Shown: positions 1 through 64,000 of the stretch, one piece after another
Layout of the letters: each line of letters begins with the position of its first letter
Numbering within the stretch: position 1 is the first letter of the stretch
NCBI GenBank assembly: GCA_024636755.1
Contig: JAGXGL010000021.1
Location: forward strand, 1-64,000
Source: Guyparkeria sp.
GTDB taxonomy: Bacteria > Pseudomonadota > Gammaproteobacteria > Halothiobacillales > Halothiobacillaceae
Direction of reading: 5' to 3'
Length of the DNA: 64,000 nucleotides
Notes under the pieces: generated by a model
Databases searched by the model: none
The model's input: the letters and a program-made list of their open reading frames with translations, nothing else
What the model was told of the DNA's origin: nothing
Position numbers and translations under genes: made by a program

Positions 1-522
1 GCGATCATCTATCTGCTTCTGGTCGCCATCTTCACCCACTGGCGATACCCGTTGCTGATCATGACCGCGATTCCCCTCGGCATCGCCGGTGGCATTGCCG
101 GGCTGGCGCTGATGAACCTGGTGGGTGGTCTGCTGCCGGCAATCGGTCTGAAGGCCATCAGTCAGCCGTTCGACATGATTACCATGCTCGGCTTTCTGAT
201 CCTGATGGGCACGGTCGTCAACAACCCGATCCTGCTGATCGAGCAGGCACGGCGGAGCTTCGCCGAGGGACGTGACGCGGTCGAAGCCGTGATGGATGCC
301 GTCGCGGTGCGGCTGCGCCCGATCGTGATGACCACCTTGACCACCCTCAGTGGCCTCTCGCCGCTGGTATTGATCCCGGGGGAGGGCACCGAGCTTTATC
401 GCGGGGTCGGCGCGATCGTGATGTTCGGCTTGCTCGGCGCGACCATCGTGACACTGACCTTCCTGCCCGCCCTGACCGCGACCGTGCTTGGCATCGCGCA
501 ACGGCGTGCGCGAACGGCCTGA
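1..522 (+). CDS. RND efflux transporter permease, C-terminal fragment
   Basis: This is the last 173 residues of a resistance-nodulation-division inner-membrane pump; the reading frame is open from base 1, so the gene begins outside the window. Visible are the last membrane segments of the second RND repeat: a hydrophobic run from residue 1 to 45, a segment with GTVVNNPILLIEQ (the equivalent of the AcrB segment carrying a proton-relay Lys/Asn), the RLRPIVMTT motif typical of AcrB-like pumps, and a final helix ending in a short basic tail. These pumps export drugs, metals or lipids using the proton gradient. The substrate cannot be told from this fragment. It is a different gene from the complete RND permease at 27750-30881. 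Confidence 0.9.
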   Translation, partial: AIIYLLLVAIFTHWRYPLLIMTAIPLGIAGGIAGLALMNLVGGLLPAIGLKAISQPFDMITMLGFLILMGTVVNNPILLIEQARRSFAEGRDAVEAVMDAVAVRLRPIVMTTLTTLSGLSPLVLIPGEGTELYRGVGAIVMFGLLGATIVTLTFLPALTATVLGIAQRRARTA

Positions 523-534
523 GCGGGCACAAAC

Positions 535-567
535 AAAAAGCCCCGAGGCGATGCCTCGGGGCTTTTC
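535..567. terminator. Bidirectional Rho-independent terminator
   Basis: An 11-bp perfect stem (539-549 with 553-563) has a 3-base loop, with A residues before it and T residues after it. It can end the RND permease transcript from the left and the initiator tRNA transcript from the right. Confidence 0.85.
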
Positions 568-572
568 AAATC

Positions 573-649
<77 letters not shown>

Positions 650-664
650 TCTGGTATGGCGCGC

Positions 665-692
665 ATTGTACGCAGACCCGCAATCCTGTCAA
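665..692 (-). promoter_or_regulatory. Sigma-70 promoter of tRNA-fMet copy 1
   Basis: On the minus strand a perfect -35 TTGACA (687-692 in plus coordinates) and a -10 TACAAT (665-670) are separated by 16 bp. The -10 lies 15 bp before the mature tRNA 5' end, as expected for a strong stable-RNA promoter. Confidence 0.8.
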
Positions 693-729
693 GGGAAGAT
701 CTGCGCGCATTCGATATCTCTCGGACATG

Positions 730-763
730 AAAAAAGCCCCGACGCGATGCCTTCGGGGCTTTT
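730..763 (-). terminator. Terminator of tRNA-fMet copy 2
   Basis: An 8-bp stem (735-742 with 753-760) is followed on the minus strand by six T residues. It lies just after the upstream initiator tRNA, so the two tRNA genes are probably separate transcription units. Confidence 0.8.
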
Positions 764-770
764 CCGGATC

Positions 771-847
<77 letters not shown>

Positions 848-853
848 AGATGA

Positions 854-859
854 ATTATA
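854..859 (-). promoter_or_regulatory. Probable -10 element of tRNA-fMet copy 2
   Basis: A perfect TATAAT on the minus strand lies 6 bp before the mature 5' end of the tRNA, in the gap after metG. No good -35 is visible at 16-18 bp (best is TGTGAC), so strength is uncertain. Confidence 0.5.
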
Positions 860-891
860 CACAGATCCGGGCCGAAGTCACACAACTGTTA

Positions 892-2952
892 TTACTTTAC
901 CCGCGTGCCCGGCGTGGCGCCGTCGTCCGGCGAGAGGATATGCAGGTCCGAACCGCCGGAGCCCGCCGCCAGCACCATGCCCTCGGAGAGGCCGAACTTC
1001 ATCTTGCGCGGGGCGAGGTTGGCGACCATCACGGTGTAACGCCCCACCAGGCTGGCCGGATCGTAGGCGGCCTTGATGCCGGCAAATACCTGGCGTGGCG
1101 TGTCTTCGCCGATATCGAGCGACAGGCGCAACAGCTTGTCCGCCCCCTCGACATGGTCGGCCTCGAGGATTTTCGCGATGCGCAGGTCGACGGCACCGAA
1201 CTGCTTGATGTCGATGGTCTCGGCGATCGGCTCGATCTCGCGCTCGACCGGCTTGCTTTCCACCTTGCTGGCCGCGCCGCCCGCCTTGGTGTTGGCCTCG
1301 TCGATGGCATCCTGCTTGGCCGCGGCCAGAAGTGCCTCGATCGAGGATTCCTCGATCCGCTGCATCATCGGCTTGAACTTGTTGATCGGGTGATCGAGCA
1401 GCGGCTGATTCAGCCCCTGCCAGGTCAAGGCCTCGATATCGAGGAAATCGGCCGCCTTGGCAGCAAGCTTCGGCAGCACCGGCGAGAGGTAGGTCATCAG
1501 CACGGCGAAGGCGTTGATGCCGTCGGTGCAGATGGCTTGCACCTCGTCGCGGGTGGCCTCGTCCTTGGCCAGGACCCAGGGCTTGCGCTCGTCGATGTAC
1601 TGGTTGGCCCGGTCGGCCAGCGCCATGATCTCGCGCATCGCGGCAGAGTATTCGCGGCGCTCGTAGCGCTCGGCGATACCGGCAGCGGCCTGCGTCATTT
1701 CTTGATGGAGTTCCGGGCGCTCCAGTGTCGCGGCCAGCCGGCCGTCGAAGTGCTTCTTGATGAAGCCCGCGCAGCGGCTGGCGATATTGACCACCTTGCC
1801 CACCAGGTCCGCGTTGACGCGGTAGCGGAAGTCCTCGAGGTTGAGGTCGATGTCGTCGATGCCCGAGCCGAGTTTGGCGGCGAAGTAGTAGCGCAGCGCC
1901 TCCGGATCGAGATGCTCGAGGTAGGTCTTGGCCTTGATGAACGTGCCGCGCGACTTGCTCATCTTCTCGCCGTTGAGGGTGAGAAAGCCGTGGGCATGGA
2001 TCGCATTCGGGGTGCGCATGCCGGCGCCCATCAGGGTTGCGGGCCAGAACAGGGTGTGGAAGTAGGCGATGTCCTTGCCGATGAAGTGCACCAGCTCGGT
2101 ATCGGCATCCTTTCCCCAGAACTCGTCAAACGACAGCCCTTCGCGACGGGCCAGCTCGATGAACGAGCCGATGTAGCCGATCGGCGCGTCCAGCCAGACG
2201 TAGAAGAACTTGCCCGGCGCACCCGGGATCTCGAAGCCGAAGTAGGGCGCATCGCGGGAGATATCCCAGGACTGCAGGCCCGACTCGAACCATTCCTGGA
2301 GCTTGGCCTTTATCGATGACTGGACCTCGGCCGCGTCGAGCCAGGCCTTCAGTCGGTCGCCGATCTTGGGCAGGTCGAAGAAGTAGTGCTCCGAGTCGCG
2401 CTCGACCGGCGTGGTGCCGGAGAGTACGGATTTCGGATTCTTCAAGTCGGTGGGCGCATAGGTCGCGCCGCAGACTTCGCAGTTATCCCCGTGCTGGTCG
2501 TCGGCGCCGCACTTGGGGCAGGTGCCCTTGATGAACCGATCCGGCAGGAACATCTGCTCGGTCTCGTCGAAGGCCTGCTTGATGGTCTTGCGGCTGATCA
2601 GGCCGGCGGCATCGAGCTTGCCGAAGATTTCCTCGGCCATGTTGCGGTTGTCGTCGGTGTGCGTGCTGCCGAAGTTGTCAAAACCGATGTCGAAGCCCTG
2701 GAAATCCGCCTCGTGGAGCTGGTGGATCTTGGCGATCAGTTCTTCGGGCGTCATGCCCTCCTGCTTGGCCCGCAGCATGATCGGGGTGCCGTGGGTGTCG
2801 TCGGCGCAGACATAACGGCAGTCGTGGCCGAACAGCTTTTGCGCGCGCACCCAGATATCGGTCTGGATCGTCTCGATGATATGACCGAGGTGCAACGGAC
2901 CGTTGGCGTAGGGCAGGGCGGAGGTGACGAGAATCCGGCGTTGTTTGTCCAT
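892..2952 (-). CDS. metG: Methionyl-tRNA synthetase
   Basis: This 686-residue cytoplasmic class I synthetase charges both initiator and elongator tRNA-Met with methionine. The N-terminal catalytic fold begins with [16 protein letters not shown], which contains the HLGH signature. The zinc-binding insert is visible near residues 145-165 as CPKC followed by CEVC. The KMSKS loop occurs as GEKMSKSRG. The C-terminal ~110 residues form the OB-fold tRNA-binding (dimerisation) domain, with VDLRIAKI and [13 protein letters not shown]. Length matches the long E. coli-type enzyme. The ATG start fits the family N-terminus exactly. The gene stands directly upstream of two initiator tRNA genes on the same strand, so the enzyme and its most important substrate are neighbours. 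A GC-rich hairpin (about 2998-3015) lies in its leader. Confidence 0.98.
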
Positions 2953-3141
2953 GCGTGTGCGCTGTCTTTATAAGGATGTGGTCGGGGCCGTCGGGCGGCA
3001 GCCCCGAAAGGCTGCGCCCCGCCGGCGGTATTGGTGATGATTGGTCATTCAGGGCGCGGCAGTTTAGCATGCAGCGACGTTGCCAGATTCCGGTGCCGTG
3101 CCACCACCAACCCGTTTAAATCCGTCAGGACGCCCGACTGC

Positions 3142-4110
3142 ATGCGTATCGCGATTGTCGCCCCTGACCTCCCGGACGAGGTCATCCCCACCTTTCCCGC
3201 CCTGACCGATGCGGTCCGTGCCCGGCCGGGACTCAAGTTCAGCGTGATCACGGGCCCCGAGTCGGGCGCCTGGTTTCGCCGTCACCCGGACGTCGACGAG
3301 GTGGTGGTGTTCGAGAGTGCCTCTCTTCTCGCCTCTCGCTGGACGCCGGCGGGTTGGCGGGCCGGGCGCGCCTGGAAAGAGACCCTGCGTGCCCATCCGC
3401 AGTTGGAGCAGGCCGATTACGTGGTCGACCCCTTCGGTCGCCCCGAGACCCTCGCGATGGCCAAGCGCCTTCCCGCCACATCGGTGGGTGTCGCCCGCCC
3501 CACCAAGGGCCGGCTGCCGAAACGGCAACCCTACGATTCGCAATACCCGGTGCCGGATGATCTGCACCGGGTACAGGGCGTACGCGTGCTGTTCGCGGCG
3601 GTGCTCGAATATTCGCTGCACGATCTCAACCCGGATTACGGCCTGTCGATCGAGGCCGAGCCGGTGGTCACGGACCTGTTGCTCGATACCGGCGGTCTGC
3701 CTTTCGACGAGACCGGCATCGAGTTGATCCGACGCCGTCTCGACGAAACCGGGGTGAGCCTCGATGACGTCTCGGCCCATCCCCCCGACGATCTGGATGA
3801 ATGGCAACGCCGCCTGACGCAAAGCCGTTACGTGCTGGTGGGCAACAATCGTTGTGGCTGGCTGGCTGCGGCGCTCGGCATTCCCGGGGTATGCGTCTGC
3901 CGCGATGGCGAGGCCACGCACGAGGGAGTGATCACCACGCGGCGCTCGCGACAGAAGTTGATCAATGTCGACCATCCACCGATGAACCAGCCCGAGATCG
4001 TGGTGGAATCGATCATCCAGGTCATTACCCAGGGCAAGGCACCGATCGAACTGCCGGAGGAACCGCCGGCCAGTCAGGAAGGTGTCGAGGTCGCTCCCGA
4101 ACACCCATGA
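3142..4110 (+). CDS. Glycosyltransferase family 9 (heptosyltransferase I-like), divergent
   Basis: This 322-residue protein has the WaaC-type N-terminus (MRIAIVAPDLPDEVIPTFPA, then LTDAVRARPGLKF), as in enzymes that add heptose to the lipopolysaccharide inner core on the cytoplasmic membrane face. It departs from the family in the C-terminal half. The usual segment that binds the ADP-sugar around a conserved H-G-(T/A)-S-R is absent, and the normal D-(T/S)-G-x-x-H motif reads NNRCGW (within VLVGNNRCGWLAAALGIPG). It may be a catalytically altered or inactive paralogue, or a transferase with another donor. I chose the ATG at 3142 because the family homology starts there; upstream in-frame codons look unlike protein. 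Its stop overlaps the murB start (ATGA), which suggests translational coupling with cell-envelope synthesis. Confidence 0.65.
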   Translation: MRIAIVAPDLPDEVIPTFPALTDAVRARPGLKFSVITGPESGAWFRRHPDVDEVVVFESASLLASRWTPAGWRAGRAWKETLRAHPQLEQADYVVDPFGRPETLAMAKRLPATSVGVARPTKGRLPKRQPYDSQYPVPDDLHRVQGVRVLFAAVLEYSLHDLNPDYGLSIEAEPVVTDLLLDTGGLPFDETGIELIRRRLDETGVSLDDVSAHPPDDLDEWQRRLTQSRYVLVGNNRCGWLAAALGIPGVCVCRDGEATHEGVITTRRSRQKLINVDHPPMNQPEIVVESIIQVITQGKAPIELPEEPPASQEGVEVAPEHP

Positions 4111-5216
4111 AATCGACCAGCCTCGGTACCGAGACGATGACCGGTTCCGCTGATCTGCCGGCCTTTGAATGGGTCGATGACGCCATCTTGCCGAACACCC
4201 TCTGGCTTCCGGCCCGGGCCGAGCGCATGCTGGTGCTCAATGACGTCTCCGAGCCCACCTTGGCCACGCCCGAGGTCGCCGGCTGGCTGGCCGATCCTGC
4301 CACCCGGATCGCCGCTGGTGGCTCGAACGTCGTTTTCGCCACGCCCCGTATTACCCAGGCCGTGAGCATTGCTGCATCCCGTTGGTCGTCTAATCCCACG
4401 CATGCTGACACGGTCGAGTTATCCGTGGAGGCGGGCATGGGGCTGGATGCGCTCGTGCGTGCCACCACCGAGAGTGGTTGGTACGGTCTGGAAGCGCTTG
4501 CCGAGATACCCGGCACGGTCGGCGCTGCGCCCATGCAGAACGTCGGGGCGTACGGGACGGAAATCGCCGACCGGACGCGTTGGGTCGAGGTATGGGACCG
4601 CCGGGAATGCTGTGTCGAGCGATTTGCTCGTGATGCCTGTGACTTTTCCTATCGCCGCAGTCGCTTCAAGCGCGAACCAGGACGCTGGCTGATCCTGAGG
4701 GTCGGGCTGTGCCTCTCGACCACGCCACCGGCCGGCTGGCCGCCCGTCGCCTATCCGGGGGTGGACGAAGCCGTGAGCGACTGGAGTGCGCGAACCGGGC
4801 GGGCGCGTTCGACCGTGTCGCCGGCGGAGTACGCCGAGGTGATCACCACGGTTCGCCGCGCCAAACTGCCGGACTGGCGGGGCGGTTGGCCCGGTAGTGC
4901 CGGAAGTTTCTTTCACAATCCGGTCGTGGCGTCGAAGGTGGCCGATCGTTTGTCGCAACAATGGCCGAACATGCCGCGGTTCGATGTCCCCGGTGGGGTG
5001 AAAATACCCGCCGGCTGGCTGATCGAGACGGCGGGGCTGATGGGTCATCGCGAGGGGCCGGTTGCCGTGTCGTCGCGGCATGCCCTGGTGCTCGAGCACC
5101 ACGGTGGAGCAAGCGGCGCGGCATTTCTCCGTTTTGCGGAGTCAGTGCGCGATCGGGTAGAAGACGAGACGGGCATTCGCCTGATGATCGAGCCCGAGTG
5201 TGTCACTGATCGATAG
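4107..5216 (+). CDS. murB: UDP-N-acetylenolpyruvoylglucosamine reductase
   Basis: MurB reduces UDP-GlcNAc-enolpyruvate to UDP-MurNAc with NADPH and FAD, the second committed step of peptidoglycan synthesis in the cytoplasm. The FAD-binding half shows GGSNVV and the hallmark IPGTVGAAPMQNVGAYG. The C-terminal half shows YRRSRFK, the substrate-binding GSAGSFFHNP (the catalytic serine lies in this stretch) and IPAGWLIETAGLMG, and ends with the conserved acid in IEPE. The 369-residue length is slightly above the E. coli type I enzyme. The start at 4107 overlaps the preceding stop by four bases; a second in-frame ATG at 4137 is an equally plausible start and would remove ten non-conserved residues. 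Confidence 0.95.
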   Translation: MKSTSLGTETMTGSADLPAFEWVDDAILPNTLWLPARAERMLVLNDVSEPTLATPEVAGWLADPATRIAAGGSNVVFATPRITQAVSIAASRWSSNPTHADTVELSVEAGMGLDALVRATTESGWYGLEALAEIPGTVGAAPMQNVGAYGTEIADRTRWVEVWDRRECCVERFARDACDFSYRRSRFKREPGRWLILRVGLCLSTTPPAGWPPVAYPGVDEAVSDWSARTGRARSTVSPAEYAEVITTVRRAKLPDWRGGWPGSAGSFFHNPVVASKVADRLSQQWPNMPRFDVPGGVKIPAGWLIETAGLMGHREGPVAVSSRHALVLEHHGGASGAAFLRFAESVRDRVEDETGIRLMIEPECVTDR

Positions 5217-5399
5217 TTACTTTGCAGAATGTGGCGATGTGGCGATGCTGGGGGTTGGAAGCTGGCTGACACGGTCATCGAGCGGCCAACGGAATCGGCC
5301 GAACAAGCGGAGACGCGCCTAAGCGAAGGCGACGAGTGCACGGATGGACACCGCTGCGAGAGGTCGATCCAAGTCGGTGTAGCCCAGTCCTAATAGCGA
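5217..5399. other. Non-coding gap after murB
   Basis: This 183-bp stretch precedes a shared terminator. It holds a short direct repeat (tggcgatg twice, near 5231-5246) and no open frame with recognisable homology. I see no known RNA family. It may be murB 3' UTR only. Confidence 0.4.
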
Positions 5400-5425
5400 A
5401 AACCCCGGAAATGTCCGGGGTTTTT
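5400..5425. terminator. Bidirectional terminator between murB and the acidic coiled-coil gene
   Basis: A perfect 10-bp stem (5400-5409 with 5414-5423) with a 4-base loop is flanked by A and T runs. It can serve both converging transcripts. Confidence 0.85.
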
Positions 5426-5430
5426 AGTGG

Positions 5431-6957
5431 TTAGTCGTTGCCCTTGCCGTGCTTGCGGGCGATCTCGGCATCAAGAAGCGCGTCGATGTCGTCCAGATCA
5501 TATTCCGGATCCTTGTCGTCATCCTTGGCCTTTTTGTCTTCCTCGGGAATTTCGACATCATCCAGGTCGATCACGCCGTTCTCGGACTCGTCCCCCTTGT
5601 CCTCGCGCCTTTCGTCTTTCTGCGCTTCATCCGGCTCGGGCAATTCCGGTTCTACGTCCTTACCCTCCGGACCCTCCGGCTCGCTTGGCTGGGCACTGGA
5701 AACCGTCTTGTCCTCGCTGTCGGTGGACGGAGAGGGCGCCTTTTCCTGATCGAGCTCGACTTCACTCGACGGCTGGGCGTCTTCCCCGGATTCGCCAGTC
5801 GTTTCCGTCTCGTCGGTTAGCGCGGTCTCGTCGTTGGAGCTCTCGTCGGAGGCATCGGTGTCGATATTCTCGGGTTGGGCCTTGGCGGCCGACTCGATCA
5901 ATTGGTCAATATCGCCGGCCTCCGGCGGGGTGTCGTCCTGCTCTTCTGCGGCTTTTCTGGCTTGCTCCTTGGTTTCGGCATCCGCCTCGTCGGTGCTCGG
6001 TTCCGCGGGCTGATCATCCGCCTCGGTTTGCCCCACCGTGTCCGCCCCAATGGTCTCCGTCTCGGAAGTGGCTGCGGCAGATGGTTGCTCCTCGCGCGCC
6101 TTCGACGCAGGCTCCATGGCGTCAGTCTTTTCGTTCGAAACGCCCTCTTCGGCCATGGCGGCGGCCATTTCGTCTTCCGCCGAGAGGGAGGGTTCTTCTT
6201 GGGCTGTTTCTTCAGCCGCAGATGGCTGACCTTCATCGGCGATGCCGTTGGAGTCGTCTTCATCGTCTTCGGTGGCCGTCCTGGACGCGACCAGGTCTTC
6301 GGTGAACACCTCGTCGGCACGGCTCTTGGCGGTTTCACAATCCGCGCCGGCGTCCATTTCCTGAATCATGACGATGGCCTTGAGCACGGTGGCGACATGG
6401 GGCTCGCTGTTGTAATCGAACTTGCGGCCATATTCACGCACCATGACGTTGACCGTTTCCAGGCTTTCGGCAAGTTGCTTGGCCTGTCGGTCACGTTGTT
6501 CGCGCAGCTCGTTGACGTTGTTTTCGAGCTCTCGGGTCCGTGAGTCGTCAGCGTCGTTCTGTTCGACCTGGGCGCGGGCCATGGTCAACAATTGATCCAG
6601 ATCGGCCTGCCGGACTTGCAGGAAACGCCGCGCGACCGCTGCCAGTTCGTACCGCTTGGGTTCAAGCCAGGGCTCGACCATGGCCTCCACGGCATCGAGG
6701 CTGCGCTCGGCATAGCTTTCGCGCTGTTCGTCATCGACCGTGAGTTCCGGCCAAACGCGCTGGATCTGGCGATCGAGCATCTCCTCGGAGGCGCGCATGA
6801 TCGGATCGCGATCGTCCAGCAGGCGTTCGGCGGCGCCGGTATGCCGCCGCTGTCCCCGCCAGACCAGGATGGCGAGGACCAGTGAAATCACGATGAATCC
6901 CGCCAGCAATTCGGTGGCGATGATGGCCCAGTCTGAACTCAGGAAGTAATCGAGCAT
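5431..6957 (-). CDS. Uncharacterised membrane-anchored acidic coiled-coil protein
   Basis: I do not recognise a family for this 508-residue protein. One hydrophobic helix lies at residues 10-33 (IIATELLAGFIVISLVLAIL) followed by RGQRRH, which by the positive-inside rule puts the rest in the cytoplasm. Residues about 40-210 are charged and helical, with a probable coiled coil around 130-185 rich in E, R, Q and N. From about 215 to the end the sequence is low-complexity and extremely acidic (runs of D/E with S, P, A, T), probably disordered. The end, PEYDLDDIDALLDAEIARKHGK, could be a short helical peptide that binds a partner. It lies 44 bp downstream of the VWA gene on the same strand, so the two are probably an operon and may act together. 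The function is unknown. Confidence 0.7.
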   Translation of the reverse strand: MLDYFLSSDWAIIATELLAGFIVISLVLAILVWRGQRRHTGAAERLLDDRDPIMRASEEMLDRQIQRVWPELTVDDEQRESYAERSLDAVEAMVEPWLEPKRYELAAVARRFLQVRQADLDQLLTMARAQVEQNDADDSRTRELENNVNELREQRDRQAKQLAESLETVNVMVREYGRKFDYNSEPHVATVLKAIVMIQEMDAGADCETAKSRADEVFTEDLVASRTATEDDEDDSNGIADEGQPSAAEETAQEEPSLSAEDEMAAAMAEEGVSNEKTDAMEPASKAREEQPSAAATSETETIGADTVGQTEADDQPAEPSTDEADAETKEQARKAAEEQDDTPPEAGDIDQLIESAAKAQPENIDTDASDESSNDETALTDETETTGESGEDAQPSSEVELDQEKAPSPSTDSEDKTVSSAQPSEPEGPEGKDVEPELPEPDEAQKDERREDKGDESENGVIDLDDVEIPEEDKKAKDDDKDPEYDLDDIDALLDAEIARKHGKGND

Positions 6958-7001
6958 GTGTCCATGTTCCGTGATGTGTCGATTGGTGACGGCCGGCGGG
7001 G

Positions 7002-8888
7002 TCAGTCCCGCGCGGCCTCAATCAGTTGGCGACGCAGGCGTCGGGACACCAGTCGCCAGGTCCAACCCAGCAGGCCGAGGATCACAAGCCCACCGAGGCC
7101 GACCAGGACCGCGATTAGCGGGTTGCTCTCCGGGTCGCTCTCCGTGGCCTCGCTCGGCTTGTCTTTCGGGGTGGGCTCGTCGGCTGGCGTCGAGACTTGC
7201 GGCGCCGGGATCGGTTGATCGAGAGGCAGGCTTAGAGCGCGACCGTCGTCGGTCTCACCGCTGACGGTCCCGGTAACCCGGCAGTCGCTGCCATCGATGT
7301 GGGGTAGTTCGATGCGGTTGGTCGCCTCCAACAGCGGGGTCTCGATGGCGATTGGCGACCCTGTTTCACATTCGATTTGCGCGGCAAGCCGGGACGCGCT
7401 TGGATCGAGCAGAGCAACGTCCTGTTCGATGATCAAGTGAGCGGCCGGGCCACCCGTGTCGGCGCCAACATCGGTACCCGTGTCTTTGCTGTCCTGCCGG
7501 GCCGCCAGGTGGGGGCGGACAACGCGGGTGGCAAAGGGTAGGGTGCGGGCCAGCGCGATCTTTCTGCGTATCACCCGTTCGAAGGTCGGACCGCTGGCAT
7601 GGCCTTCGAGCGTGTATATCCCCGATTCGCCGTCAAGCCGCAACTGAAAATCGTAGCGGCTATCGCCGCCGAGCACGTCGGGGTCGGCCCCGATGTCGTT
7701 GAGTTCAATCGACTCGATCACCGTTTCTTGTGGGTCGGTGACGTCGACCTGCGCCTGAAGGTCCTTGGTCAATCGTCGTTCGACGATCGGTTCGCCCCGG
7801 TTGGTCAATAGCAACCCGCCCTCGATGGCCTCGCCGGGGAACACCCGGCTGGGCAGGCCGGGCAGGCCGGGCATGGCCAGCTTGAGGTCGGTGATCACCA
7901 GGGCCCGGTTGTCGGGATCCTCGGCGGCGAGGATGCGCCAGCTGCCGGCCGGCGGGTCGCTGATCGTGATCAGATCCCGCCCGGCGCTGTCGTCCCAACG
8001 CCAGTCGGCCAGCGCACTGGCGATCTCTACATCGATCTCACCACCGTCGGGGATCTGGATGCGGGTGGGCGCGGCGTCGGTTTCCCGGAAGACGACCAGT
8101 GTCAGTTCGCTGATGCTCTCATCGACACGAAAGCGGTTTTCCACCAGCGGCACCCCGGTACGTGGGGCGGTCGCCTCGAACAGCGCCAGGAACACGCGCT
8201 GCAGGTCCTCGTTGCTGCGGGCGCTCAACGCGAGCCCGCCGGTGCGCTCGGCGATTTCCGTGAGGATCGACTCGTCGGCGGCCTCGGAAAGGGCCACGGT
8301 ATGTACCTGGACCTCAGCCGCGATCAATGACGCGATGACCGTGTCACGCAGGCGGGTCGTTGCCCGTTCGTTGACCGCCTCGTCGGGCGAGATATCGACC
8401 TTGCCGTCGGACAGCAGGATGATATTGCGCTCGGTATCGTCGGCCCAGTCACGGTTGGCGGCCTCGAGCGCCGCCGGGATGTCGGTGAACGGCTCGTTCG
8501 AGCGGATTTGCGCGGCCGCGGCGCGCATCGCCTTCTTGGTTTCAGGGGTGGCGAGAGAGGCGGGCAGGACCTCGCTGATCCGATTGCCGAACAGGTCGAG
8601 TCGGACGCGGCTTTCCTCGGGCACCAGATCACCGAGCAGGCGCAAGGCCGGCTCGCGCAGGTTTTCCGGATCGGTATTCTTCATGCTGCCCGACACGTCG
8701 ATCAGCACGTGCAGTTCGGGCGAAGAGGCGGCATGAGTCGGGTGGGCGAGGATCGTGGCAGCGAACAAAAGCGCCGCCCAGGATCTGACCAGTCGACGCC
8801 TCGGCCGCGATGCCCGAGTCGTCCTCACAACCAACGTGTGCGGCCGGGTAGCAAAAGTTGTCAGGCGGGGGGCATCAAGTCGCGGCAC
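7002..8888 (-). CDS. Periplasmic VWA-domain protein with C-terminal membrane anchor
   Basis: This protein of about 628 residues has a signal peptide (basic RPRRRLVRS, hydrophobic WAALLFAATILA, then HPTHA-A), then a von Willebrand factor A domain. The metal-ion-dependent adhesion site is intact: DVSGS, a Thr in PFTDIPAAL, and Asp in LLSDGKVD. A beta-rich middle region follows, then a hydrophobic helix near the end (PLIAVLVGLGGLVILGLLGW) and a short basic cytoplasmic tail. It should sit in the periplasm, anchored in the inner membrane, and bind a protein ligand through Mg. Starts: GTG at 8888 has an AAGGA ribosome site; GTG at 8828 gives a more usual signal-peptide length but no such site; a longer ATG frame from 9176 would overlap ettA and is rejected. 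It is the first gene of a probable operon with the acidic coiled-coil gene. The partner and role are unknown. Confidence 0.75.
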   Translation of the reverse strand: MPRLDAPRLTTFATRPHTLVVRTTRASRPRRRLVRSWAALLFAATILAHPTHAASSPELHVLIDVSGSMKNTDPENLREPALRLLGDLVPEESRVRLDLFGNRISEVLPASLATPETKKAMRAAAAQIRSNEPFTDIPAALEAANRDWADDTERNIILLSDGKVDISPDEAVNERATTRLRDTVIASLIAAEVQVHTVALSEAADESILTEIAERTGGLALSARSNEDLQRVFLALFEATAPRTGVPLVENRFRVDESISELTLVVFRETDAAPTRIQIPDGGEIDVEIASALADWRWDDSAGRDLITISDPPAGSWRILAAEDPDNRALVITDLKLAMPGLPGLPSRVFPGEAIEGGLLLTNRGEPIVERRLTKDLQAQVDVTDPQETVIESIELNDIGADPDVLGGDSRYDFQLRLDGESGIYTLEGHASGPTFERVIRRKIALARTLPFATRVVRPHLAARQDSKDTGTDVGADTGGPAAHLIIEQDVALLDPSASRLAAQIECETGSPIAIETPLLEATNRIELPHIDGSDCRVTGTVSGETDDGRALSLPLDQPIPAPQVSTPADEPTPKDKPSEATESDPESNPLIAVLVGLGGLVILGLLGWTWRLVSRRLRRQLIEAARD

Positions 8889-8978
8889 AGTGCTGGTATC
8901 CTTGTGATCAAACGCGGTCACTATCTTGCGGGATAGTGCCGCTTCATTTCGTCTGCAACAACACAAAGTCTCGAATCT

Positions 8979-10646
8979 ATGGCTCAGTACATCTTTACCA
9001 TGAACGGCGTCGGCAAGGTCGTCCCGCCGAAAAAGCACATCCTCAAGGACATCAATCTCAACTTCTTCCCCGGCGCGAAAATCGGCGTGCTCGGTTACAA
9101 CGGTGCCGGCAAGTCGACCTTGCTGCGCATCATGGCCGGTGTCGATACCGACATCATCGGCGAGGCGCGTCCGCAACCGGGTACCAAGATCGGCTATCTC
9201 AAGCAGGAGCCGGATCTTGACGGGGAAAAGGACGTGCGCGGCAACGTCATGGACGGTGTCGGCGAGATGGCCGGATTACTTGAGCGTTTCAACGCCGTTT
9301 CCGAGCAATTTGCCGACCCGGACGCCGATTTCGAGGCGTTGATGGAAGAGCAGGGCAAGCTGCAGGACCAGATTGAGGCCGGTGGCGGCTGGGATCTCGA
9401 TCGCAAACTCGAGGTGGCCGCCGACGCGCTACGCCTGCCGCCGTGGGATGCCGACGTCAATCTGCTATCCGGTGGCGAGCGCCGCCGGGTGGCGTTGTGC
9501 CGCCTGCTGCTGTCGGACCCCGACATGCTGATTCTCGACGAGCCGACCAACCACCTCGACGCCGAATCCGTCGCCTGGCTGGAGCGCTTCCTGCAGGAAT
9601 TCTCCGGCACCGTGGTGGCCGTGACGCACGATCGCTACTTCCTCGACAACGTCGCCGGCTGGATTCTCGAGCTCGACCGCGGCCAGGGCATCCCCTTCGA
9701 AGGCAACTACTCGCAGTGGCTGGAGACCAAGGAAAAGCGCCTCGAGCAGGAAGAAAAGTCCGAGTCCGCTCATCAGAAGGCCATGAAGCAGGAACTCGAG
9801 TGGGTGCGCCAGAACCCCAAGGGCCGACAGGCCAAATCCAAGGCGCGCATGAAGCGCTTCGAGGAACTGCAGTCCGAGGAGTACCAGAAGCGCTCGGAGA
9901 CCAACGAGATCTACATCCCGCCCGGTCCGCGCCTGGGCGACAAGGTGATCGAGGTCGAGGGGTTGACCAAGCGCTTTGGCGACCGCGAGCTCTATCAGGG
10001 ACTGGACTTTTCCGTGCCCAAGGGCGCGATCGTCGGCATCATCGGCCCGAACGGCGTGGGCAAGTCGACGCTGTTCCGCATGCTGATCGACGAAGAGAAG
10101 CCGGACGGTGGCACGATCGAGATCGGCGAGAGTGTCGAGTTGGCCTATGTGTCCCAGTCTCGCGAGGACATGGTGGACACCAAGACGGTCTGGGAGGAAA
10201 TCTCGGACGGTTACGATCACATCACGGTGGGCAAGTTCGAGATGCCCTCGCGTGCCTACCTGGGCCGCTTCAACTTCAAGGGCCAGGACCAGCAGAAGTT
10301 CATGAAGGACCTGTCGGGCGGTGAACGCAACCGGGTGCATCTGGCCAAGTTGCTCAAGGCCGGCGGTAACGTGCTGCTGCTCGACGAGCCGACCAACGAT
10401 CTCGACATCGAGACGCTGCGTGCGTTGGAAACCGCGCTGCTGGACTTCCCGGGTTCGGCGCTGGTGATCTCGCACGATCGCTGGTTCCTCGACCGGATCG
10501 CGACGCATATCCTCGCCTTCGAGGACGACGGCTCGGTGACGTTCTTCGAGGGGAACTACCAGGAATACGAGGCCGATCGGCACAAGCGCCTCGGTGATGC
10601 GGCCGACCAGCCCAAGCGCGTGAAGCACACCCGCCTGGCAAGCTGA
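8979..10646 (+). CDS. ettA: Energy-dependent translational throttle protein EttA (ABC-F)
   Basis: This 555-residue ABC-F ATPase has no membrane segments. It binds the ribosomal E site and gates the first peptide bond according to ATP/ADP level. Two ABC domains are visible. The first has Walker [10 protein letters not shown], signature [12 protein letters not shown] and Walker [12 protein letters not shown]. The second has [22 protein letters not shown] and [11 protein letters not shown]. The arm and linker between them match the E. coli protein closely, for example [16 protein letters not shown] and [12 protein letters not shown]. The start MAQYIFTM matches E. coli MAQFVYTM. It is divergent from the VWA gene across a 90-bp gap and is followed by its own terminator. 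Confidence 0.97.
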
Positions 10647-10653
10647 TCTTGAT

Positions 10654-10688
10654 CGCCGGGTGTCAACGAAGCGGCGCCCGGCGTTTTT
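10654..10688 (+). terminator. Terminator of ettA
   Basis: A 7-bp GC stem (10654-10660 with 10677-10683) encloses a 16-base loop and is followed by five T residues. It ends just before the ribosome site of the HDOD gene. Confidence 0.6.
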
Positions 10689-10703
10689 CATGGAGAAGGG
10701 AAC

Positions 10704-11513
10704 GTGGCCAATCCGGCACTTGAACAAGCGATTATCAACAAGATTCGCGATAAGGGAATCTCGCTGCCCGTGCTGCCCGACGTCGCTATGCGTGCCCGTC
10801 GGGTCATCGACGACCCCAACAGTTCGGCGGGTGACCTGGTCGAGGTGATCGGCCAGGACCCGGCGATCGCCGCCCGACTGATTCAGGTGGCGAACAGCCC
10901 GCTGTATCGCGGCGCACAGCACATCGACAACCTCAACCAGATCGTTTCGCGGTTGGGGATGCGCACGGTCAGCCAGCTGATCGTCTCGCTGTCGGCCAAG
11001 CAGCTGTTCACGGCCAAGACGGCCATGATCAAACGGGTCATGCGTGACCATTGGGCGTTTGCCTCGCAGGTGGCGGCCCTGGCGAACCACATCGCCCGCC
11101 GCCACACGAAGCTCGATGCGGATCAAGCCCTGCTCGCGGGGTTGCTGCACAGCGTCGGTGGGATTCCGGTAATCGTGGTGGCCGAGGAGATCCCCAAGCT
11201 GCAGGAGGCGCCGGCTGTGCTCTACGAACTGGTCGAGAGCCTGCAATCACGGTTGGGCGGCAATATCGTCAAGGCCTGGGATTTTCCCGACATGTTTGCC
11301 GAGGTGATCGAGCATTGCGGTGACCTGGGCTATCAGCACAACGGCGATCCGAACTATAGTGACGTGGTGATCTGCGCCATCGCCCAGGCGCGCGGCATCA
11401 GTCGCACGCCGGACGATCGCCCGATCATGGCGGCGGAAAAGCTCGGCGTCGATCTCGAGTCCAGCATGATCGATGATGAGCTCGACGAGGCCATCCGCGC
11501 ATTAGGTGGATGA
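10704..11513 (+). CDS. HDOD-domain signalling protein
   Basis: This 269-residue protein is almost wholly one HDOD domain, a catalytically silent relative of HD phosphohydrolases used in signalling. Family features seen are LPVLPDVAMRARRVIDDPN near the N-terminus, the VIGQDPAIAARLIQVANSPLY block, the LNQIVSRLGMRTV helix and LLAGLLHSVGGIPV, where HD enzymes would carry metal ligands and this protein does not. No output domain is attached. HDOD proteins act in motility, biofilm or cyclic-di-GMP pathways, but nothing here tells which. The GTG start has a strong GGAGAAGGG ribosome site. A terminator lies on each side, so it is monocistronic. Confidence 0.85.
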   Translation: MANPALEQAIINKIRDKGISLPVLPDVAMRARRVIDDPNSSAGDLVEVIGQDPAIAARLIQVANSPLYRGAQHIDNLNQIVSRLGMRTVSQLIVSLSAKQLFTAKTAMIKRVMRDHWAFASQVAALANHIARRHTKLDADQALLAGLLHSVGGIPVIVVAEEIPKLQEAPAVLYELVESLQSRLGGNIVKAWDFPDMFAEVIEHCGDLGYQHNGDPNYSDVVICAIAQARGISRTPDDRPIMAAEKLGVDLESSMIDDELDEAIRALGG

Positions 11514-11538
11514 CCAGTGAAAGGGAACCGATACCGCC

Positions 11539-11570
11539 AACCCCGGTCTTCATGGAGACCGGGGTTTTTT
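11539..11570 (+). terminator. Terminator of the HDOD gene
   Basis: A perfect 11-bp stem (11539-11549 with 11556-11566) is followed by a run of six T residues. Confidence 0.9.
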
Positions 11571-11604
11571 GTACCCGTGAGCCGTTTTAAAGAGGGTAGT
11601 TGCG

Positions 11605-12387
11605 ATGCGTTTGCCGTTTACCGTTCCACTGCTGGGCCTGACGCTCGTGATTGCCGGTTGCGCGACGCACCCGGTCACCGGACGCAGTCAGTTGATGATC
11701 ATGCCCGAGGGACAGGCCAATCAGATGGCCTACCAGGCCTATTCCCAGATGGCGAGGGAGAAGCCGACGTTGTCGGCGTCCGCCGCGGCCAGTCAGCGGG
11801 TGCAACGCATCACGCAGCGCATCGTGCCGCAGGCGACTCGTGTCTACCCGCAGGCGGCGGGGTGGCAGTGGGAAAGCCTCGTGTTCCGCGATGACAGCGT
11901 CAACGCCTTTGCAATGGCCGGCGGCAAGGTGGGCATCAATACGGGCATGCTCAACAAGCTCCAACCCACCGATGACGAGTTGGCTCAGGTGATTGCTCAC
12001 GAGATTGCCCACGCGCTGTCGGGGCACACGCGCGAGAAGATGTCGATGGCGATGACCCAGCAGATGGGGTTGTCGGTGGCCTCGGCCCTGGGAGGGTTGG
12101 ATAGTCAGACGGCAGCGATGGCGCAACAGGTCGCGACCGTGGCCATCGACCTGCCATTCAGCCGTCGAATGGAACTCGAGGCGGACAAGGTGGGGTTGTT
12201 GCTGGCCGCCAGGGCCGGTTACGACCCGCGAGCGGCCGTCAGCCTGTGGCGCAAGATGCAGGCACAGGGCGGGGGCGGCGGCCCGGAGTGGCTCAGCACC
12301 CACCCGGACAGCGGCAATCGCATCCAGGCATTGGAACGCGCCATACCCGGCGTGATGCCCGATTATCGCCGGGCTACCGGGCGCTAG
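11605..12387 (+). CDS. M48-family lipoprotein metalloprotease (LoiP/YcaL-like)
   Basis: This 260-residue zinc protease has a lipoprotein signal peptide: the lipobox LVIAGC places the lipidated Cys at residue 19. The residue after it is Ala, so no inner-membrane retention Asp is present and outer-membrane sorting is likely. The catalytic HExxH is HEIAH (in VIAHEIAHALSGH), and the third zinc ligand is the Glu in MELEADKVG. The end, WLSTHPDSGNRI, is typical of the short M48B lipoproteins that remove misfolded outer-membrane proteins. It lacks the TPR domain of BepA. Its TAG stop is shared with the converging imuA stop in the palindrome CTAG (12384-12387). Confidence 0.88.
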   Translation: MRLPFTVPLLGLTLVIAGCATHPVTGRSQLMIMPEGQANQMAYQAYSQMAREKPTLSASAAASQRVQRITQRIVPQATRVYPQAAGWQWESLVFRDDSVNAFAMAGGKVGINTGMLNKLQPTDDELAQVIAHEIAHALSGHTREKMSMAMTQQMGLSVASALGGLDSQTAAMAQQVATVAIDLPFSRRMELEADKVGLLLAARAGYDPRAAVSLWRKMQAQGGGGGPEWLSTHPDSGNRIQALERAIPGVMPDYRRATGR

Positions 12388-13187
12388 CGCGCGCCGGCCA
12401 GAGCCAATGGTGTGGCGTCCGTCTCGTCGCGAGGGGGCGACTCAATGCCCCCGGCATCCAGTTCGAGATGCACCTCGCGGGGGTGGAACGGTTTGATCCG
12501 TCGCACGCTCAGGCCTTGAGCACGTCGGTGCACGATCAGTTGTGCCCAGGCGGGGCTTGAGGGGGCGGTCATGGCGGTGCCTGCGGCCATCTCGGCGCCG
12601 AGCGGGTAGGGCGTGACCAGGCATCCGCCCCCCGTCTCGGCGGCCAGCTTGAGCCGTCGTCGCAGGGCAAAGCCCAGCGGGGGCAGCCAGGCGACGACCA
12701 GCGGGTAGACACCGGACTGGAGCACTTCCTCGGTCGCCCAACCCAGTTCGCGCAGGTTGCGTGGTTGGATGACGAGCAGGTTGTCGAGTTGCACTCCCTG
12801 TTGTTGCCAGCGCTCGGCACAAGGGAGCGCTGGCGGGTTGATCAACGCCACGCCTGCCGTTCGGGTTTGTCGATGCAACCAGGGCATCAGCAGGGCCGTG
12901 GTGCCATGGCCCAGTGATGACTGGAACCAGTCTTGATGCCGTTCCAGTGGTGTCGTGTCGAGTCGCTCACAGGGGCGACGCCAGATCCCGCTGGTGGCAC
13001 GGCCGGCATAAAGCTCCACCAGCCCCTCGCTGGGCCAGCCGCCGCCCAACAATTCATCGAGTGCCGACCAGCCGCTGGGGCAGGGCGCGGCGCTCGACGC
13101 GGGCGGGCGAGTCTGCCGGCCACGCCAGATGTCGTGACGGGCCAACAACTCGGCGACGTCGTTCCCCCCGATGGCGTGTGCTCCCAT
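12384..13187 (-). CDS. imuA: Translesion synthesis accessory protein ImuA (RecA/SulA-like)
   Basis: ImuA is the RecA-like partner of ImuB (and DnaE2) in damage-induced mutagenesis. This 267-residue protein shows the family core: SALDELLGGGWPSEGLVELY, then ALINPPALPCAERWQQQGV, LLVIQPRN and SGVYPLVVAWLPP, ending with a segment in which RRIKPFHPREVHLEL resembles other ImuA C-termini. No canonical P-loop (GxxxxGKT) is visible, as is usual in this family. It lies 99 bp downstream of lexA on the same strand and is probably co-transcribed and SOS-induced. Its partner imuB is on the other side of lexA, read in the opposite direction. The ATG start is the only good one. Confidence 0.82.
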   Translation of the reverse strand: MGAHAIGGNDVAELLARHDIWRGRQTRPPASSAAPCPSGWSALDELLGGGWPSEGLVELYAGRATSGIWRRPCERLDTTPLERHQDWFQSSLGHGTTALLMPWLHRQTRTAGVALINPPALPCAERWQQQGVQLDNLLVIQPRNLRELGWATEEVLQSGVYPLVVAWLPPLGFALRRRLKLAAETGGGCLVTPYPLGAEMAAGTAMTAPSSPAWAQLIVHRRAQGLSVRRIKPFHPREVHLELDAGGIESPPRDETDATPLALAGAR

Positions 13188-13286
13188 GATGTGCCGATCC
13201 TCCCGGGACGAATTGGTCGCTTCTCATGGCGTTTCGACGCTGCCGAGACGCCAAGTCAGGCCGGGCTAGGCCAGGCCAGGTGCCCG

Positions 13287-13910
13287 TCAGTCGAATGTCC
13301 GCAACACGCCGACCACGCGGCCCTCGACGATCAACTCCTCGTGTCGCAGGTCGACCTCGATCGGTGTCATCTCGGTGTTCTCCGGGATCAACCAGACCTT
13401 TGCCCCGCGGCGTCGATAGCGCTTGACGGTGACCTCGTCGGCCAGGCGGGCCACCACGATCTGGCCGTTGCTGACGTCCTCGGTGCGATGCACCGCGAGC
13501 AGGTCACCATCCATGATCCCCGCATCGCGCATGCTCATGCCGCGTACTCGCAACAGATAATCGGCGCGAGGGCGAAACAAGGCCGGATTGACCGGCACCT
13601 GGGACTCGACGTGTTCGGCTGCCAGGATCGGGCTGCCGGCAGCAATCCGACCGATCACGGCCAACTCGTCGCGGTGGGAATCGTCGGGCAGGCGAATGCC
13701 CCGGGAGCGCCCCCCCAGCAGTTCGATGGCCCCTTTTTTCGCCAGCGCCTTGAGATGGCTTTCCGCGGCATTGGGCGAACGGAAACCGAGGGCGGCGTTG
13801 ATCTCCGCCCGGGTCGGCGGCATGCCGGTCTCGTGGATGGTGTCGCGGATGAACGCCAGGATCTCGGCCTGTCGGGGCGTGAGCGGGCGCGGTGTGTTCG
13901 ATTCGGTCAT
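13287..13910 (-). CDS. lexA: LexA SOS repressor
   Basis: LexA represses DNA-damage genes and cleaves itself when RecA filaments form. The 207-residue sequence aligns along its length with E. coli LexA. The winged-helix DNA-binding part has [20 protein letters not shown]. The autocleavage site Ala-Gly lies in GRIAAGSP, the catalytic Ser in RGMSMRDAG, and the catalytic Lys in EVTVKRY. Because the recognition helix is the E. coli type, it should read CTGT-N8-ACAG, and exactly such a box lies in its own promoter (13944-13963). It is divergent from imuB and upstream of imuA. Confidence 0.98.
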
Positions 13911-13943
13911 GGTGACGGTCTTGGCGGAAGCGTGAGTTGATTG

Positions 13944-13963
13944 TACTGTAATAAATAACAGTA
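13944..13963. promoter_or_regulatory. LexA (SOS) operator shared by lexA-imuA and imuB
   Basis: The 20-bp palindrome TACTGT-N8-ACAGTA matches the gammaproteobacterial LexA consensus perfectly with an A/T-only centre. It lies in the 72-bp gap between divergent lexA and imuB. A TACAAT -10 for lexA (13940-13945, minus strand) overlaps its edge, so bound LexA should block polymerase in at least the lexA direction. Confidence 0.95.
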
Positions 13964-13982
13964 TTCATCTCCCGGAGTCCTC

Positions 13983-15527
13983 ATGTCCACCGAGTCGCCA
14001 TCCCGATCGTCAGCGCACGAACCTTACTGGCTGGCACTGCGCTTTCCGGAGGCCTGGTTCGAATGTCGCTGCCCCGAACAGGAACGCCATCATCGCCCGC
14101 CCGCGGTGCTCCTGGACGGGGGTGGGCGCAGTAGCCGGGTGGCGGCGGTCAACCGCGTGGCCGCCGGACTGGGTATCGAGATCGGTCAGAGCCTGGCCAC
14201 GGCGCGCTCGCGTCATCGGGCAAACGCCACGGCGGATACGCCCCTGCGGTGCCTCGGGGTCGATCACCGGGCCGTGGAAGAATGGCTGGCCGAATGGGGC
14301 GAGTGGGCGCTGACGTATACCTCGCGCGTCAGCCGCCCGCCAGCGGTGCGATCCGGTGTCGATGTCGGTGCGGGGTTGTTGCTGGAAATCGGTGGGAGCG
14401 CGGCGCTGTTCGGCGGGCTCGAGGCATTGGTTTCCCGGCTGCTCGAGGCATTGAAACCGTGGCAACTGGTGGTGCAGGTCGCGGGGGCGTCACCCCCGCG
14501 TGTCGCCTGGGCCCTGGCGGCTGCGGTGGCCGACGAGCCCCCGTGGTTGTGTCGTCCCCGGGAGCAACTGGCGGCCGTCAGCCGACTGCCCCTGGCGTTC
14601 ATCGACTGGCCGACTACCTGGATCGAGCGCTTTGCCGAACTGGGTCTGCGACGGCTGGGCGAGGTCCGTCGCCTGCCGCGTGACGGGTTGGGGATGCGCA
14701 CCGATCCGCTACTGTTGGCCGATCTGGATCGCCTGTTTGCCGCACGGGACTGGCCGCTGGCCGACCTGGTGCCCCCGGCTCGCTATGCCCGCGAGGTGAG
14801 CCTGTGGGATCCGGCCAGCCAGGTCGATCGCCTGTTGCTGCTGGCCCGCGGCCCGCTGGTGGGGTTGAGCGAGTTCCTGCACCGTCGGCGCCTCGCGGTG
14901 GCGAATTTCGTGATGTGGCTCGGCCACGAGGAGAGAGCGTCGACCCGACTGGAGGTGGCGACCGCCGAACCCGGCCGGGATGAACGCCTCTGGCAAGAGC
15001 AATTGCGTCTGCAGCTGGAATCGGCCGGACAATTGGCGCCGGTCACCCAACTGCGAGTGGAGGCCGACCATTTTGTCGCCCCCCGAGCGGGCCAGGGCAG
15101 CCTGTTTGCCGATGCCGACGAGCGTGGTCGCGACGAGCGGGCCCTCTTTCATCGGTTGCAGGCCCGGCTGGGCCGGCCGGCCGTCAGTCGATTGCAGGAT
15201 GTGCCGAGCCTGATTCCCATGAACCGCTCCCGCCTGCAGCCCTTGCCGGGGCAGCAGGGCAGGTCACCGCGTACCAGGCCCGTCGAGCCACCGGACACAT
15301 CGCTGCTCCCGGGAGCGTTTCGGCCGTTGTGGTGGCTCGAGAAACCACGGCGGCCCGATGCGCCCGTGCATTACCACGGGCACATCGAGCGGATCGAGAC
15401 CAACTGGTGGGCGACGGCCGAGGAATCGGCCGACTACTGTGCCGGTGAACTGGTTGGCGGCCGCGCGGTCTGCCTGCGCCGGGAACGCGCGGGGGGCGAT
15501 TGGCAGGTGATTGGCCTCGACGATTGA
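13983..15527 (+). CDS. imuB: ImuB, non-catalytic Y-family polymerase-like protein
   Basis: ImuB is a Y-family relative without polymerase activity that links the mutasome to the sliding clamp. The 514-residue protein starts with the degenerate family fold (YWLALRFPEAWFECRC) and lacks the acidic residues that bind Mg in DinB/UmuC. RVAAVNRVAAGLGIEIGQSLATA and the little-finger region are recognisable. A beta-clamp-binding motif QGSLF is visible in AGQGSLFADAD at about residues 374-378. The C-terminal WWLEKPRRPD, followed by GHIERIETNWW, is typical of ImuB. Start ATG has CGGAG six bases before it and lies 20 bp from the LexA box. No dnaE2 follows; the next gene is an unrelated transporter on the other strand. 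Confidence 0.88.
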   Translation: MSTESPSRSSAHEPYWLALRFPEAWFECRCPEQERHHRPPAVLLDGGGRSSRVAAVNRVAAGLGIEIGQSLATARSRHRANATADTPLRCLGVDHRAVEEWLAEWGEWALTYTSRVSRPPAVRSGVDVGAGLLLEIGGSAALFGGLEALVSRLLEALKPWQLVVQVAGASPPRVAWALAAAVADEPPWLCRPREQLAAVSRLPLAFIDWPTTWIERFAELGLRRLGEVRRLPRDGLGMRTDPLLLADLDRLFAARDWPLADLVPPARYAREVSLWDPASQVDRLLLLARGPLVGLSEFLHRRRLAVANFVMWLGHEERASTRLEVATAEPGRDERLWQEQLRLQLESAGQLAPVTQLRVEADHFVAPRAGQGSLFADADERGRDERALFHRLQARLGRPAVSRLQDVPSLIPMNRSRLQPLPGQQGRSPRTRPVEPPDTSLLPGAFRPLWWLEKPRRPDAPVHYHGHIERIETNWWATAEESADYCAGELVGGRAVCLRRERAGGDWQVIGLDD

Positions 15528-15555
15528 TGGGCGCCGATGTGCGCCGATATTCGGC

Positions 15556-16824
15556 TCATCCGCCTCGCGCTCGATTCGGCAGCAACCCTTTCCAGCGCCA
15601 CCAGACCGAAGCGGCCACCAGCAATCCACTGCCGCCGAAGAGCAGGAAGAAGGTCGGCAGGTCGATGTCGAGCGCCGCGAACAAGACAATGGCCAGCAGG
15701 CTGCTGGCCACCATCGCCAGGGCGTTCTGCACATTGAGTGCCGCAATCAGGCGGGCGCGTTGCGATGGCCGCGAGGCCCGCTGCAAATGACTGTACAGCG
15801 GGACGACCAGCATGCCCGCCAACACGCCGGTCAGGGCGATATCCACGCCGACTCGCCATAGCGATGGAGAGGGCGCCGATGCGACGAAATACCAGTCGAT
15901 CGCGACCAACCCCACGCCCAATGCGGCAAACGGGGCCAGTGCCCGCGGGGGACGACGGCCGCCAAGATAGCCCACCAGCAGGCCGCCAGCCCCGATGCTC
16001 AGCGCGAACAGCGCCAGCAGCCCGGTCGCGCCGTCGGCCGGTAATTCGAGCACGTCCTCGGCAAAGCGTGGAAACTGGGTGAGATATCCCGCGCCGACGA
16101 ACCAGAACCAGCTGATCAGCCACATCGACTGGCGCAGGCTGGTCGCTTGAGTCTGCAGGAGTCGCCAGGTCGTGGCCCAGCTTTTGAGTGGCCCGGCATG
16201 ATCCGGCAGACGTCCCGGCGGCGGGGCAGGAGGGATAAAGCGTGCGGCGATCAGGCCGGCTACCGCCACGCTGATCACCAGCAGGCTCGCAATCAGGGTG
16301 GCGCGCTCACCGGTGGCGACAAGCAGTCCCCCGGTCAACGTACCCAGCAGGATGGCGGTAAAGGTGCTCGCCGTGACCCAGCCGTTGGCGCGCATCAGCA
16401 TGCCCGCCGGCAGGTGGCGGGGCACGATCGCGTATTTGAGCGGCCCGAACCAGGCCGATTGTGCCCCCATCAGGAACACCAGGGTCATCAGCAGGACGAT
16501 GCTCTGCCACCAGAACGCCACGGCGGCGATGATCATCAGTCCCAGCTCGGTCCACTTGAGCACGCGGGCCAACTTTGCCTGATCGAGGCGGTCGGCCCAG
16601 TGGCCCGCCATCGGCGAGAACAGCAACCCGGGCAGGATGAACAGGCCCGCCGCCAGGTTCATCAGTACGTCGATATTGCCGTCCTGCGCCGTGCCGATCT
16701 CGTAGGTGATCAGGAACATCACCGAGAAACGGAACGCGTTGTCGTTGAATGCCCCCAGTGCCTGGGTAAAGAAGTACGGCAGGAAGCGGCGTGACAGCAG
16801 GCGTGCCGTGGGGCGGCTGGGCAT
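15556..16824 (-). CDS. MFS transporter, LplT/Aas-type (lysophospholipid transporter-like)
   Basis: This 422-residue inner-membrane protein of the major facilitator superfamily has about 12 hydrophobic segments. The first helix, FLPYFFTQALGAFNDNAFRF, is the signature of the LplT branch, whose E. coli member flips lysophospholipids to the inner leaflet for reacylation by Aas. The first intracellular loop motif occurs as GHWADRLDQAKL, and SAWFGPLKYAIVP is also characteristic. No acyltransferase is fused or adjacent, so the substrate is inferred from the family only. I chose the ATG at 16824 because AAGGAG lies ten bases upstream; an in-frame ATG 20 codons earlier would add a proline-rich non-conserved stretch. 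Confidence 0.8.
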   Translation of the reverse strand: MPSRPTARLLSRRFLPYFFTQALGAFNDNAFRFSVMFLITYEIGTAQDGNIDVLMNLAAGLFILPGLLFSPMAGHWADRLDQAKLARVLKWTELGLMIIAAVAFWWQSIVLLMTLVFLMGAQSAWFGPLKYAIVPRHLPAGMLMRANGWVTASTFTAILLGTLTGGLLVATGERATLIASLLVISVAVAGLIAARFIPPAPPPGRLPDHAGPLKSWATTWRLLQTQATSLRQSMWLISWFWFVGAGYLTQFPRFAEDVLELPADGATGLLALFALSIGAGGLLVGYLGGRRPPRALAPFAALGVGLVAIDWYFVASAPSPSLWRVGVDIALTGVLAGMLVVPLYSHLQRASRPSQRARLIAALNVQNALAMVASSLLAIVLFAALDIDLPTFFLLFGGSGLLVAASVWWRWKGLLPNRARGG

Positions 16825-16949
16825 GGCCGGGGAGCTCCTTGGCGGGTATTCGGGCATTGGAACACGCGGGTACGGGGGCGCCAAGCCATTGGGTCGCGGA
16901 ACATGCTAGGGTTTTGCCGACACACTGGTCACGACAAAAGGGAGCGTCC

Positions 16950-17708
16950 ATGTCCGAGACGGTCGATATCCGCGACTTGCTCGCCTACTGCGAGCGTTTG
17001 CTCGAGCCCGAGATCTACCGCGATTACGCGCCGAATGGCCTGCAGGTCGAAGGTCGCCGCGAGATCCGTCGATTGATTACCGGGGTGACTGCCTGCCAGG
17101 ACCTGCTCGATGCCGCCGTCGACGCCAAGGCGGATGCAGTGCTCGTGCACCACGGTTATTTCTGGAAGAACGAACCGGAAGTGATCACCGGGATGAAGCG
17201 CCGTCGCATCGCGACCCTGCTGGGCCACGACATCAATCTGATCGGTTACCACCTGCCGCTCGATGGTCATGTCGAGATCGGCAATAACGCCTGGCTGGCC
17301 GGTAGTCTGGGCCTCAACGTGACCGAGCGTTTCGGTCATCAGCGGCTGGCAGTCGCCGGGCGGCTCGAACAGCCGGCGACGGGGGTCGAGCTTGCCGCCC
17401 GTATCGCCGATCGCCTGGGCCGTGAACCGCTGGTGGTCGGTCCAACGGATCGACCGTTGCAACGGATCGGGCTGTGTACCGGCGGGGCGCAGGACATGCT
17501 GGGCGAGGCCATCGAGCTCGGGCTGGATGCCTTCATCTCCGGGGAGATTTCCGAACGCACCACCCACATGGCGCGAGAATCCGGTGTGACCTATATAGCC
17601 GCCGGCCACCACGCCACCGAAACGGGCGGTGTGCGCCTGCTGGGTGAGCGTATTGCCGCGGAATTCGACATCGAGCACCGCTTTGTCGACATCCCCAACC
17701 CGGTCTGA
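16950..17708 (+). CDS. Nif3-like dinuclear metal-centre protein (DUF34/YbgI family)
   Basis: This 252-residue protein has the Nif3 fold, with metal-binding residues visible as DAVLVHHGYFWK, GYHLPLDGH and the C-terminal AAGHHATETGG. SGEISERTTHMARE is also a family block. Members form hexameric toroids with a two-metal site; some are listed as GTP cyclohydrolase 1 type 2, but the true role is uncertain. In many gammaproteobacteria a Nif3 gene lies close to petABC, as here. The start is the ATG at 16950, with GGAG ahead; the longer frame to 16791 runs over the LplT-like gene start and is not conserved. Confidence 0.9.
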   Translation: MSETVDIRDLLAYCERLLEPEIYRDYAPNGLQVEGRREIRRLITGVTACQDLLDAAVDAKADAVLVHHGYFWKNEPEVITGMKRRRIATLLGHDINLIGYHLPLDGHVEIGNNAWLAGSLGLNVTERFGHQRLAVAGRLEQPATGVELAARIADRLGREPLVVGPTDRPLQRIGLCTGGAQDMLGEAIELGLDAFISGEISERTTHMARESGVTYIAAGHHATETGGVRLLGERIAAEFDIEHRFVDIPNPV

Positions 17709-17769
17709 AGCTGGCCAACTGGTTCCCCAAGCTAATAAAAGTCTATCCCGAGGTATTAGCTCCGCTTGT

Positions 17770-17797
17770 TTGACGGCCGCATCGAGATGCTTAAACT
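17770..17797 (+). promoter_or_regulatory. Probable promoter upstream of petABC
   Basis: A -35 TTGACG (17770-17775) and -10 TAAACT (17792-17797) are separated by 16 bp. Transcription would start near 17804 and meet a terminator-like hairpin before petA. Confidence 0.45.
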
Positions 17798-17803
17798 ACT
17801 CCG

Positions 17804-17876
17804 GCCGTAAAACTGGCAGATGCTTTGCATCGGTGATGCCCGTGGTAACCCGGCGGAATCTTCCGGGTGTTTTTTT
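17804..17876 (+). ncRNA. Candidate small RNA or attenuated leader before petA
   Basis: A promoter-like sequence is followed by a small hairpin (gatgc-ttt-gcatc, 17819-17831) and then a Rho-independent terminator (17848-17876). The resulting transcript would be about 73 nt. It could be an independent small RNA, or a leader whose terminator is read through to express petABC. No RNA family was recognised. Confidence 0.3.
17848..17876 (+). terminator. Rho-independent terminator between the Nif3 gene and petA
   Basis: A 6-bp stem (acccgg 17848-17853 with ccgggt 17863-17868) is followed by g and seven T residues. It ends transcripts from the Nif3 gene or from the promoter at 17770. Confidence 0.7.
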
Positions 17877-17983
17877 GCCGGGTGCAGGGAGGCCGAAAAG
17901 GCTCGCCAACAACACGAGCGACGCGGAATCGCTTTCCGGTCGTGATCGATTGACGGATAACCATCCAGGAGTACGACGTAACA

Positions 17984-18589
17984 ATGGCTGATTCTCCCTC
18001 CAACCCGGCAAGGCGCCGGTTTCTGACCGGCGCCGCGACGGCGGTTGGCGCGGTGGGCGTCGGCTTTGCCGCCGTGCCGTTCTTGAGCTCCTTCCAGCCC
18101 AGCGCCAAGGCCCAGGCGGCCGGCGCGCCGGTTGACATGAACATCGGCAAGCTGGCCCCCGGTCAGATGACCACCGTCGCCTGGCGTGGCAAGCCGGTCT
18201 ATGTCGTGAATCGCACCGATCGCATGCTCGACTCCCTGTCCGAGATAGAGGATCGCCTCAGTGATCCCCACTCCAAGGTGGCGAGCCAGCAGCCCGAGTT
18301 CGCGACCAACCTGTACCGGGCGCGCAAGGAACACGAGCGTTATCTCGTCATTGTGGGTCTGTGTACGCACCTTGGCTGCGCGCCCACCTACCGGCCCGAA
18401 GTCGCCCCGGATGATCTGGGCGACGACTGGCGGGGCGGATTTTTCTGCCCGTGCCACGGCTCGAAGTTCGACCTCTCCGGTCGCGTGTACAAGGGGGTTC
18501 CGGCGCCGACCAACCTGGTGGTCCCACAGTACGTGTACATCACCGATGAAATCATCCGCGTCGGCGGCACCGAGGAGGATCTAGCATGA
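17984..18589 (+). CDS. petA: Ubiquinol-cytochrome c reductase, Rieske iron-sulfur subunit
   Basis: This 201-residue subunit carries the 2Fe-2S cluster that takes electrons from ubiquinol in the bc1 complex. The N-terminus has a twin-arginine-type motif (ARRRFLTGAAT) followed by the single membrane anchor (about residues 17-37), as expected for Tat-exported Rieske proteins. The two cluster-binding loops are CTHLGC (127-132) and CPCHGS (155-160), with two Cys and two His ligands plus the disulfide Cys pair. The ribosome site AGGAG lies before the ATG. Its stop overlaps the petB start as ATGA, so the three subunits are translationally coupled. Confidence 0.97.
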   Translation: MADSPSNPARRRFLTGAATAVGAVGVGFAAVPFLSSFQPSAKAQAAGAPVDMNIGKLAPGQMTTVAWRGKPVYVVNRTDRMLDSLSEIEDRLSDPHSKVASQQPEFATNLYRARKEHERYLVIVGLCTHLGCAPTYRPEVAPDDLGDDWRGGFFCPCHGSKFDLSGRVYKGVPAPTNLVVPQYVYITDEIIRVGGTEEDLA

Positions 18590-19797
18590 TCAAGGACCTG
18601 GGTAAATGGGTGGATGACCGCCTGCCGGTGTCGCGCTTCTGGAATGCGCATCTGGCGAAGTATTACGTCCCCCACAACTTCAACTTCTGGTACTACTTCG
18701 GCTCCTTGCTGCTGGTCGTCTTCGTCCTGCAGATCGTCACCGGCATCTGGCTGACCATGAGCTACAAGCCGTCGGCCGAAAACGCCTTCGCTTCGGTCGA
18801 ATACATCATGCGTGATGTCGAGTGGGGGTGGCTGCTGCGCTACATGCACTCGACGGGGGCGTCGTTCTTCTTCATCGCGGTCTATCTACACATCTTCCGC
18901 GGGATGATGTACGGCAGTTACAAGAAACCCCGCGAGTTGATCTGGATCTTCGGCGTACTGATTCTCCTGGTGCTGATGGCCGAGGCCTTCATGGGCTACC
19001 TGTTGCCGTGGGGCCAGATGTCCTACTGGGGCGCGCAGGTCATCATCTCGCTGTTCAGCTCGGTGCCGGTGATCGGTCCGGATCTGGCGCTGTGGGTCCG
19101 TGGTGATTACGTCGTCTCCGATGCCACCCTGAACCGGTTCTTCGCCCTGCATGTGATCGCGCTGCCGCTGGTGCTGCTATTCCTGATCGGTGGGCACATC
19201 ATGGCGCTCCACGAGGTCGGCTCGAACAATCCCGACGGCGTGGAGATCAAGGAAAACAAGGACAACACGGGCAAGCCAGTCGACGGTATCCCGTTCCATC
19301 CGTACTACACCGTCAAGGATCTGTTCGGTCTGGGTGTGTTCATGTTCATCTTTGCCGTGGTGCTGTTCTACTGGCCTGACGGCGGTGGTCTGTTCCTGGA
19401 GCATCCGAACTTCACGCCCGCCGATCCGCTCAAGACGCCCGAGCACATTGCCCCGGTCTGGTACTTCGCCCCGCACTACGCGATCCTGCGCGCCATTCCG
19501 GACAAGTTCCTGGGCGTGGTCGCAATGGTTGCGGCGATTCTGATCCTGTTCGTGCTGCCGTGGCTCGACCGAAACCGCACCCGCTCGATCCGTTACCGCT
19601 CGACGGCGTTCAAGGTGAACCTGTTCGCGTTCGCCGCGGCATTCATCGGGCTTGGTTACCTGGGCACCCAGGCGCCGACCGCCCTCGGCACTCTGGCGTC
19701 CCAGATACTGTCGGCCGTGTATTTCGGCTTCTTCGTCGCGGTGTTTTTCATCAGCCGTCGTGAACGTACCCAGCCCGTGCCGGAGCGCCTGCAATGA
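18586..19797 (+). CDS. petB: Ubiquinol-cytochrome c reductase, cytochrome b
   Basis: This 403-residue integral membrane subunit binds hemes bL and bH and forms the Qo and Qi quinone sites. The four heme-ligand histidines are visible as two pairs: in MHSTGASFFFIAVYLH and in FFALHVIALPLVLLFLIGGH. The family block WGATVI appears as WGAQVIISLF. The Qo-site PEWY loop reads PVWY (in HIAPVWYFAPHY), so the conserved Glu of mitochondrial enzymes is replaced by Val. The full-length, non-split protein starts and ends with four-base overlaps to petA and petC. Confidence 0.97.
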   Translation: MIKDLGKWVDDRLPVSRFWNAHLAKYYVPHNFNFWYYFGSLLLVVFVLQIVTGIWLTMSYKPSAENAFASVEYIMRDVEWGWLLRYMHSTGASFFFIAVYLHIFRGMMYGSYKKPRELIWIFGVLILLVLMAEAFMGYLLPWGQMSYWGAQVIISLFSSVPVIGPDLALWVRGDYVVSDATLNRFFALHVIALPLVLLFLIGGHIMALHEVGSNNPDGVEIKENKDNTGKPVDGIPFHPYYTVKDLFGLGVFMFIFAVVLFYWPDGGGLFLEHPNFTPADPLKTPEHIAPVWYFAPHYAILRAIPDKFLGVVAMVAAILILFVLPWLDRNRTRSIRYRSTAFKVNLFAFAAAFIGLGYLGTQAPTALGTLASQILSAVYFGFFVAVFFISRRERTQPVPERLQ

Positions 19798-20543
19798 TCC
19801 GTATTACGTTTCTACTCTGTCTGATCGGCCTGCTGGCCGCGCCCAATGCCAAGGCGGCCAGCAGCAACTATCCGCTCAAGGATGCCGAGGTGGATCTTGG
19901 CGACAAGGCCTCCCTGTACCGTGGCGCGCAGACCTTCATGGACAGCTGCGCAAGCTGCCACGGTGCCAAGATGATGCGTTTCGGTCGCATCGGCGACGAT
20001 CTGGGGCTATCCGAGGAGCAGTTGGCGGTACTGTTGCCCGAGGAGTTGACCAAACCGGGGGACGTCATTGAGACCAACATGCCGGCGGAGTACGCCCAAA
20101 GGACCTTCGGCATCGTCCCGCCGGATCTCACGCTGACCGCTCGGGTAAACGGTGGCGACTGGCTCTACACGTACTTGACGACCTTCTATGCCGATCCGGA
20201 TGCGCTGTGGGGCGTGAACAACGCGGTGTTCCCCGATGTCGGCATGCCGCACGTGTTGGCCGCCGAGCAGGGGCTTTTTCAGCCGGTCTACGAGACCGAA
20301 GGCGAGGGCGAGAATGCCAAGCGCCGCCTCGTTGGGCTCGAATCGCCGGAGCGACCCGGCACGCTCTCGGAGGAAGAATTCGAGCAGAAGATGCGCGATC
20401 TGACCGCCTTCATGGTGTACATGGCCGAGCCGGCCGCATTGCTGCGCGCCCATTACGGGCCGTACGTGCTGGTCTTCCTGTTCATCTTCACGCTGGTGAT
20501 GTACCTGTTGAAGAAGGAATACTGGCGCGACATCAAGCACTGA
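19794..20543 (+). CDS. petC: Ubiquinol-cytochrome c reductase, cytochrome c1
   Basis: This 249-residue periplasmic heme protein passes electrons to a soluble cytochrome c. A signal peptide (ITFLLCLIGLLAAPNAKA) precedes the mature protein. The covalent heme site CASCH is at residues 52-56, and the likely axial Met lies in FPDVGMPHVL. A C-terminal helix (YVLVFLFIFTLVMYLL) with basic KKEYWRDIKH anchors it in the inner membrane. It is the last gene of petABC and is followed by a terminator. Confidence 0.97.
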   Translation: MIRITFLLCLIGLLAAPNAKAASSNYPLKDAEVDLGDKASLYRGAQTFMDSCASCHGAKMMRFGRIGDDLGLSEEQLAVLLPEELTKPGDVIETNMPAEYAQRTFGIVPPDLTLTARVNGGDWLYTYLTTFYADPDALWGVNNAVFPDVGMPHVLAAEQGLFQPVYETEGEGENAKRRLVGLESPERPGTLSEEEFEQKMRDLTAFMVYMAEPAALLRAHYGPYVLVFLFIFTLVMYLLKKEYWRDIKH

Positions 20544-20587
20544 TTCGACGCCAATGAGCGGTCAAGCAGACGCTCGACTCCCCGATG

Positions 20588-20613
20588 AACCCGGCCCCGA
20601 GGCCGGGTTTTTG
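20588..20613 (+). terminator. Terminator of petABC
   Basis: A perfect 9-bp stem (20588-20596 with 20601-20609) with a tetraloop is followed by T residues. Confidence 0.85.
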
Positions 20614-20653
20614 TTATGATGCCGTTTTAACCATTGCACCACGGGAGGCGCCA

Positions 20654-21277
20654 ATGGCGACCGTCAACCGCCGTTCGGTCATGACCTTGTTCACCAGCCC
20701 GGACTCGCCGGACTGCCACCGCACCCGCATCGTTCTCGCGGAGAAGGAACTGACCGCTGAGATCATCGACCTGTCCGAACAGGAGCCGCCGGAAGACTTC
20801 CACGACCTGTCGCCGGAGGGGACTGTCCCGGTGCTGGCCGATCGCGATCTCGTGTTGACCAATGCCCGGGTCATCATGGAGTACCTGGATGAGCGCTTCC
20901 CGCACCCGCCGCTGATGCCGGTCGACCCGGTGAGCCGCGCCAAGGTGCGCACTGCGCTCTACCGGATCGAGAGGGACTGGTACGGTCTGCTGCCGGAATT
21001 CGAGCGTGGCGAGAAGACCGTCGCTCGGGCCCGAAAGCAACTCAAGGAAGGGTTGCTGTCGGCCGCGCCGATTTTCTCGGCGATGCCGTTCTTCATGAGC
21101 GAAGAGTTCTCATTGGCCGACGTCACGCTGGCCGCCTTGCTGTGGTACCTGCCGAAATACGGCATCGAATTGACTGGACCGGGTGCCAAGCCGATCCAGG
21201 ATTACATGGACCGTGTATTCAGCCGGCCCACGTTCCAGGCAAGTCTCACGGAAGTCGAACGCGAAATGCGCGGCTGA
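20654..21277 (+). CDS. sspA: Stringent starvation protein A (GST fold)
   Basis: SspA is an RNA-polymerase-associated protein with a glutathione S-transferase fold that helps adapt transcription to starvation and acid. The 207-residue sequence matches the family: MTLFTSPDSPDCHRTRIVLAEK, then LSPEGTVPVLADRDLVL, ARVIMEYLDERFPHPPLMPVDP and a helical C-terminal domain. The catalytic residues of true transferases are not conserved, as is usual. The ATG at 20654 with GGGAGG upstream matches the usual N-terminus. It is followed 161 bp later by sspB, its common partner. Confidence 0.95.
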   Translation: MATVNRRSVMTLFTSPDSPDCHRTRIVLAEKELTAEIIDLSEQEPPEDFHDLSPEGTVPVLADRDLVLTNARVIMEYLDERFPHPPLMPVDPVSRAKVRTALYRIERDWYGLLPEFERGEKTVARARKQLKEGLLSAAPIFSAMPFFMSEEFSLADVTLAALLWYLPKYGIELTGPGAKPIQDYMDRVFSRPTFQASLTEVEREMRG

Positions 21278-21438
21278 GCGACGAGTCTCCCCATGGACCG
21301 GAGCGCTACCCTGACTGCCCGAACGTTCGCGACTGGAACCGGGTGTTGGCGGAGGTGCCGGTCTGGTATTGGGGCACGTTCCATCCGCGCCGAGCAAACC
21401 AAGCCGAATCGCCATTCCATTCGTGCAGAGGTCTCTTA

Positions 21439-22008
21439 ATGCTCTCGAAGCGTCCCTACCTCGTTCCCGCTTTCTATGACTGGATTCTCGATCAGGGACA
21501 TGCGCCTCACCTGGTCGTGGATGCCGATGCTGAGGAGGTGATGGTGCCGACTCAGTTCGTCGAGGACGGTCACATTCAGCTCAATATCAGTCCGTCGGCG
21601 GTGCGTGACTTCCACATGGATCGCGTGGGTATCTCGTTCGAGGCCCGCTTTGGCGGGCAGCCCGAGCGGGTATTTGTCCCCATGCATGCCATCCGTGCGA
21701 TCGTCGATCGTGACTCGGGGCAGGGGGCGACCTTCCCGGACGAGCCGGAAGAGACCTTCCCGCAGTCCGACGATGACCTTGAGGGGGCACCGGCACCCAA
21801 GTCCGAGAGCAAGGGCCGTCCCCAGCTGCGTGCCGTGCCCGGTGGCGAGGAGGGGGCAACGGACAAGGAGTCCGGCGCTTCGTCGTCTCCTAAGTCGGAC
21901 GATGAATCCGATGCCGACCCGGATGGCGGCGGTCCGGACGACGACCCGCCACCCTCGCCACCCTCGGGCGGCGGCAAGGGCGGTCCGAGTCTCCGGGTCG
22001 TCAAGTAG
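21439..22008 (+). CDS. sspB: ClpXP adaptor protein SspB
   Basis: SspB delivers ssrA-tagged peptides from stalled ribosomes to the ClpXP protease. The 189-residue protein has the folded ssrA-binding domain at residues 1-110 ([41 protein letters not shown]), then a long flexible acidic and glycine-rich linker, and ends in PSLRVVK, the ClpX-binding peptide found in E. coli SspB. The ATG start at 21439 is chosen by homology; the upstream open frame overlaps sspA and looks non-coding. Its stop overlaps the converging msrB stop by eight bases. Confidence 0.95.
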
Positions 22009-22402
22009 CGGCGTTGTCTTCGGTCGGGACGAAGTTCAGGCAGACGCTGTTGATGCAGTAACGCCGGCCGCTCGGCTGCGGGCCGTCCTCGAACACATGG
22101 CCGAGGTGGGCATTGCAGCCGGCGCACAGCACTTCGGTTCGGCTCATGCCGTGGCTGGCATCGGTCCGGGTGATTAGCGCCTCGGAACTGGCGGGCTGGA
22201 AGAAGCTGGGCCAGCCGGAGCCCGAATCGAATTTGGCATCGCTCACGAACAGCGGACGCCCACAGCAGACACAGTCGAAGCGCCCCGGGCGCTTTTCGTC
22301 GTTAAGGGCGCCCGACCACGGTGCTTCCGTACCGCCAAGGCGGCAAACTCGGTACTGTTCTTCGCTTAGCGTCTCGCGCCAGGGATCGGGGTCGTTGCTC
22401 AT
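22001..22402 (-). CDS. msrB: Peptide methionine (R)-S-oxide reductase
   Basis: MsrB repairs oxidised methionine by reducing the R-sulfoxide. The 133-residue protein has the structural zinc site (DCVCCG and LCAGCN), substrate-pocket residues SGSGWPSFF and HLGHVF, and the catalytic Cys in [13 protein letters not shown] cytoplasmic location is likely since no signal peptide is seen. I chose the ATG at 22402, which gives the family length; another ATG at 22441 would add 13 residues. Neither has a strong ribosome site. Confidence 0.92.
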
Positions 22403-22614
22403 GATGCGTTCCGTTTTCTTGTCGGTGTCTGGTGGCTTCATCGTATCTTGACCATGATAGCCGACCGAGTCCGGTGTCAACGGGAATTCGATGGGCTGCC
22501 GGGACGGCGAGACACTTGGCACCGCTGTCGTCGGCTTGGTATGATTCCGACTCGATCCTTCACTCAAAGAAACGCGAGTAACCTGTTGAGCATATTAAGG
22601 ATAGGCGACCCAAG

Positions 22615-24963
22615 ATGCCCGGAATGACCAAGCCCGCGATCTTCCGTCCCCAACTTGCCCTGTTGGAGCTGGCGTTGCTGGTCGTCGCGCTGTTACTAGG
22701 CGTCTATCTGCTTGCGTTGCTCAGTTACCATCCGGACGATCCCGCTTTCAGCGTCACCGGCTCCGGTGAGGTGCGCAACGCCGCGGGATTGGTGGGCGCC
22801 TGGGTGGCAGACGGTGCGCGTTACCTGGTCGGTTTCGGCGCCTACATGTTGGTGCCGGCCCTATTGCCACTGTTGTGGCGCACCTTCCGTCGCGCACGGC
22901 AGGGCAAATCCTGGGCAGACCTGCCGTTTGCCATTCAGTGGCTCGGTGTCTTGCTCCTGGTGCTCTGCGTGAGCGTCCTTGCGTCGATCAACCATGAGCC
23001 GTTGTCGGCGCCTACTGGCCTCTCCGCTGGCGGGGTGCTGGGTCTCATGCTTGCCGAGGGCATGGTCCGTTTGCTGGGGGCATTGGGCAGTACGCTGGTC
23101 CTGCTCGGCTTGATGATGCTGGGCGTATCCGCTACCACCGGGCTTTCCTGGTTCGCGCTCTTCGATCTGATTGGTGCGACGCTGATGCGCATCATCAATG
23201 GCCTCCGGGCCGTCGCCGGTTGGATTGTGGCTCGGTTGCCGCTGTCCCGCCGGCCCGGTCCCGCGCCGATCCCGGAAATCGGGGCGAGTTATGAAGAGGT
23301 CGAGCAGCGTCGCAAGAAAACGCCCCCGGTGGAAAACAAGCCCAAACCCCGGCCCAAGACCGCGCCCGCACCGACGCCCGCACCGACGCCCGCACCCGTC
23401 GCGTCGGTGACCTCCACCAAAAAGAAATCGAGCACGCCGCCGCAACCGGAACTCGGTACGGCGAATGGCAAACCCATTTTTGAACTGCTGGATCGTCCCG
23501 TCCAGCAGAGCAGTGGCTTTAACAAGGACGACCTCCAGCACATGTCGGAGGTGATCGAGGCACGTCTGTCGGAGTTTGGTGTGTCGGTTGAGGTGGTGGC
23601 CGCGCACCCCGGCCCGGTGATTACACGGTTTGAGCTGCAGCCGGCCCCGGGGGTCAAGGTCAGCCAGATCTCTAATCTTGCCAAGGATCTGGCGCGTGCG
23701 CTGTCGATCGTCTCGGTGCGCGTGGTTGAGGTGATTCCGGGCAAGTCCACGGTGGGGCTGGAAATCCCCAACACGGCCCGCGAGATCATCGCCCTGCGGG
23801 AACTGCTCGAGTCCCGTCGCTACCGGGAGGCGCGTTCGCCCTTGACCGTGGCGTTGGGCAAGGACATCGGCGGTGAACCGATCATGGCGGACCTGGGCCG
23901 CATGCCGCACCTGTTGGTCGCGGGGACCACCGGGTCGGGCAAGTCGGTGGGGGTCAACGCCATGATCCTGAGCCTGCTCTACAAGGCGTCAGCCGAGGAA
24001 GTGCGCCTGATCCTGATCGACCCGAAGATGCTCGAACTGTCGGTCTACGAGGGCATCCCGCACCTGCTGGCCCCCGTGGTCACCGACATGAAGGAGGCAT
24101 CGAATGCCTTGCGTTGGGCCGTCGGCGAGATGGAACGCCGCTATCGGCTGATGGCCAAGCTCGGCGTGCGAAACATCGCGGGGGCCAACGAGAAGATCCG
24201 CGAGGCGATCGCGCGGGGCGAGCCGATCAAGGACCCGTTCTACGACCACGCCCAGGCCTTCGATCCCGACCTGCCGCCACCCACGCTCGAGTCGATGCCG
24301 TATCTTGTGATCGTGGTCGACGAGTTTGCCGACATGATGATGGTGGTTGGCAAGAAGGTGGAGGAATTGATCGCCCGTCTGGCCCAGAAGGCCCGCGCCG
24401 CCGGGATTCACCTGATCCTTGCCACCCAGAGGCCGTCCGTGGACGTGATTACCGGCCTGATCAAGGCCAATATCCCGACCCGTATCGCCTTCCAGGTCTC
24501 CTCCAAGGTGGATTCCCGCACCATTCTCGACCAGATGGGCGCCGAACAGTTGCTGGGACACGGTGACATGCTCTATCTGCCGCCGGGCAGCGGCATGCCA
24601 ATGCGGGTTCACGGCGCCTTCGTCGGGGATGAAGAAGTGCATCGCGTGGTCGAGGCGCTCAAGACCCTCGGCGAGCCGGAGTATGTTGACGAGGTGCTCT
24701 CCGAGAACACCGCCGCCAATGTGACCTTGCCCGGTGAAAAGCCCGTGCGGGCCGATGGCGAGGAAATCGACGAGTTATACGACCAGGCGGTAGCGATCGT
24801 CACCGAGTCGCGCAAGGCGTCGATTTCCTACGTCCAACGTCGCCTCAAGATCGGCTACAACCGCTCGGCGCGACTGGTCGAGCAGATGGAGGCCGACGGT
24901 GTCGTCGGTGCCCTGGGATCCAATGGCAGCCGCGAAGTGATCGCGCCTCCGCCGCCGAGATAG
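22615..24963 (+). CDS. ftsK: DNA translocase FtsK
   Basis: FtsK anchors at the division septum and pumps DNA so that the chromosome dimer is resolved by XerCD. The 782-residue protein has four N-terminal membrane helices (about residues 13-180), a short proline-rich linker (about 225-285, with repeated PAPT units), and the RecA-like motor with Walker [13 protein letters not shown] (about 436-446), Walker [12 protein letters not shown] (about 563) and [14 protein letters not shown]. The C-terminal gamma winged helix that reads KOPS is present ([20 protein letters not shown]). The linker is much shorter than in E. coli. The order ftsK-lolA-rarA is conserved in gammaproteobacteria. Confidence 0.97.
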
Positions 24964-25061
24964 CCGCCGACTCTGGTTGTTTTGCTCTGATTCGTATATA
25001 CGCGTCGGAACCTGTGCGTATGCCGGGCGTCGAACCGGTCCCACCCACGATCTGGTGATCC

Positions 25062-25730
25062 ATGAACAGACAAACTTTCTACCCCGGTGGCATTTTGGCC
25101 TCGTTGGCCTTTTTGACCACCGTCCTGTTTTCGCCGTTGGTGGTTGCCGCGCCGGTGGACGACGTCGATGCACTGGTCAAACAGCTCGCCGAGATCGATA
25201 CGCTGTCAGCGGATTTCGTGCAGGAACGGCGGGACACCAAGGGCGAGGTGCGCCGTGAATCGTCGGGGACGTTCGTGCTCAAGCGCCCGGGCCAGTTCTT
25301 CTGGCGCTACGAAACCCCCTACGTGCAGGAGTTGATCGCCAACGAGGGCACGCTCTGGGTATACGAGCCCGATCTGCGACAGGCCAGCCGTTCGCCCTTG
25401 TCGGCGACCGATGGGGCACCCATCGCGATTCTGACCGGCGAACGGCCCGTGACCGAGCTGTTTCACGTTCGCCATCTTGAAGGCGAGGATGGGTTGAACT
25501 GGTTCGCGTTGCGCCCCCGAGACGAGCAGGGCGATTTCCGCGAGGTCCTGTTGGGCGTCGACGAGCGGGGCATGCGTGAGATGCGCTTTGTCGATCAGCT
25601 CGATCAGACCACGCGGGTGGTGTTCGAGTCGCGCCGTTTCAACCAGCCGGTGGACGAATCGATCTTTCGTTTCGAGGCCCCCGAGGGCGTGGACGTGGTT
25701 GAGGCGCGCGAACCACCGACGATCCAGTGA
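25062..25730 (+). CDS. lolA: Outer-membrane lipoprotein carrier LolA
   Basis: LolA carries lipoproteins through the periplasm from LolCDE to LolB. The 222-residue precursor has a signal peptide (SLAFLTTVLFSPLVVAA) and the open-barrel core with SADFVQERRDTKGE, SSGTFVLKRPGQFFWRYETPY and LWVYEPDLRQASRSPL. The closing segment, FNQPVDESIFRFEAPEGVDV, is typical of the family. It lies between ftsK and rarA, as in many relatives. Confidence 0.95.
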   Translation: MNRQTFYPGGILASLAFLTTVLFSPLVVAAPVDDVDALVKQLAEIDTLSADFVQERRDTKGEVRRESSGTFVLKRPGQFFWRYETPYVQELIANEGTLWVYEPDLRQASRSPLSATDGAPIAILTGERPVTELFHVRHLEGEDGLNWFALRPRDEQGDFREVLLGVDERGMREMRFVDQLDQTTRVVFESRRFNQPVDESIFRFEAPEGVDVVEAREPPTIQ

Positions 25731-25784
25731 GGTGGGCGTGATCGACTACCCGGTTTTCATGCACACGATCGAAGGTTGGGCGAG

Positions 25785-27197
25785 TTGAACTCGCAGGACG
25801 ATCTGTTCGGCGCCGAGGAGCCGAAGCCTCAGGCCGAGTCGACCTCGGTCTATCGGCCGCTGGCCGACCGTCTGCGTCCCAGCCATGTCGATGAATTTGC
25901 CGGGCAGGTGCGCGTGGTGGGTGAATCGGCCCCATTGCGTGTGGCGATGGAAAAGCGCCAGGCGCATTCCTGCCTGCTCTGGGGGCCTCCCGGGGTGGGC
26001 AAGACCACGCTGGCTGGTCTCTACGCCGAACGCCTGCAGGCGGAAATCGTCTACATGTCGGCGGTCGAGGCGGGGGTGCGTGAACTGCGCGCCGTCATAC
26101 AGGCGGCCCGCGAGCGCCGACAATCCGCCGGCCGTCTTACCGTCCTGTTTCTCGATGAAATCCACCGGTTCAACAAGACCCAGCAGGATCAGTTGCTTCC
26201 GTCGGTGGAGCGGGGTGTGCTGGTCCTGGTCGGCGCGACCACCGAGAATCCCTCGTTCTCACTGAACAACGCGTTGCTCTCGCGCCTGCGGGTCTACCGC
26301 CTGCAGCCGCTGGACGATGCAGCGATGCATGCCTTGCTCGACCGGGCGTTGACGCACCCCGAGGGTGTGCGGGAGACAACCGGGGGGCTGCCGTTGGTGA
26401 TGGAGCCCGCCATCGCCGATCGGTTGGTGGCCGCCGCCGATGGTGACGCGCGGCGCTTGCTCACCTTACTGGAACTGGCGGCGCAACTTGCCGGCGATAA
26501 TGCCGACGGCACCGCTCGCGAGGTGGGCGAGGAGACGCTTGAATCACTCCTGAGCCAGTCGCCACGGCGCTTCGATCAGGGCGGCGACGAGTTCTACGAT
26601 CAGATATCGGCCATGCACAAGGCGATTCGCGGCTCGAACCCGGACGCCGGGGCGTACTGGCTGTTACGCATGCTCGATGGCGGGGCCGATCCGTCGTATC
26701 TCGCCCGTCGGCTGGTGCGCATCGCCTCCGAGGATATCGGCAACGCCGACCCGCGGGCGCTGACCATGGCGTTGGATGCCTGGACGGCCTTTGATCGGCT
26801 CGGGGTGCCCGAAGGGGAGCTCATGCTGACCCAGGCGGCGATGTATCTGGCCGTCGCGCCCAAGAGCAATGCGGTGTACACCGCGCACAAGGCGATACTG
26901 GCCACGGTCAAACAACGGGGGACGGATCCCGTGCCCATGCACCTGCGCAATGCCCCCACCGCTCTCATGGAGCGCGAGGGCTGGGGCAAGGGCTATCGCT
27001 ACGCCCACGACGAGCCCGACGCGTATGCTGCGGGTGAGACCTATCTGCCCGATGGCCTGGTTGGCGAGCGGTTCTACGCACCCGTGGAACGCGGCCTGGA
27101 ACGCAGTATCGCCGAGCGCATGCGGTATTGGGACGAGCTCGACGAGCAGGCCACCGAGAAGCGGGCATCGGCGTCATCCGACTCCCCATCCGGGTAG
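25785..27197 (+). CDS. rarA: Replication-associated recombination protein A (AAA+ ATPase)
   Basis: RarA (MgsA) is a tetrameric AAA+ ATPase that acts at stalled replication forks with SSB. The 470-residue protein shows Walker A GPPGVGKTT, Walker B LFLDEIHRFNK and sensor 1 VGATTENPSF. The C-terminal tetramerisation region has DEFYDQISAMHKAIRGSNPD. Near the N-terminus QDDLF fits a sliding-clamp-binding motif. The start is taken as TTG at 25785 because AAGG lies nine bases upstream; TTG at 25776 is an alternative without such spacing. Confidence 0.95.
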   Translation: MNSQDDLFGAEEPKPQAESTSVYRPLADRLRPSHVDEFAGQVRVVGESAPLRVAMEKRQAHSCLLWGPPGVGKTTLAGLYAERLQAEIVYMSAVEAGVRELRAVIQAARERRQSAGRLTVLFLDEIHRFNKTQQDQLLPSVERGVLVLVGATTENPSFSLNNALLSRLRVYRLQPLDDAAMHALLDRALTHPEGVRETTGGLPLVMEPAIADRLVAAADGDARRLLTLLELAAQLAGDNADGTAREVGEETLESLLSQSPRRFDQGGDEFYDQISAMHKAIRGSNPDAGAYWLLRMLDGGADPSYLARRLVRIASEDIGNADPRALTMALDAWTAFDRLGVPEGELMLTQAAMYLAVAPKSNAVYTAHKAILATVKQRGTDPVPMHLRNAPTALMEREGWGKGYRYAHDEPDAYAAGETYLPDGLVGERFYAPVERGLERSIAERMRYWDELDEQATEKRASASSDSPSG

Positions 27198-27216
27198 ACG
27201 GTCACGGACCGCAACC

Positions 27217-27732
27217 TCAGCGGTAGGCAATCCCCTCGATCGCTAGCAGTCGCGACTTGATGCGCGTGCCCTGCGCGTAGCCACCCAAGCCGTAATTGGC
27301 CGCGAGCACCCGGTGGCAGGGGATCAGTGGCGCCCAGGGATTGGCGCCGACTGCCTGCCCCACGGCCCGTGCGGCACCCGGCCGGCCCACCCGCTGGGCC
27401 AACTCGCCATAGCCGACCGACTCCCCCCACGGCACACGGCACAACGCCGACCAGACGGAACGCTGGAAGGCGGTTCCCACCTTGGGAAAGCCCGGGTGGG
27501 TAGTCCAGTCGAATCGGCTGTCGATCCGCATCTGCCAGTCGGCCAGCGCCTGCCCGACGTCGGCATATCCGTTTGGCAGGGCGCGACGAGGAGGGTGGTC
27601 CTCGACCGCGCCTTCTTCCACCTGGAGGCGCGCGAGCCCCCCGTCGGTGAAGGCCAGCCGCACCCAAAGGGTGCCATTGCCCGATTGATCCGGACGACCG
27701 AGGGGAATCCGCGTTTCGTGGGTGGCATTCAT
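27217..27732 (-). CDS. Methylated-DNA-protein-cysteine methyltransferase
   Basis: This 171-residue suicide repair enzyme transfers alkyl groups from O6-alkylguanine or O4-alkylthymine to its own cysteine. The active site IPCHRV and the recognition helix region TAFQRSVWSAL, VPWGESVGYGELA and GRPGAARAVGQAVGANP are all present. The C-terminus GGYAQGTRIKSRLLAIEG matches the Ogt/Ada-C group. The N-terminal part is less conserved. The gene converges on rarA and lies 17 bp from the RND permease stop-side neighbour, read in the same direction. Confidence 0.93.
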   Translation of the reverse strand: MNATHETRIPLGRPDQSGNGTLWVRLAFTDGGLARLQVEEGAVEDHPPRRALPNGYADVGQALADWQMRIDSRFDWTTHPGFPKVGTAFQRSVWSALCRVPWGESVGYGELAQRVGRPGAARAVGQAVGANPWAPLIPCHRVLAANYGLGGYAQGTRIKSRLLAIEGIAYR

Positions 27733-27749
27733 CGCGCGTCAGGGTCTCG

Positions 27750-30700
27750 TCAGGCCGCTGCCTTCTTGCGGCGGAAGAGTTTTTCACTGCTCGTCTGCAG
27801 CAACTCGAAGAACATCGGGATGAACAGGATCGCCACGTAGGTCGCCAGGATCATGCCGCCGACGATCGGTGTGCCCAGCGAATTGCGCGCGGCCTCGCCC
27901 GCACCGGTGGCCAGTGCCAGCGGCAGCACGCCGAGGATGAAGGCCATCGAGGTCATGATCACCGGCCGGAAGCGGATGCGCGCGGCCTTGAGGGCGGCTT
28001 CCTTGATCGACAGGCCGTCTTCGGTGTGCATCTTCGCGGCGAACTCGACCACCAGGATGGCGTTCTTCGCCGACATCGCGATCAACACCAGCATGCCGAC
28101 CTGGAAGTAGATGTCGATGTTCAGATCGCGTATCCAGATCGCGATCAGCGCACCGAGCACGGCGAACGGCACGGCGGTGATCACGGCAAAGGGCAGGGAC
28201 CAGCGCTCGTATTGCGCGGCGAGGATCAAGAACACCATGATCACGCCCAGCAGGAAGGCGATCGCACCGGCCGAGCCGCTGGAAAGCTCCTGGAAGGCCG
28301 AGCCGACCCAGCCCAGGGTGTAATCGCCGCCGCCCAGCGCCTGATCGATGACCTCCTGCATGGCGATCAGGGCCTGGCCCGACGAGTACCCCTCCGCCGC
28401 ACTGCCCATGATCTTGGCCGCTGGGAATATATTGAAGCGGTCGATGACGTCGGCCCCGGTCGTGCGGGTCAGGGTGACCACCGAGCTGATCGGTACCAAC
28501 TGTTGATCTCCGCTGCGCACGAAGACGTTCTCCAGGTCCTGCGGGTCGGCGCGGAACTCGGCATCCGCGGCCATATTGACCTGGAAATTACGGCCGAACA
28601 GCGTGAAGTCATTGATGTAACGGGTGCCGAAGGTGCCCTGCATGGTGCGGAACACGGCGGCGACCGGCACGTCCAGGGCGTAGGCCTGCTCGCGGTCCAC
28701 GTCCATGCGGAATTGCGGCGTGTTATCGACGAACGTGGTGCGCACCCCGGCCAGTTCCGGGCGCTGGTTCGCGGCGGCAACCAGGGCATTGGCGGCCTCG
28801 GCGAGCGCCTTGACGTCGGCCGAGCCGCGCTGCTGGAGATAGGCCTCGAAGCCCCCGGTGGTCGACATGCCACGGATGGGCGGTGGCGTGAACGCCATGA
28901 TGAAACCTTCCTCGATCTGGGTTCCCGCCCCCATGGCCTTCTTGACCGTCGCCTGGACGCTCTGCTCCTGCTCGGGGCGCTCGGACCAGTCCTTGAGCCG
29001 CGTAAAGGCCACCCCCTTGTAGGGCCGCTGTGTGCCGGCCAACAGATCGAAGCCGGCAAAGGCGACCTGCATCTGCACGTCCGGGTTCTCGCGGATCATC
29101 GCCGAGTACTCATCCCGCACTTCGGCCGTGCGCGAGAGGCTTGCTGCCGGGTCGAGGTTCAATGTGGAGATGAAGTAGCCCGGATCTTCCTCGGGTACGA
29201 GGCCCGTCGGCGTGCTGCGGAACATCACCACGGCGGCGATCACGACGCCCGCGAAGATCAGCAGGCCCACCGGCCAGGCCACCAGGAAGAAGTGCACCAG
29301 CTTCATGTAGCCATTGCGGAAGGCATCGAAGCCCCGGTTGAAGAGCCGGAACGGCAGGATCGGCTCCTTTTCCTTGTGGTTTTTCAGGAGCAGGGCGGTC
29401 ATCGACGGCGTGAGGGTCAGGGCGACCACGCCCGACAGCACTACCGAAATCGACAGAGCGACGGCGAACTGGCGGTACATCTCGCCGGCCAGCCCTGGGA
29501 TGAAGGCCACCGGCACGAACACGGCAAGCAGGACCAGGGTGGTGGCCACGATCGGCCCCGTGACCTGCTCCATGGCCTTGATCGACGCCTCGCGGGCCTT
29601 GAGGCCTTCCTCGCGCATCAGGCGCTCGACGTTCTCGATCACGATGATCGCGTCGTCCACCACGATGCCGATCGCCAGCACGAAACCGAACAGGGTCAGC
29701 AGGTTGATCGACATGCCGGTAAGGAACAGACCACCAAGGGCGCCGATCAGGGCCACCGGGATCGCGATCAGCGGCACGATGGTCGCGCGTGGCTTTTGCA
29801 GGAAGATGAAGATCACCAGCGTGACCAGGATCAGTGCCTCGACGAATACCTTGAGCACTTCCTTGATCGAGATACGCACGAAGTCGGTGGTATCCAGCGG
29901 AATCTTGTAGTCCATGTCGCCCGGGAATCGCTCGGAGAGCTGTTCCATCCGCTCACGCACCTCGGCCACGGTTTCCAGCGCATTGGCGCCGGGGGCGAGA
30001 TAGATGCCCATCGGGACGGTGGGCGCGCCGTTGTAGGTCGCGTTGAAGCCGTAACGCTGGGAGCCGAGCTCGACCTCGGCCACGTCGCTCAGGCGCAGCG
30101 TCCCGCCATCCTCGGACGCGGCGAGGATGATGTTCTGGAATTCCTCGACGTCGGAGAAACGCCCCTGGGAGGTGATGGTGTAGGTGAACGCCTCGCCTGC
30201 CTTGTTGGGCGAGTCGTTGAACTTGCCGGCGGCAAACTGGGCGTTTTGCTCGCGGATCGCCTCGGCGATGTCGTCCTGGGTGAGGTTAAAGTGCGCCAGT
30301 TTCGCCGGGTCGAACCAGACGCGGATGGAATAGTCCTGCGCACCGAACAGGCGGGCATCGCCGATGCCGGGCACCCGCTTGAGCGAGTCGAGGATGTTGA
30401 TCAGGCCGTAGTTACTCAGGAACTTGGTGTCGAATTCCTCGTGTTCCGAGATCAGCGTAATGACCATCAGCAGCGCGCTGCTCTTTTTGTTGACCACCAC
30501 GCCCTGGTTGCGCACTTCCTGCGGCAGTTGGGGCAGGGCGCGCTGCACCCGGTTGTTGACGTCGATGGTTGCCTGATCGGGATCGGTGCCGGTGGCGAAG
30601 GTGACCGAGAGGTTCATGGTGCCGGCATCCGAACTGCCCGACGTCATGTAAAGCATGTCATCGACGCCGTTGATGGCCTGCTCCAACGGGGCGGCGACAG

Positions 30701-30881
30701 ACTCGGCCAGGGTGCTCGCATCGGCGCCGGCGTAGGTGGCGCTCACTTCGACTTCGGGCGGCACGATCTCGGGGTACTGTTCGACGGGAAGCCCGGTGAA
30801 CGCGGCCCCACCGGCGATCATGATCACGATCGCCAGCACGGTGGAGAAGATCGGGCGGTCAATGAAGAATTTCGAAAACAT
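27750..30881 (-). CDS. RND efflux permease, AcrB-like (HAE-1 type)
   Basis: This complete 1043-residue inner-membrane drug/proton antiporter works as a trimer with a periplasmic adaptor and an outer-membrane channel. It starts with the typical MFSKFFIDRPIFSTVLAIVI and has two repeats of six membrane helices with large periplasmic loops. The proton-relay acids are in LAIGIVVDDAIIVIENVERL, and the matching Lys is in MSAKNAILVVEFA. The second repeat carries RFRPVIMTSMAFILGVLPLA. The adaptor gene lies 70 bp upstream on the same strand, so the two form an operon. No outer-membrane channel gene is nearby, so it probably shares a TolC-like protein. Confidence 0.96.
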   Translation of the reverse strand: MFSKFFIDRPIFSTVLAIVIMIAGGAAFTGLPVEQYPEIVPPEVEVSATYAGADASTLAESVAAPLEQAINGVDDMLYMTSGSSDAGTMNLSVTFATGTDPDQATIDVNNRVQRALPQLPQEVRNQGVVVNKKSSALLMVITLISEHEEFDTKFLSNYGLINILDSLKRVPGIGDARLFGAQDYSIRVWFDPAKLAHFNLTQDDIAEAIREQNAQFAAGKFNDSPNKAGEAFTYTITSQGRFSDVEEFQNIILAASEDGGTLRLSDVAEVELGSQRYGFNATYNGAPTVPMGIYLAPGANALETVAEVRERMEQLSERFPGDMDYKIPLDTTDFVRISIKEVLKVFVEALILVTLVIFIFLQKPRATIVPLIAIPVALIGALGGLFLTGMSINLLTLFGFVLAIGIVVDDAIIVIENVERLMREEGLKAREASIKAMEQVTGPIVATTLVLLAVFVPVAFIPGLAGEMYRQFAVALSISVVLSGVVALTLTPSMTALLLKNHKEKEPILPFRLFNRGFDAFRNGYMKLVHFFLVAWPVGLLIFAGVVIAAVVMFRSTPTGLVPEEDPGYFISTLNLDPAASLSRTAEVRDEYSAMIRENPDVQMQVAFAGFDLLAGTQRPYKGVAFTRLKDWSERPEQEQSVQATVKKAMGAGTQIEEGFIMAFTPPPIRGMSTTGGFEAYLQQRGSADVKALAEAANALVAAANQRPELAGVRTTFVDNTPQFRMDVDREQAYALDVPVAAVFRTMQGTFGTRYINDFTLFGRNFQVNMAADAEFRADPQDLENVFVRSGDQQLVPISSVVTLTRTTGADVIDRFNIFPAAKIMGSAAEGYSSGQALIAMQEVIDQALGGGDYTLGWVGSAFQELSSGSAGAIAFLLGVIMVFLILAAQYERWSLPFAVITAVPFAVLGALIAIWIRDLNIDIYFQVGMLVLIAMSAKNAILVVEFAAKMHTEDGLSIKEAALKAARIRFRPVIMTSMAFILGVLPLALATGAGEAARNSLGTPIVGGMILATYVAILFIPMFFELLQTSSEKLFRRKKAAA

Positions 30882-30951
30882 CGGTGATCTCCGATGCCCT
30901 CGTCACGAGGGCGTCACGGGCAGGTAGGGTTCGACGGTACGCGAGAGGCGA

Positions 30952-32106
30952 TCAGTCGCCGTCGTTTTTACTGGGGTCTTGCGGGTCGACCGGCGCGCCC
31001 GGCCGCACCTTGAGCAGACCGTCGATCACCAGCCGGTCGCCCGGCTCGAGGCCCGACAGGATGATGCGTCCCTGGTCGCTCATCGGCCCGAGCTCGACAC
31101 GCCGTTGGGCGGCCTTGTTCTCCTCGTCGATCACGAAAACCACGGTGCTGTTTGGTTCTGCGCCGGTACCGATGGCGGTCTCCGGGATGATCACCGCGTC
31201 CTGGACCTCGTCGACCTTCAGGCGGACCCGGACGTAGCGGTTCGGCCGCAGGACATCCCCGGGGTTGTCGAACACGCCACGCAACTGGATCGAGTTGGTG
31301 CCGCGTTCGATGCTCGCCGAGCGATAGTCGAGTTCGCCGGTGATCGCCTCGCCCTCGGGGCCGGTAATGCCGACAATCTCGGCGGGCGTGGTCCGCTCAG
31401 GCGTCGGATTGAGGGCGGCCGTGTCGGCGAACGGATCGTCAACCGGGTAGGAGAGGGTGACCTGGATCGGATCGATTTCCTCGATGGATACCAGCCGATC
31501 GCCGACGCTGATCAGGTTGCCGGGATCGACGGCACGCCGGCTCGTGATGCCCGGAATGGGCGCCGACACCGAGGTGTAGTCAAGATCTATCTGTGCGGAT
31601 TCGAGTTGTGCCTCGGCCACCTGGACGGCGGCCTGGGTGGTTTCTAGCGCCGAACGGGCGTCATCCCGCTGCTTTTCACTGGCCACGCCCCGATCGAACA
31701 ACGAGTTGATCCGGCGCCAGTCGCGCTGCGCAGCGGCCAGCGTCGCTTGTACCGAGGTGAGGTCGGCTTCGGCCTCGTTTACTGCGGCGCGGAACGGGCG
31801 GTCATCGATATGGAAAAGGGCGTCCCCTGTCTCCACCCGCGCGCCTTCGACGTAATCCCGAGACTCGAGGATGCCTGCGACCTGAGCGCGCACCTCGACA
31901 TTGCGATTGGCCTCGGTTTGACCGGTATATTCCTTGAACACGGCGGCGCTGCTCGGCTCGATCTGAATGACCGGTACCTTGGGCGGGGGCTGGTCACCCT
32001 GCTGTGCCACGGCGGGCAAGCTGGTGGCGAGCAGCATCGCGGCGGGAGCAATTGCCGCAACCAGTCGGCGAGAAGTCAGTGCGGAAAGCGCGCAGATCGT
32101 GGACAT
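30952..32106 (-). CDS. RND efflux periplasmic adaptor (membrane fusion protein)
   Basis: This 384-residue partner of the RND permease has a signal peptide ending in SLPAVAQQ (cleavage after AVA; no lipobox Cys is seen, unlike AcrA). It then shows the adaptor order: beta-barrel start VFKEYTGQTEANRNVEVRAQ, half-lipoyl VAGILESRDYVEGARVETGD, alpha-hairpin (about residues 95-165), second half-lipoyl LDYTSVSAPIPGITSRRAVD, and C-terminal barrel PNRYVRVRLKVDE. The ATG at 32106 is selected because the signal peptide follows; the upstream in-frame extension looks non-coding. A repressor gene is not visible next to it. Confidence 0.92.
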   Translation of the reverse strand: MSTICALSALTSRRLVAAIAPAAMLLATSLPAVAQQGDQPPPKVPVIQIEPSSAAVFKEYTGQTEANRNVEVRAQVAGILESRDYVEGARVETGDALFHIDDRPFRAAVNEAEADLTSVQATLAAAQRDWRRINSLFDRGVASEKQRDDARSALETTQAAVQVAEAQLESAQIDLDYTSVSAPIPGITSRRAVDPGNLISVGDRLVSIEEIDPIQVTLSYPVDDPFADTAALNPTPERTTPAEIVGITGPEGEAITGELDYRSASIERGTNSIQLRGVFDNPGDVLRPNRYVRVRLKVDEVQDAVIIPETAIGTGAEPNSTVVFVIDEENKAAQRRVELGPMSDQGRIILSGLEPGDRLVIDGLLKVRPGAPVDPQDPSKNDGD

Positions 32107-32320
32107 GGGTGTTGTACCGTGTCGGCGGCAGGTCAGACCTGCCATTGCTAGAGGCATGTGGGTCCAGCGGACGCCAGGAAGGCGGGCGCAGAAAAAAGGT
32201 AGTGTACTAACGACTTCGTTCGCCAGCAATCTGGGGAACCTCTGCGCCGCTGGGATGTCGCGCCGGGGAGCCTTGAACTTAGGCTAAGCTGGGCGGGAAT
32301 TCATGTAGGGAGGCTCGATC

Positions 32321-32665
32321 GTGAGCGAGACCATCTTCAGCAAGATCATCAATCGCGAGATCCCGGCCGATATCGTCTTCGAGAACGACCGCATACTGGC
32401 GTTTCGCGACATCAATCCCCAGGCACCGGTGCACCTGCTGATCATTCCGAAAAAGCCTATTCCGACGATCAACGACATCACGCCCGAGGATGCACCGCTG
32501 GTGGGCGAGTTGTTTGTCGTCGCCGGGGAGCTGGCCGCGGAGGAAGGGATCGACGAGTCGGGCTATCGCACGGTGTTCAACTGCAACCGCGACGGGGGAC
32601 AGGAGGTTTATCACCTGCACCTGCACCTGCTCGGCGGGCGGGCGATGGAGTGGCCCCCGGGCTGA
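32321..32665 (+). CDS. HIT-family nucleotide-binding protein (HinT-like)
   Basis: This 114-residue histidine-triad protein belongs to a family that hydrolyses nucleoside phosphoramidates and aminoacyl adenylates. The triad is visible as YHLHLHLLGGR near the C-terminus, with IPADIVFEND and ALRD-like AFRDINPQAPVHLLIIPKK ahead. The GTG start has GGGAGG nine bases upstream. It converges with rsgA at a 17-bp gap. The physiological substrate is not known. Confidence 0.95.
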   Translation: MSETIFSKIINREIPADIVFENDRILAFRDINPQAPVHLLIIPKKPIPTINDITPEDAPLVGELFVVAGELAAEEGIDESGYRTVFNCNRDGGQEVYHLHLHLLGGRAMEWPPG

Positions 32666-32682
32666 GCCGGGCTGAGTTGGAT

Positions 32683-33660
32683 TCAGCCGTTCGCGTCGCG
32701 CATGGCCTGATACTGGGCCAGCCGGCGCTCGAGGATATCGCCGTTCGCCACGCCCGCACGTACCGCGCATTCCGGTTCGTTGATGTGGCGACAGTCATTG
32801 AAACGGCAGTAGGCCGACGCAGCATGGATCTCGGGGAAACCGTCCTCCAGGGCCGCTGACGGCACCTCGTCGACCGGGAAATCGCGTACGCCGGGGGCGT
32901 CGATCAGCCCACCCTCGCCGTCCGGAAATCGGTAGAGCGTGCTGGCGCGCGTGGTGTGCGTGCCCTCGCGGTTGAACGTCGAAATTTCGCCGATGGCCGC
33001 CTCGTCCGCGCTGGGGGTGATCTCCCGCGACAAGGACGTCTTGCCCACCCCGGACAACCCCACCATCAGCGTAATCTGCTCGTGGAGCCGGGCACGCAGC
33101 GTCTCGATACCGTCACCCGATTTGACCGAAGTGCGAATGACCTCGAACCCCAGGGATTCCCACAGGGCGATGTTTTCCTCGATGGTCCGTCGCTTGTCGG
33201 ACGGCATGCCGGGTAACAGATCGGCCTTGTTGAGCACGATCACCGGCAAGGCCGGCAGGGCAAACACGGCCACCAGGGTGCGGTCGACCACGTCCGGGTT
33301 CATCCAGGGCACTACCGAGGTGATCACCAGCACCTGGTCGATATTGGCGGCCATCATCTTCTTCTTGCCGTAGGCGTCGGGTCGGATCAGCACGTTACGG
33401 CGATCCTCACGCTGCTCGATCATCAGGTTTCCCTGCTCGTCGTCGTGCCAGCGGATGCGATCGCCCGTGGTCAGGCGACCCACCGTCCGCCGGGCGCGAC
33501 CGCGGTGGAGATGGTGGTCGCTGTCCTCGAACAGCAGGTCGTGGCCGTGATGGGTCACCACGATACCCGGGGACAGGGTGGTGTCGGACTCCGTGTCGAC
33601 GCGCCGCCGGCGGTCGACGTGGCGTTGTTGCTGCTTGCTAAGACGAATCTTTCGAGTCAT
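32683..33660 (-). CDS. rsgA: Ribosome small subunit-dependent GTPase RsgA
   Basis: RsgA is a circularly permuted GTPase that checks late maturation of the 30S subunit. In the 325-residue protein the G motifs occur in permuted order: NKADLLPG (G4), then GLSGVGKTSL (G1) and DAPGVRDF (G3). An N-terminal OB fold (VVTHHGHDLLFEDSD) precedes them. A C-terminal zinc finger shows the Cys/His ligands in CRFNDCRHINEPECAV. Length and start are normal for the family. Confidence 0.96.
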   Translation of the reverse strand: MTRKIRLSKQQQRHVDRRRRVDTESDTTLSPGIVVTHHGHDLLFEDSDHHLHRGRARRTVGRLTTGDRIRWHDDEQGNLMIEQREDRRNVLIRPDAYGKKKMMAANIDQVLVITSVVPWMNPDVVDRTLVAVFALPALPVIVLNKADLLPGMPSDKRRTIEENIALWESLGFEVIRTSVKSGDGIETLRARLHEQITLMVGLSGVGKTSLSREITPSADEAAIGEISTFNREGTHTTRASTLYRFPDGEGGLIDAPGVRDFPVDEVPSAALEDGFPEIHAASAYCRFNDCRHINEPECAVRAGVANGDILERRLAQYQAMRDANG

Positions 33661-33673
33661 GCCTCTAGCCCGG

Positions 33674-33838
33674 ATATTTCATGAAGCGGCGTGATGATCG
33701 CGCGGGATATTGGTCGCCCAAGGGCTTTTCCGAAGGAGTGACGTATCGGTGATTACGGCCGACTGAGGAACATTCCTTGGGCGGTCAAGAGACGGGCGGT
33801 CAAGAGACAAGTGAGGGCGCGTGGATTTCATGAAATAT
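33674..33838. repeat. Inverted and tandem repeats between rsgA and mgtE
   Basis: A perfect 12-bp inverted repeat (33674-33685, atatttcatgaa; 33827-33838, ttcatgaaatat) bounds most of the 187-bp gap. Its inner TTCATGAA is itself palindromic. Within it a 15-bp unit is directly repeated back to back (33779-33793 and 33794-33808, gggcggtcaagagac). There is no open frame. It could be a small non-autonomous element remnant or an operator region for rsgA. Confidence 0.6.
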
Positions 33839-33847
33839 TGGGCTAGC

Positions 33848-35281
33848 TCAGAGCAGAAAGAGGGTGGCCAGCCCCAGGAAAATGAAGAAACCGCCCGAGT
33901 CGGTGATCGCCGTGATCATGACCGCGCTGCCCAGCGCCGGGTCGCGTCCCATTCGGGTACGCAGGATGGGGATGGTCACGCCGAAGAAGGCCGCGCTCAG
34001 GAAGTTGAGGCTGACCGCCGCAACCATGATGGTGGAAACCCCCGCGTTCTGGTACATCAGGAAGGTGACCAGCCCGAGGATCCCGCCCCAGACGACCCCG
34101 TTGATCAGGGCCACCTTGAGCTCCTTGCTGTAGAGCAGCCGGATATCGCCGCCGCCGAGCTTACGGAAGGCCAGCTCCCGCACGATCATCGTGATGGTCT
34201 GGTTGCCGACATTGCCGCCCATGCCGGCGACGATCGGCATCAGGACGGCCAGTGCCACCAATTCCTGGATCGATCCCTCGAACAGGCCGATGACCTGCGC
34301 GGCGACGATTGCCGTGACGAGATTCACGGCCAGCCAGGGGGCGCGGTTCTTCACCGACTTGCGCACCGGCGCGAAGATATCCTCTTCCTCGCTCAAGCCG
34401 ACCTGGGAGAGACGCTCCTCGTCGGACGACTCGCGAATGAAGTCGACCACCGCGTCGATCGTGACCCGACCGACCAATCGGTCGACCTCGTCGACGACCG
34501 GCGCACTGATCAGATCGTAGCGCTCGAAGGCATCCGCGCCATCACGCGCCTTGTCTTCGGGATGAAAGCGCACCGCATCGCCTGCCATTACGTCGGCCAC
34601 GAGGGTTTCCGGATCGTTGAGCAGCAACGTTTTCAAATGGATCACGCCCTCGAACAGCCCGTCGCGATCGATGACGAACAGCTTGTCGGTGTGATCCGGC
34701 AACGAGTCCATCCGCCGCAGGTAGCGCAACGCGACCTCGATGGTCACGTCGCCCCGGACCGTGACCAGGTCGAAGTCCATCAGCGCGCCGATGGTGTCCT
34801 CGTCGTAGGACATGACGAAACGCAGCTTTTCCCGATCGTCGATCGGCAGGGCGGTGAAGACGTCCTGCATCATCCCCTCGGGGAGATCGGGGGCCAGGTC
34901 GGCGAGTTCGTCGGTATCCAGCGTGGAGGCCGCGTTGAGGATCTCCTCGCGGTCCATCACCTCGATCAGGGTGTCCCGGACCGAATCGGAGACCTCGAGC
35001 AGCACCTCGCCGTCGCGATCGGAGTGGACCAGATCCCAGATGACCAGGCGCTCGTCCTGCGGCAGGGATTCGAGGACCTTGGCGACGTCGGCGGCGTGCA
35101 GCCGTTCGATCTTTTCCGCCAGTTTCGCCAGATCGTGCTTGGCCAGATCGGACAGGGGCTCAAACCCTTCCCCTGCATCGCTGGCCGTACCCGTTCTCGT
35201 CTCCTGAGACAGCGTGTCGCGGATCTCGTGGATTAGCGAATCGAGCTCTTCCTGGCGATCAATGTCAGTGAGTTCGGCCAT
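33848..35281 (-). CDS. mgtE: Magnesium transporter MgtE
   Basis: This 477-residue inner-membrane Mg channel is gated by cytoplasmic Mg. It has the N-terminal superhelical domain (ADVAKVLESLPQDERLVIWDL), two CBS domains (about residues 135-260) and five C-terminal membrane helices. The pore region has MPIVAGMGGNVGNQTITMIVREL. The start is the ATG at 35281; the longer frame upstream has no family similarity. No Mg riboswitch was recognised in its short leader. It is divergent from orn. Confidence 0.95.
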   Translation of the reverse strand: MAELTDIDRQEELDSLIHEIRDTLSQETRTGTASDAGEGFEPLSDLAKHDLAKLAEKIERLHAADVAKVLESLPQDERLVIWDLVHSDRDGEVLLEVSDSVRDTLIEVMDREEILNAASTLDTDELADLAPDLPEGMMQDVFTALPIDDREKLRFVMSYDEDTIGALMDFDLVTVRGDVTIEVALRYLRRMDSLPDHTDKLFVIDRDGLFEGVIHLKTLLLNDPETLVADVMAGDAVRFHPEDKARDGADAFERYDLISAPVVDEVDRLVGRVTIDAVVDFIRESSDEERLSQVGLSEEEDIFAPVRKSVKNRAPWLAVNLVTAIVAAQVIGLFEGSIQELVALAVLMPIVAGMGGNVGNQTITMIVRELAFRKLGGGDIRLLYSKELKVALINGVVWGGILGLVTFLMYQNAGVSTIMVAAVSLNFLSAAFFGVTIPILRTRMGRDPALGSAVMITAITDSGGFFIFLGLATLFLL

Positions 35282-35476
35282 GAACGTCGGATTCCGGGAT
35301 GGTCTGACGGAAGCAAGGTATCCCGTCGAGGATGGATGAATCGGCGGCCAGTATAGCGGACACCACGTGCCTCCGGGCAGGATGGATTGGCAGAACGCGC
35401 GCCTGCGCGCCACCCTTCACGTGCTAGGCTTCTCGGCGCCTCGCTTGCCACGGTTGCCATCAAAAGGAGAGAGTCC

Positions 35477-36022
35477 ATGCACGCCCCGGAAGACAATCTG
35501 ATCTGGATCGATCTCGAGATGACTGGGCTCGATCCGGTCCGAGACACCATCATCGAGATTGCCACCCTGGTGACCGACAAGCACCTGAATGTTCTGGCTG
35601 AAGGGCCGGTGGTGGCCATTCATCAGCCCGAGGCAAAACTCGCCGGCATGGACGAATGGAATACGCGGGTGCATGGGCAGAGCGGCTTGGTCGAACGCGT
35701 GCGGCAGAGCGACTGTGATCTGCGCTGCGGCGAGACCCGGACGCTGGAATTTCTGCGCCAGTACGTGCCCGAAGGCAAGTCGCCGATGTGCGGCAACAGC
35801 ATTTGCCAGGACCGCCGTTTTCTCGCCCGGTTGATGCCGGAGCTCGAGGCGTATTTTCATTATCGCAACCTGGATGTCTCCACGATCAAGGAACTGGCCC
35901 GGCGTTGGCAGCCCGAGGTGTTGGCCGGTTACCGCAAGAACTCGAATCACCAGGCGATGGACGACATTCGGGGCTCGGTGGCCGAGCTTTCCCATTACCG
36001 GGCCGGCTTTTTCAAGCTCTAG
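35477..36022 (+). CDS. orn: Oligoribonuclease
   Basis: Orn is the DEDDh 3'-5' exonuclease that degrades RNA dinucleotides, including pGpG left from cyclic-di-GMP turnover. The 181-residue protein shows the Exo I acids [22 protein letters not shown] for Exo II, and [15 protein letters not shown] for Exo III with the catalytic His. The ATG follows AAGGAGAG. It is relevant to the two EAL-domain proteins at 53121-58680, whose product pGpG it would clear. Confidence 0.97.
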
Positions 36023-36049
36023 GGCGCGCGTCGTCAAGCGGATTGATAG

Positions 36050-36910
<861 letters not shown>

Positions 36911-36970
36911 CCCCACGGCTAGATGGGTGCGGCTGGACCAGTGAGCGCCCCGACTCGGCACCTCCCGCCG

Positions 36971-37000
36971 TGGACAGCATAGGGGCGTTTCAGTCATAAT
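36971..37000 (+). promoter_or_regulatory. Probable carAB promoter
   Basis: A -35 TGGACA (36971-36976) and -10 CATAAT (36995-37000) are separated by 18 bp, each one base from consensus. A start near 37007 would leave a leader of about 80 nt before carA. A perfect 7-bp hairpin (37002-37008 with 37017-37023) falls at the predicted 5' end. Confidence 0.5.
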
Positions 37001-37088
37001 TGCGCCCCGAAACCGAGGGGCGCTAGCTGCCTCGGCGGCCAGCGCCAACTCGGGCGGGGTGACACGACAATTCTGTGGGGGAAAGTTC

Positions 37089-38243
37089 TTGGATAGCACG
37101 GTCTCAGACGCGAACACCGGGCTCCCGGCCAACACGGCGCTCCTGGCTCTTGAAGACGGGAGCGTTTTTTACGGCACCTCCATCGGGGCCGATGGCGAGT
37201 CGGTGGGCGAGGTGGTGTTCAACACCGCGATGACGGGCTACCAGGAGATTCTCACCGACCCGTCCTACCGGCGTCAGATCGTGACCCTCACGTACCCGCA
37301 CATCGGCAACGTCGGCATCAATGCCGAGGATGCCGAATCCGACTCGGTCCACGTTGCCGGACTGGTGGTCCGCGATTCCGGCCAGATGAGCTCCTGGCGC
37401 GGCGAACAGACCCTCGAGGCCTACTGCCGCGAACATGACGTGGTCGCCATCTCGGAAGTCGATACCCGCGAGCTGACCCGCCGCCTGCGCGACCAGGGGG
37501 CCATGAAGGGTTGCATCGTCGCCGGTGAGGACCTCGACGCCACTGCCGCGGTGGAGAAGGCACAGGCCTTCGCCGGTCTGGCCGGCATGGACCTGATCCC
37601 CGAGGTCGGTATCCACGAGGTGCGCGAGTGGACCGCTGGTTCCTGGTGGGTGAATGACGAGGATCGCCCCGAGGCGACTCGTCATGTGGTCGCCTACGAC
37701 TACGGCTTCAAGCACAACATCCTGCGCAAGCTCGTTGATCGCGGTTGCCGCATCACGCTATTCCCGGCCGACGCGCCGGTCGAGGAATTGCTGGCGTCCA
37801 ACCCCGACGGCATCCTGGTCGGCAATGGCCCGGGCGACCCGGCGGCCTGCACCAAGGCGATCGGCGACATCGAGCGCGTCCTCGAGACCGGTATCCCGCT
37901 GTTCGGCATCTGCCTGGGCCACCAGCTGTTGGCACTGGCCAGCGGCGCGAAGACCAGCAAGATGAAGTTCGGCCACCATGGGGCGAACCACCCGGTCCAG
38001 GACCTCGATAGCAAGCGTGTATTGATCTCCAGCCAGAATCACGGTTTTGCGGTCGAGGAGGACAGCCTGCCGGCCCATCTCGAGTCCACGCACCGCTCGC
38101 TGTTCGACGGCAGCCTGCAGGGTATCCGTCGTACCGACTGTCCGGCCTTCAGCTTTCAGGGCCACCCCGAGGCGAGCCCCGGGCCGCATGATCTCGACCT
38201 GCTGTTCGATCAGTTCGTCGAGAGCATCGACGCCCGTCGCTGA
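37089..38243 (+). CDS. carA: Carbamoyl-phosphate synthase small subunit
   Basis: CarA is the glutaminase subunit that feeds ammonia to CarB for carbamoyl phosphate, used for arginine and pyrimidines. The 384-residue protein has the N-terminal block [21 protein letters not shown] and the class I amidotransferase site [12 protein letters not shown] with its nucleophilic Cys. The His-Glu pair lies in [15 protein letters not shown] chose TTG at 37089, preceded by GGGGAAAG; a GTG at 37059 would add ten residues. The next gene is carB. Confidence 0.95.
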
Positions 38244-38297
38244 GCCGCCTTTCCAGAACAACCAACTGCCCAGCCACGGCTGGCAGGTGAGTCGAGC

Positions 38298-43619
<5,322 letters not shown>

Positions 43620-43658
43620 GCGTCTCAAGACGTCTACCAGATTGAATGGCCGAACGTA

Positions 43659-43688
43659 AAAAACCCGCCGAACCTCCGGCGGGTTTTT
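43659..43688. terminator. Bidirectional terminator between the acyl carrier protein and ferredoxin genes
   Basis: A perfect 12-bp stem (43659-43670 with 43677-43688) with a 6-base loop has A residues on one side and T residues on the other. It serves both converging transcripts. Confidence 0.9.
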
Positions 43689-43712
43689 GCTTGAGCAGAG
43701 GCTCGGTCGAGC

Positions 43713-43988
<276 letters not shown>

Positions 43989-44054
43989 TTAACTGGCGCA
44001 CAGGATAACAGGTAAACGGTATTTTGGTGCGCTCGGGCAGAAAATTCCGCAGTA

Positions 44055-44549
44055 TCAGGCTCGGTCAATATCGTCCAGCGCTCGAACCACCGCCGGCGGA
44101 ACGAAGTCGGTGACATCACCACCGAGGCGCGCCAGTTCACGCACGATACTCGACGAGATGAACCCAAGATCTTCGGCCGGGGAAAGAAACACGGTTTCGA
44201 GTTCACTGTTGAGTCGTCGATTGATGGCAGCCAGCTGAATTTCGTACTCGAAATCACTCACCGCGCGCAATCCCCGCACCAGGGCGGTGGCCCCCACCTC
44301 GGCGGCAAAGTCCACCAACAGACCATCGAACGAGCCCACCCGAATCGCACCGGTCTCGTCCCCGATCGCCTCTTCGACCAGGGTGCGTCGCTTTTCCAGG
44401 GAGAAAAGGGTTTGCTTGCCCGAATCACCGGCGACGGCAACGATCACCTCGTCGAACAGCCGGGCGGCACGATGGGCGAGATCGACATGTCCATACGTGA
44501 TCGGATCGAACGTGCCCGGATAGACCGCGATGCGTTTCTTGCGTGTCAT
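44055..44549 (-). CDS. coaD: Phosphopantetheine adenylyltransferase
   Basis: CoaD joins ATP and 4'-phosphopantetheine to make dephospho-CoA, the next-to-last step of coenzyme A synthesis. The 164-residue protein has the nucleotidyltransferase motif YPGTFDPITYGHVDL (T/HxGH site), the substrate loop VRGLRAVSDFEYE, and ISSSIVRELARLGGDV near the end. It belongs to a leftward group with the ferredoxin. Confidence 0.97.
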   Translation of the reverse strand: MTRKKRIAVYPGTFDPITYGHVDLAHRAARLFDEVIVAVAGDSGKQTLFSLEKRRTLVEEAIGDETGAIRVGSFDGLLVDFAAEVGATALVRGLRAVSDFEYEIQLAAINRRLNSELETVFLSPAEDLGFISSSIVRELARLGGDVTDFVPPAVVRALDDIDRA

Positions 44550-44601
44550 GCAGAAGCCCCCGATGGACTGAGGTCGAAAGCGGATCGGGTGCAGGCCCGG
44601 A

Positions 44602-45387
44602 TCAGGAAAGAATCATGTGAATGCCCAGACCCATCAGCACAAAGGCGAAGATGCGTTTGAGCATCAGGGCCGGCAATATCTGCGCGAGTTTGGCACCGAT
44701 GGGGGCGAAAAGCACCGAGAACACGGCAATACCCGCCAGTGCCGGCAGGTACACGTAGCCGGCCGTCATCTCGGGCAGACCCGCGATGGTCCAGCCGCTG
44801 ACAATGTACCCGGCCGCGCCGAAGAACGCGGTCGGCAGGGTCAGCGAGGCGCTGGTCGCAATCGCGTTACGAGCGGTGACGTTGCAGTAGAGGAAGAACG
44901 GGGTCGTCATTGCGCCGCCGCCCATGCCCATGATCGAGGCGATCGCCCCGAAGGTGCTCGATACCCCGGTGAGCGGGACGATTCCGGGAAGCTGCCGACT
45001 GGCCGGCGGCGTCTTGCCGAAGGCCATCTGCAGGGCCACCGCGATCTCGAGCACGCCGAAGACAATCTTGAGCACGTTGCCGGGCAGGTAATGCGCCACC
45101 GTCGAGCCCAGAATAGCCCCGAGCGCCATCCCCGGCGCAAACCGCGCGAACACGTCCCAGAGCACGCCCCCGTGCCGGTGGTGGCTGTATACCGAGGTAA
45201 TCGAGGCAAACACGATAGCCGCCAATGACGTGCCGATCGCGATATGCACCAGATGGGGGCCGCTGATACCGATGGTCGGAAAGATCATCAGCAGGACGGG
45301 CACCATGATCAGTCCGCCACCAATGCCGAGCAGGCCGGCGGCCACTCCACCGACGATGCCGAGGATGGCGAACAACAGGTATTCCAT
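44602..45387 (-). CDS. TauE/SafE-family anion exporter
   Basis: This 261-residue inner-membrane protein has about eight hydrophobic helices and the TauE/SafE repeat, seen as VAAGLLGIGGGLIMVPVLL in the first half and ASIMGMGGGAMTTPFFLY in the second. Members export sulfite, sulfoacetate or related organic anions. The substrate cannot be told from the sequence. The start is the ATG at 45387, preceded by AGGGAGG. It lies 27 bp after lpdA on the same strand and may be transcribed with the pyruvate dehydrogenase genes. Confidence 0.9.
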   Translation of the reverse strand: MEYLLFAILGIVGGVAAGLLGIGGGLIMVPVLLMIFPTIGISGPHLVHIAIGTSLAAIVFASITSVYSHHRHGGVLWDVFARFAPGMALGAILGSTVAHYLPGNVLKIVFGVLEIAVALQMAFGKTPPASRQLPGIVPLTGVSSTFGAIASIMGMGGGAMTTPFFLYCNVTARNAIATSASLTLPTAFFGAAGYIVSGWTIAGLPEMTAGYVYLPALAGIAVFSVLFAPIGAKLAQILPALMLKRIFAFVLMGLGIHMILS

Positions 45388-45414
45388 TCGCGTCCTCCCT
45401 TTGCCGGCGCCCAA

Positions 45415-47187
45415 TCAGCGTTTCTTGGGCGGCAGCAGGTCCGTGATGGTGCCTTCGGCCATCTCGGCGGCGAAGCCAAGGGTCTCCGACAGGGTGGGGT
45501 GGGGATGGATCGTCAAGCCGATGTCGGCCATGTCCGCGCCCATCTCGATCGCCAGCATGGCTTCTGCGATCAACTCGCCGGCGTTGGGGCCGACGATGCC
45601 CGCGCCGAGCAGGCGGTGGGTCTTCTTGCAGAACAAGGCCTTGGTAAGACCTTCGTCGCGGCCAAGACTCAGCGATCGGCCTGAGGCGGCCCAGGGGAAG
45701 GCGCCTTTCTCGTACTCGACACCCTCGGCCTTGAGCTCGTCCTCGGTCTTGCCGGCCCAGGCGACCTCCGGATCGGTGTAGGCCACGCTGGGAATCCCCA
45801 TCGGCGTGAAGGCCGACGGCAGACCACAGATCACCTCGGCGGCGACCTTGCCCTCGTGCACCGCCTTGTGGGCCAGCATCGGCTGACCGACCACGTCGCC
45901 GATCGCATGGATATGCTCGACGTTGGTCCGCATCCGCTCGTCGACGGCGATGAAGCCGCGCTCGTCGACCGATACGCCGGCCTTGTCCGCATCGATCTTC
46001 TTGCCGTTCGGCGCGCGACCAACGGCGACCAGAATGCGATCGAAAACAGCCGTTTCCGGTGTGTTTTTGCCCTCGAAGGTGACATGAAGGCCATCTTTCT
46101 TGGCCTCGACATTGGTCACCTTCGAGCCGAGGAAAATGTCCTGGTAGCGCTTCTTGAGGATCTTCAGCAACGGACGGGTCAGGTCCTTGTCGGCCCCCGG
46201 GATAATGGTGTCGGCCAGTTCGACGATCGAAATATCGGCGCCGAGCGAATCATAGACCTGCGCCATTTCCAGACCGATGATGCCGCCGCCGATGACCAGC
46301 ATTTTGCCCGGCACTTCCTCGAGTTCGAGAGCGTCGGTGGAGTCCATCACGCGCGGGTCGTCGTGCGGAATGAACGGCAGCTTCACCGGCTGGGAGCCGG
46401 CGGCGACGATGGCGTTGTCGAACCGGACCAGGGTTTCCTTGCCATCGTCATCGGTGACCGCGACGTGGTGCGGATCGACGAAACGGCCGTAACCGCGCAC
46501 GATCTGCACCTTGCGTTGCTTGGCCAGGGCCTCGAGGCCACCGGTGAGCTTCTTGATCGTCTTTTCCTTGAAGCCGCGCAGCTTGTCCAGATCGATCTTG
46601 GGCTCGGCGAATGTCACACCGTGCGCGCCCATCGAGCGGGTTTCGTTGAGCACTTCGGAGACGTGCAGCAACGCCTTGGACGGAATGCAGCCGACATTCA
46701 GGCACACGCCGCCGATGACGGGATAGCGCTCGATCAGCACCACCTTCTTGCCCAGATCCGCGGCGCGGAAGGCGGAGGTGTAGCCGCCCGGGCCGCCACC
46801 CAGGACGCAAATCTCGCACTCGACGTCGGCCTTGGCGTCGGTGGCTGCGGCAGCAGCGGGTGCGGCCGACTTGTCTTCCTCGGTCGGGGCAGGGGCTGTC
46901 TCGGCCGGTGCATCGGCCTTGTCGTCCTTGTCGTCCGTGCCATCGGCTGCGGCGGGCTCGTACTTGGCGATCGGCTTGCCGGTGCGGACCTTGTCGCCCA
47001 CGCCGACCAGCATCTCGGTGATCGTGCCGGCGGCGGGTGCCGGGATCTCCATGGTGGCCTTGTCGGTCTCCAGGGTGATCAACGAGTCTTCGGCCTCGAC
47101 GGCGTCGCCGGCCTCGACCAGCACCTCGATGATCTCGACTTCGTCAAAGTTGCCGATGTCCGGCAGGTTGATGGTTTCGATGGTCAT
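45415..47187 (-). CDS. lpdA: Dihydrolipoyl dehydrogenase with N-terminal lipoyl domain
   Basis: This E3 subunit of the pyruvate dehydrogenase complex reoxidises dihydrolipoamide with FAD and NAD. At 590 residues it is longer than the classic enzyme because a complete lipoyl domain (residues 1-80, lipoylated Lys in [10 protein letters not shown]) and an Ala/Pro/acidic linker precede the flavoprotein. The redox disulfide is [16 protein letters not shown] binding is at [12 protein letters not shown], and the catalytic His-Glu is in IHPHPTLSE. Such lipoyl-E3 fusions occur in Neisseria and other proteobacteria. It is the third gene of aceE-aceF-lpdA, 10 bp after aceF. Confidence 0.96.
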
Positions 47188-47197
47188 CCGGTGCTCC

Positions 47198-48544
47198 TTA
47201 CAGCATCAGTTCGCGAAGATCGGTGAGCGTGCGCGAGAGCGTGGTCATGAACCGCGCGCCCTCGGCGCCATCGATGACGCGGTGATCGTAGGACAACGCC
47301 AGCGGCAGCATCAGGCGCGGCACGAAGTCTGAACCATCCCAGACCGGCTGCATGCTGGCCTTGGACACCCCGAGGATGCCCACTTCCGGACCGTTGACGA
47401 TTGGCGTGAACTGGGTGCCGCCGATGCCCCCGAGGCTGGAGACCGAGAACGTACCGCCGGAGAGGTCCTCACCGGTCAGCTTGCCGTTTCGGGCACGCTC
47501 CGAGATGGCCATCAGTTCCTCGGAGAGCTCGAAGATCCCCTTCTTGTCGACATCGCGCACCACCGGCACCAGCAGCCCTTTGGGGGTATCCACGGCCACG
47601 CCGAGGTTGATGTACTGCTTGACGATCAGCTTCTCGCCATCGGGCGCGAGCGAGGCATTCATGTGCGGGAACTCGCGCAGCACGTGCGCCAGCGCCTTGA
47701 GCACGAACACGAGCGGCGTCATCTTGATGCCGGCCTTCTCAGCGCGCGGCTTGAGTGACTTGCGGAAGGCCTCGACCTCGGTGATATCCGTTTCGTCGAA
47801 CTGCGTGACGTGCGGAATGTTCAACCAAGCAGTCGAGAGATGCTTGCCGGAAAGCTTCTTGATGCGTGAGAGCGGCTTTTCCTCGATCTCGCCGAACTGG
47901 GAGAAGTCGATCTCCGGCAGCGGCGGGATGCCCGCCCCGGTAGCCGCCCCGCCCTTGGCCACGCCTTCCATCACCGTCTTGATCGCGCCTTCGACGTCTT
48001 CCTGCCGGATGCGGCCCTTGGGACCGGTGCCAGTGACATTGGCCAGGTCCACGCCCAGTTTTCGGGCGAAAACACGCACCGATGGACTGGCGTGGAAGGC
48101 CGCACCGGCACTCTGGCGATTGACGGGCGCGGGTGTCTGCGGCGCCTGGGCCGCGGGCTCGGCGGGCTTCTCGCCAGCCGGTACCGGCTTCTCGGTCTCG
48201 GCCGGTTTCTCGTCCGGCTTTGCCTCGGCTGACTCTTCCTTGGTCGACTCTTCCTGGCTTGCCGCTTCTTGGCTCGAGGGCGTTTCGGCGTCGTCTCCGG
48301 AATCTTCCTCGGCCTCGATCTCGGCGATCAGGTCTCCTTGTTTCAGGGAGTCGTCCACCTTGACCAGCACCTTCTTGATCTCGCCCGCGTAGGGGGACGG
48401 GATCTCCATCGTGGCCTTGTCGGACTCCAGCGTGATCAGCGAGTCTTCCTTTTCCACCCGGTCGCCGGGCGAGATCAGCACCTCGATAACCGGGGTGTTG
48501 TCGTAATTGCCGATATCGGGGAGGGTGATCGACTTGATGGCCAT
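47198..48544 (-). CDS. aceF: Pyruvate dehydrogenase E2, dihydrolipoamide acetyltransferase
   Basis: This E2 core of the complex transfers acetyl groups from lipoyl-Lys to CoA. The 448 residues comprise one lipoyl domain (1-80, Lys in [10 protein letters not shown]), a long Glu/Ala/Pro linker (about 80-155), the peripheral subunit-binding domain ([19 protein letters not shown]) and the catalytic domain ending in [15 protein letters not shown] with the active His and Asp. E. coli E2 has three lipoyl domains; here one lies on E2 and another on E3. Confidence 0.96.
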
Positions 48545-48614
48545 CAGCCTGTCTCCATGAAAGGTTGCATGCGCGTCCGCGTCTTTTTGCGGGCGTCGGA
48601 TCGAATGGGGCCGG

Positions 48615-48645
48615 TGCCCCGCGTCATGCCGGCATGAGCGGGGCA
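48615..48645 (-). other. Strong hairpin in the aceE-aceF gap
   Basis: A 31-nt near-perfect hairpin with 15 paired bases and one bulge (48615-48622 with 48638-48645; 48624-48630 with 48631-48637) lies in the 114-bp spacer. No T tract follows, so it is more likely an mRNA processing or stability element, or a repeat-type palindrome, than a terminator. Confidence 0.6.
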
Positions 48646-48658
48646 GGGGCGGTAGGTC

Positions 48659-51316
48659 TTAGCGCTCGATCGGCGGGCCGCAGTCCGGATCGATGTCGTA
48701 TTTCTTGATCGCCTCGGTGACCTTGGTGGCCGGGATGGTGCCTTCGTCGGCCAGGGCCTTGAGCGCGGCGACCACGATGTGGGCGGCATCGACTTCGAAG
48801 AAGCGACGCAGTGCCGCGCGGGTATCGGAACGGCCGTAGCCGTCGGTGCCCAGGATGGTGAACGAATTTGGCACGAATCGACGGATCTGATCCGGGTAGG
48901 CCTGGATGTAGTCAGTCGCCGCGATAACCGGGGCGTTGCGTTCCTCAAGGGCGGCGGTGATGTACGGCGTCTTGGGATCGGCTTCTGGGTGCAGCCGGTT
49001 GTGCCGTTCGCAGGCCTGACCTTCGCGGGCCAGCTCGGTAAAGCTGGTTGCCGACCAGACATCGGCCGCTATTTTCCAGTCGCCCTCGAGCATCACGGCC
49101 GCGGTCTCGGCCTCGCGCAGGATGGTGCCGGAACCCATCAGCTGGACACGGTTCTTAAGTTTCTTCTTGCTCTCGCGCAGGCGATAGGCGCCCTTGAGAA
49201 CGCCTTCCTCGATACCCTCGGGCATCGCGGGGTGGGCGTAGTTCTCGTTCATCGCGGTGATGTAGTAGTAGCAATCCTGCTTTTCCTCGACCATCGCCTG
49301 CAGGCCATCACGGATGATGATGGCCATCTCGTAGCCGTAGGTCGGATCGAAGACGCGGCAGCTGGGCACGACCGAGAACATCATGATGTTGTGGCCGTCG
49401 TTGTGCTGCAGACCCTCGCCCTCGAGCGTGGTCCGGCCGGCGGTCGCCCCAATCAGGAAGCCACGCGCCCGGATGTCGCCCGCCAGCCAGGCCAGATCGC
49501 CCACGCGCTGGTAGCCGAACATCGAGTAGTAGATGTAGAACGGCACCATCGCCTCACCGTAGTTGGCGTAGGCGGTGGCCGCGGCCAGCCACGAGGACAT
49601 GGAGCCGGCCTCGTTGATGCCTTCCTGCAGCACCTGGCCGTTGGCCGCCTGCTTGTACCAGGCCACCTGGTCCGAATCGACCGGCTCGTAGAGCTGACCG
49701 GCGGGGTCGTAGATACCCACCTGGCGGAACAACCCCTCGAGACCGAAGGTGCGGGCCTCGTCCGGGATGATCGGCACGACGCGCTTGCCGAGCTTCTTGT
49801 CGCGCAAGATCATCGCCAGGATGCGACCGAAGAGCATGGTCGAGGACATCTCGCGCTCGCCGGTGCCCTTGAGGATCATGTCGAAGGCCTTGAGCTCCGG
49901 TGCCGGGATGGACTCGGCGCGGTCGACGCGGGAGGGCAGGTAGCCGCCCAGCTCCTTGCGCCGCTCGTTCATGTACTTGATCAGCTCGTGGCTGTCGTCC
50001 GGCTTGTAGAACGGCACGTTCTTTTCGAGCTGCTCGTCGGAGATCGGCAAGCCGAAACGGTCGCGAAAGTACTTCAGCCCGTCGTTGTCCAACTTCTTTT
50101 GCTGGTGGGCGGTCATCGCGCCTTCGCCGAACGGGCCCATGCCGTAACCCTTGATGGTCTTGGCGATGATGACGGTCGGCTTGCCCTTGCAGTCGTTGGC
50201 CGCCTTGTAGGCCGCGTACATCTTGCGCGGGCTGTGGCCACCACGGGTGAGCGAGAAGATCTCGTCGTCGGTCATGTTCTTGACCAGCTCGGCGGTCTCC
50301 GGGTACTTGCCGAAGAAGTGCTCGCGGACGAAGGCGCCATCCTTGGCCTTGTAGGCCTGATATTCGCCGTCGGGAACTTCCATCATCCGTTCCATCAGCT
50401 TGCCCGACTTGTCGCGAGCCAGCAGCTCGTCCCAGCCCGGCCCCCAGATGACCTTGATCACGTTCCAGCCGGCGCCACGGAAGCTACCCTCGAGTTCCTG
50501 GATGATCTTGCCGTTGCCGCGAACCGGGCCATCGAGGCGCTGCAGGTTGGCGTTGACGATGAAGACCAGATTGTCGAGCTTCTCGCGCACGGCCAGGCCG
50601 ATGGCGCCGAGTGATTCCGGCTCGTCCATCTCGCCATCACCGAGGAAGGCGTAGACCTTGCGGCTGTTGATCTTGCCGAAACCGCGCGCGTCCATGTATT
50701 TCATGAAGCGTGCCTGGTAGATCGCCATCAGCGGCCCCAGGCCCATGGAGACGGTCGGGAACTGCCAGAAGTTCGGCATCAGCCAGGGGTGCGGGTAGGA
50801 GCTCAGTCCATCCTTGTGCGCTTCCTGGCGGTAGTTGAGCAGCTGGTCTTCGGTGATGCGTCCCTCGAGGTACGCCCGGGCGTACATCCCCGGCGCGACG
50901 TGACCCTGGAAGAACACCATGTCGGCGCCTTCCGGGTGGTCGTGACCCTTGAAGAAGTGGTTCAGGGCGACCTCGTACATGGTCGCGCTGGACTGATAGG
51001 AGGCGATGTGGCCGCCGACCGAGCTTTCCTTGTTGGCCCGCACCACGATCGCCATGGCGTTCCAGCGGATCAGGGCGCGCAGGCGCTGCTCGATCTGACG
51101 GTCGCCGGGATACTGCGGCTCGTTCTCGGGCGGAATGGTGTTGATGTAGGGGGTGGTCGCGGAGTAGGGGGTGTCGATGCCGTGCTGGCGCGCCAGCTCG
51201 ATCATGTTGCCAATCAAATGGCGGGCCTTTTCCGTCCCTTCAAAGCTGACCACTGCCTCGAGTGCGTCGAGCCATTCCCGGGTTTCCTGCGGATCCTGAT
51301 CGATGTAATCGGTCAC
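48659..51316 (-). CDS. aceE: Pyruvate dehydrogenase E1 component (homodimeric)
   Basis: AceE decarboxylates pyruvate with thiamine diphosphate and passes the two-carbon unit to the E2 lipoyl group. The 885-residue protein is the single-chain E. coli type. It has NTIPPENEPQYPGD near the start, GGHIASYQSSATMYEV, the thiamine-diphosphate motif GDGEMDEPES ... NLQRLDGPVRGNGK, and active-site loop residues around EGEGLQHNDGHN. I chose GTG at 51316 because GAGGA lies correctly before it; another GTG at 51322 touches that site. It is divergent from argG. Confidence 0.97.
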   Translation of the reverse strand: MTDYIDQDPQETREWLDALEAVVSFEGTEKARHLIGNMIELARQHGIDTPYSATTPYINTIPPENEPQYPGDRQIEQRLRALIRWNAMAIVVRANKESSVGGHIASYQSSATMYEVALNHFFKGHDHPEGADMVFFQGHVAPGMYARAYLEGRITEDQLLNYRQEAHKDGLSSYPHPWLMPNFWQFPTVSMGLGPLMAIYQARFMKYMDARGFGKINSRKVYAFLGDGEMDEPESLGAIGLAVREKLDNLVFIVNANLQRLDGPVRGNGKIIQELEGSFRGAGWNVIKVIWGPGWDELLARDKSGKLMERMMEVPDGEYQAYKAKDGAFVREHFFGKYPETAELVKNMTDDEIFSLTRGGHSPRKMYAAYKAANDCKGKPTVIIAKTIKGYGMGPFGEGAMTAHQQKKLDNDGLKYFRDRFGLPISDEQLEKNVPFYKPDDSHELIKYMNERRKELGGYLPSRVDRAESIPAPELKAFDMILKGTGEREMSSTMLFGRILAMILRDKKLGKRVVPIIPDEARTFGLEGLFRQVGIYDPAGQLYEPVDSDQVAWYKQAANGQVLQEGINEAGSMSSWLAAATAYANYGEAMVPFYIYYSMFGYQRVGDLAWLAGDIRARGFLIGATAGRTTLEGEGLQHNDGHNIMMFSVVPSCRVFDPTYGYEMAIIIRDGLQAMVEEKQDCYYYITAMNENYAHPAMPEGIEEGVLKGAYRLRESKKKLKNRVQLMGSGTILREAETAAVMLEGDWKIAADVWSATSFTELAREGQACERHNRLHPEADPKTPYITAALEERNAPVIAATDYIQAYPDQIRRFVPNSFTILGTDGYGRSDTRAALRRFFEVDAAHIVVAALKALADEGTIPATKVTEAIKKYDIDPDCGPPIER

Positions 51317-51644
51317 AAGCACTCCTCAAAGCTGTCGTTGGGCGCGTCCGAAATCCCCACAAAGCGCCTCATGGCGGGGTTTCGATGGTCGCACCGGACC
51401 AAAATTTGCGCCTCATTATGCGCGATTACGCCGCGTTTTCCTATGCACGAGCGCATGGAGAAGCCGTTTCACGCCCCTTTTCAGGGACGCAAGCAATCAG
51501 AAGAGTGCCATATTGACGGCCCTGGGAGTGGCGTAATCGGGGGATTGAAAATCCCTATGCCCTGTCAAGGCGCAGCGGTGTCTATATAATGGCGCGATCT
51601 CGTGCCAAGCACATCGCAAACACAAATCGAAATCAGGAGTTCTG
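51317..51644. other. Divergent control region of aceE and argG
   Basis: This 328-bp gap has no gene. It contains the argG promoter near the right end. On the aceE side a CATAAT-like -10 (near 51415, minus strand) lies before the aceE leader, but no clear -35 accompanies it. No regulator site could be assigned with confidence. Confidence 0.5.
51562..51590 (+). promoter_or_regulatory. Sigma-70 promoter of argG
   Basis: A -10 TATAAT (51585-51590) is 17 bp from the -35 CTGTCA (51562-51567). The start near 51597 gives a 48-nt leader with the ribosome site AGGAG before the argG ATG. Confidence 0.75.
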
Positions 51645-52880
<1,236 letters not shown>

Positions 52881-53045
52881 GCGGTTGGAAGGGTGTCCCG
52901 GCAGCAAACCGGGCTCCCTCCCGGCGCAACGGGGGACGAGCCGACCGGTACCCGAAAGGGTGTGATTCACAGGCAAGGGATGTCTGGCATGCAGCGAGTG
53001 GCAAACCGCAGGGAAATGGTCGCCAAAAAGGTATCTCCGCTGATA
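52881..53045 (+). other. Structured non-coding region after argG
   Basis: This stretch before the argG terminator can form several hairpins, among them accc-gaaa-gggt with a GNRA loop (52950-52961) and cccgg/ccggg near 52900. It may be the argG 3' UTR. A cyclic-di-GMP riboswitch was considered because a GGDEF-EAL gene follows, but the GEMM core was not found. The function is unknown. Confidence 0.35.
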
Positions 53046-53046
53046 G

Positions 53047-53082
53047 GGCGGGTCGTGGCGATGGTCACGGCCCGCCTTTTTT
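53047..53082 (+). terminator. Terminator of argG
   Basis: An 11-bp stem (53047-53057 with 53066-53076, one G-T pair) with an 8-base loop is followed by six T residues. It lies before the start of the GGDEF-EAL gene and shows that gene has its own promoter downstream. Confidence 0.85.
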
Positions 53083-53120
53083 GTGTCATCGGTGCCACCA
53101 GCCGAGCGGGGGTTGGTTTG

Positions 53121-55844
53121 ATGCAACACACCGTGCAACGCCTGTTGATCGGGATCATCGTGCTTGCAGCGTGGCAGTCCCCGATCCATGCCCAGGCATG
53201 GGCGAGTGACGATCGACTGATCAGCATCGGCGTGCTCACCATCACCAGCAAGGAGGAGGCGCAGGCGCGCTGGAACCCGACCGCCGATTACCTCAGTGAC
53301 CGCATCAAGGGGACGCGTTTCGAGATCCGGCCGCTGTACCTGCAGGAAGTGGCACGTGCCGTCCGGCAGAACGAACTGCACTTCGTTCACCTCCAACCAC
53401 TTCAATTCGTCCAGTTGCGTGCCGACTACGGCCTCGAAGCCCTGGCGACCCGGGTGGTCAACGGCGCGGGCAGTCCGAGCAATCGCTTCGGTTCGGTGAT
53501 CGTGCGCCTGGCCGGGCGCGATGAGATCAACGACCTGGCTGACTTGCAGGGCGCAATCGTTGCGGGGGTGGCGCCCAATGCCCTTGGGGCCTGGATCCTG
53601 GGTGCCGAGGAGATCGAACGGGCCGGGCTGTCGATCGAGAACGACATCCTGCCCCTGTACGTCGGTCTACCCATGAGCAACGTGCTCGGCGCGGTGGCAG
53701 CCGGGCGGGCGGATGCCGGTATCGTGCGGGCCGATGTGCTCACGCGGGAAATCGAAGCCGGGCGCTACACAGCCGAGACATTCAGCGTGCTCAACCGTGT
53801 CAGTGAACCGGGTTATCCGCATGCCCTCTCGAGCCGACTGGTACCGCAGTGGCCATTGGCCGCAACGACGCGGACGGCGCCGGCATTGCGCCAACAGGTC
53901 CGTTCGGCGTTGCTCTCGATGCCGACCGATTCGGCACCCCTCCTTGCCGCCAACCTGTCCGGCTGGTCTGAACCGGTCGATTACGGTGACCTCGAGGCGC
54001 TGGCCGATCGATGGCTCACCCCACCAGTCGACATGGTCGACTGGTTCCGGGCGCACTGGTGGGTCGTGCCCGTCGGCTTGAGTGCGCTGTTATCCCTCCT
54101 GCTCTGGCAACAATGGCGAGCCCGCCGTCTTCTCGCCCAACGCGAGCGCGAGCATCGGGCTGCACTGACGGCGATGCACGATGCCGTTGTCACGCTCGAC
54201 GGGGAAGGGCGCATCCAGTTTCTCAACCCCTCGGCCGAGCGGTTGCTGCCTGAGGGGATGCAGTCGGTGGAGGCCGTGGGTCAACGCCTGACGGACGTGT
54301 TCGCGTTGATGTTGCGCCATGACACCCATGACTTTTCGCTTGCCGGCATGATCGAACAGTTGGCCACCCGCAGCTGGGTGGAATACGCGGTAATCCTCGC
54401 GCATGGCCATCCCAGGCGGGTGCTCAACCTGACGGCCGCTCGAATGGACGACGTCGCCGACCTCGGCGAGGTGCGGCGGCTGGTCGTCTCGATGATGGAC
54501 ATCACCGAGCTCGACGAGACCAGTCGGCAGCTGGCCTATCGCGCCACGCACGACGAGCTGACCGGTCTGTTGACGCGACGGCATTTCCTCGATCAAGTCG
54601 AGTCGCGGATGCAGCCCACGGATGCAGAACGGAGCGGTGAAGGCGGAACGCTGCTCTGGGTGGATCTGGATCATTTTCGCCTGGTCAACGAAGGAGGCTC
54701 GCATCGGATGGGAGACGAGCTGGTCCGTCGTCTGGCGGGCTACCTGCGGGTCATGTTGCCGCCCAACACGCCGGTGGGGCGCCTTGGCGGTGACGAATTC
54801 GGCATCTACCTGGCCGCGTCGGCCGGCGACGACTGGCCGGAACGGGTACTCCACGCGATCCGGGATTTTCGCCTCGACGGGGACGACCGGGCGTTGCGCA
54901 CCTCGGCCAGCATCGGTGTTCGCGAGGTGGCCGCTGATGGTGGCTACAACGCCGCCACCGTCCTCGAGGAGGCCGAATCGGCCTGTGTGACCGCTCAGAA
55001 GCTGGGCGGCAACCGCTTGGTCGGGTTCGAGGAAAGCGCCGGTGAACGGTCCCTGCGCCAGACCGATTTCGCCGAACTCAACCGTCTCAAGCAAGCGGTC
55101 GAGCAGGATCGTTTTGTGTTGCATGCCCAGGAAATCCACGCCATCGGCGCCGCCGAAACCGACGGGGTGCGTCTTGAGGTCTTGATCCGCCTGGCCGGAG
55201 AGAATGGCCAGTTGGGTTCGCCGGCCCCATTGATCGAGCTGGCCGAACGATTCAACTACATGCCGCAGATCGATCGTTGGGTGGTCCGCCGGACGCTCCA
55301 GACCCTACGTGACCACTTGATCGCCGGGTCACCGCCGATGCGATTGACGATCAACCTCTCCGGCCAGTCGATGGAGGACGGCGAACTGGTCGGCTTTGTC
55401 CGGGACACGTTGCAACATTACGAGATCGATCCGACCTGCTTGTGCTTCGAGATCACCGAAACGGCGGCCATCGCGAATTTTGATCAGGCAGTGGAGCTGA
55501 TAGCCTCGCTACGCGACCTTGGCTGCCTGGTGGCTCTGGATGACTTCGGTGGTGGCTTGATCTCGTTCGAGTTCCTGCGTCGACTCAAGCCGGACATCGT
55601 CAAAATCGACGGCAAACTGGTCTGCGACCTGGAACACGACCGCGTCGCCGCCGTGATCGTCGAATCCATTCACGACGTGGCGCGAGTCATGGGGGCCCAA
55701 ACGGTAGGCGAGTGGGTGGAAACGCCGGCCACGCTGGCGCAACTCGAGCGCATCGGGGTGGATTTCGTGCAGGGCTACCTGCTGCATCGTCCAGAATCAC
55801 TGGTCGAACGACTCGCCGCGGAGCGCCCGGTGTTGGCTGGCTGA
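53121..55844 (+). CDS. PhnD-like sensor, PAS, GGDEF and EAL domain protein (copy 1, GGDEF intact)
   Basis: This 907-residue inner-membrane cyclic-di-GMP protein has a signal peptide (LLIGIIVLAAWQSPIHAQA), then a periplasmic PhnD/phosphonate-binding-like domain (about 30-290) with ARWNPTADYLSDRIKG, FEIRPLYLQEV and APNALGAWILG. A membrane helix (about 311-329) follows, then a PAS domain (about 345-470), a GGDEF domain with intact GRLGGDEFGIYL (about 555) but no RxxD inhibitory site, and an EAL domain. In the EAL part the motif reads EVL. The other catalytic residues appear intact (NLSGQ, FEITET, DDFGGG, KIDG, GEWVE, VQGYLL). It could therefore make and degrade cyclic-di-GMP in response to a periplasmic ligand. 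The domain resembles that of the tetrathionate sensor TtrS, a family analogy only. The ATG at 53121 is used because the longer frame would cross the argG terminator. Confidence 0.85.
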   Translation: MQHTVQRLLIGIIVLAAWQSPIHAQAWASDDRLISIGVLTITSKEEAQARWNPTADYLSDRIKGTRFEIRPLYLQEVARAVRQNELHFVHLQPLQFVQLRADYGLEALATRVVNGAGSPSNRFGSVIVRLAGRDEINDLADLQGAIVAGVAPNALGAWILGAEEIERAGLSIENDILPLYVGLPMSNVLGAVAAGRADAGIVRADVLTREIEAGRYTAETFSVLNRVSEPGYPHALSSRLVPQWPLAATTRTAPALRQQVRSALLSMPTDSAPLLAANLSGWSEPVDYGDLEALADRWLTPPVDMVDWFRAHWWVVPVGLSALLSLLLWQQWRARRLLAQREREHRAALTAMHDAVVTLDGEGRIQFLNPSAERLLPEGMQSVEAVGQRLTDVFALMLRHDTHDFSLAGMIEQLATRSWVEYAVILAHGHPRRVLNLTAARMDDVADLGEVRRLVVSMMDITELDETSRQLAYRATHDELTGLLTRRHFLDQVESRMQPTDAERSGEGGTLLWVDLDHFRLVNEGGSHRMGDELVRRLAGYLRVMLPPNTPVGRLGGDEFGIYLAASAGDDWPERVLHAIRDFRLDGDDRALRTSASIGVREVAADGGYNAATVLEEAESACVTAQKLGGNRLVGFEESAGERSLRQTDFAELNRLKQAVEQDRFVLHAQEIHAIGAAETDGVRLEVLIRLAGENGQLGSPAPLIELAERFNYMPQIDRWVVRRTLQTLRDHLIAGSPPMRLTINLSGQSMEDGELVGFVRDTLQHYEIDPTCLCFEITETAAIANFDQAVELIASLRDLGCLVALDDFGGGLISFEFLRRLKPDIVKIDGKLVCDLEHDRVAAVIVESIHDVARVMGAQTVGEWVETPATLAQLERIGVDFVQGYLLHRPESLVERLAAERPVLAG

Positions 55845-55905
55845 CGGCGCACCCGCATTTGACCGAGCGATCGATAACAAGCAGGACATTGACGGTGACA
55901 ACGAT

Positions 55906-58680
55906 ATGCCGCGATTCGGCACGGGGTGGAAATTGGGCGTGGGAGGAGTGCAGACCGGTCGGCCGTTTGTCGTTGGTGGTAGACGGATCGCGTTTGCGTT
56001 GTTTGCCCTGGCCTGGGTTTGGCTCGTCAACCCTGCACCCGCACAAGCCGACCGGGACGCCGCGGCAACGTCGATTCAGGTCGGTGTGCTCGCCTACGCC
56101 GGCAAGGACGAGGCACTCGGCCGCTGGCAGCCGACCGCCGACTACTTGAGCGAACGTAACCCGGGCTATCGCTTTGTCATCAAGCCCCTTTTTCTCTCCG
56201 AGTTGCGCAATGCGTTTGTCGAAGGGCGGCTTGATTTCGTTTTGACGCAATCGCTGCAGTACGCGGAGCTCTCCCGACTGGATTCCATCTGGCCGTTGGC
56301 GACCCTGGTGGTCGAGGCCAACGGCCAGCCCCTGGAACAGTTGGGAGCGGTGATCTTTACCCGCCAGGGAACCGGCTTTGCCGAACTCGATGACCTGGTT
56401 GGTGCCCGGGTTGCCGGCACCAGCCCGAATGCGCTGGGCGGCTGGCTGCTCGGGATGCAAGCACTGGAGAATGCCGGGCTGGATGTCGAGCACGAGATCA
56501 CGCCGATTTTCACCGGGCTGCCTTTGGAGGCGGTAGTGGATGCCGTGCTCGATGGCCGAGCGCACGCCGGGGTGGTGCGTTCCAGCTTCTTTCAGAGTTA
56601 CCTGGAAGCCTATCCCGACAGCCGGCTGGTGCCGGTGGGGGATGCGGCACGCGAGGGTTTCCCTTATCCCAGCAATACGCCGTTGGTGCCTGAATGGCCT
56701 TTTGCCGCCACCCGTCATGCGCCGGATGGCCTGGCGGCCGGTGTCGCCCGCCAATTGATCGCCATGCCTGCCGACGCCCCGGCCGCCGAACAGGCACGAA
56801 TTGCCGGATGGCGCCCGCCGTTGGATTACTCCATCGTCGAAAGGCTGCGCGACAAGTGGCTCCCCGATCCGATCTCCCCCGCGTCCTTGTTGCGACATTT
56901 CTGGCACTACTTCGTGCTGGTTCTGGCCGTGCTGCTCGCCTTGTTCGCCTGGCAGGCGCGGCGCGCCACGAAAAGACTGGGGGCCGAAAAACGTCGGCTC
57001 CGGCGCGCCTTTTCCGGTTTGCATACCGGCGCGGTACTCACCGACGCATCGGGGACTATCCTTCTCACCAATCGGGCGGTCGAGGGTTTTGCGCGCGCGG
57101 ACCTCGACGGGGAGTTGTTTGGGCGGCCGTTCTGTGAGGTGTTCAATCTCCAGACCGAGGGGCTGTCACCACAATGTTCGTTCAGTGATCTGGTCGAAAC
57201 GGTCGAGACCCAAGAGACGCGCTCGGTCGATGGCATGATCGAACGGGACAAGCAGCGATTTGACGTCAACCTCAAGCTCAGTCGGATCGAGGCGGAGGGC
57301 GGCACCCAGTTGCTCGTGTCGATGCTGGATGTCACCGATCTGCGCTCGGCCAATGCACTCTTGAGCTACCGGGCCAACCATGACCGGTTGACCGGGGTGC
57401 TCAACCGGGAGGCCATGGAGGAATTTCTCTCCCAGGCCATGCCCGGCAGGGCGCCACGCAACGAACCGGTCCACGCCAGTTGTCTAGTCTGGACCGACCT
57501 CGACGAGTTCCGGCTGCTCAACGAAATCGGCAGCCGCGAGTTGGGCGACCGCATCCTCGCCTCGCTGGCCAGTCACTTCTCGCTCGAATTGCCGTCGGAT
57601 GCCGTGCTCGCGCGTATGGGGGTGGACGAATTCGCCATCTGGATGCCACTAGCCAGCCGCGACACCTGCGCCCTGGTCGCCCGTGAGGTGCTGGAAATCA
57701 TTCACGCGTTTCGGCTGCCCGACGAGCACGAACACCTGCGGCTCAAGGCCAGTGTCGGCGTGACTCGGATCGACAGCGACGATCTGCTCGCCTCGCGACG
57801 CCTGGAAGACGCTGAGCGTGCGTGCCAGAGTGCCCAACGGCTGGGGGGCGACCGGGTGGTGCAATTCTCCGGCGAGGACACCGAGATGCTGGAGCGCGAG
57901 CAACAGATCCAACGATACAATGCCCTGCGCGCAGCAATCGCCGAGGATCGACTTAACCTGGCCGCCCAGCATATCGTCCCCGTAAAGGCGGGGATTCCCA
58001 TGCTCCACGAGATGCTCCTGCGCGTGACCGACGCCGATGGGCGCCTGCGATTTCCCAGTGAATACATAGAGATCGCCGAGAAACATCATGCCATGGGCGA
58101 AATCGACCGCTGGGTGATTCGCCATAGCTGCCGCTGGCTTGCTCGCCAGCCGCCAGATCGCGGCACAGTGAGCATCAATCTCTCCGCTCACTCGGTGCAA
58201 GACCCGGAGATGCTGGAGTTCATCCGCCATGAGCTCGGCGAATGGAACGTGGACCCGGCGCGGGTGGTCTTCGAGATCACCGAAACCGCGGCGATCGTCA
58301 ACCTCGATCAGGCCGAACGATTGATCGGGGCAATGCGCCGTATCGGGTGCCGATTTGCCCTGGACGACTTCGGCGGCGGTTTCCTTTCGTTCGAATACCT
58401 GCGTCGTCTCAACCCGGACATCATCAAGATCGACGGGCGATTGGTCGAAGACCTGTCACATGATCCCGTGGCCGCTGTAATCGTCTCCGCCATCGTCCAG
58501 GTGTCACGCGTAATGGGCGCGCAGACCGTGGCCGAATGGGTGGAAACCGACGACCAGTATCGACAAGTGACCGAGATGGGTGTCGATTACATCCAAGGCT
58601 TCCTGCTGCATCGCCCGACTCCGTTGGACAACGGTGGGGCCGAACCGTCTAGAGGGCACGCAGGGCCTGACCTCGTCTAA
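55906..58680 (+). CDS. PhnD-like sensor, PAS, degenerate GGDEF and EAL protein (copy 2)
   Basis: This 924-residue paralogue follows copy 1 by 61 bp in the same direction. It has a signal segment ending PAPAQA, a PhnD-like domain (about 55-300: [38 protein letters not shown]), a membrane helix (about 330-350), PAS (about 357-480), a GGDEF domain whose motif reads GVDEF (about 571), and an EAL domain. The changed second Gly suggests weak or no cyclase activity. The EAL residues look intact (EML, NLSAH, FEITET, DDFGGG, KIDG, AEWVE, IQGFLL), so it is probably a phosphodiesterase. It matches copy 1 from end to end, so the pair arose by tandem duplication. No good ribosome site precedes the ATG; translation may be coupled. 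Confidence 0.83.
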
Positions 58681-58738
58681 AGCAGCTCGCTGCTCGATTC
58701 AAACCCGACTGCGATTCATTTTTGATTGGAGACAACCC

Positions 58739-59122
58739 ATGCGCATTCTTCACACCATGATCCGTGTCAGTGACCTCGAGAAATCGCTGGCCTTCTATAC
58801 CGACGTACTCGGCATGAAGCTGTTGCGCCAGCAGGACTACCCGGCCGGTGAATTTACCCTGGCCTTCGTCGGTTATGGCGAAGAGAGCGAAACTGCCGTG
58901 CTGGAGTTGACCTACAACTGGGGTGATCACCAGTACGACCTCGGTGATGGCTATGGCCACATCGCGATCGAGGTCGATGATGTCTACGCCGCCGGCGAAA
59001 AGATCCGCGAGAAAGGGGGCACGATCCTGCGGGAACCCGGCCCGATGAATGCCGGTTCCACCATCATTGCGTTCGTCGCGGATCCGGACGGGTATGCCAT
59101 TGAATTGATCGGTGCGAAGTGA
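58739..59122 (+). CDS. gloA: Lactoylglutathione lyase (glyoxalase I)
   Basis: GloA converts the methylglyoxal-glutathione adduct to lactoylglutathione. The 127-residue protein has the Ni-type family pattern: [39 protein letters not shown] with a metal His, and [11 protein letters not shown] with a metal Glu. The start ATG at 58739 is set by homology with GGAG upstream; the frame extends further only through the end of the preceding gene. It is followed by a dyad and a terminator. Confidence 0.96.
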
Positions 59123-59137
59123 GGGAAAAATAGACCG

Positions 59138-59154
59138 CTGTCAAGCCTTGACAG
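59138..59154. repeat. Dyad symmetry after gloA
   Basis: A 7-bp inverted repeat with a 3-base centre (ctgtcaa-gcc-ttgacag) lies 16 bp after the gloA stop. It is operator-like in shape; the binding protein is unknown. Confidence 0.35.
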
Positions 59155-59176
59155 TGAGTATTTTCCACATACAGCG

Positions 59177-59202
59177 AGGCGCAACGTCGGTTGCGCCTTT
59201 TT
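59177..59202 (+). terminator. Terminator of gloA
   Basis: A perfect 9-bp stem (59177-59185 with 59190-59198) with a tetraloop is followed by five T residues. Confidence 0.88.
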
Positions 59203-59615
59203 CGTGCACGATGAATCAGTCAGTTAGCGAAGGGGGTTGTCTAACCCATTGTTATCAAATGTTTTTGCTCAGAGTGCGACAGTTTGGTTAAAAATTACCC
59301 AACAGTGTCTCCTGCCTTGTAGGACCGACCATTCTGGGTTTCTTCCACATAGTTATCCACAGTTTCTGTGAAAAACTTTGGCGGGTCGAAATCGGCGCGA
59401 TTCCGGTCGATCTCGTACCGATCGGTGTCACGGTTAAACCGGCCGAGACGGCATACTTCGCTTGGAGTCAGGGCTGTGCCGTAAGTAGCAAGGCGATGCA
59501 CTCGCTCGACGACATGCAACTGTCATATTCGCGGCGTAGGCTTCGCTATATTCCATAGTCCATATACTGTGGCCGCGCCGATCAAGGCCATCGACACCAG
59601 CGGGAGAGTTAAGGC
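59203..59615. other. Relatively AT-rich non-coding gap with DnaA-box matches before the GAPDH gene
   Basis: This 413-bp stretch, the longest without a credible gene, is visibly richer in A/T than its surroundings between about 59240 and 59380. It holds DnaA-box matches (see separate entry). A 74-codon open frame on the minus strand (59295-59519) has no recognisable homology and no good ribosome site. Near the right end a TATACT (about 59565-59570) inside an imperfect dyad (CCATAGT ... ACTGTGG) could be the -10 and operator of the arsenic pair. Confidence 0.5.
59353..59375. promoter_or_regulatory. Paired DnaA boxes
   Basis: TTATCCACA (59353-59361, plus strand) is the strongest DnaA 9-mer. Five bases on, TTTTTCACA is read on the minus strand (59367-59375) and also fits TTWTNCACA. 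A further fit, TTTTCCACA, lies at 59161-59169, and a near match TCTTCCACA at 59341-59349. Together they could bind DnaA cooperatively. Confidence 0.5.
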
Positions 59616-60629
59616 ATGACGATTCGGGTAGGCATCAACGGGTTCGGGCGTATTGGCCGGTTGGCATTCCGGGCCTTGGCCGACCGCCCGGACCTCGGTC
59701 TCGAGGTGGTGCACGTCAATGAAATCGCCGCCGACGCTGCCTGCATGGCGCACCTGACGGAATTTGATTCCGTGCATGGCCGTTGGCAACGGTCGATCGC
59801 GGGGGAGGGTGACACCCTGACGCTGGACGGGCGGGATATCCGCTTTACTCGAAGCGAGTCGGTGGAAGGGATCGACTGGGGCCGCTCCTCGGTTGACGTG
59901 GTAATCGAGGCGACCGGCCGTTGGCGGCGCTTCGAGGAAATCACGCCGCACCTGGAGCAGGGGGCGTCACGCGTCGCCGTGGCCGCGCCGGTCAAGCATG
60001 ATGAGGTGCTCAACGTCGTCATGGGCGTGAACCACGACCTGTTCGATGCCAGCCGTCACCAGGTCGTCACCGCCGCCTCCTGCACCACCAACTGCCTGGC
60101 GCCGGTGGTCAAGGTGTTGCACGAGGGGCTGGGTATCCAGCGCGGCACGATGACCACCATGCATGACCCGACCAACACGCAGGTGGTGGTCGACAAGGGC
60201 GACAAGGACTGGCGCCGCGCCCGGGCCTCGTCGATGTCACTTTCGCCCACCACCACGGGCTCGGCCAAGGCCATCGGCGCGATCTTCCCGGAGCTCGACG
60301 GGCGGCTCAACGGGCTGGCCGTGCGAGTGCCGTTGCTCAATGCCTCGTTGACCGATTTCGTCTTCACCCCCGCGCGCTCCACCACGGTCGACGAGGTCAA
60401 TGGGCTGTTGCGCGAGGCCGCCGACGGGGAGTTGAAGGACATCCTGGGGTTCGAGACCCGTCCGCTGGTCTCGGTGGATTACACCAATGATCCGCGCTCC
60501 TCGATCATCGATGCGCCCTCGACCATGGTGATCGACCAGGATCTGGTCAAAGTGCTGGCCTGGTACGACAACGAGTGGGGCTATGCCCAGCGGCTGGTCG
60601 AACTCGTGTCGATGATCGGTCGGGCCTGA
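59616..60629 (+). CDS. ArsJ-associated glyceraldehyde-3-phosphate dehydrogenase
   Basis: This 337-residue enzyme has the type I GAPDH fold: NAD site VGINGFGRIGRLAFRAL and active-site Cys in AASCTTNCLAPV. DNEWGYAQRLVEL is near the C-terminus. Because arsJ follows by 20 bp, its likely role is to form 1-arseno-3-phosphoglycerate from arsenate and glyceraldehyde 3-phosphate rather than to act in central glycolysis. The substrate-binding HDPTNTQVVVDKG and other changes fit the ars-linked branch, not the housekeeping enzyme. No arsR repressor is adjacent. Confidence 0.88.
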   Translation: MTIRVGINGFGRIGRLAFRALADRPDLGLEVVHVNEIAADAACMAHLTEFDSVHGRWQRSIAGEGDTLTLDGRDIRFTRSESVEGIDWGRSSVDVVIEATGRWRRFEEITPHLEQGASRVAVAAPVKHDEVLNVVMGVNHDLFDASRHQVVTAASCTTNCLAPVVKVLHEGLGIQRGTMTTMHDPTNTQVVVDKGDKDWRRARASSMSLSPTTTGSAKAIGAIFPELDGRLNGLAVRVPLLNASLTDFVFTPARSTTVDEVNGLLREAADGELKDILGFETRPLVSVDYTNDPRSSIIDAPSTMVIDQDLVKVLAWYDNEWGYAQRLVELVSMIGRA

Positions 60630-60649
60630 GGCAAGCACACGGAGTCACC

Positions 60650-61900
60650 ATGCCTACCGCGCTACGCCACTACCTCACCATCACCGGCAACTATTGGCTG
60701 TTCACCCTGACCGACGGGGCGATCCGCATGCTGGTGGTGCTGCATTTCTACCAGCTCGGCTACTCGCCGTTCGCCATTGCGATGCTGTTTCTCTTCTACG
60801 AGTTCTTCGGCATCGTCACCAACCTGGTGGGGGGCTGGCTGGGCGCGCGTATCGGCCTGAATCGAACCATGCAGGTCGGTACTGGGCTGCAGATCGCCGC
60901 GTTGCTGATGCTGACGGTGCCCGATCCCTGGTTGACGGTGGCCTATGTGATGCTGGCCCAGGCGCTTTCCGGCATCGCCAAGGATCTCAACAAGATGTCG
61001 GCGAAGGCCGGGGTCAAGCTGGTCGCGCGCGAGGGCAACGCGCAGCTGTTCCGCTGGGTCGCCTGGATCACCGGTTCGAAAAATGCCCTGAAGGGCGCAG
61101 GGTTCTTCCTCGGCGCCGTGTTGCTGGCCGCGATTGGATTCCAGGGGGCCATGGGCCTGCTTGCCGCGCTGTTGGTAGTGGGCTTCCTGATGACCTTGAC
61201 GCTGCCGGGCGGTTTCGGCGCCATCAAGGCCAAGACCGGGGTTCGGCAGATGTTCGCCCGCGAGCCATTGATCAATTGGTTGGCCGCGGCCCGGTTGTTC
61301 CTGTTCGGCGCTCGCGATGTCTGGTTCGTGGTCGCGCTGCCGGTCTTCCTCGTCTCGATCGGCTGGGATTTCCACTGGGTCGGGGCCTACCTTGCCCTGT
61401 GGGTGATTGGTTACGGGGTGGTTCAGTCCGCGGCCCCCTGGTTGCTCGGCGCACGTCGGCCGAAAACCGGATCAGGCCCCGGTGGCCCAACGGATGGCTC
61501 ACCTGATGGCCCCGGTGCCCGCACCGCGGTCATCTGGAGCTTTGCCCTGGTCCTGCCGCTGGGCGCACTGCTGCTGGCGATTGCGTCGGGGCAGACGGCC
61601 GGTTGGATCATCACCCTGGGCCTGGCGTTCTTCGGCGTGGTGTTCGCGCTCAATTCGGCCACCCACTCGTACCTGGTGTTGCGCTATTCGGCCGATGAAA
61701 AAACGTCAGAGAACGTGGGGTTCTACTACGCCGCGAATGCGGGCGGGCGTTTGCTGGGCACCGTGCTCTCCGGGGCAAGCTACCAGTGGCTGGGTATTGC
61801 TGGCAGCCTCGGCTTTGCGCTGGCCTTCGTGGTGATTGCGGGCCTTCTGAGTCTGCGACTCGTCGCGCTGGAATCGAGCTTGGGCGGGGAGGGCGACTGA
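60650..61900 (+). CDS. arsJ: Organoarsenical efflux MFS transporter ArsJ
   Basis: ArsJ exports 1-arseno-3-phosphoglycerate, which then breaks down outside the cytoplasm, so arsenate is removed. The 416-residue membrane protein has the family N-terminus (LTITGNYWLFTLTDGAIRML), GYSPFAIAMLFLFYEFFG, GGWLGARIGLNRTM, and the conserved GIAKDLNKMSAK and ARLFLFGARDVWFVVALPV. There are about 11-12 hydrophobic helices with a Gly/Pro-rich central loop (about 275-300). The ATG start has GGAG seven bases upstream. It is the second gene of the GAPDH-arsJ pair. Confidence 0.93.
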   Translation: MPTALRHYLTITGNYWLFTLTDGAIRMLVVLHFYQLGYSPFAIAMLFLFYEFFGIVTNLVGGWLGARIGLNRTMQVGTGLQIAALLMLTVPDPWLTVAYVMLAQALSGIAKDLNKMSAKAGVKLVAREGNAQLFRWVAWITGSKNALKGAGFFLGAVLLAAIGFQGAMGLLAALLVVGFLMTLTLPGGFGAIKAKTGVRQMFAREPLINWLAAARLFLFGARDVWFVVALPVFLVSIGWDFHWVGAYLALWVIGYGVVQSAAPWLLGARRPKTGSGPGGPTDGSPDGPGARTAVIWSFALVLPLGALLLAIASGQTAGWIITLGLAFFGVVFALNSATHSYLVLRYSADEKTSENVGFYYAANAGGRLLGTVLSGASYQWLGIAGSLGFALAFVVIAGLLSLRLVALESSLGGEGD

Positions 61901-62026
61901 GCCGTCACGTAGCGTCAGCTACCGCTCGATCGCAGGCCAGTCGGGTCCTTTGCCCGCTTTTAGGGCGGCCACCTTCTACACTCGTTTGCGTGACGACGGC
62001 GGCAAAGGAAACCGATAGGGGCAGCA

Positions 62027-63280
62027 ATGACGAAATCATCCGACACGCGCAAGGAAGCTCTGGAGCATGCGCTGGAACTGGTGCGCCAGTGCGCCACCGA
62101 CGACGGGTTCCTTGCCTCGCCCACCCAGCGGGACAATTATCGCCGGGTCTGGGCCCGTGACGGGGTGATCATCGGGCTGGCCGCCTTGATGACCGGGGAA
62201 GAGTCACTGGTAGCCACGATGCGCCAGACGCTCAGCACCTTGGCACGTCACCAAGGCCCCCATGGCGAGATCCCCAGCAATGTCGATACCACCACGCAAC
62301 GCATCAGCTACGGTGGCACCACTGGGCGCGTGGATGCGGATCTCTGGTTCGTGATCGGTTGCGCCGAGTACTGGCGTGCCACCGGGGATGACGCCTTTCT
62401 GGCGGAAATCCTGCCGTCCCTGGAGCGCGTGCGTTTCCTGCTCGGGGCCTGGGAGTTCAACGACCGCGGCCTGATTTACGTGCCGCAGACCGGTGACTGG
62501 GCCGACGAATATGTCCAGTCCGGCTACATCCTCTACGACCAGTTGCTCTACCTGCAGGCATTGCGCTCGTTTTGCCGCATCCACACCCATGTCCACGGCT
62601 CGGCCGACCATCAACTGCAGGACCGAACCACCCGACTGCTTCACCTGATTCGAGGCAATTTCTGGTTCAATGGCAACGAGCCGGCTGACATCTACCACGA
62701 AGTCTTGTATCAGAAGGGGCGCAAGGCCGCGCCGCGCCGTGACGATCAATACTGGATGCCATTCTTTTCGCCGACCGGCTACGGGTACCGGTTTGACGCG
62801 TTCGCCAATGTCCTGGCCAACCTGTTCCGTGTCGCGAACGACTCGCAGAGCGAGCAGGTCGATGCCTACATCGCGACGATCGCGCCACAAGCCATGCCGC
62901 TCCTGCCGGCCTTTCACCCCATCATCGAAGCCGTGGATCGGGACTGGGAAAGCCTGCAGATGATGTTCTCGTACACCTTCAAGAACAAACCGTACGAGTT
63001 TCATAATGGCGGGCTCTGGCCGATGCTCACCGGCTTTTACGTCGCCGATCTGGCCAAACGAGGGCATAGCGTAAAGGCCCGGCGGCACCTCGACGCCATT
63101 CACGCCGCCAACCTCTTGTCGATGGAAGATGAAGAACCCTGGTCATTCCCGGAGTTCGTGCACGGCCGAGACCTCACGCCGGGCGGGACGCGATGCCAGG
63201 GATGGAGCGCTGCCGCGGCCGTCACCGCCCATTATGCCCTGCAGGGCGAACCGCTTTTCAGGATCGACGACGATGAGTGA
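62027..63280 (+). CDS. Glycoside hydrolase of the (alpha/alpha)6-barrel type, GH100-like
   Basis: This 417-residue cytoplasmic protein has no signal peptide. Blocks seen are RRVWARDGVIIGLAALM, GEIPSNVDT, GRVDADLWFVIGCAEYWRATGDD, VPQTGDWADEYVQSGYILYDQLLYLQAL and FHNGGLWPMLTGFYVADLAKRG. These fit the alkaline/neutral invertase (GH100) or amylo-1,6-glucosidase group, with acidic catalytic residues probably in RDGV/DWADE and near EF-HNGG. The substrate is likely sucrose or a short glucan. Its stop overlaps the next gene, a sucrose-phosphate-phosphatase-like HAD protein, which favours sucrose metabolism. AGGGG lies six bases before the ATG. Confidence 0.7.
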   Translation: MTKSSDTRKEALEHALELVRQCATDDGFLASPTQRDNYRRVWARDGVIIGLAALMTGEESLVATMRQTLSTLARHQGPHGEIPSNVDTTTQRISYGGTTGRVDADLWFVIGCAEYWRATGDDAFLAEILPSLERVRFLLGAWEFNDRGLIYVPQTGDWADEYVQSGYILYDQLLYLQALRSFCRIHTHVHGSADHQLQDRTTRLLHLIRGNFWFNGNEPADIYHEVLYQKGRKAAPRRDDQYWMPFFSPTGYGYRFDAFANVLANLFRVANDSQSEQVDAYIATIAPQAMPLLPAFHPIIEAVDRDWESLQMMFSYTFKNKPYEFHNGGLWPMLTGFYVADLAKRGHSVKARRHLDAIHAANLLSMEDEEPWSFPEFVHGRDLTPGGTRCQGWSAAAAVTAHYALQGEPLFRIDDDE

Positions 63281-64000
63281 ACTGCTGATATGTACCGACC
63301 TCGACCGGACATTGATCCCGAACGGCCACCAACTGGAATCGCGAGACGCACGCGACCTGTTTTGGCGACTGGCCCGACGCCCCGAAGTGACGCTGGCCTA
63401 CGTGAGCGGCCGTGACCGGCGCCTGCTTCAGTCGGCAATAGACGAGTTCTCGCTGCCCGTGCCGGATTTCGCCATCGGCGACGTGGGCACGACGATCTAC
63501 CGCATCGACGACGGCGAGTGGCATGCCTGGGAGGCCTGGGCGAAAGAGATCGCGGCCGACTGGGGTGGCAACAGCCGAGAGATGCTGGCCGAGATGCTCG
63601 TGGATATTCCGGATATCGAGCCTCAGGAATCGGAAAAACAGAACACCTACAAGCTCAGTTATTACGCGCCGGCAGATCTGGATGGAGAGTCGCTTGCCGA
63701 ACGGATTGGCGAGCGCCTTGCCGAGGCCGGGGTGCGCAGCAGTGTCATCTGGAGCATCGACGAGATGCGCGACGTGGGATTGGTCGATGTCTTGCCGGCC
63801 GGGGCCACCAAGGTACACGCGATCCGTTTTCTCCAGGCGCATCTGCACGCCTCCCCGAGCCGGACGGTCTTCGCCGGCGACAGCGGCAATGACCTGCCCG
63901 TGCTGACGAGTGGTCTTCAGGCGATCGTGGTGGCCAATGCCAGGGATGAGATCAAGCAGGCTGCCATCCACGCCACGGCCGAGCGTGGTGCCGGGGATTG
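63273..64000 (+). CDS. HAD-IIB phosphatase, sucrose-phosphate phosphatase-like (C-terminus cut)
   Basis: The open frame runs from ATG 63273 off the window end (242 codons visible). HAD motif I is CTDLDRTLIP (nucleophile and acid Asp), motif II is in AYVSGRD, motif III Lys is in PAGATKVHAIRFL, and motif IV is FAGDSGNDLPVL. The region after it, IVVANARDEIKQAA, resembles the VGNAQPEL block of sucrose-6-phosphate and mannosylfructose-phosphate phosphatases. It should dephosphorylate a sugar phosphate. The eight-base overlap with the GH100-like gene suggests one sucrose-related operon continuing past the window. Confidence 0.78.
   Translation, partial: MSELLICTDLDRTLIPNGHQLESRDARDLFWRLARRPEVTLAYVSGRDRRLLQSAIDEFSLPVPDFAIGDVGTTIYRIDDGEWHAWEAWAKEIAADWGGNSREMLAEMLVDIPDIEPQESEKQNTYKLSYYAPADLDGESLAERIGERLAEAGVRSSVIWSIDEMRDVGLVDVLPAGATKVHAIRFLQAHLHASPSRTVFAGDSGNDLPVLTSGLQAIVVANARDEIKQAAIHATAERGAGD

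Follow-up and report, generated by a model that had tools for sequence, protein, structure and literature searches.

Tandem PhnD/TtrS-like sensor proteins with GGDEF and EAL domains between argG and gloA of Guyparkeria: candidate ligand-gated phosphodiesterases for a small oxyanion

Two adjacent genes of Guyparkeria sp. encode proteins that join a periplasmic binding domain to the domains of cyclic-di-GMP (c-di-GMP) turnover, which raises the question of what these proteins sense and what they do in response. The genes, here called A and B, lie in a stretch of 64,000 nucleotides (the window), whose closest named contigs belong to Guyparkeria and Halothiobacillus; the genome assembly is 79% complete and comprises 98 contigs. 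An original prediction made from the letters alone had described two full-length paralogues of the same layout, 61 bp apart, and the reading frames and Pfam domains agreed with this description. Both reading frames are complete and on the + strand, with 40% identity across 870 columns.

53121..55844, + strand: gene A, 907 aa, with signal peptide, PF12974, transmembrane helix, PAS, GGDEF and EAL
53226..53972, + strand: periplasmic PhnD/TtrS-like binding domain of A (PF12974, AlphaFold, Foldseek matches PtxB/ArrX)
54057..54113, + strand: probable membrane helix of A (approximate, placed by alignment to B)
54543..55016, + strand: GGDEF domain of A, GGDEF motif kept, without RxxD I-site, AK lysine replaced by Q
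55080..55793, + strand: EAL domain of A, checked catalytic residues all kept (EVL, N, E, DD, K, E, Q)
55906..58680, + strand: gene B, 924 aa, paralogue of A with identical domain order
56080..56823, + strand: periplasmic PhnD/TtrS-like binding domain of B (PF12974, AlphaFold, VIA)
56893..56955, + strand: membrane helix of B (approximate; hydropathy maximum 1.89, residues 326-352)
57373..57849, + strand: degenerate GGDEF domain of B (GVDEF; AK lysine replaced by Q)
57919..58617, + strand: EAL domain of B, checked catalytic residues all kept (EML, N, E, DD, K, E, Q)

In the Pfam searches PF12974 scored 137.6 bits in A and 130.6 bits in B (cut-off 27). The GGDEF (81 and 67.7 bits) and EAL domains (196.7 and 196.8 bits) were likewise found far over their cut-offs in A and B, respectively, and the PAS match, though consistent, stayed below threshold in both, its best E being 3e-5 for A and 8e-4 for B. 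No kinase domain was detected by Pfam in either protein, GGDEF-EAL standing in its place. With PF12974, GGDEF and EAL in one reading frame, the predicted fusion of a periplasmic binding-protein domain to c-di-GMP enzymes was borne out, and A and B are almost certainly sensor-EAL proteins. By eye, each N terminus carries a hydrophobic leader that closes with an AQA-type site. Hydropathy is low across the membrane helix of A, where no 19-residue window exceeds 1.6. The reading frame of A extends 5' of the ATG at 53121 to a GTG at 52893; the ATG is the sensible start because a strong terminator-like hairpin (53045-53078) falls between the two.

AlphaFold models of the binding domains, built from 22-sequence alignments, reached a mean pLDDT of 93.6 for A (53211-54002) and 94.6 for B (56065-56856). 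The top fold matches of both models were PtxB, ArrX, XAC2383 and HtxB, with AioX and PhnD lower (Foldseek, VIA). For the B model, Z was 23-25 to the best matches (VIA), including 24.6 to apo PtxB and 24.4 to the structure of XAC2383, a top match; PtxB is also the closest solved relative by sequence. Profile searches and fold prediction, which had been proposed as a check, thus gave a binding-protein fold in both copies. PtxB, PhnD, ArrX and AioX have the two-lobed fold in common with these domains but act as free-standing binding proteins in transport or two-component systems, whereas the domains of A and B are fused to their output. Among named sensor families, TtrS (NF040750) was the closest for the N terminus, as had been predicted, with 117.1 bits for A and 124.0 bits for B; both values are far under the NCBIfam cut-off of 750, so the proteins are similar to TtrS without being TtrS. 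In the TtrS/ThsS kinases, too, a PhnD-like periplasmic sensor is anchored in the membrane. Their output is a histidine kinase, in contrast to the PAS-GGDEF-EAL output of A and B, which also differ from them in pocket-region residues and in having no adjoining response regulator or ttr/sox genes.

The output domains were compared among orthologues. The EAL residues E, N, E, DD, K, E and Q are kept in all A, B and Halothiobacillus copies that reach them; the one exception to the full set is a copy cut off by a contig end. At the GGDEF motif position, all nine B orthologues have GVDEF, and GVDEF, GADEF or GIDEF is found in the Halothiobacillus copies. A has GGDEF in the window and its close relatives and GDDEF in three orthologues. 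The AKxxGRN motif has Q for its lysine in both proteins of the pair in the window, and every B and Halothiobacillus copy has a replacement there (Q/H/Y/R), though three A orthologues retain the lysine. Orthologues from other families that are linked to argG mostly have a normal GGDEF motif and the AK lysine. No RxxD inhibitory site was found in the GGDEF domain of A or B (the stretches inspected included PPNTPVGRLGGDEF); this site is not needed for cyclase activity. Both proteins align throughout to the GGDEF-EAL protein PA0861 (RbdA) of P. aeruginosa, the best PDB match over PAS-GGDEF-EAL. PA0861 reads ELL for EAL, so the Ala is missing there as it is in A and B; no PhnD-like periplasmic domain was matched in PA0861, whereas A and B have one. 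Given the kept EAL residues and a GGDEF domain that is degenerate here and mostly intact in other families, A and B are very probably active c-di-GMP phosphodiesterases. They are predicted, with good though somewhat lower confidence, to lack cyclase activity, more firmly for B than for A. Cyclase activity was probably lost within their own family. Weak cyclase activity of A stays conceivable, since A still has a GGDEF motif and the AK lysine persists in three of its orthologues.

The degenerate GGDEF domain is the best-conserved domain of B within Guyparkeria. Mean identity over 36 pairs reached 85.0% in GGDEF, compared with 77.6% in the binding domain and 74.8% in EAL. The dN/dS of the B GGDEF domain was 0.02-0.04 compared with 0.08-0.10 for EAL, and synonymous change in GGDEF was as high as elsewhere; the difference gave p < 0.05 in five of seven pairwise comparisons (strongest 0.0002), which are non-independent. 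The order is opposite in A, with 64.7% for GGDEF and 74.4% for EAL. Because the GGDEF domain of B is both degenerate and the most conserved, a non-catalytic job, either docking or regulatory, suggests itself as the simplest reading. Such a role has been described for PdeB of Shewanella, a phosphodiesterase with the layout periplasmic domain-PAS-GGDEF-EAL, as in A and B, in which the inactive GGDEF domain is an on-switch that binds HubP and GTP (PMC9061725). PdeB differs in having an unrelated periplasmic domain and a HAMP. HubP was therefore considered as the partner of B and sought with the FimV C-terminal model TIGR03504, but none of the Guyparkeria-clade genomes searched gave a match, nor did either of the two from the Halothiobacillus clade. 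The model did match in three other genomes from the family, and a divergent HubP in Guyparkeria is still conceivable.

The pair is placed between argG and gloA, in a locus that is conserved and apparently undescribed.

51645..52880, + strand: argG, argininosuccinate synthase (NCBIfam PRK00509, 646 bits, cut-off 334), the conserved upstream neighbour
53045..53084, + strand: strong terminator-like hairpin in the interval between argG and A (15-bp stem with 10 G-C pairs, then Ts)
58739..59122, + strand: gloA, lactoylglutathione lyase (NCBIfam TIGR00068, 154.8 bits, cut-off 120), a conserved neighbour
59136..59166, + strand: weak terminator-like hairpin directly 3' of gloA, in a region with about the same number of such sites as shuffles

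The gloA gene starts 58 bp 3' of B. With the strong hairpin 5' of A and the weaker one 3' of gloA, A, B and gloA are probably one transcription unit in which gloA is last. Blocks of argG and sensor on the same strand were found in one further genome of the same family (G011) and in five other families (G025 and G182; G067, G207 and G313; G114; G246; G264), and soxB is present in 8/8 of these non-family genomes. Several of the blocks have gloA beside the sensor, with an overlap of 1 base at two loci (L162 and L165), and at two more gloA is positioned between argG and the sensor (L062 and L155). Outside the family, argG linkage was seen in 8/29 sampled GGDEF-bearing sensors, far over chance for one given neighbour, and most of the top full-length matches are argG-linked genes.

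Both A and B lie between argG and gloA in six other sampled Guyparkeria genomes; SCN-R1 (G001), one of these, has an in-frame stop that breaks A. Single copies occur as B only in two genomes and as A only in one, and Halothiobacillus has a single copy directly after argG. In the full-length tree B joins the Halothiobacillus copies (99/98). An origin of the pair at genus level, that is, an A+B clade, was rejected at p-AU 0.0026, with the caveat of long branches. Subject to that caveat, the duplication appears to be older than the genus, with A lost in Halothiobacillus. The binding-domain-only tree leaves the deep placement of the argG-linked sensors without resolution. The original prediction had not covered the setting between argG and gloA, the probable loss of cyclase activity or how old the duplication is.

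The same prediction had taken the pair for an isolated undescribed signalling unit, and this did not hold. The PF12974-GGDEF-EAL architecture is already widespread: it is common in Gammaproteobacteria, and the sample outside the family contained 23 PF12974-GGDEF-EAL proteins and 33 PF12974-kinase proteins, the latter counted by motif. A PhnD-like receptor coupled to c-di-GMP turnover is also known in Xanthomonas citri, where XAC2383-XAC2382, reportedly described by Teixeira et al. in 2018, is said to be a bipartite system of a periplasmic receptor and a diguanylate cyclase. There, XAC2383 is a separate protein acting on the cyclase XAC2382, whereas A and B each hold receptor and GGDEF-EAL in a single reading frame and their output is probably a phosphodiesterase. 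The open-licence literature searched yielded no description of this fusion with a ligand, which is weak evidence of novelty, and a plasmid search returned generic PAS-GGDEF-EAL matches only, none spanning 80% of the query.

For the ligand, binding-domain relatives were gathered from 369 genomes of the class. About nine of them lie in or adjoining sox genes: seven sensors are followed by a response regulator gene (L063, L138, L144, L150, L151, L153 and L181), one is directly 5' of soxY (L086), and one is sox-linked by coordinates (G241:C8). SoxA, SoxB, SoxX, SoxY and SoxZ were confirmed by family searches at sampled loci, and the sox-linked sensors searched had TtrS-type N termini, with TtrS as the highest score. 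Daeffler et al. identified the thiosulfate sensor ThsS by way of a TtrS-type domain (PMC5408782), and by the same logic the sox linkage of kinases with this domain would make sulfur oxyanions the best guess for the ligand of A and B. The organism fits such a ligand, as Guyparkeria shows complete thiosulfate oxidation and is also able to oxidise tetrathionate (PMC9032823). Co-occurrence with soxB, which the window's genome also carries, looked strong at first but is not relied on as main evidence. soxB was present in 63/81 genomes with the A/B-type binding-domain subgroup compared with 88/288 others (odds ratio 8, p 3e-14). In the control, however, it was present in 50/93 genomes with other PF12974 proteins and in 38/195 without, so that the association was mostly not subgroup-specific; the excess specific to the subgroup was modest (63/81 compared with 50/93, odds ratio 3.0, p 0.0014). 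Because co-occurrence is confounded in this way, direct sox linkage carries the ligand argument.

Pocket regions of A, B and relatives were compared by alignment. The sensors of the A/B group have in common an Arg in AG-x-[VFI]-R and a PEWP loop, which is PQWP in the window's A. Neither was found in the PtxB alignment or, where the region aligned, in transporter-type relatives. This comparison of both copies had been suggested at the outset, and it showed that their pocket regions differ: A reads HLQPLQ where B reads LTQSLQ, and further differing stretches involve APNALGAW and GFPY. The two copies may, on these residues, prefer different ligands. From the sox-linked kinases to A and B, LTN or LVN becomes LTQ or HLQ, LYPEWP becomes LVPEWP or LVPQWP, and THD becomes GLP, so that the ligand may have changed. 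Taken together, the ligand of A and B is likely to be an oxyanion; that it is a sulfur oxyanion in particular is a tentative proposal, held at somewhat less than even odds.

Other ligands were weighed against this proposal. PtxB being the best match among solved structures by sequence and fold, and the Pfam name of PF12974, would point to a PtxB- or PhnD-like ligand, namely phosphite, phosphonate or phosphate. The ligand motif of PtxB, STS-H, consists of S124, T125, S126 and H155 (PMC5700983). In both copies the aligned positions read A-L-G and L or M, the nearby genes include none for phosphonate or phosphite, and no ABC transporter genes are found beside A and B, whose neighbours are argG and gloA; phosphite and its relatives are improbable ligands. 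Thus the oxyanion type that had been predicted was retained, sulfur oxyanions fitting both the organism and the sox-linked relatives, and phosphite and phosphonate were disfavoured because STS-H is missing. Arsenate or arsenite, the ligands of ArrX and AioX, would be brought in by the presence of these proteins among the best fold matches and by the arsenic resistance genes gap-arsJ, which lie 0.5 kb 3' of gloA and which the sensors would serve. A terminator-like site separates gloA from gap, however, and arsJ and its GAPDH are not near the Halothiobacillus orthologues; with arsJ failing to accompany the sensor there, the arsenic link was rejected as highly improbable. The neighbours argG and gloA are not sulfur genes, and the sensor could instead read a metabolite tied to them, through the part of ArgG in making arginine or of GloA in detoxifying methylglyoxal, so that c-di-GMP would follow nitrogen or carbonyl-stress state and not sulfur. 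Same-strand adjacency of argG and sensor in six families, often with gloA alongside, the 1-base overlaps with gloA and the mostly argG-linked best matches outside the family all favour this, as does the effect of arginine supply on the c-di-GMP level of Pseudomonas putida (PMC7423604). We nevertheless regard it as unlikely: the binding domain is of the oxyanion-binder and not the amino-acid-binding type, a strong terminator closes argG before A, soxB is present in all sampled argG-linked genomes, and the Halothiobacillus sensor follows argG without gloA. The adjacency may also be just inherited order.

A further alternative concerns the output. The pair could be bifunctional, with A making and B degrading c-di-GMP in a push-pull switch with two inputs. 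The GGDEF motif kept by A in the window and its close relatives, the differing pocket regions, and the intact motif and AK lysine in other families are compatible with such a switch. It is made quite unlikely by the Q in place of the AK lysine in the window's A, by GDDEF in three A orthologues, by the tendency of the A GGDEF domain to be less conserved than its EAL domain, and by the loss of each copy singly in some strains.

Our preferred reading, to which we assign a probability of about 0.45 as a whole, is that A and B sit in the inner membrane as c-di-GMP phosphodiesterases gated by a ligand, a reduced sulfur oxyanion. The periplasmic PhnD/TtrS-type domain would bind a small oxyanion, most likely a thiosulfate- or tetrathionate-like reduced sulfur oxyanion, and the membrane helix and PAS would transmit its closure to the EAL domain, where c-di-GMP would be cleaved. 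The GGDEF domain, no longer making c-di-GMP, would have a regulatory or docking role towards GTP or a partner protein, and B is the clearest case. A choice between motility and attachment as the sulfur substrate changes would be the likely output. This reading was built on the architecture, the fold, the EAL residues, the degenerate cyclase signature, the locus and the sox linkage of the kinases, all computed or based on sequence. From these we infer the ligand, the sign of the response, the EAL activity and the role of GGDEF. In a wider version, which is speculative and doubtful as a whole, argG-sensor-gloA would be a signalling locus of ancient origin among sulfur-oxidising Gammaproteobacteria, where c-di-GMP is set by a periplasmic sensor of a sulfur oxyanion; in Guyparkeria it would have split into copies with different pockets, and the GGDEF domain of B, selected above the catalytic domain, would dock a partner or A.

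For most c-di-GMP enzymes the signal is not known. In this case a guess at the ligand class is at hand and inexpensive to test, since the predicted periplasmic domain should be compact and domains like it have already been purified and crystallised. Should thiosulfate or tetrathionate prove to be the ligand, an energy substrate of sulfur oxidisers would be tied directly to swimming versus attachment. The pair, its single-copy relatives and the A-only and B-only strains form a natural comparison for pocket specificity and for a non-catalytic GGDEF domain. The window's genome also carries flagellar FliG and PilZ proteins, and it encodes a third PF12974 protein, which has a PAS-rich GGDEF layout and lies on another branch of the binding-domain tree.

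In Guyparkeria sp. SCN-R1, gene A, the first of the two paralogous PF12974-PAS-GGDEF-EAL sensor genes, is broken by an in-frame TAG stop (locus L033, 9072-12125), and gene B is intact. A search of the same genome (G001) located soxB on contig C19 at 34304-36064. By contrast, the Guyparkeria pangenome paper describes soxB as separated from soxAX in one passage and as missing in another (PMC9032823).

Besides A and B, the window's own genome encodes a third sensor of the PF12974 type, in which GGDEF is combined with several PAS domains (L001 / L064, contig C24). Directly upstream of it lies a gene whose predicted product is an NMT1/SsuA-like binding protein. This PAS-rich GGDEF sensor was present in most of the searched Guyparkeria genomes.

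At four other sampled loci (L128, L143, L164, and L167), where the PhnD-like sensors are linked neither to argG nor to sox, a ModA-like binding-protein gene repeatedly adjoins the sensor; its product is perhaps a soluble partner receptor. Genes resembling DoxX, DUF2063, and DUF692 (bufferin-type), as judged by eye and not by profile, recur on the other side of the argG-sensor block at L135, L147, L162, and L165, which represent three genomes of family f44 and one of f91.

The NCBIfam profile search of the window also identified arsenic genes, both with scores above the cut-off:

59616-61900, ArsJ-associated glyceraldehyde-3-phosphate dehydrogenase (GAPDH) gene, then ArsJ gene

ArsJ, an organoarsenical efflux transporter, is encoded after its GAPDH partner, and the two form a known pair in arsenate resistance.
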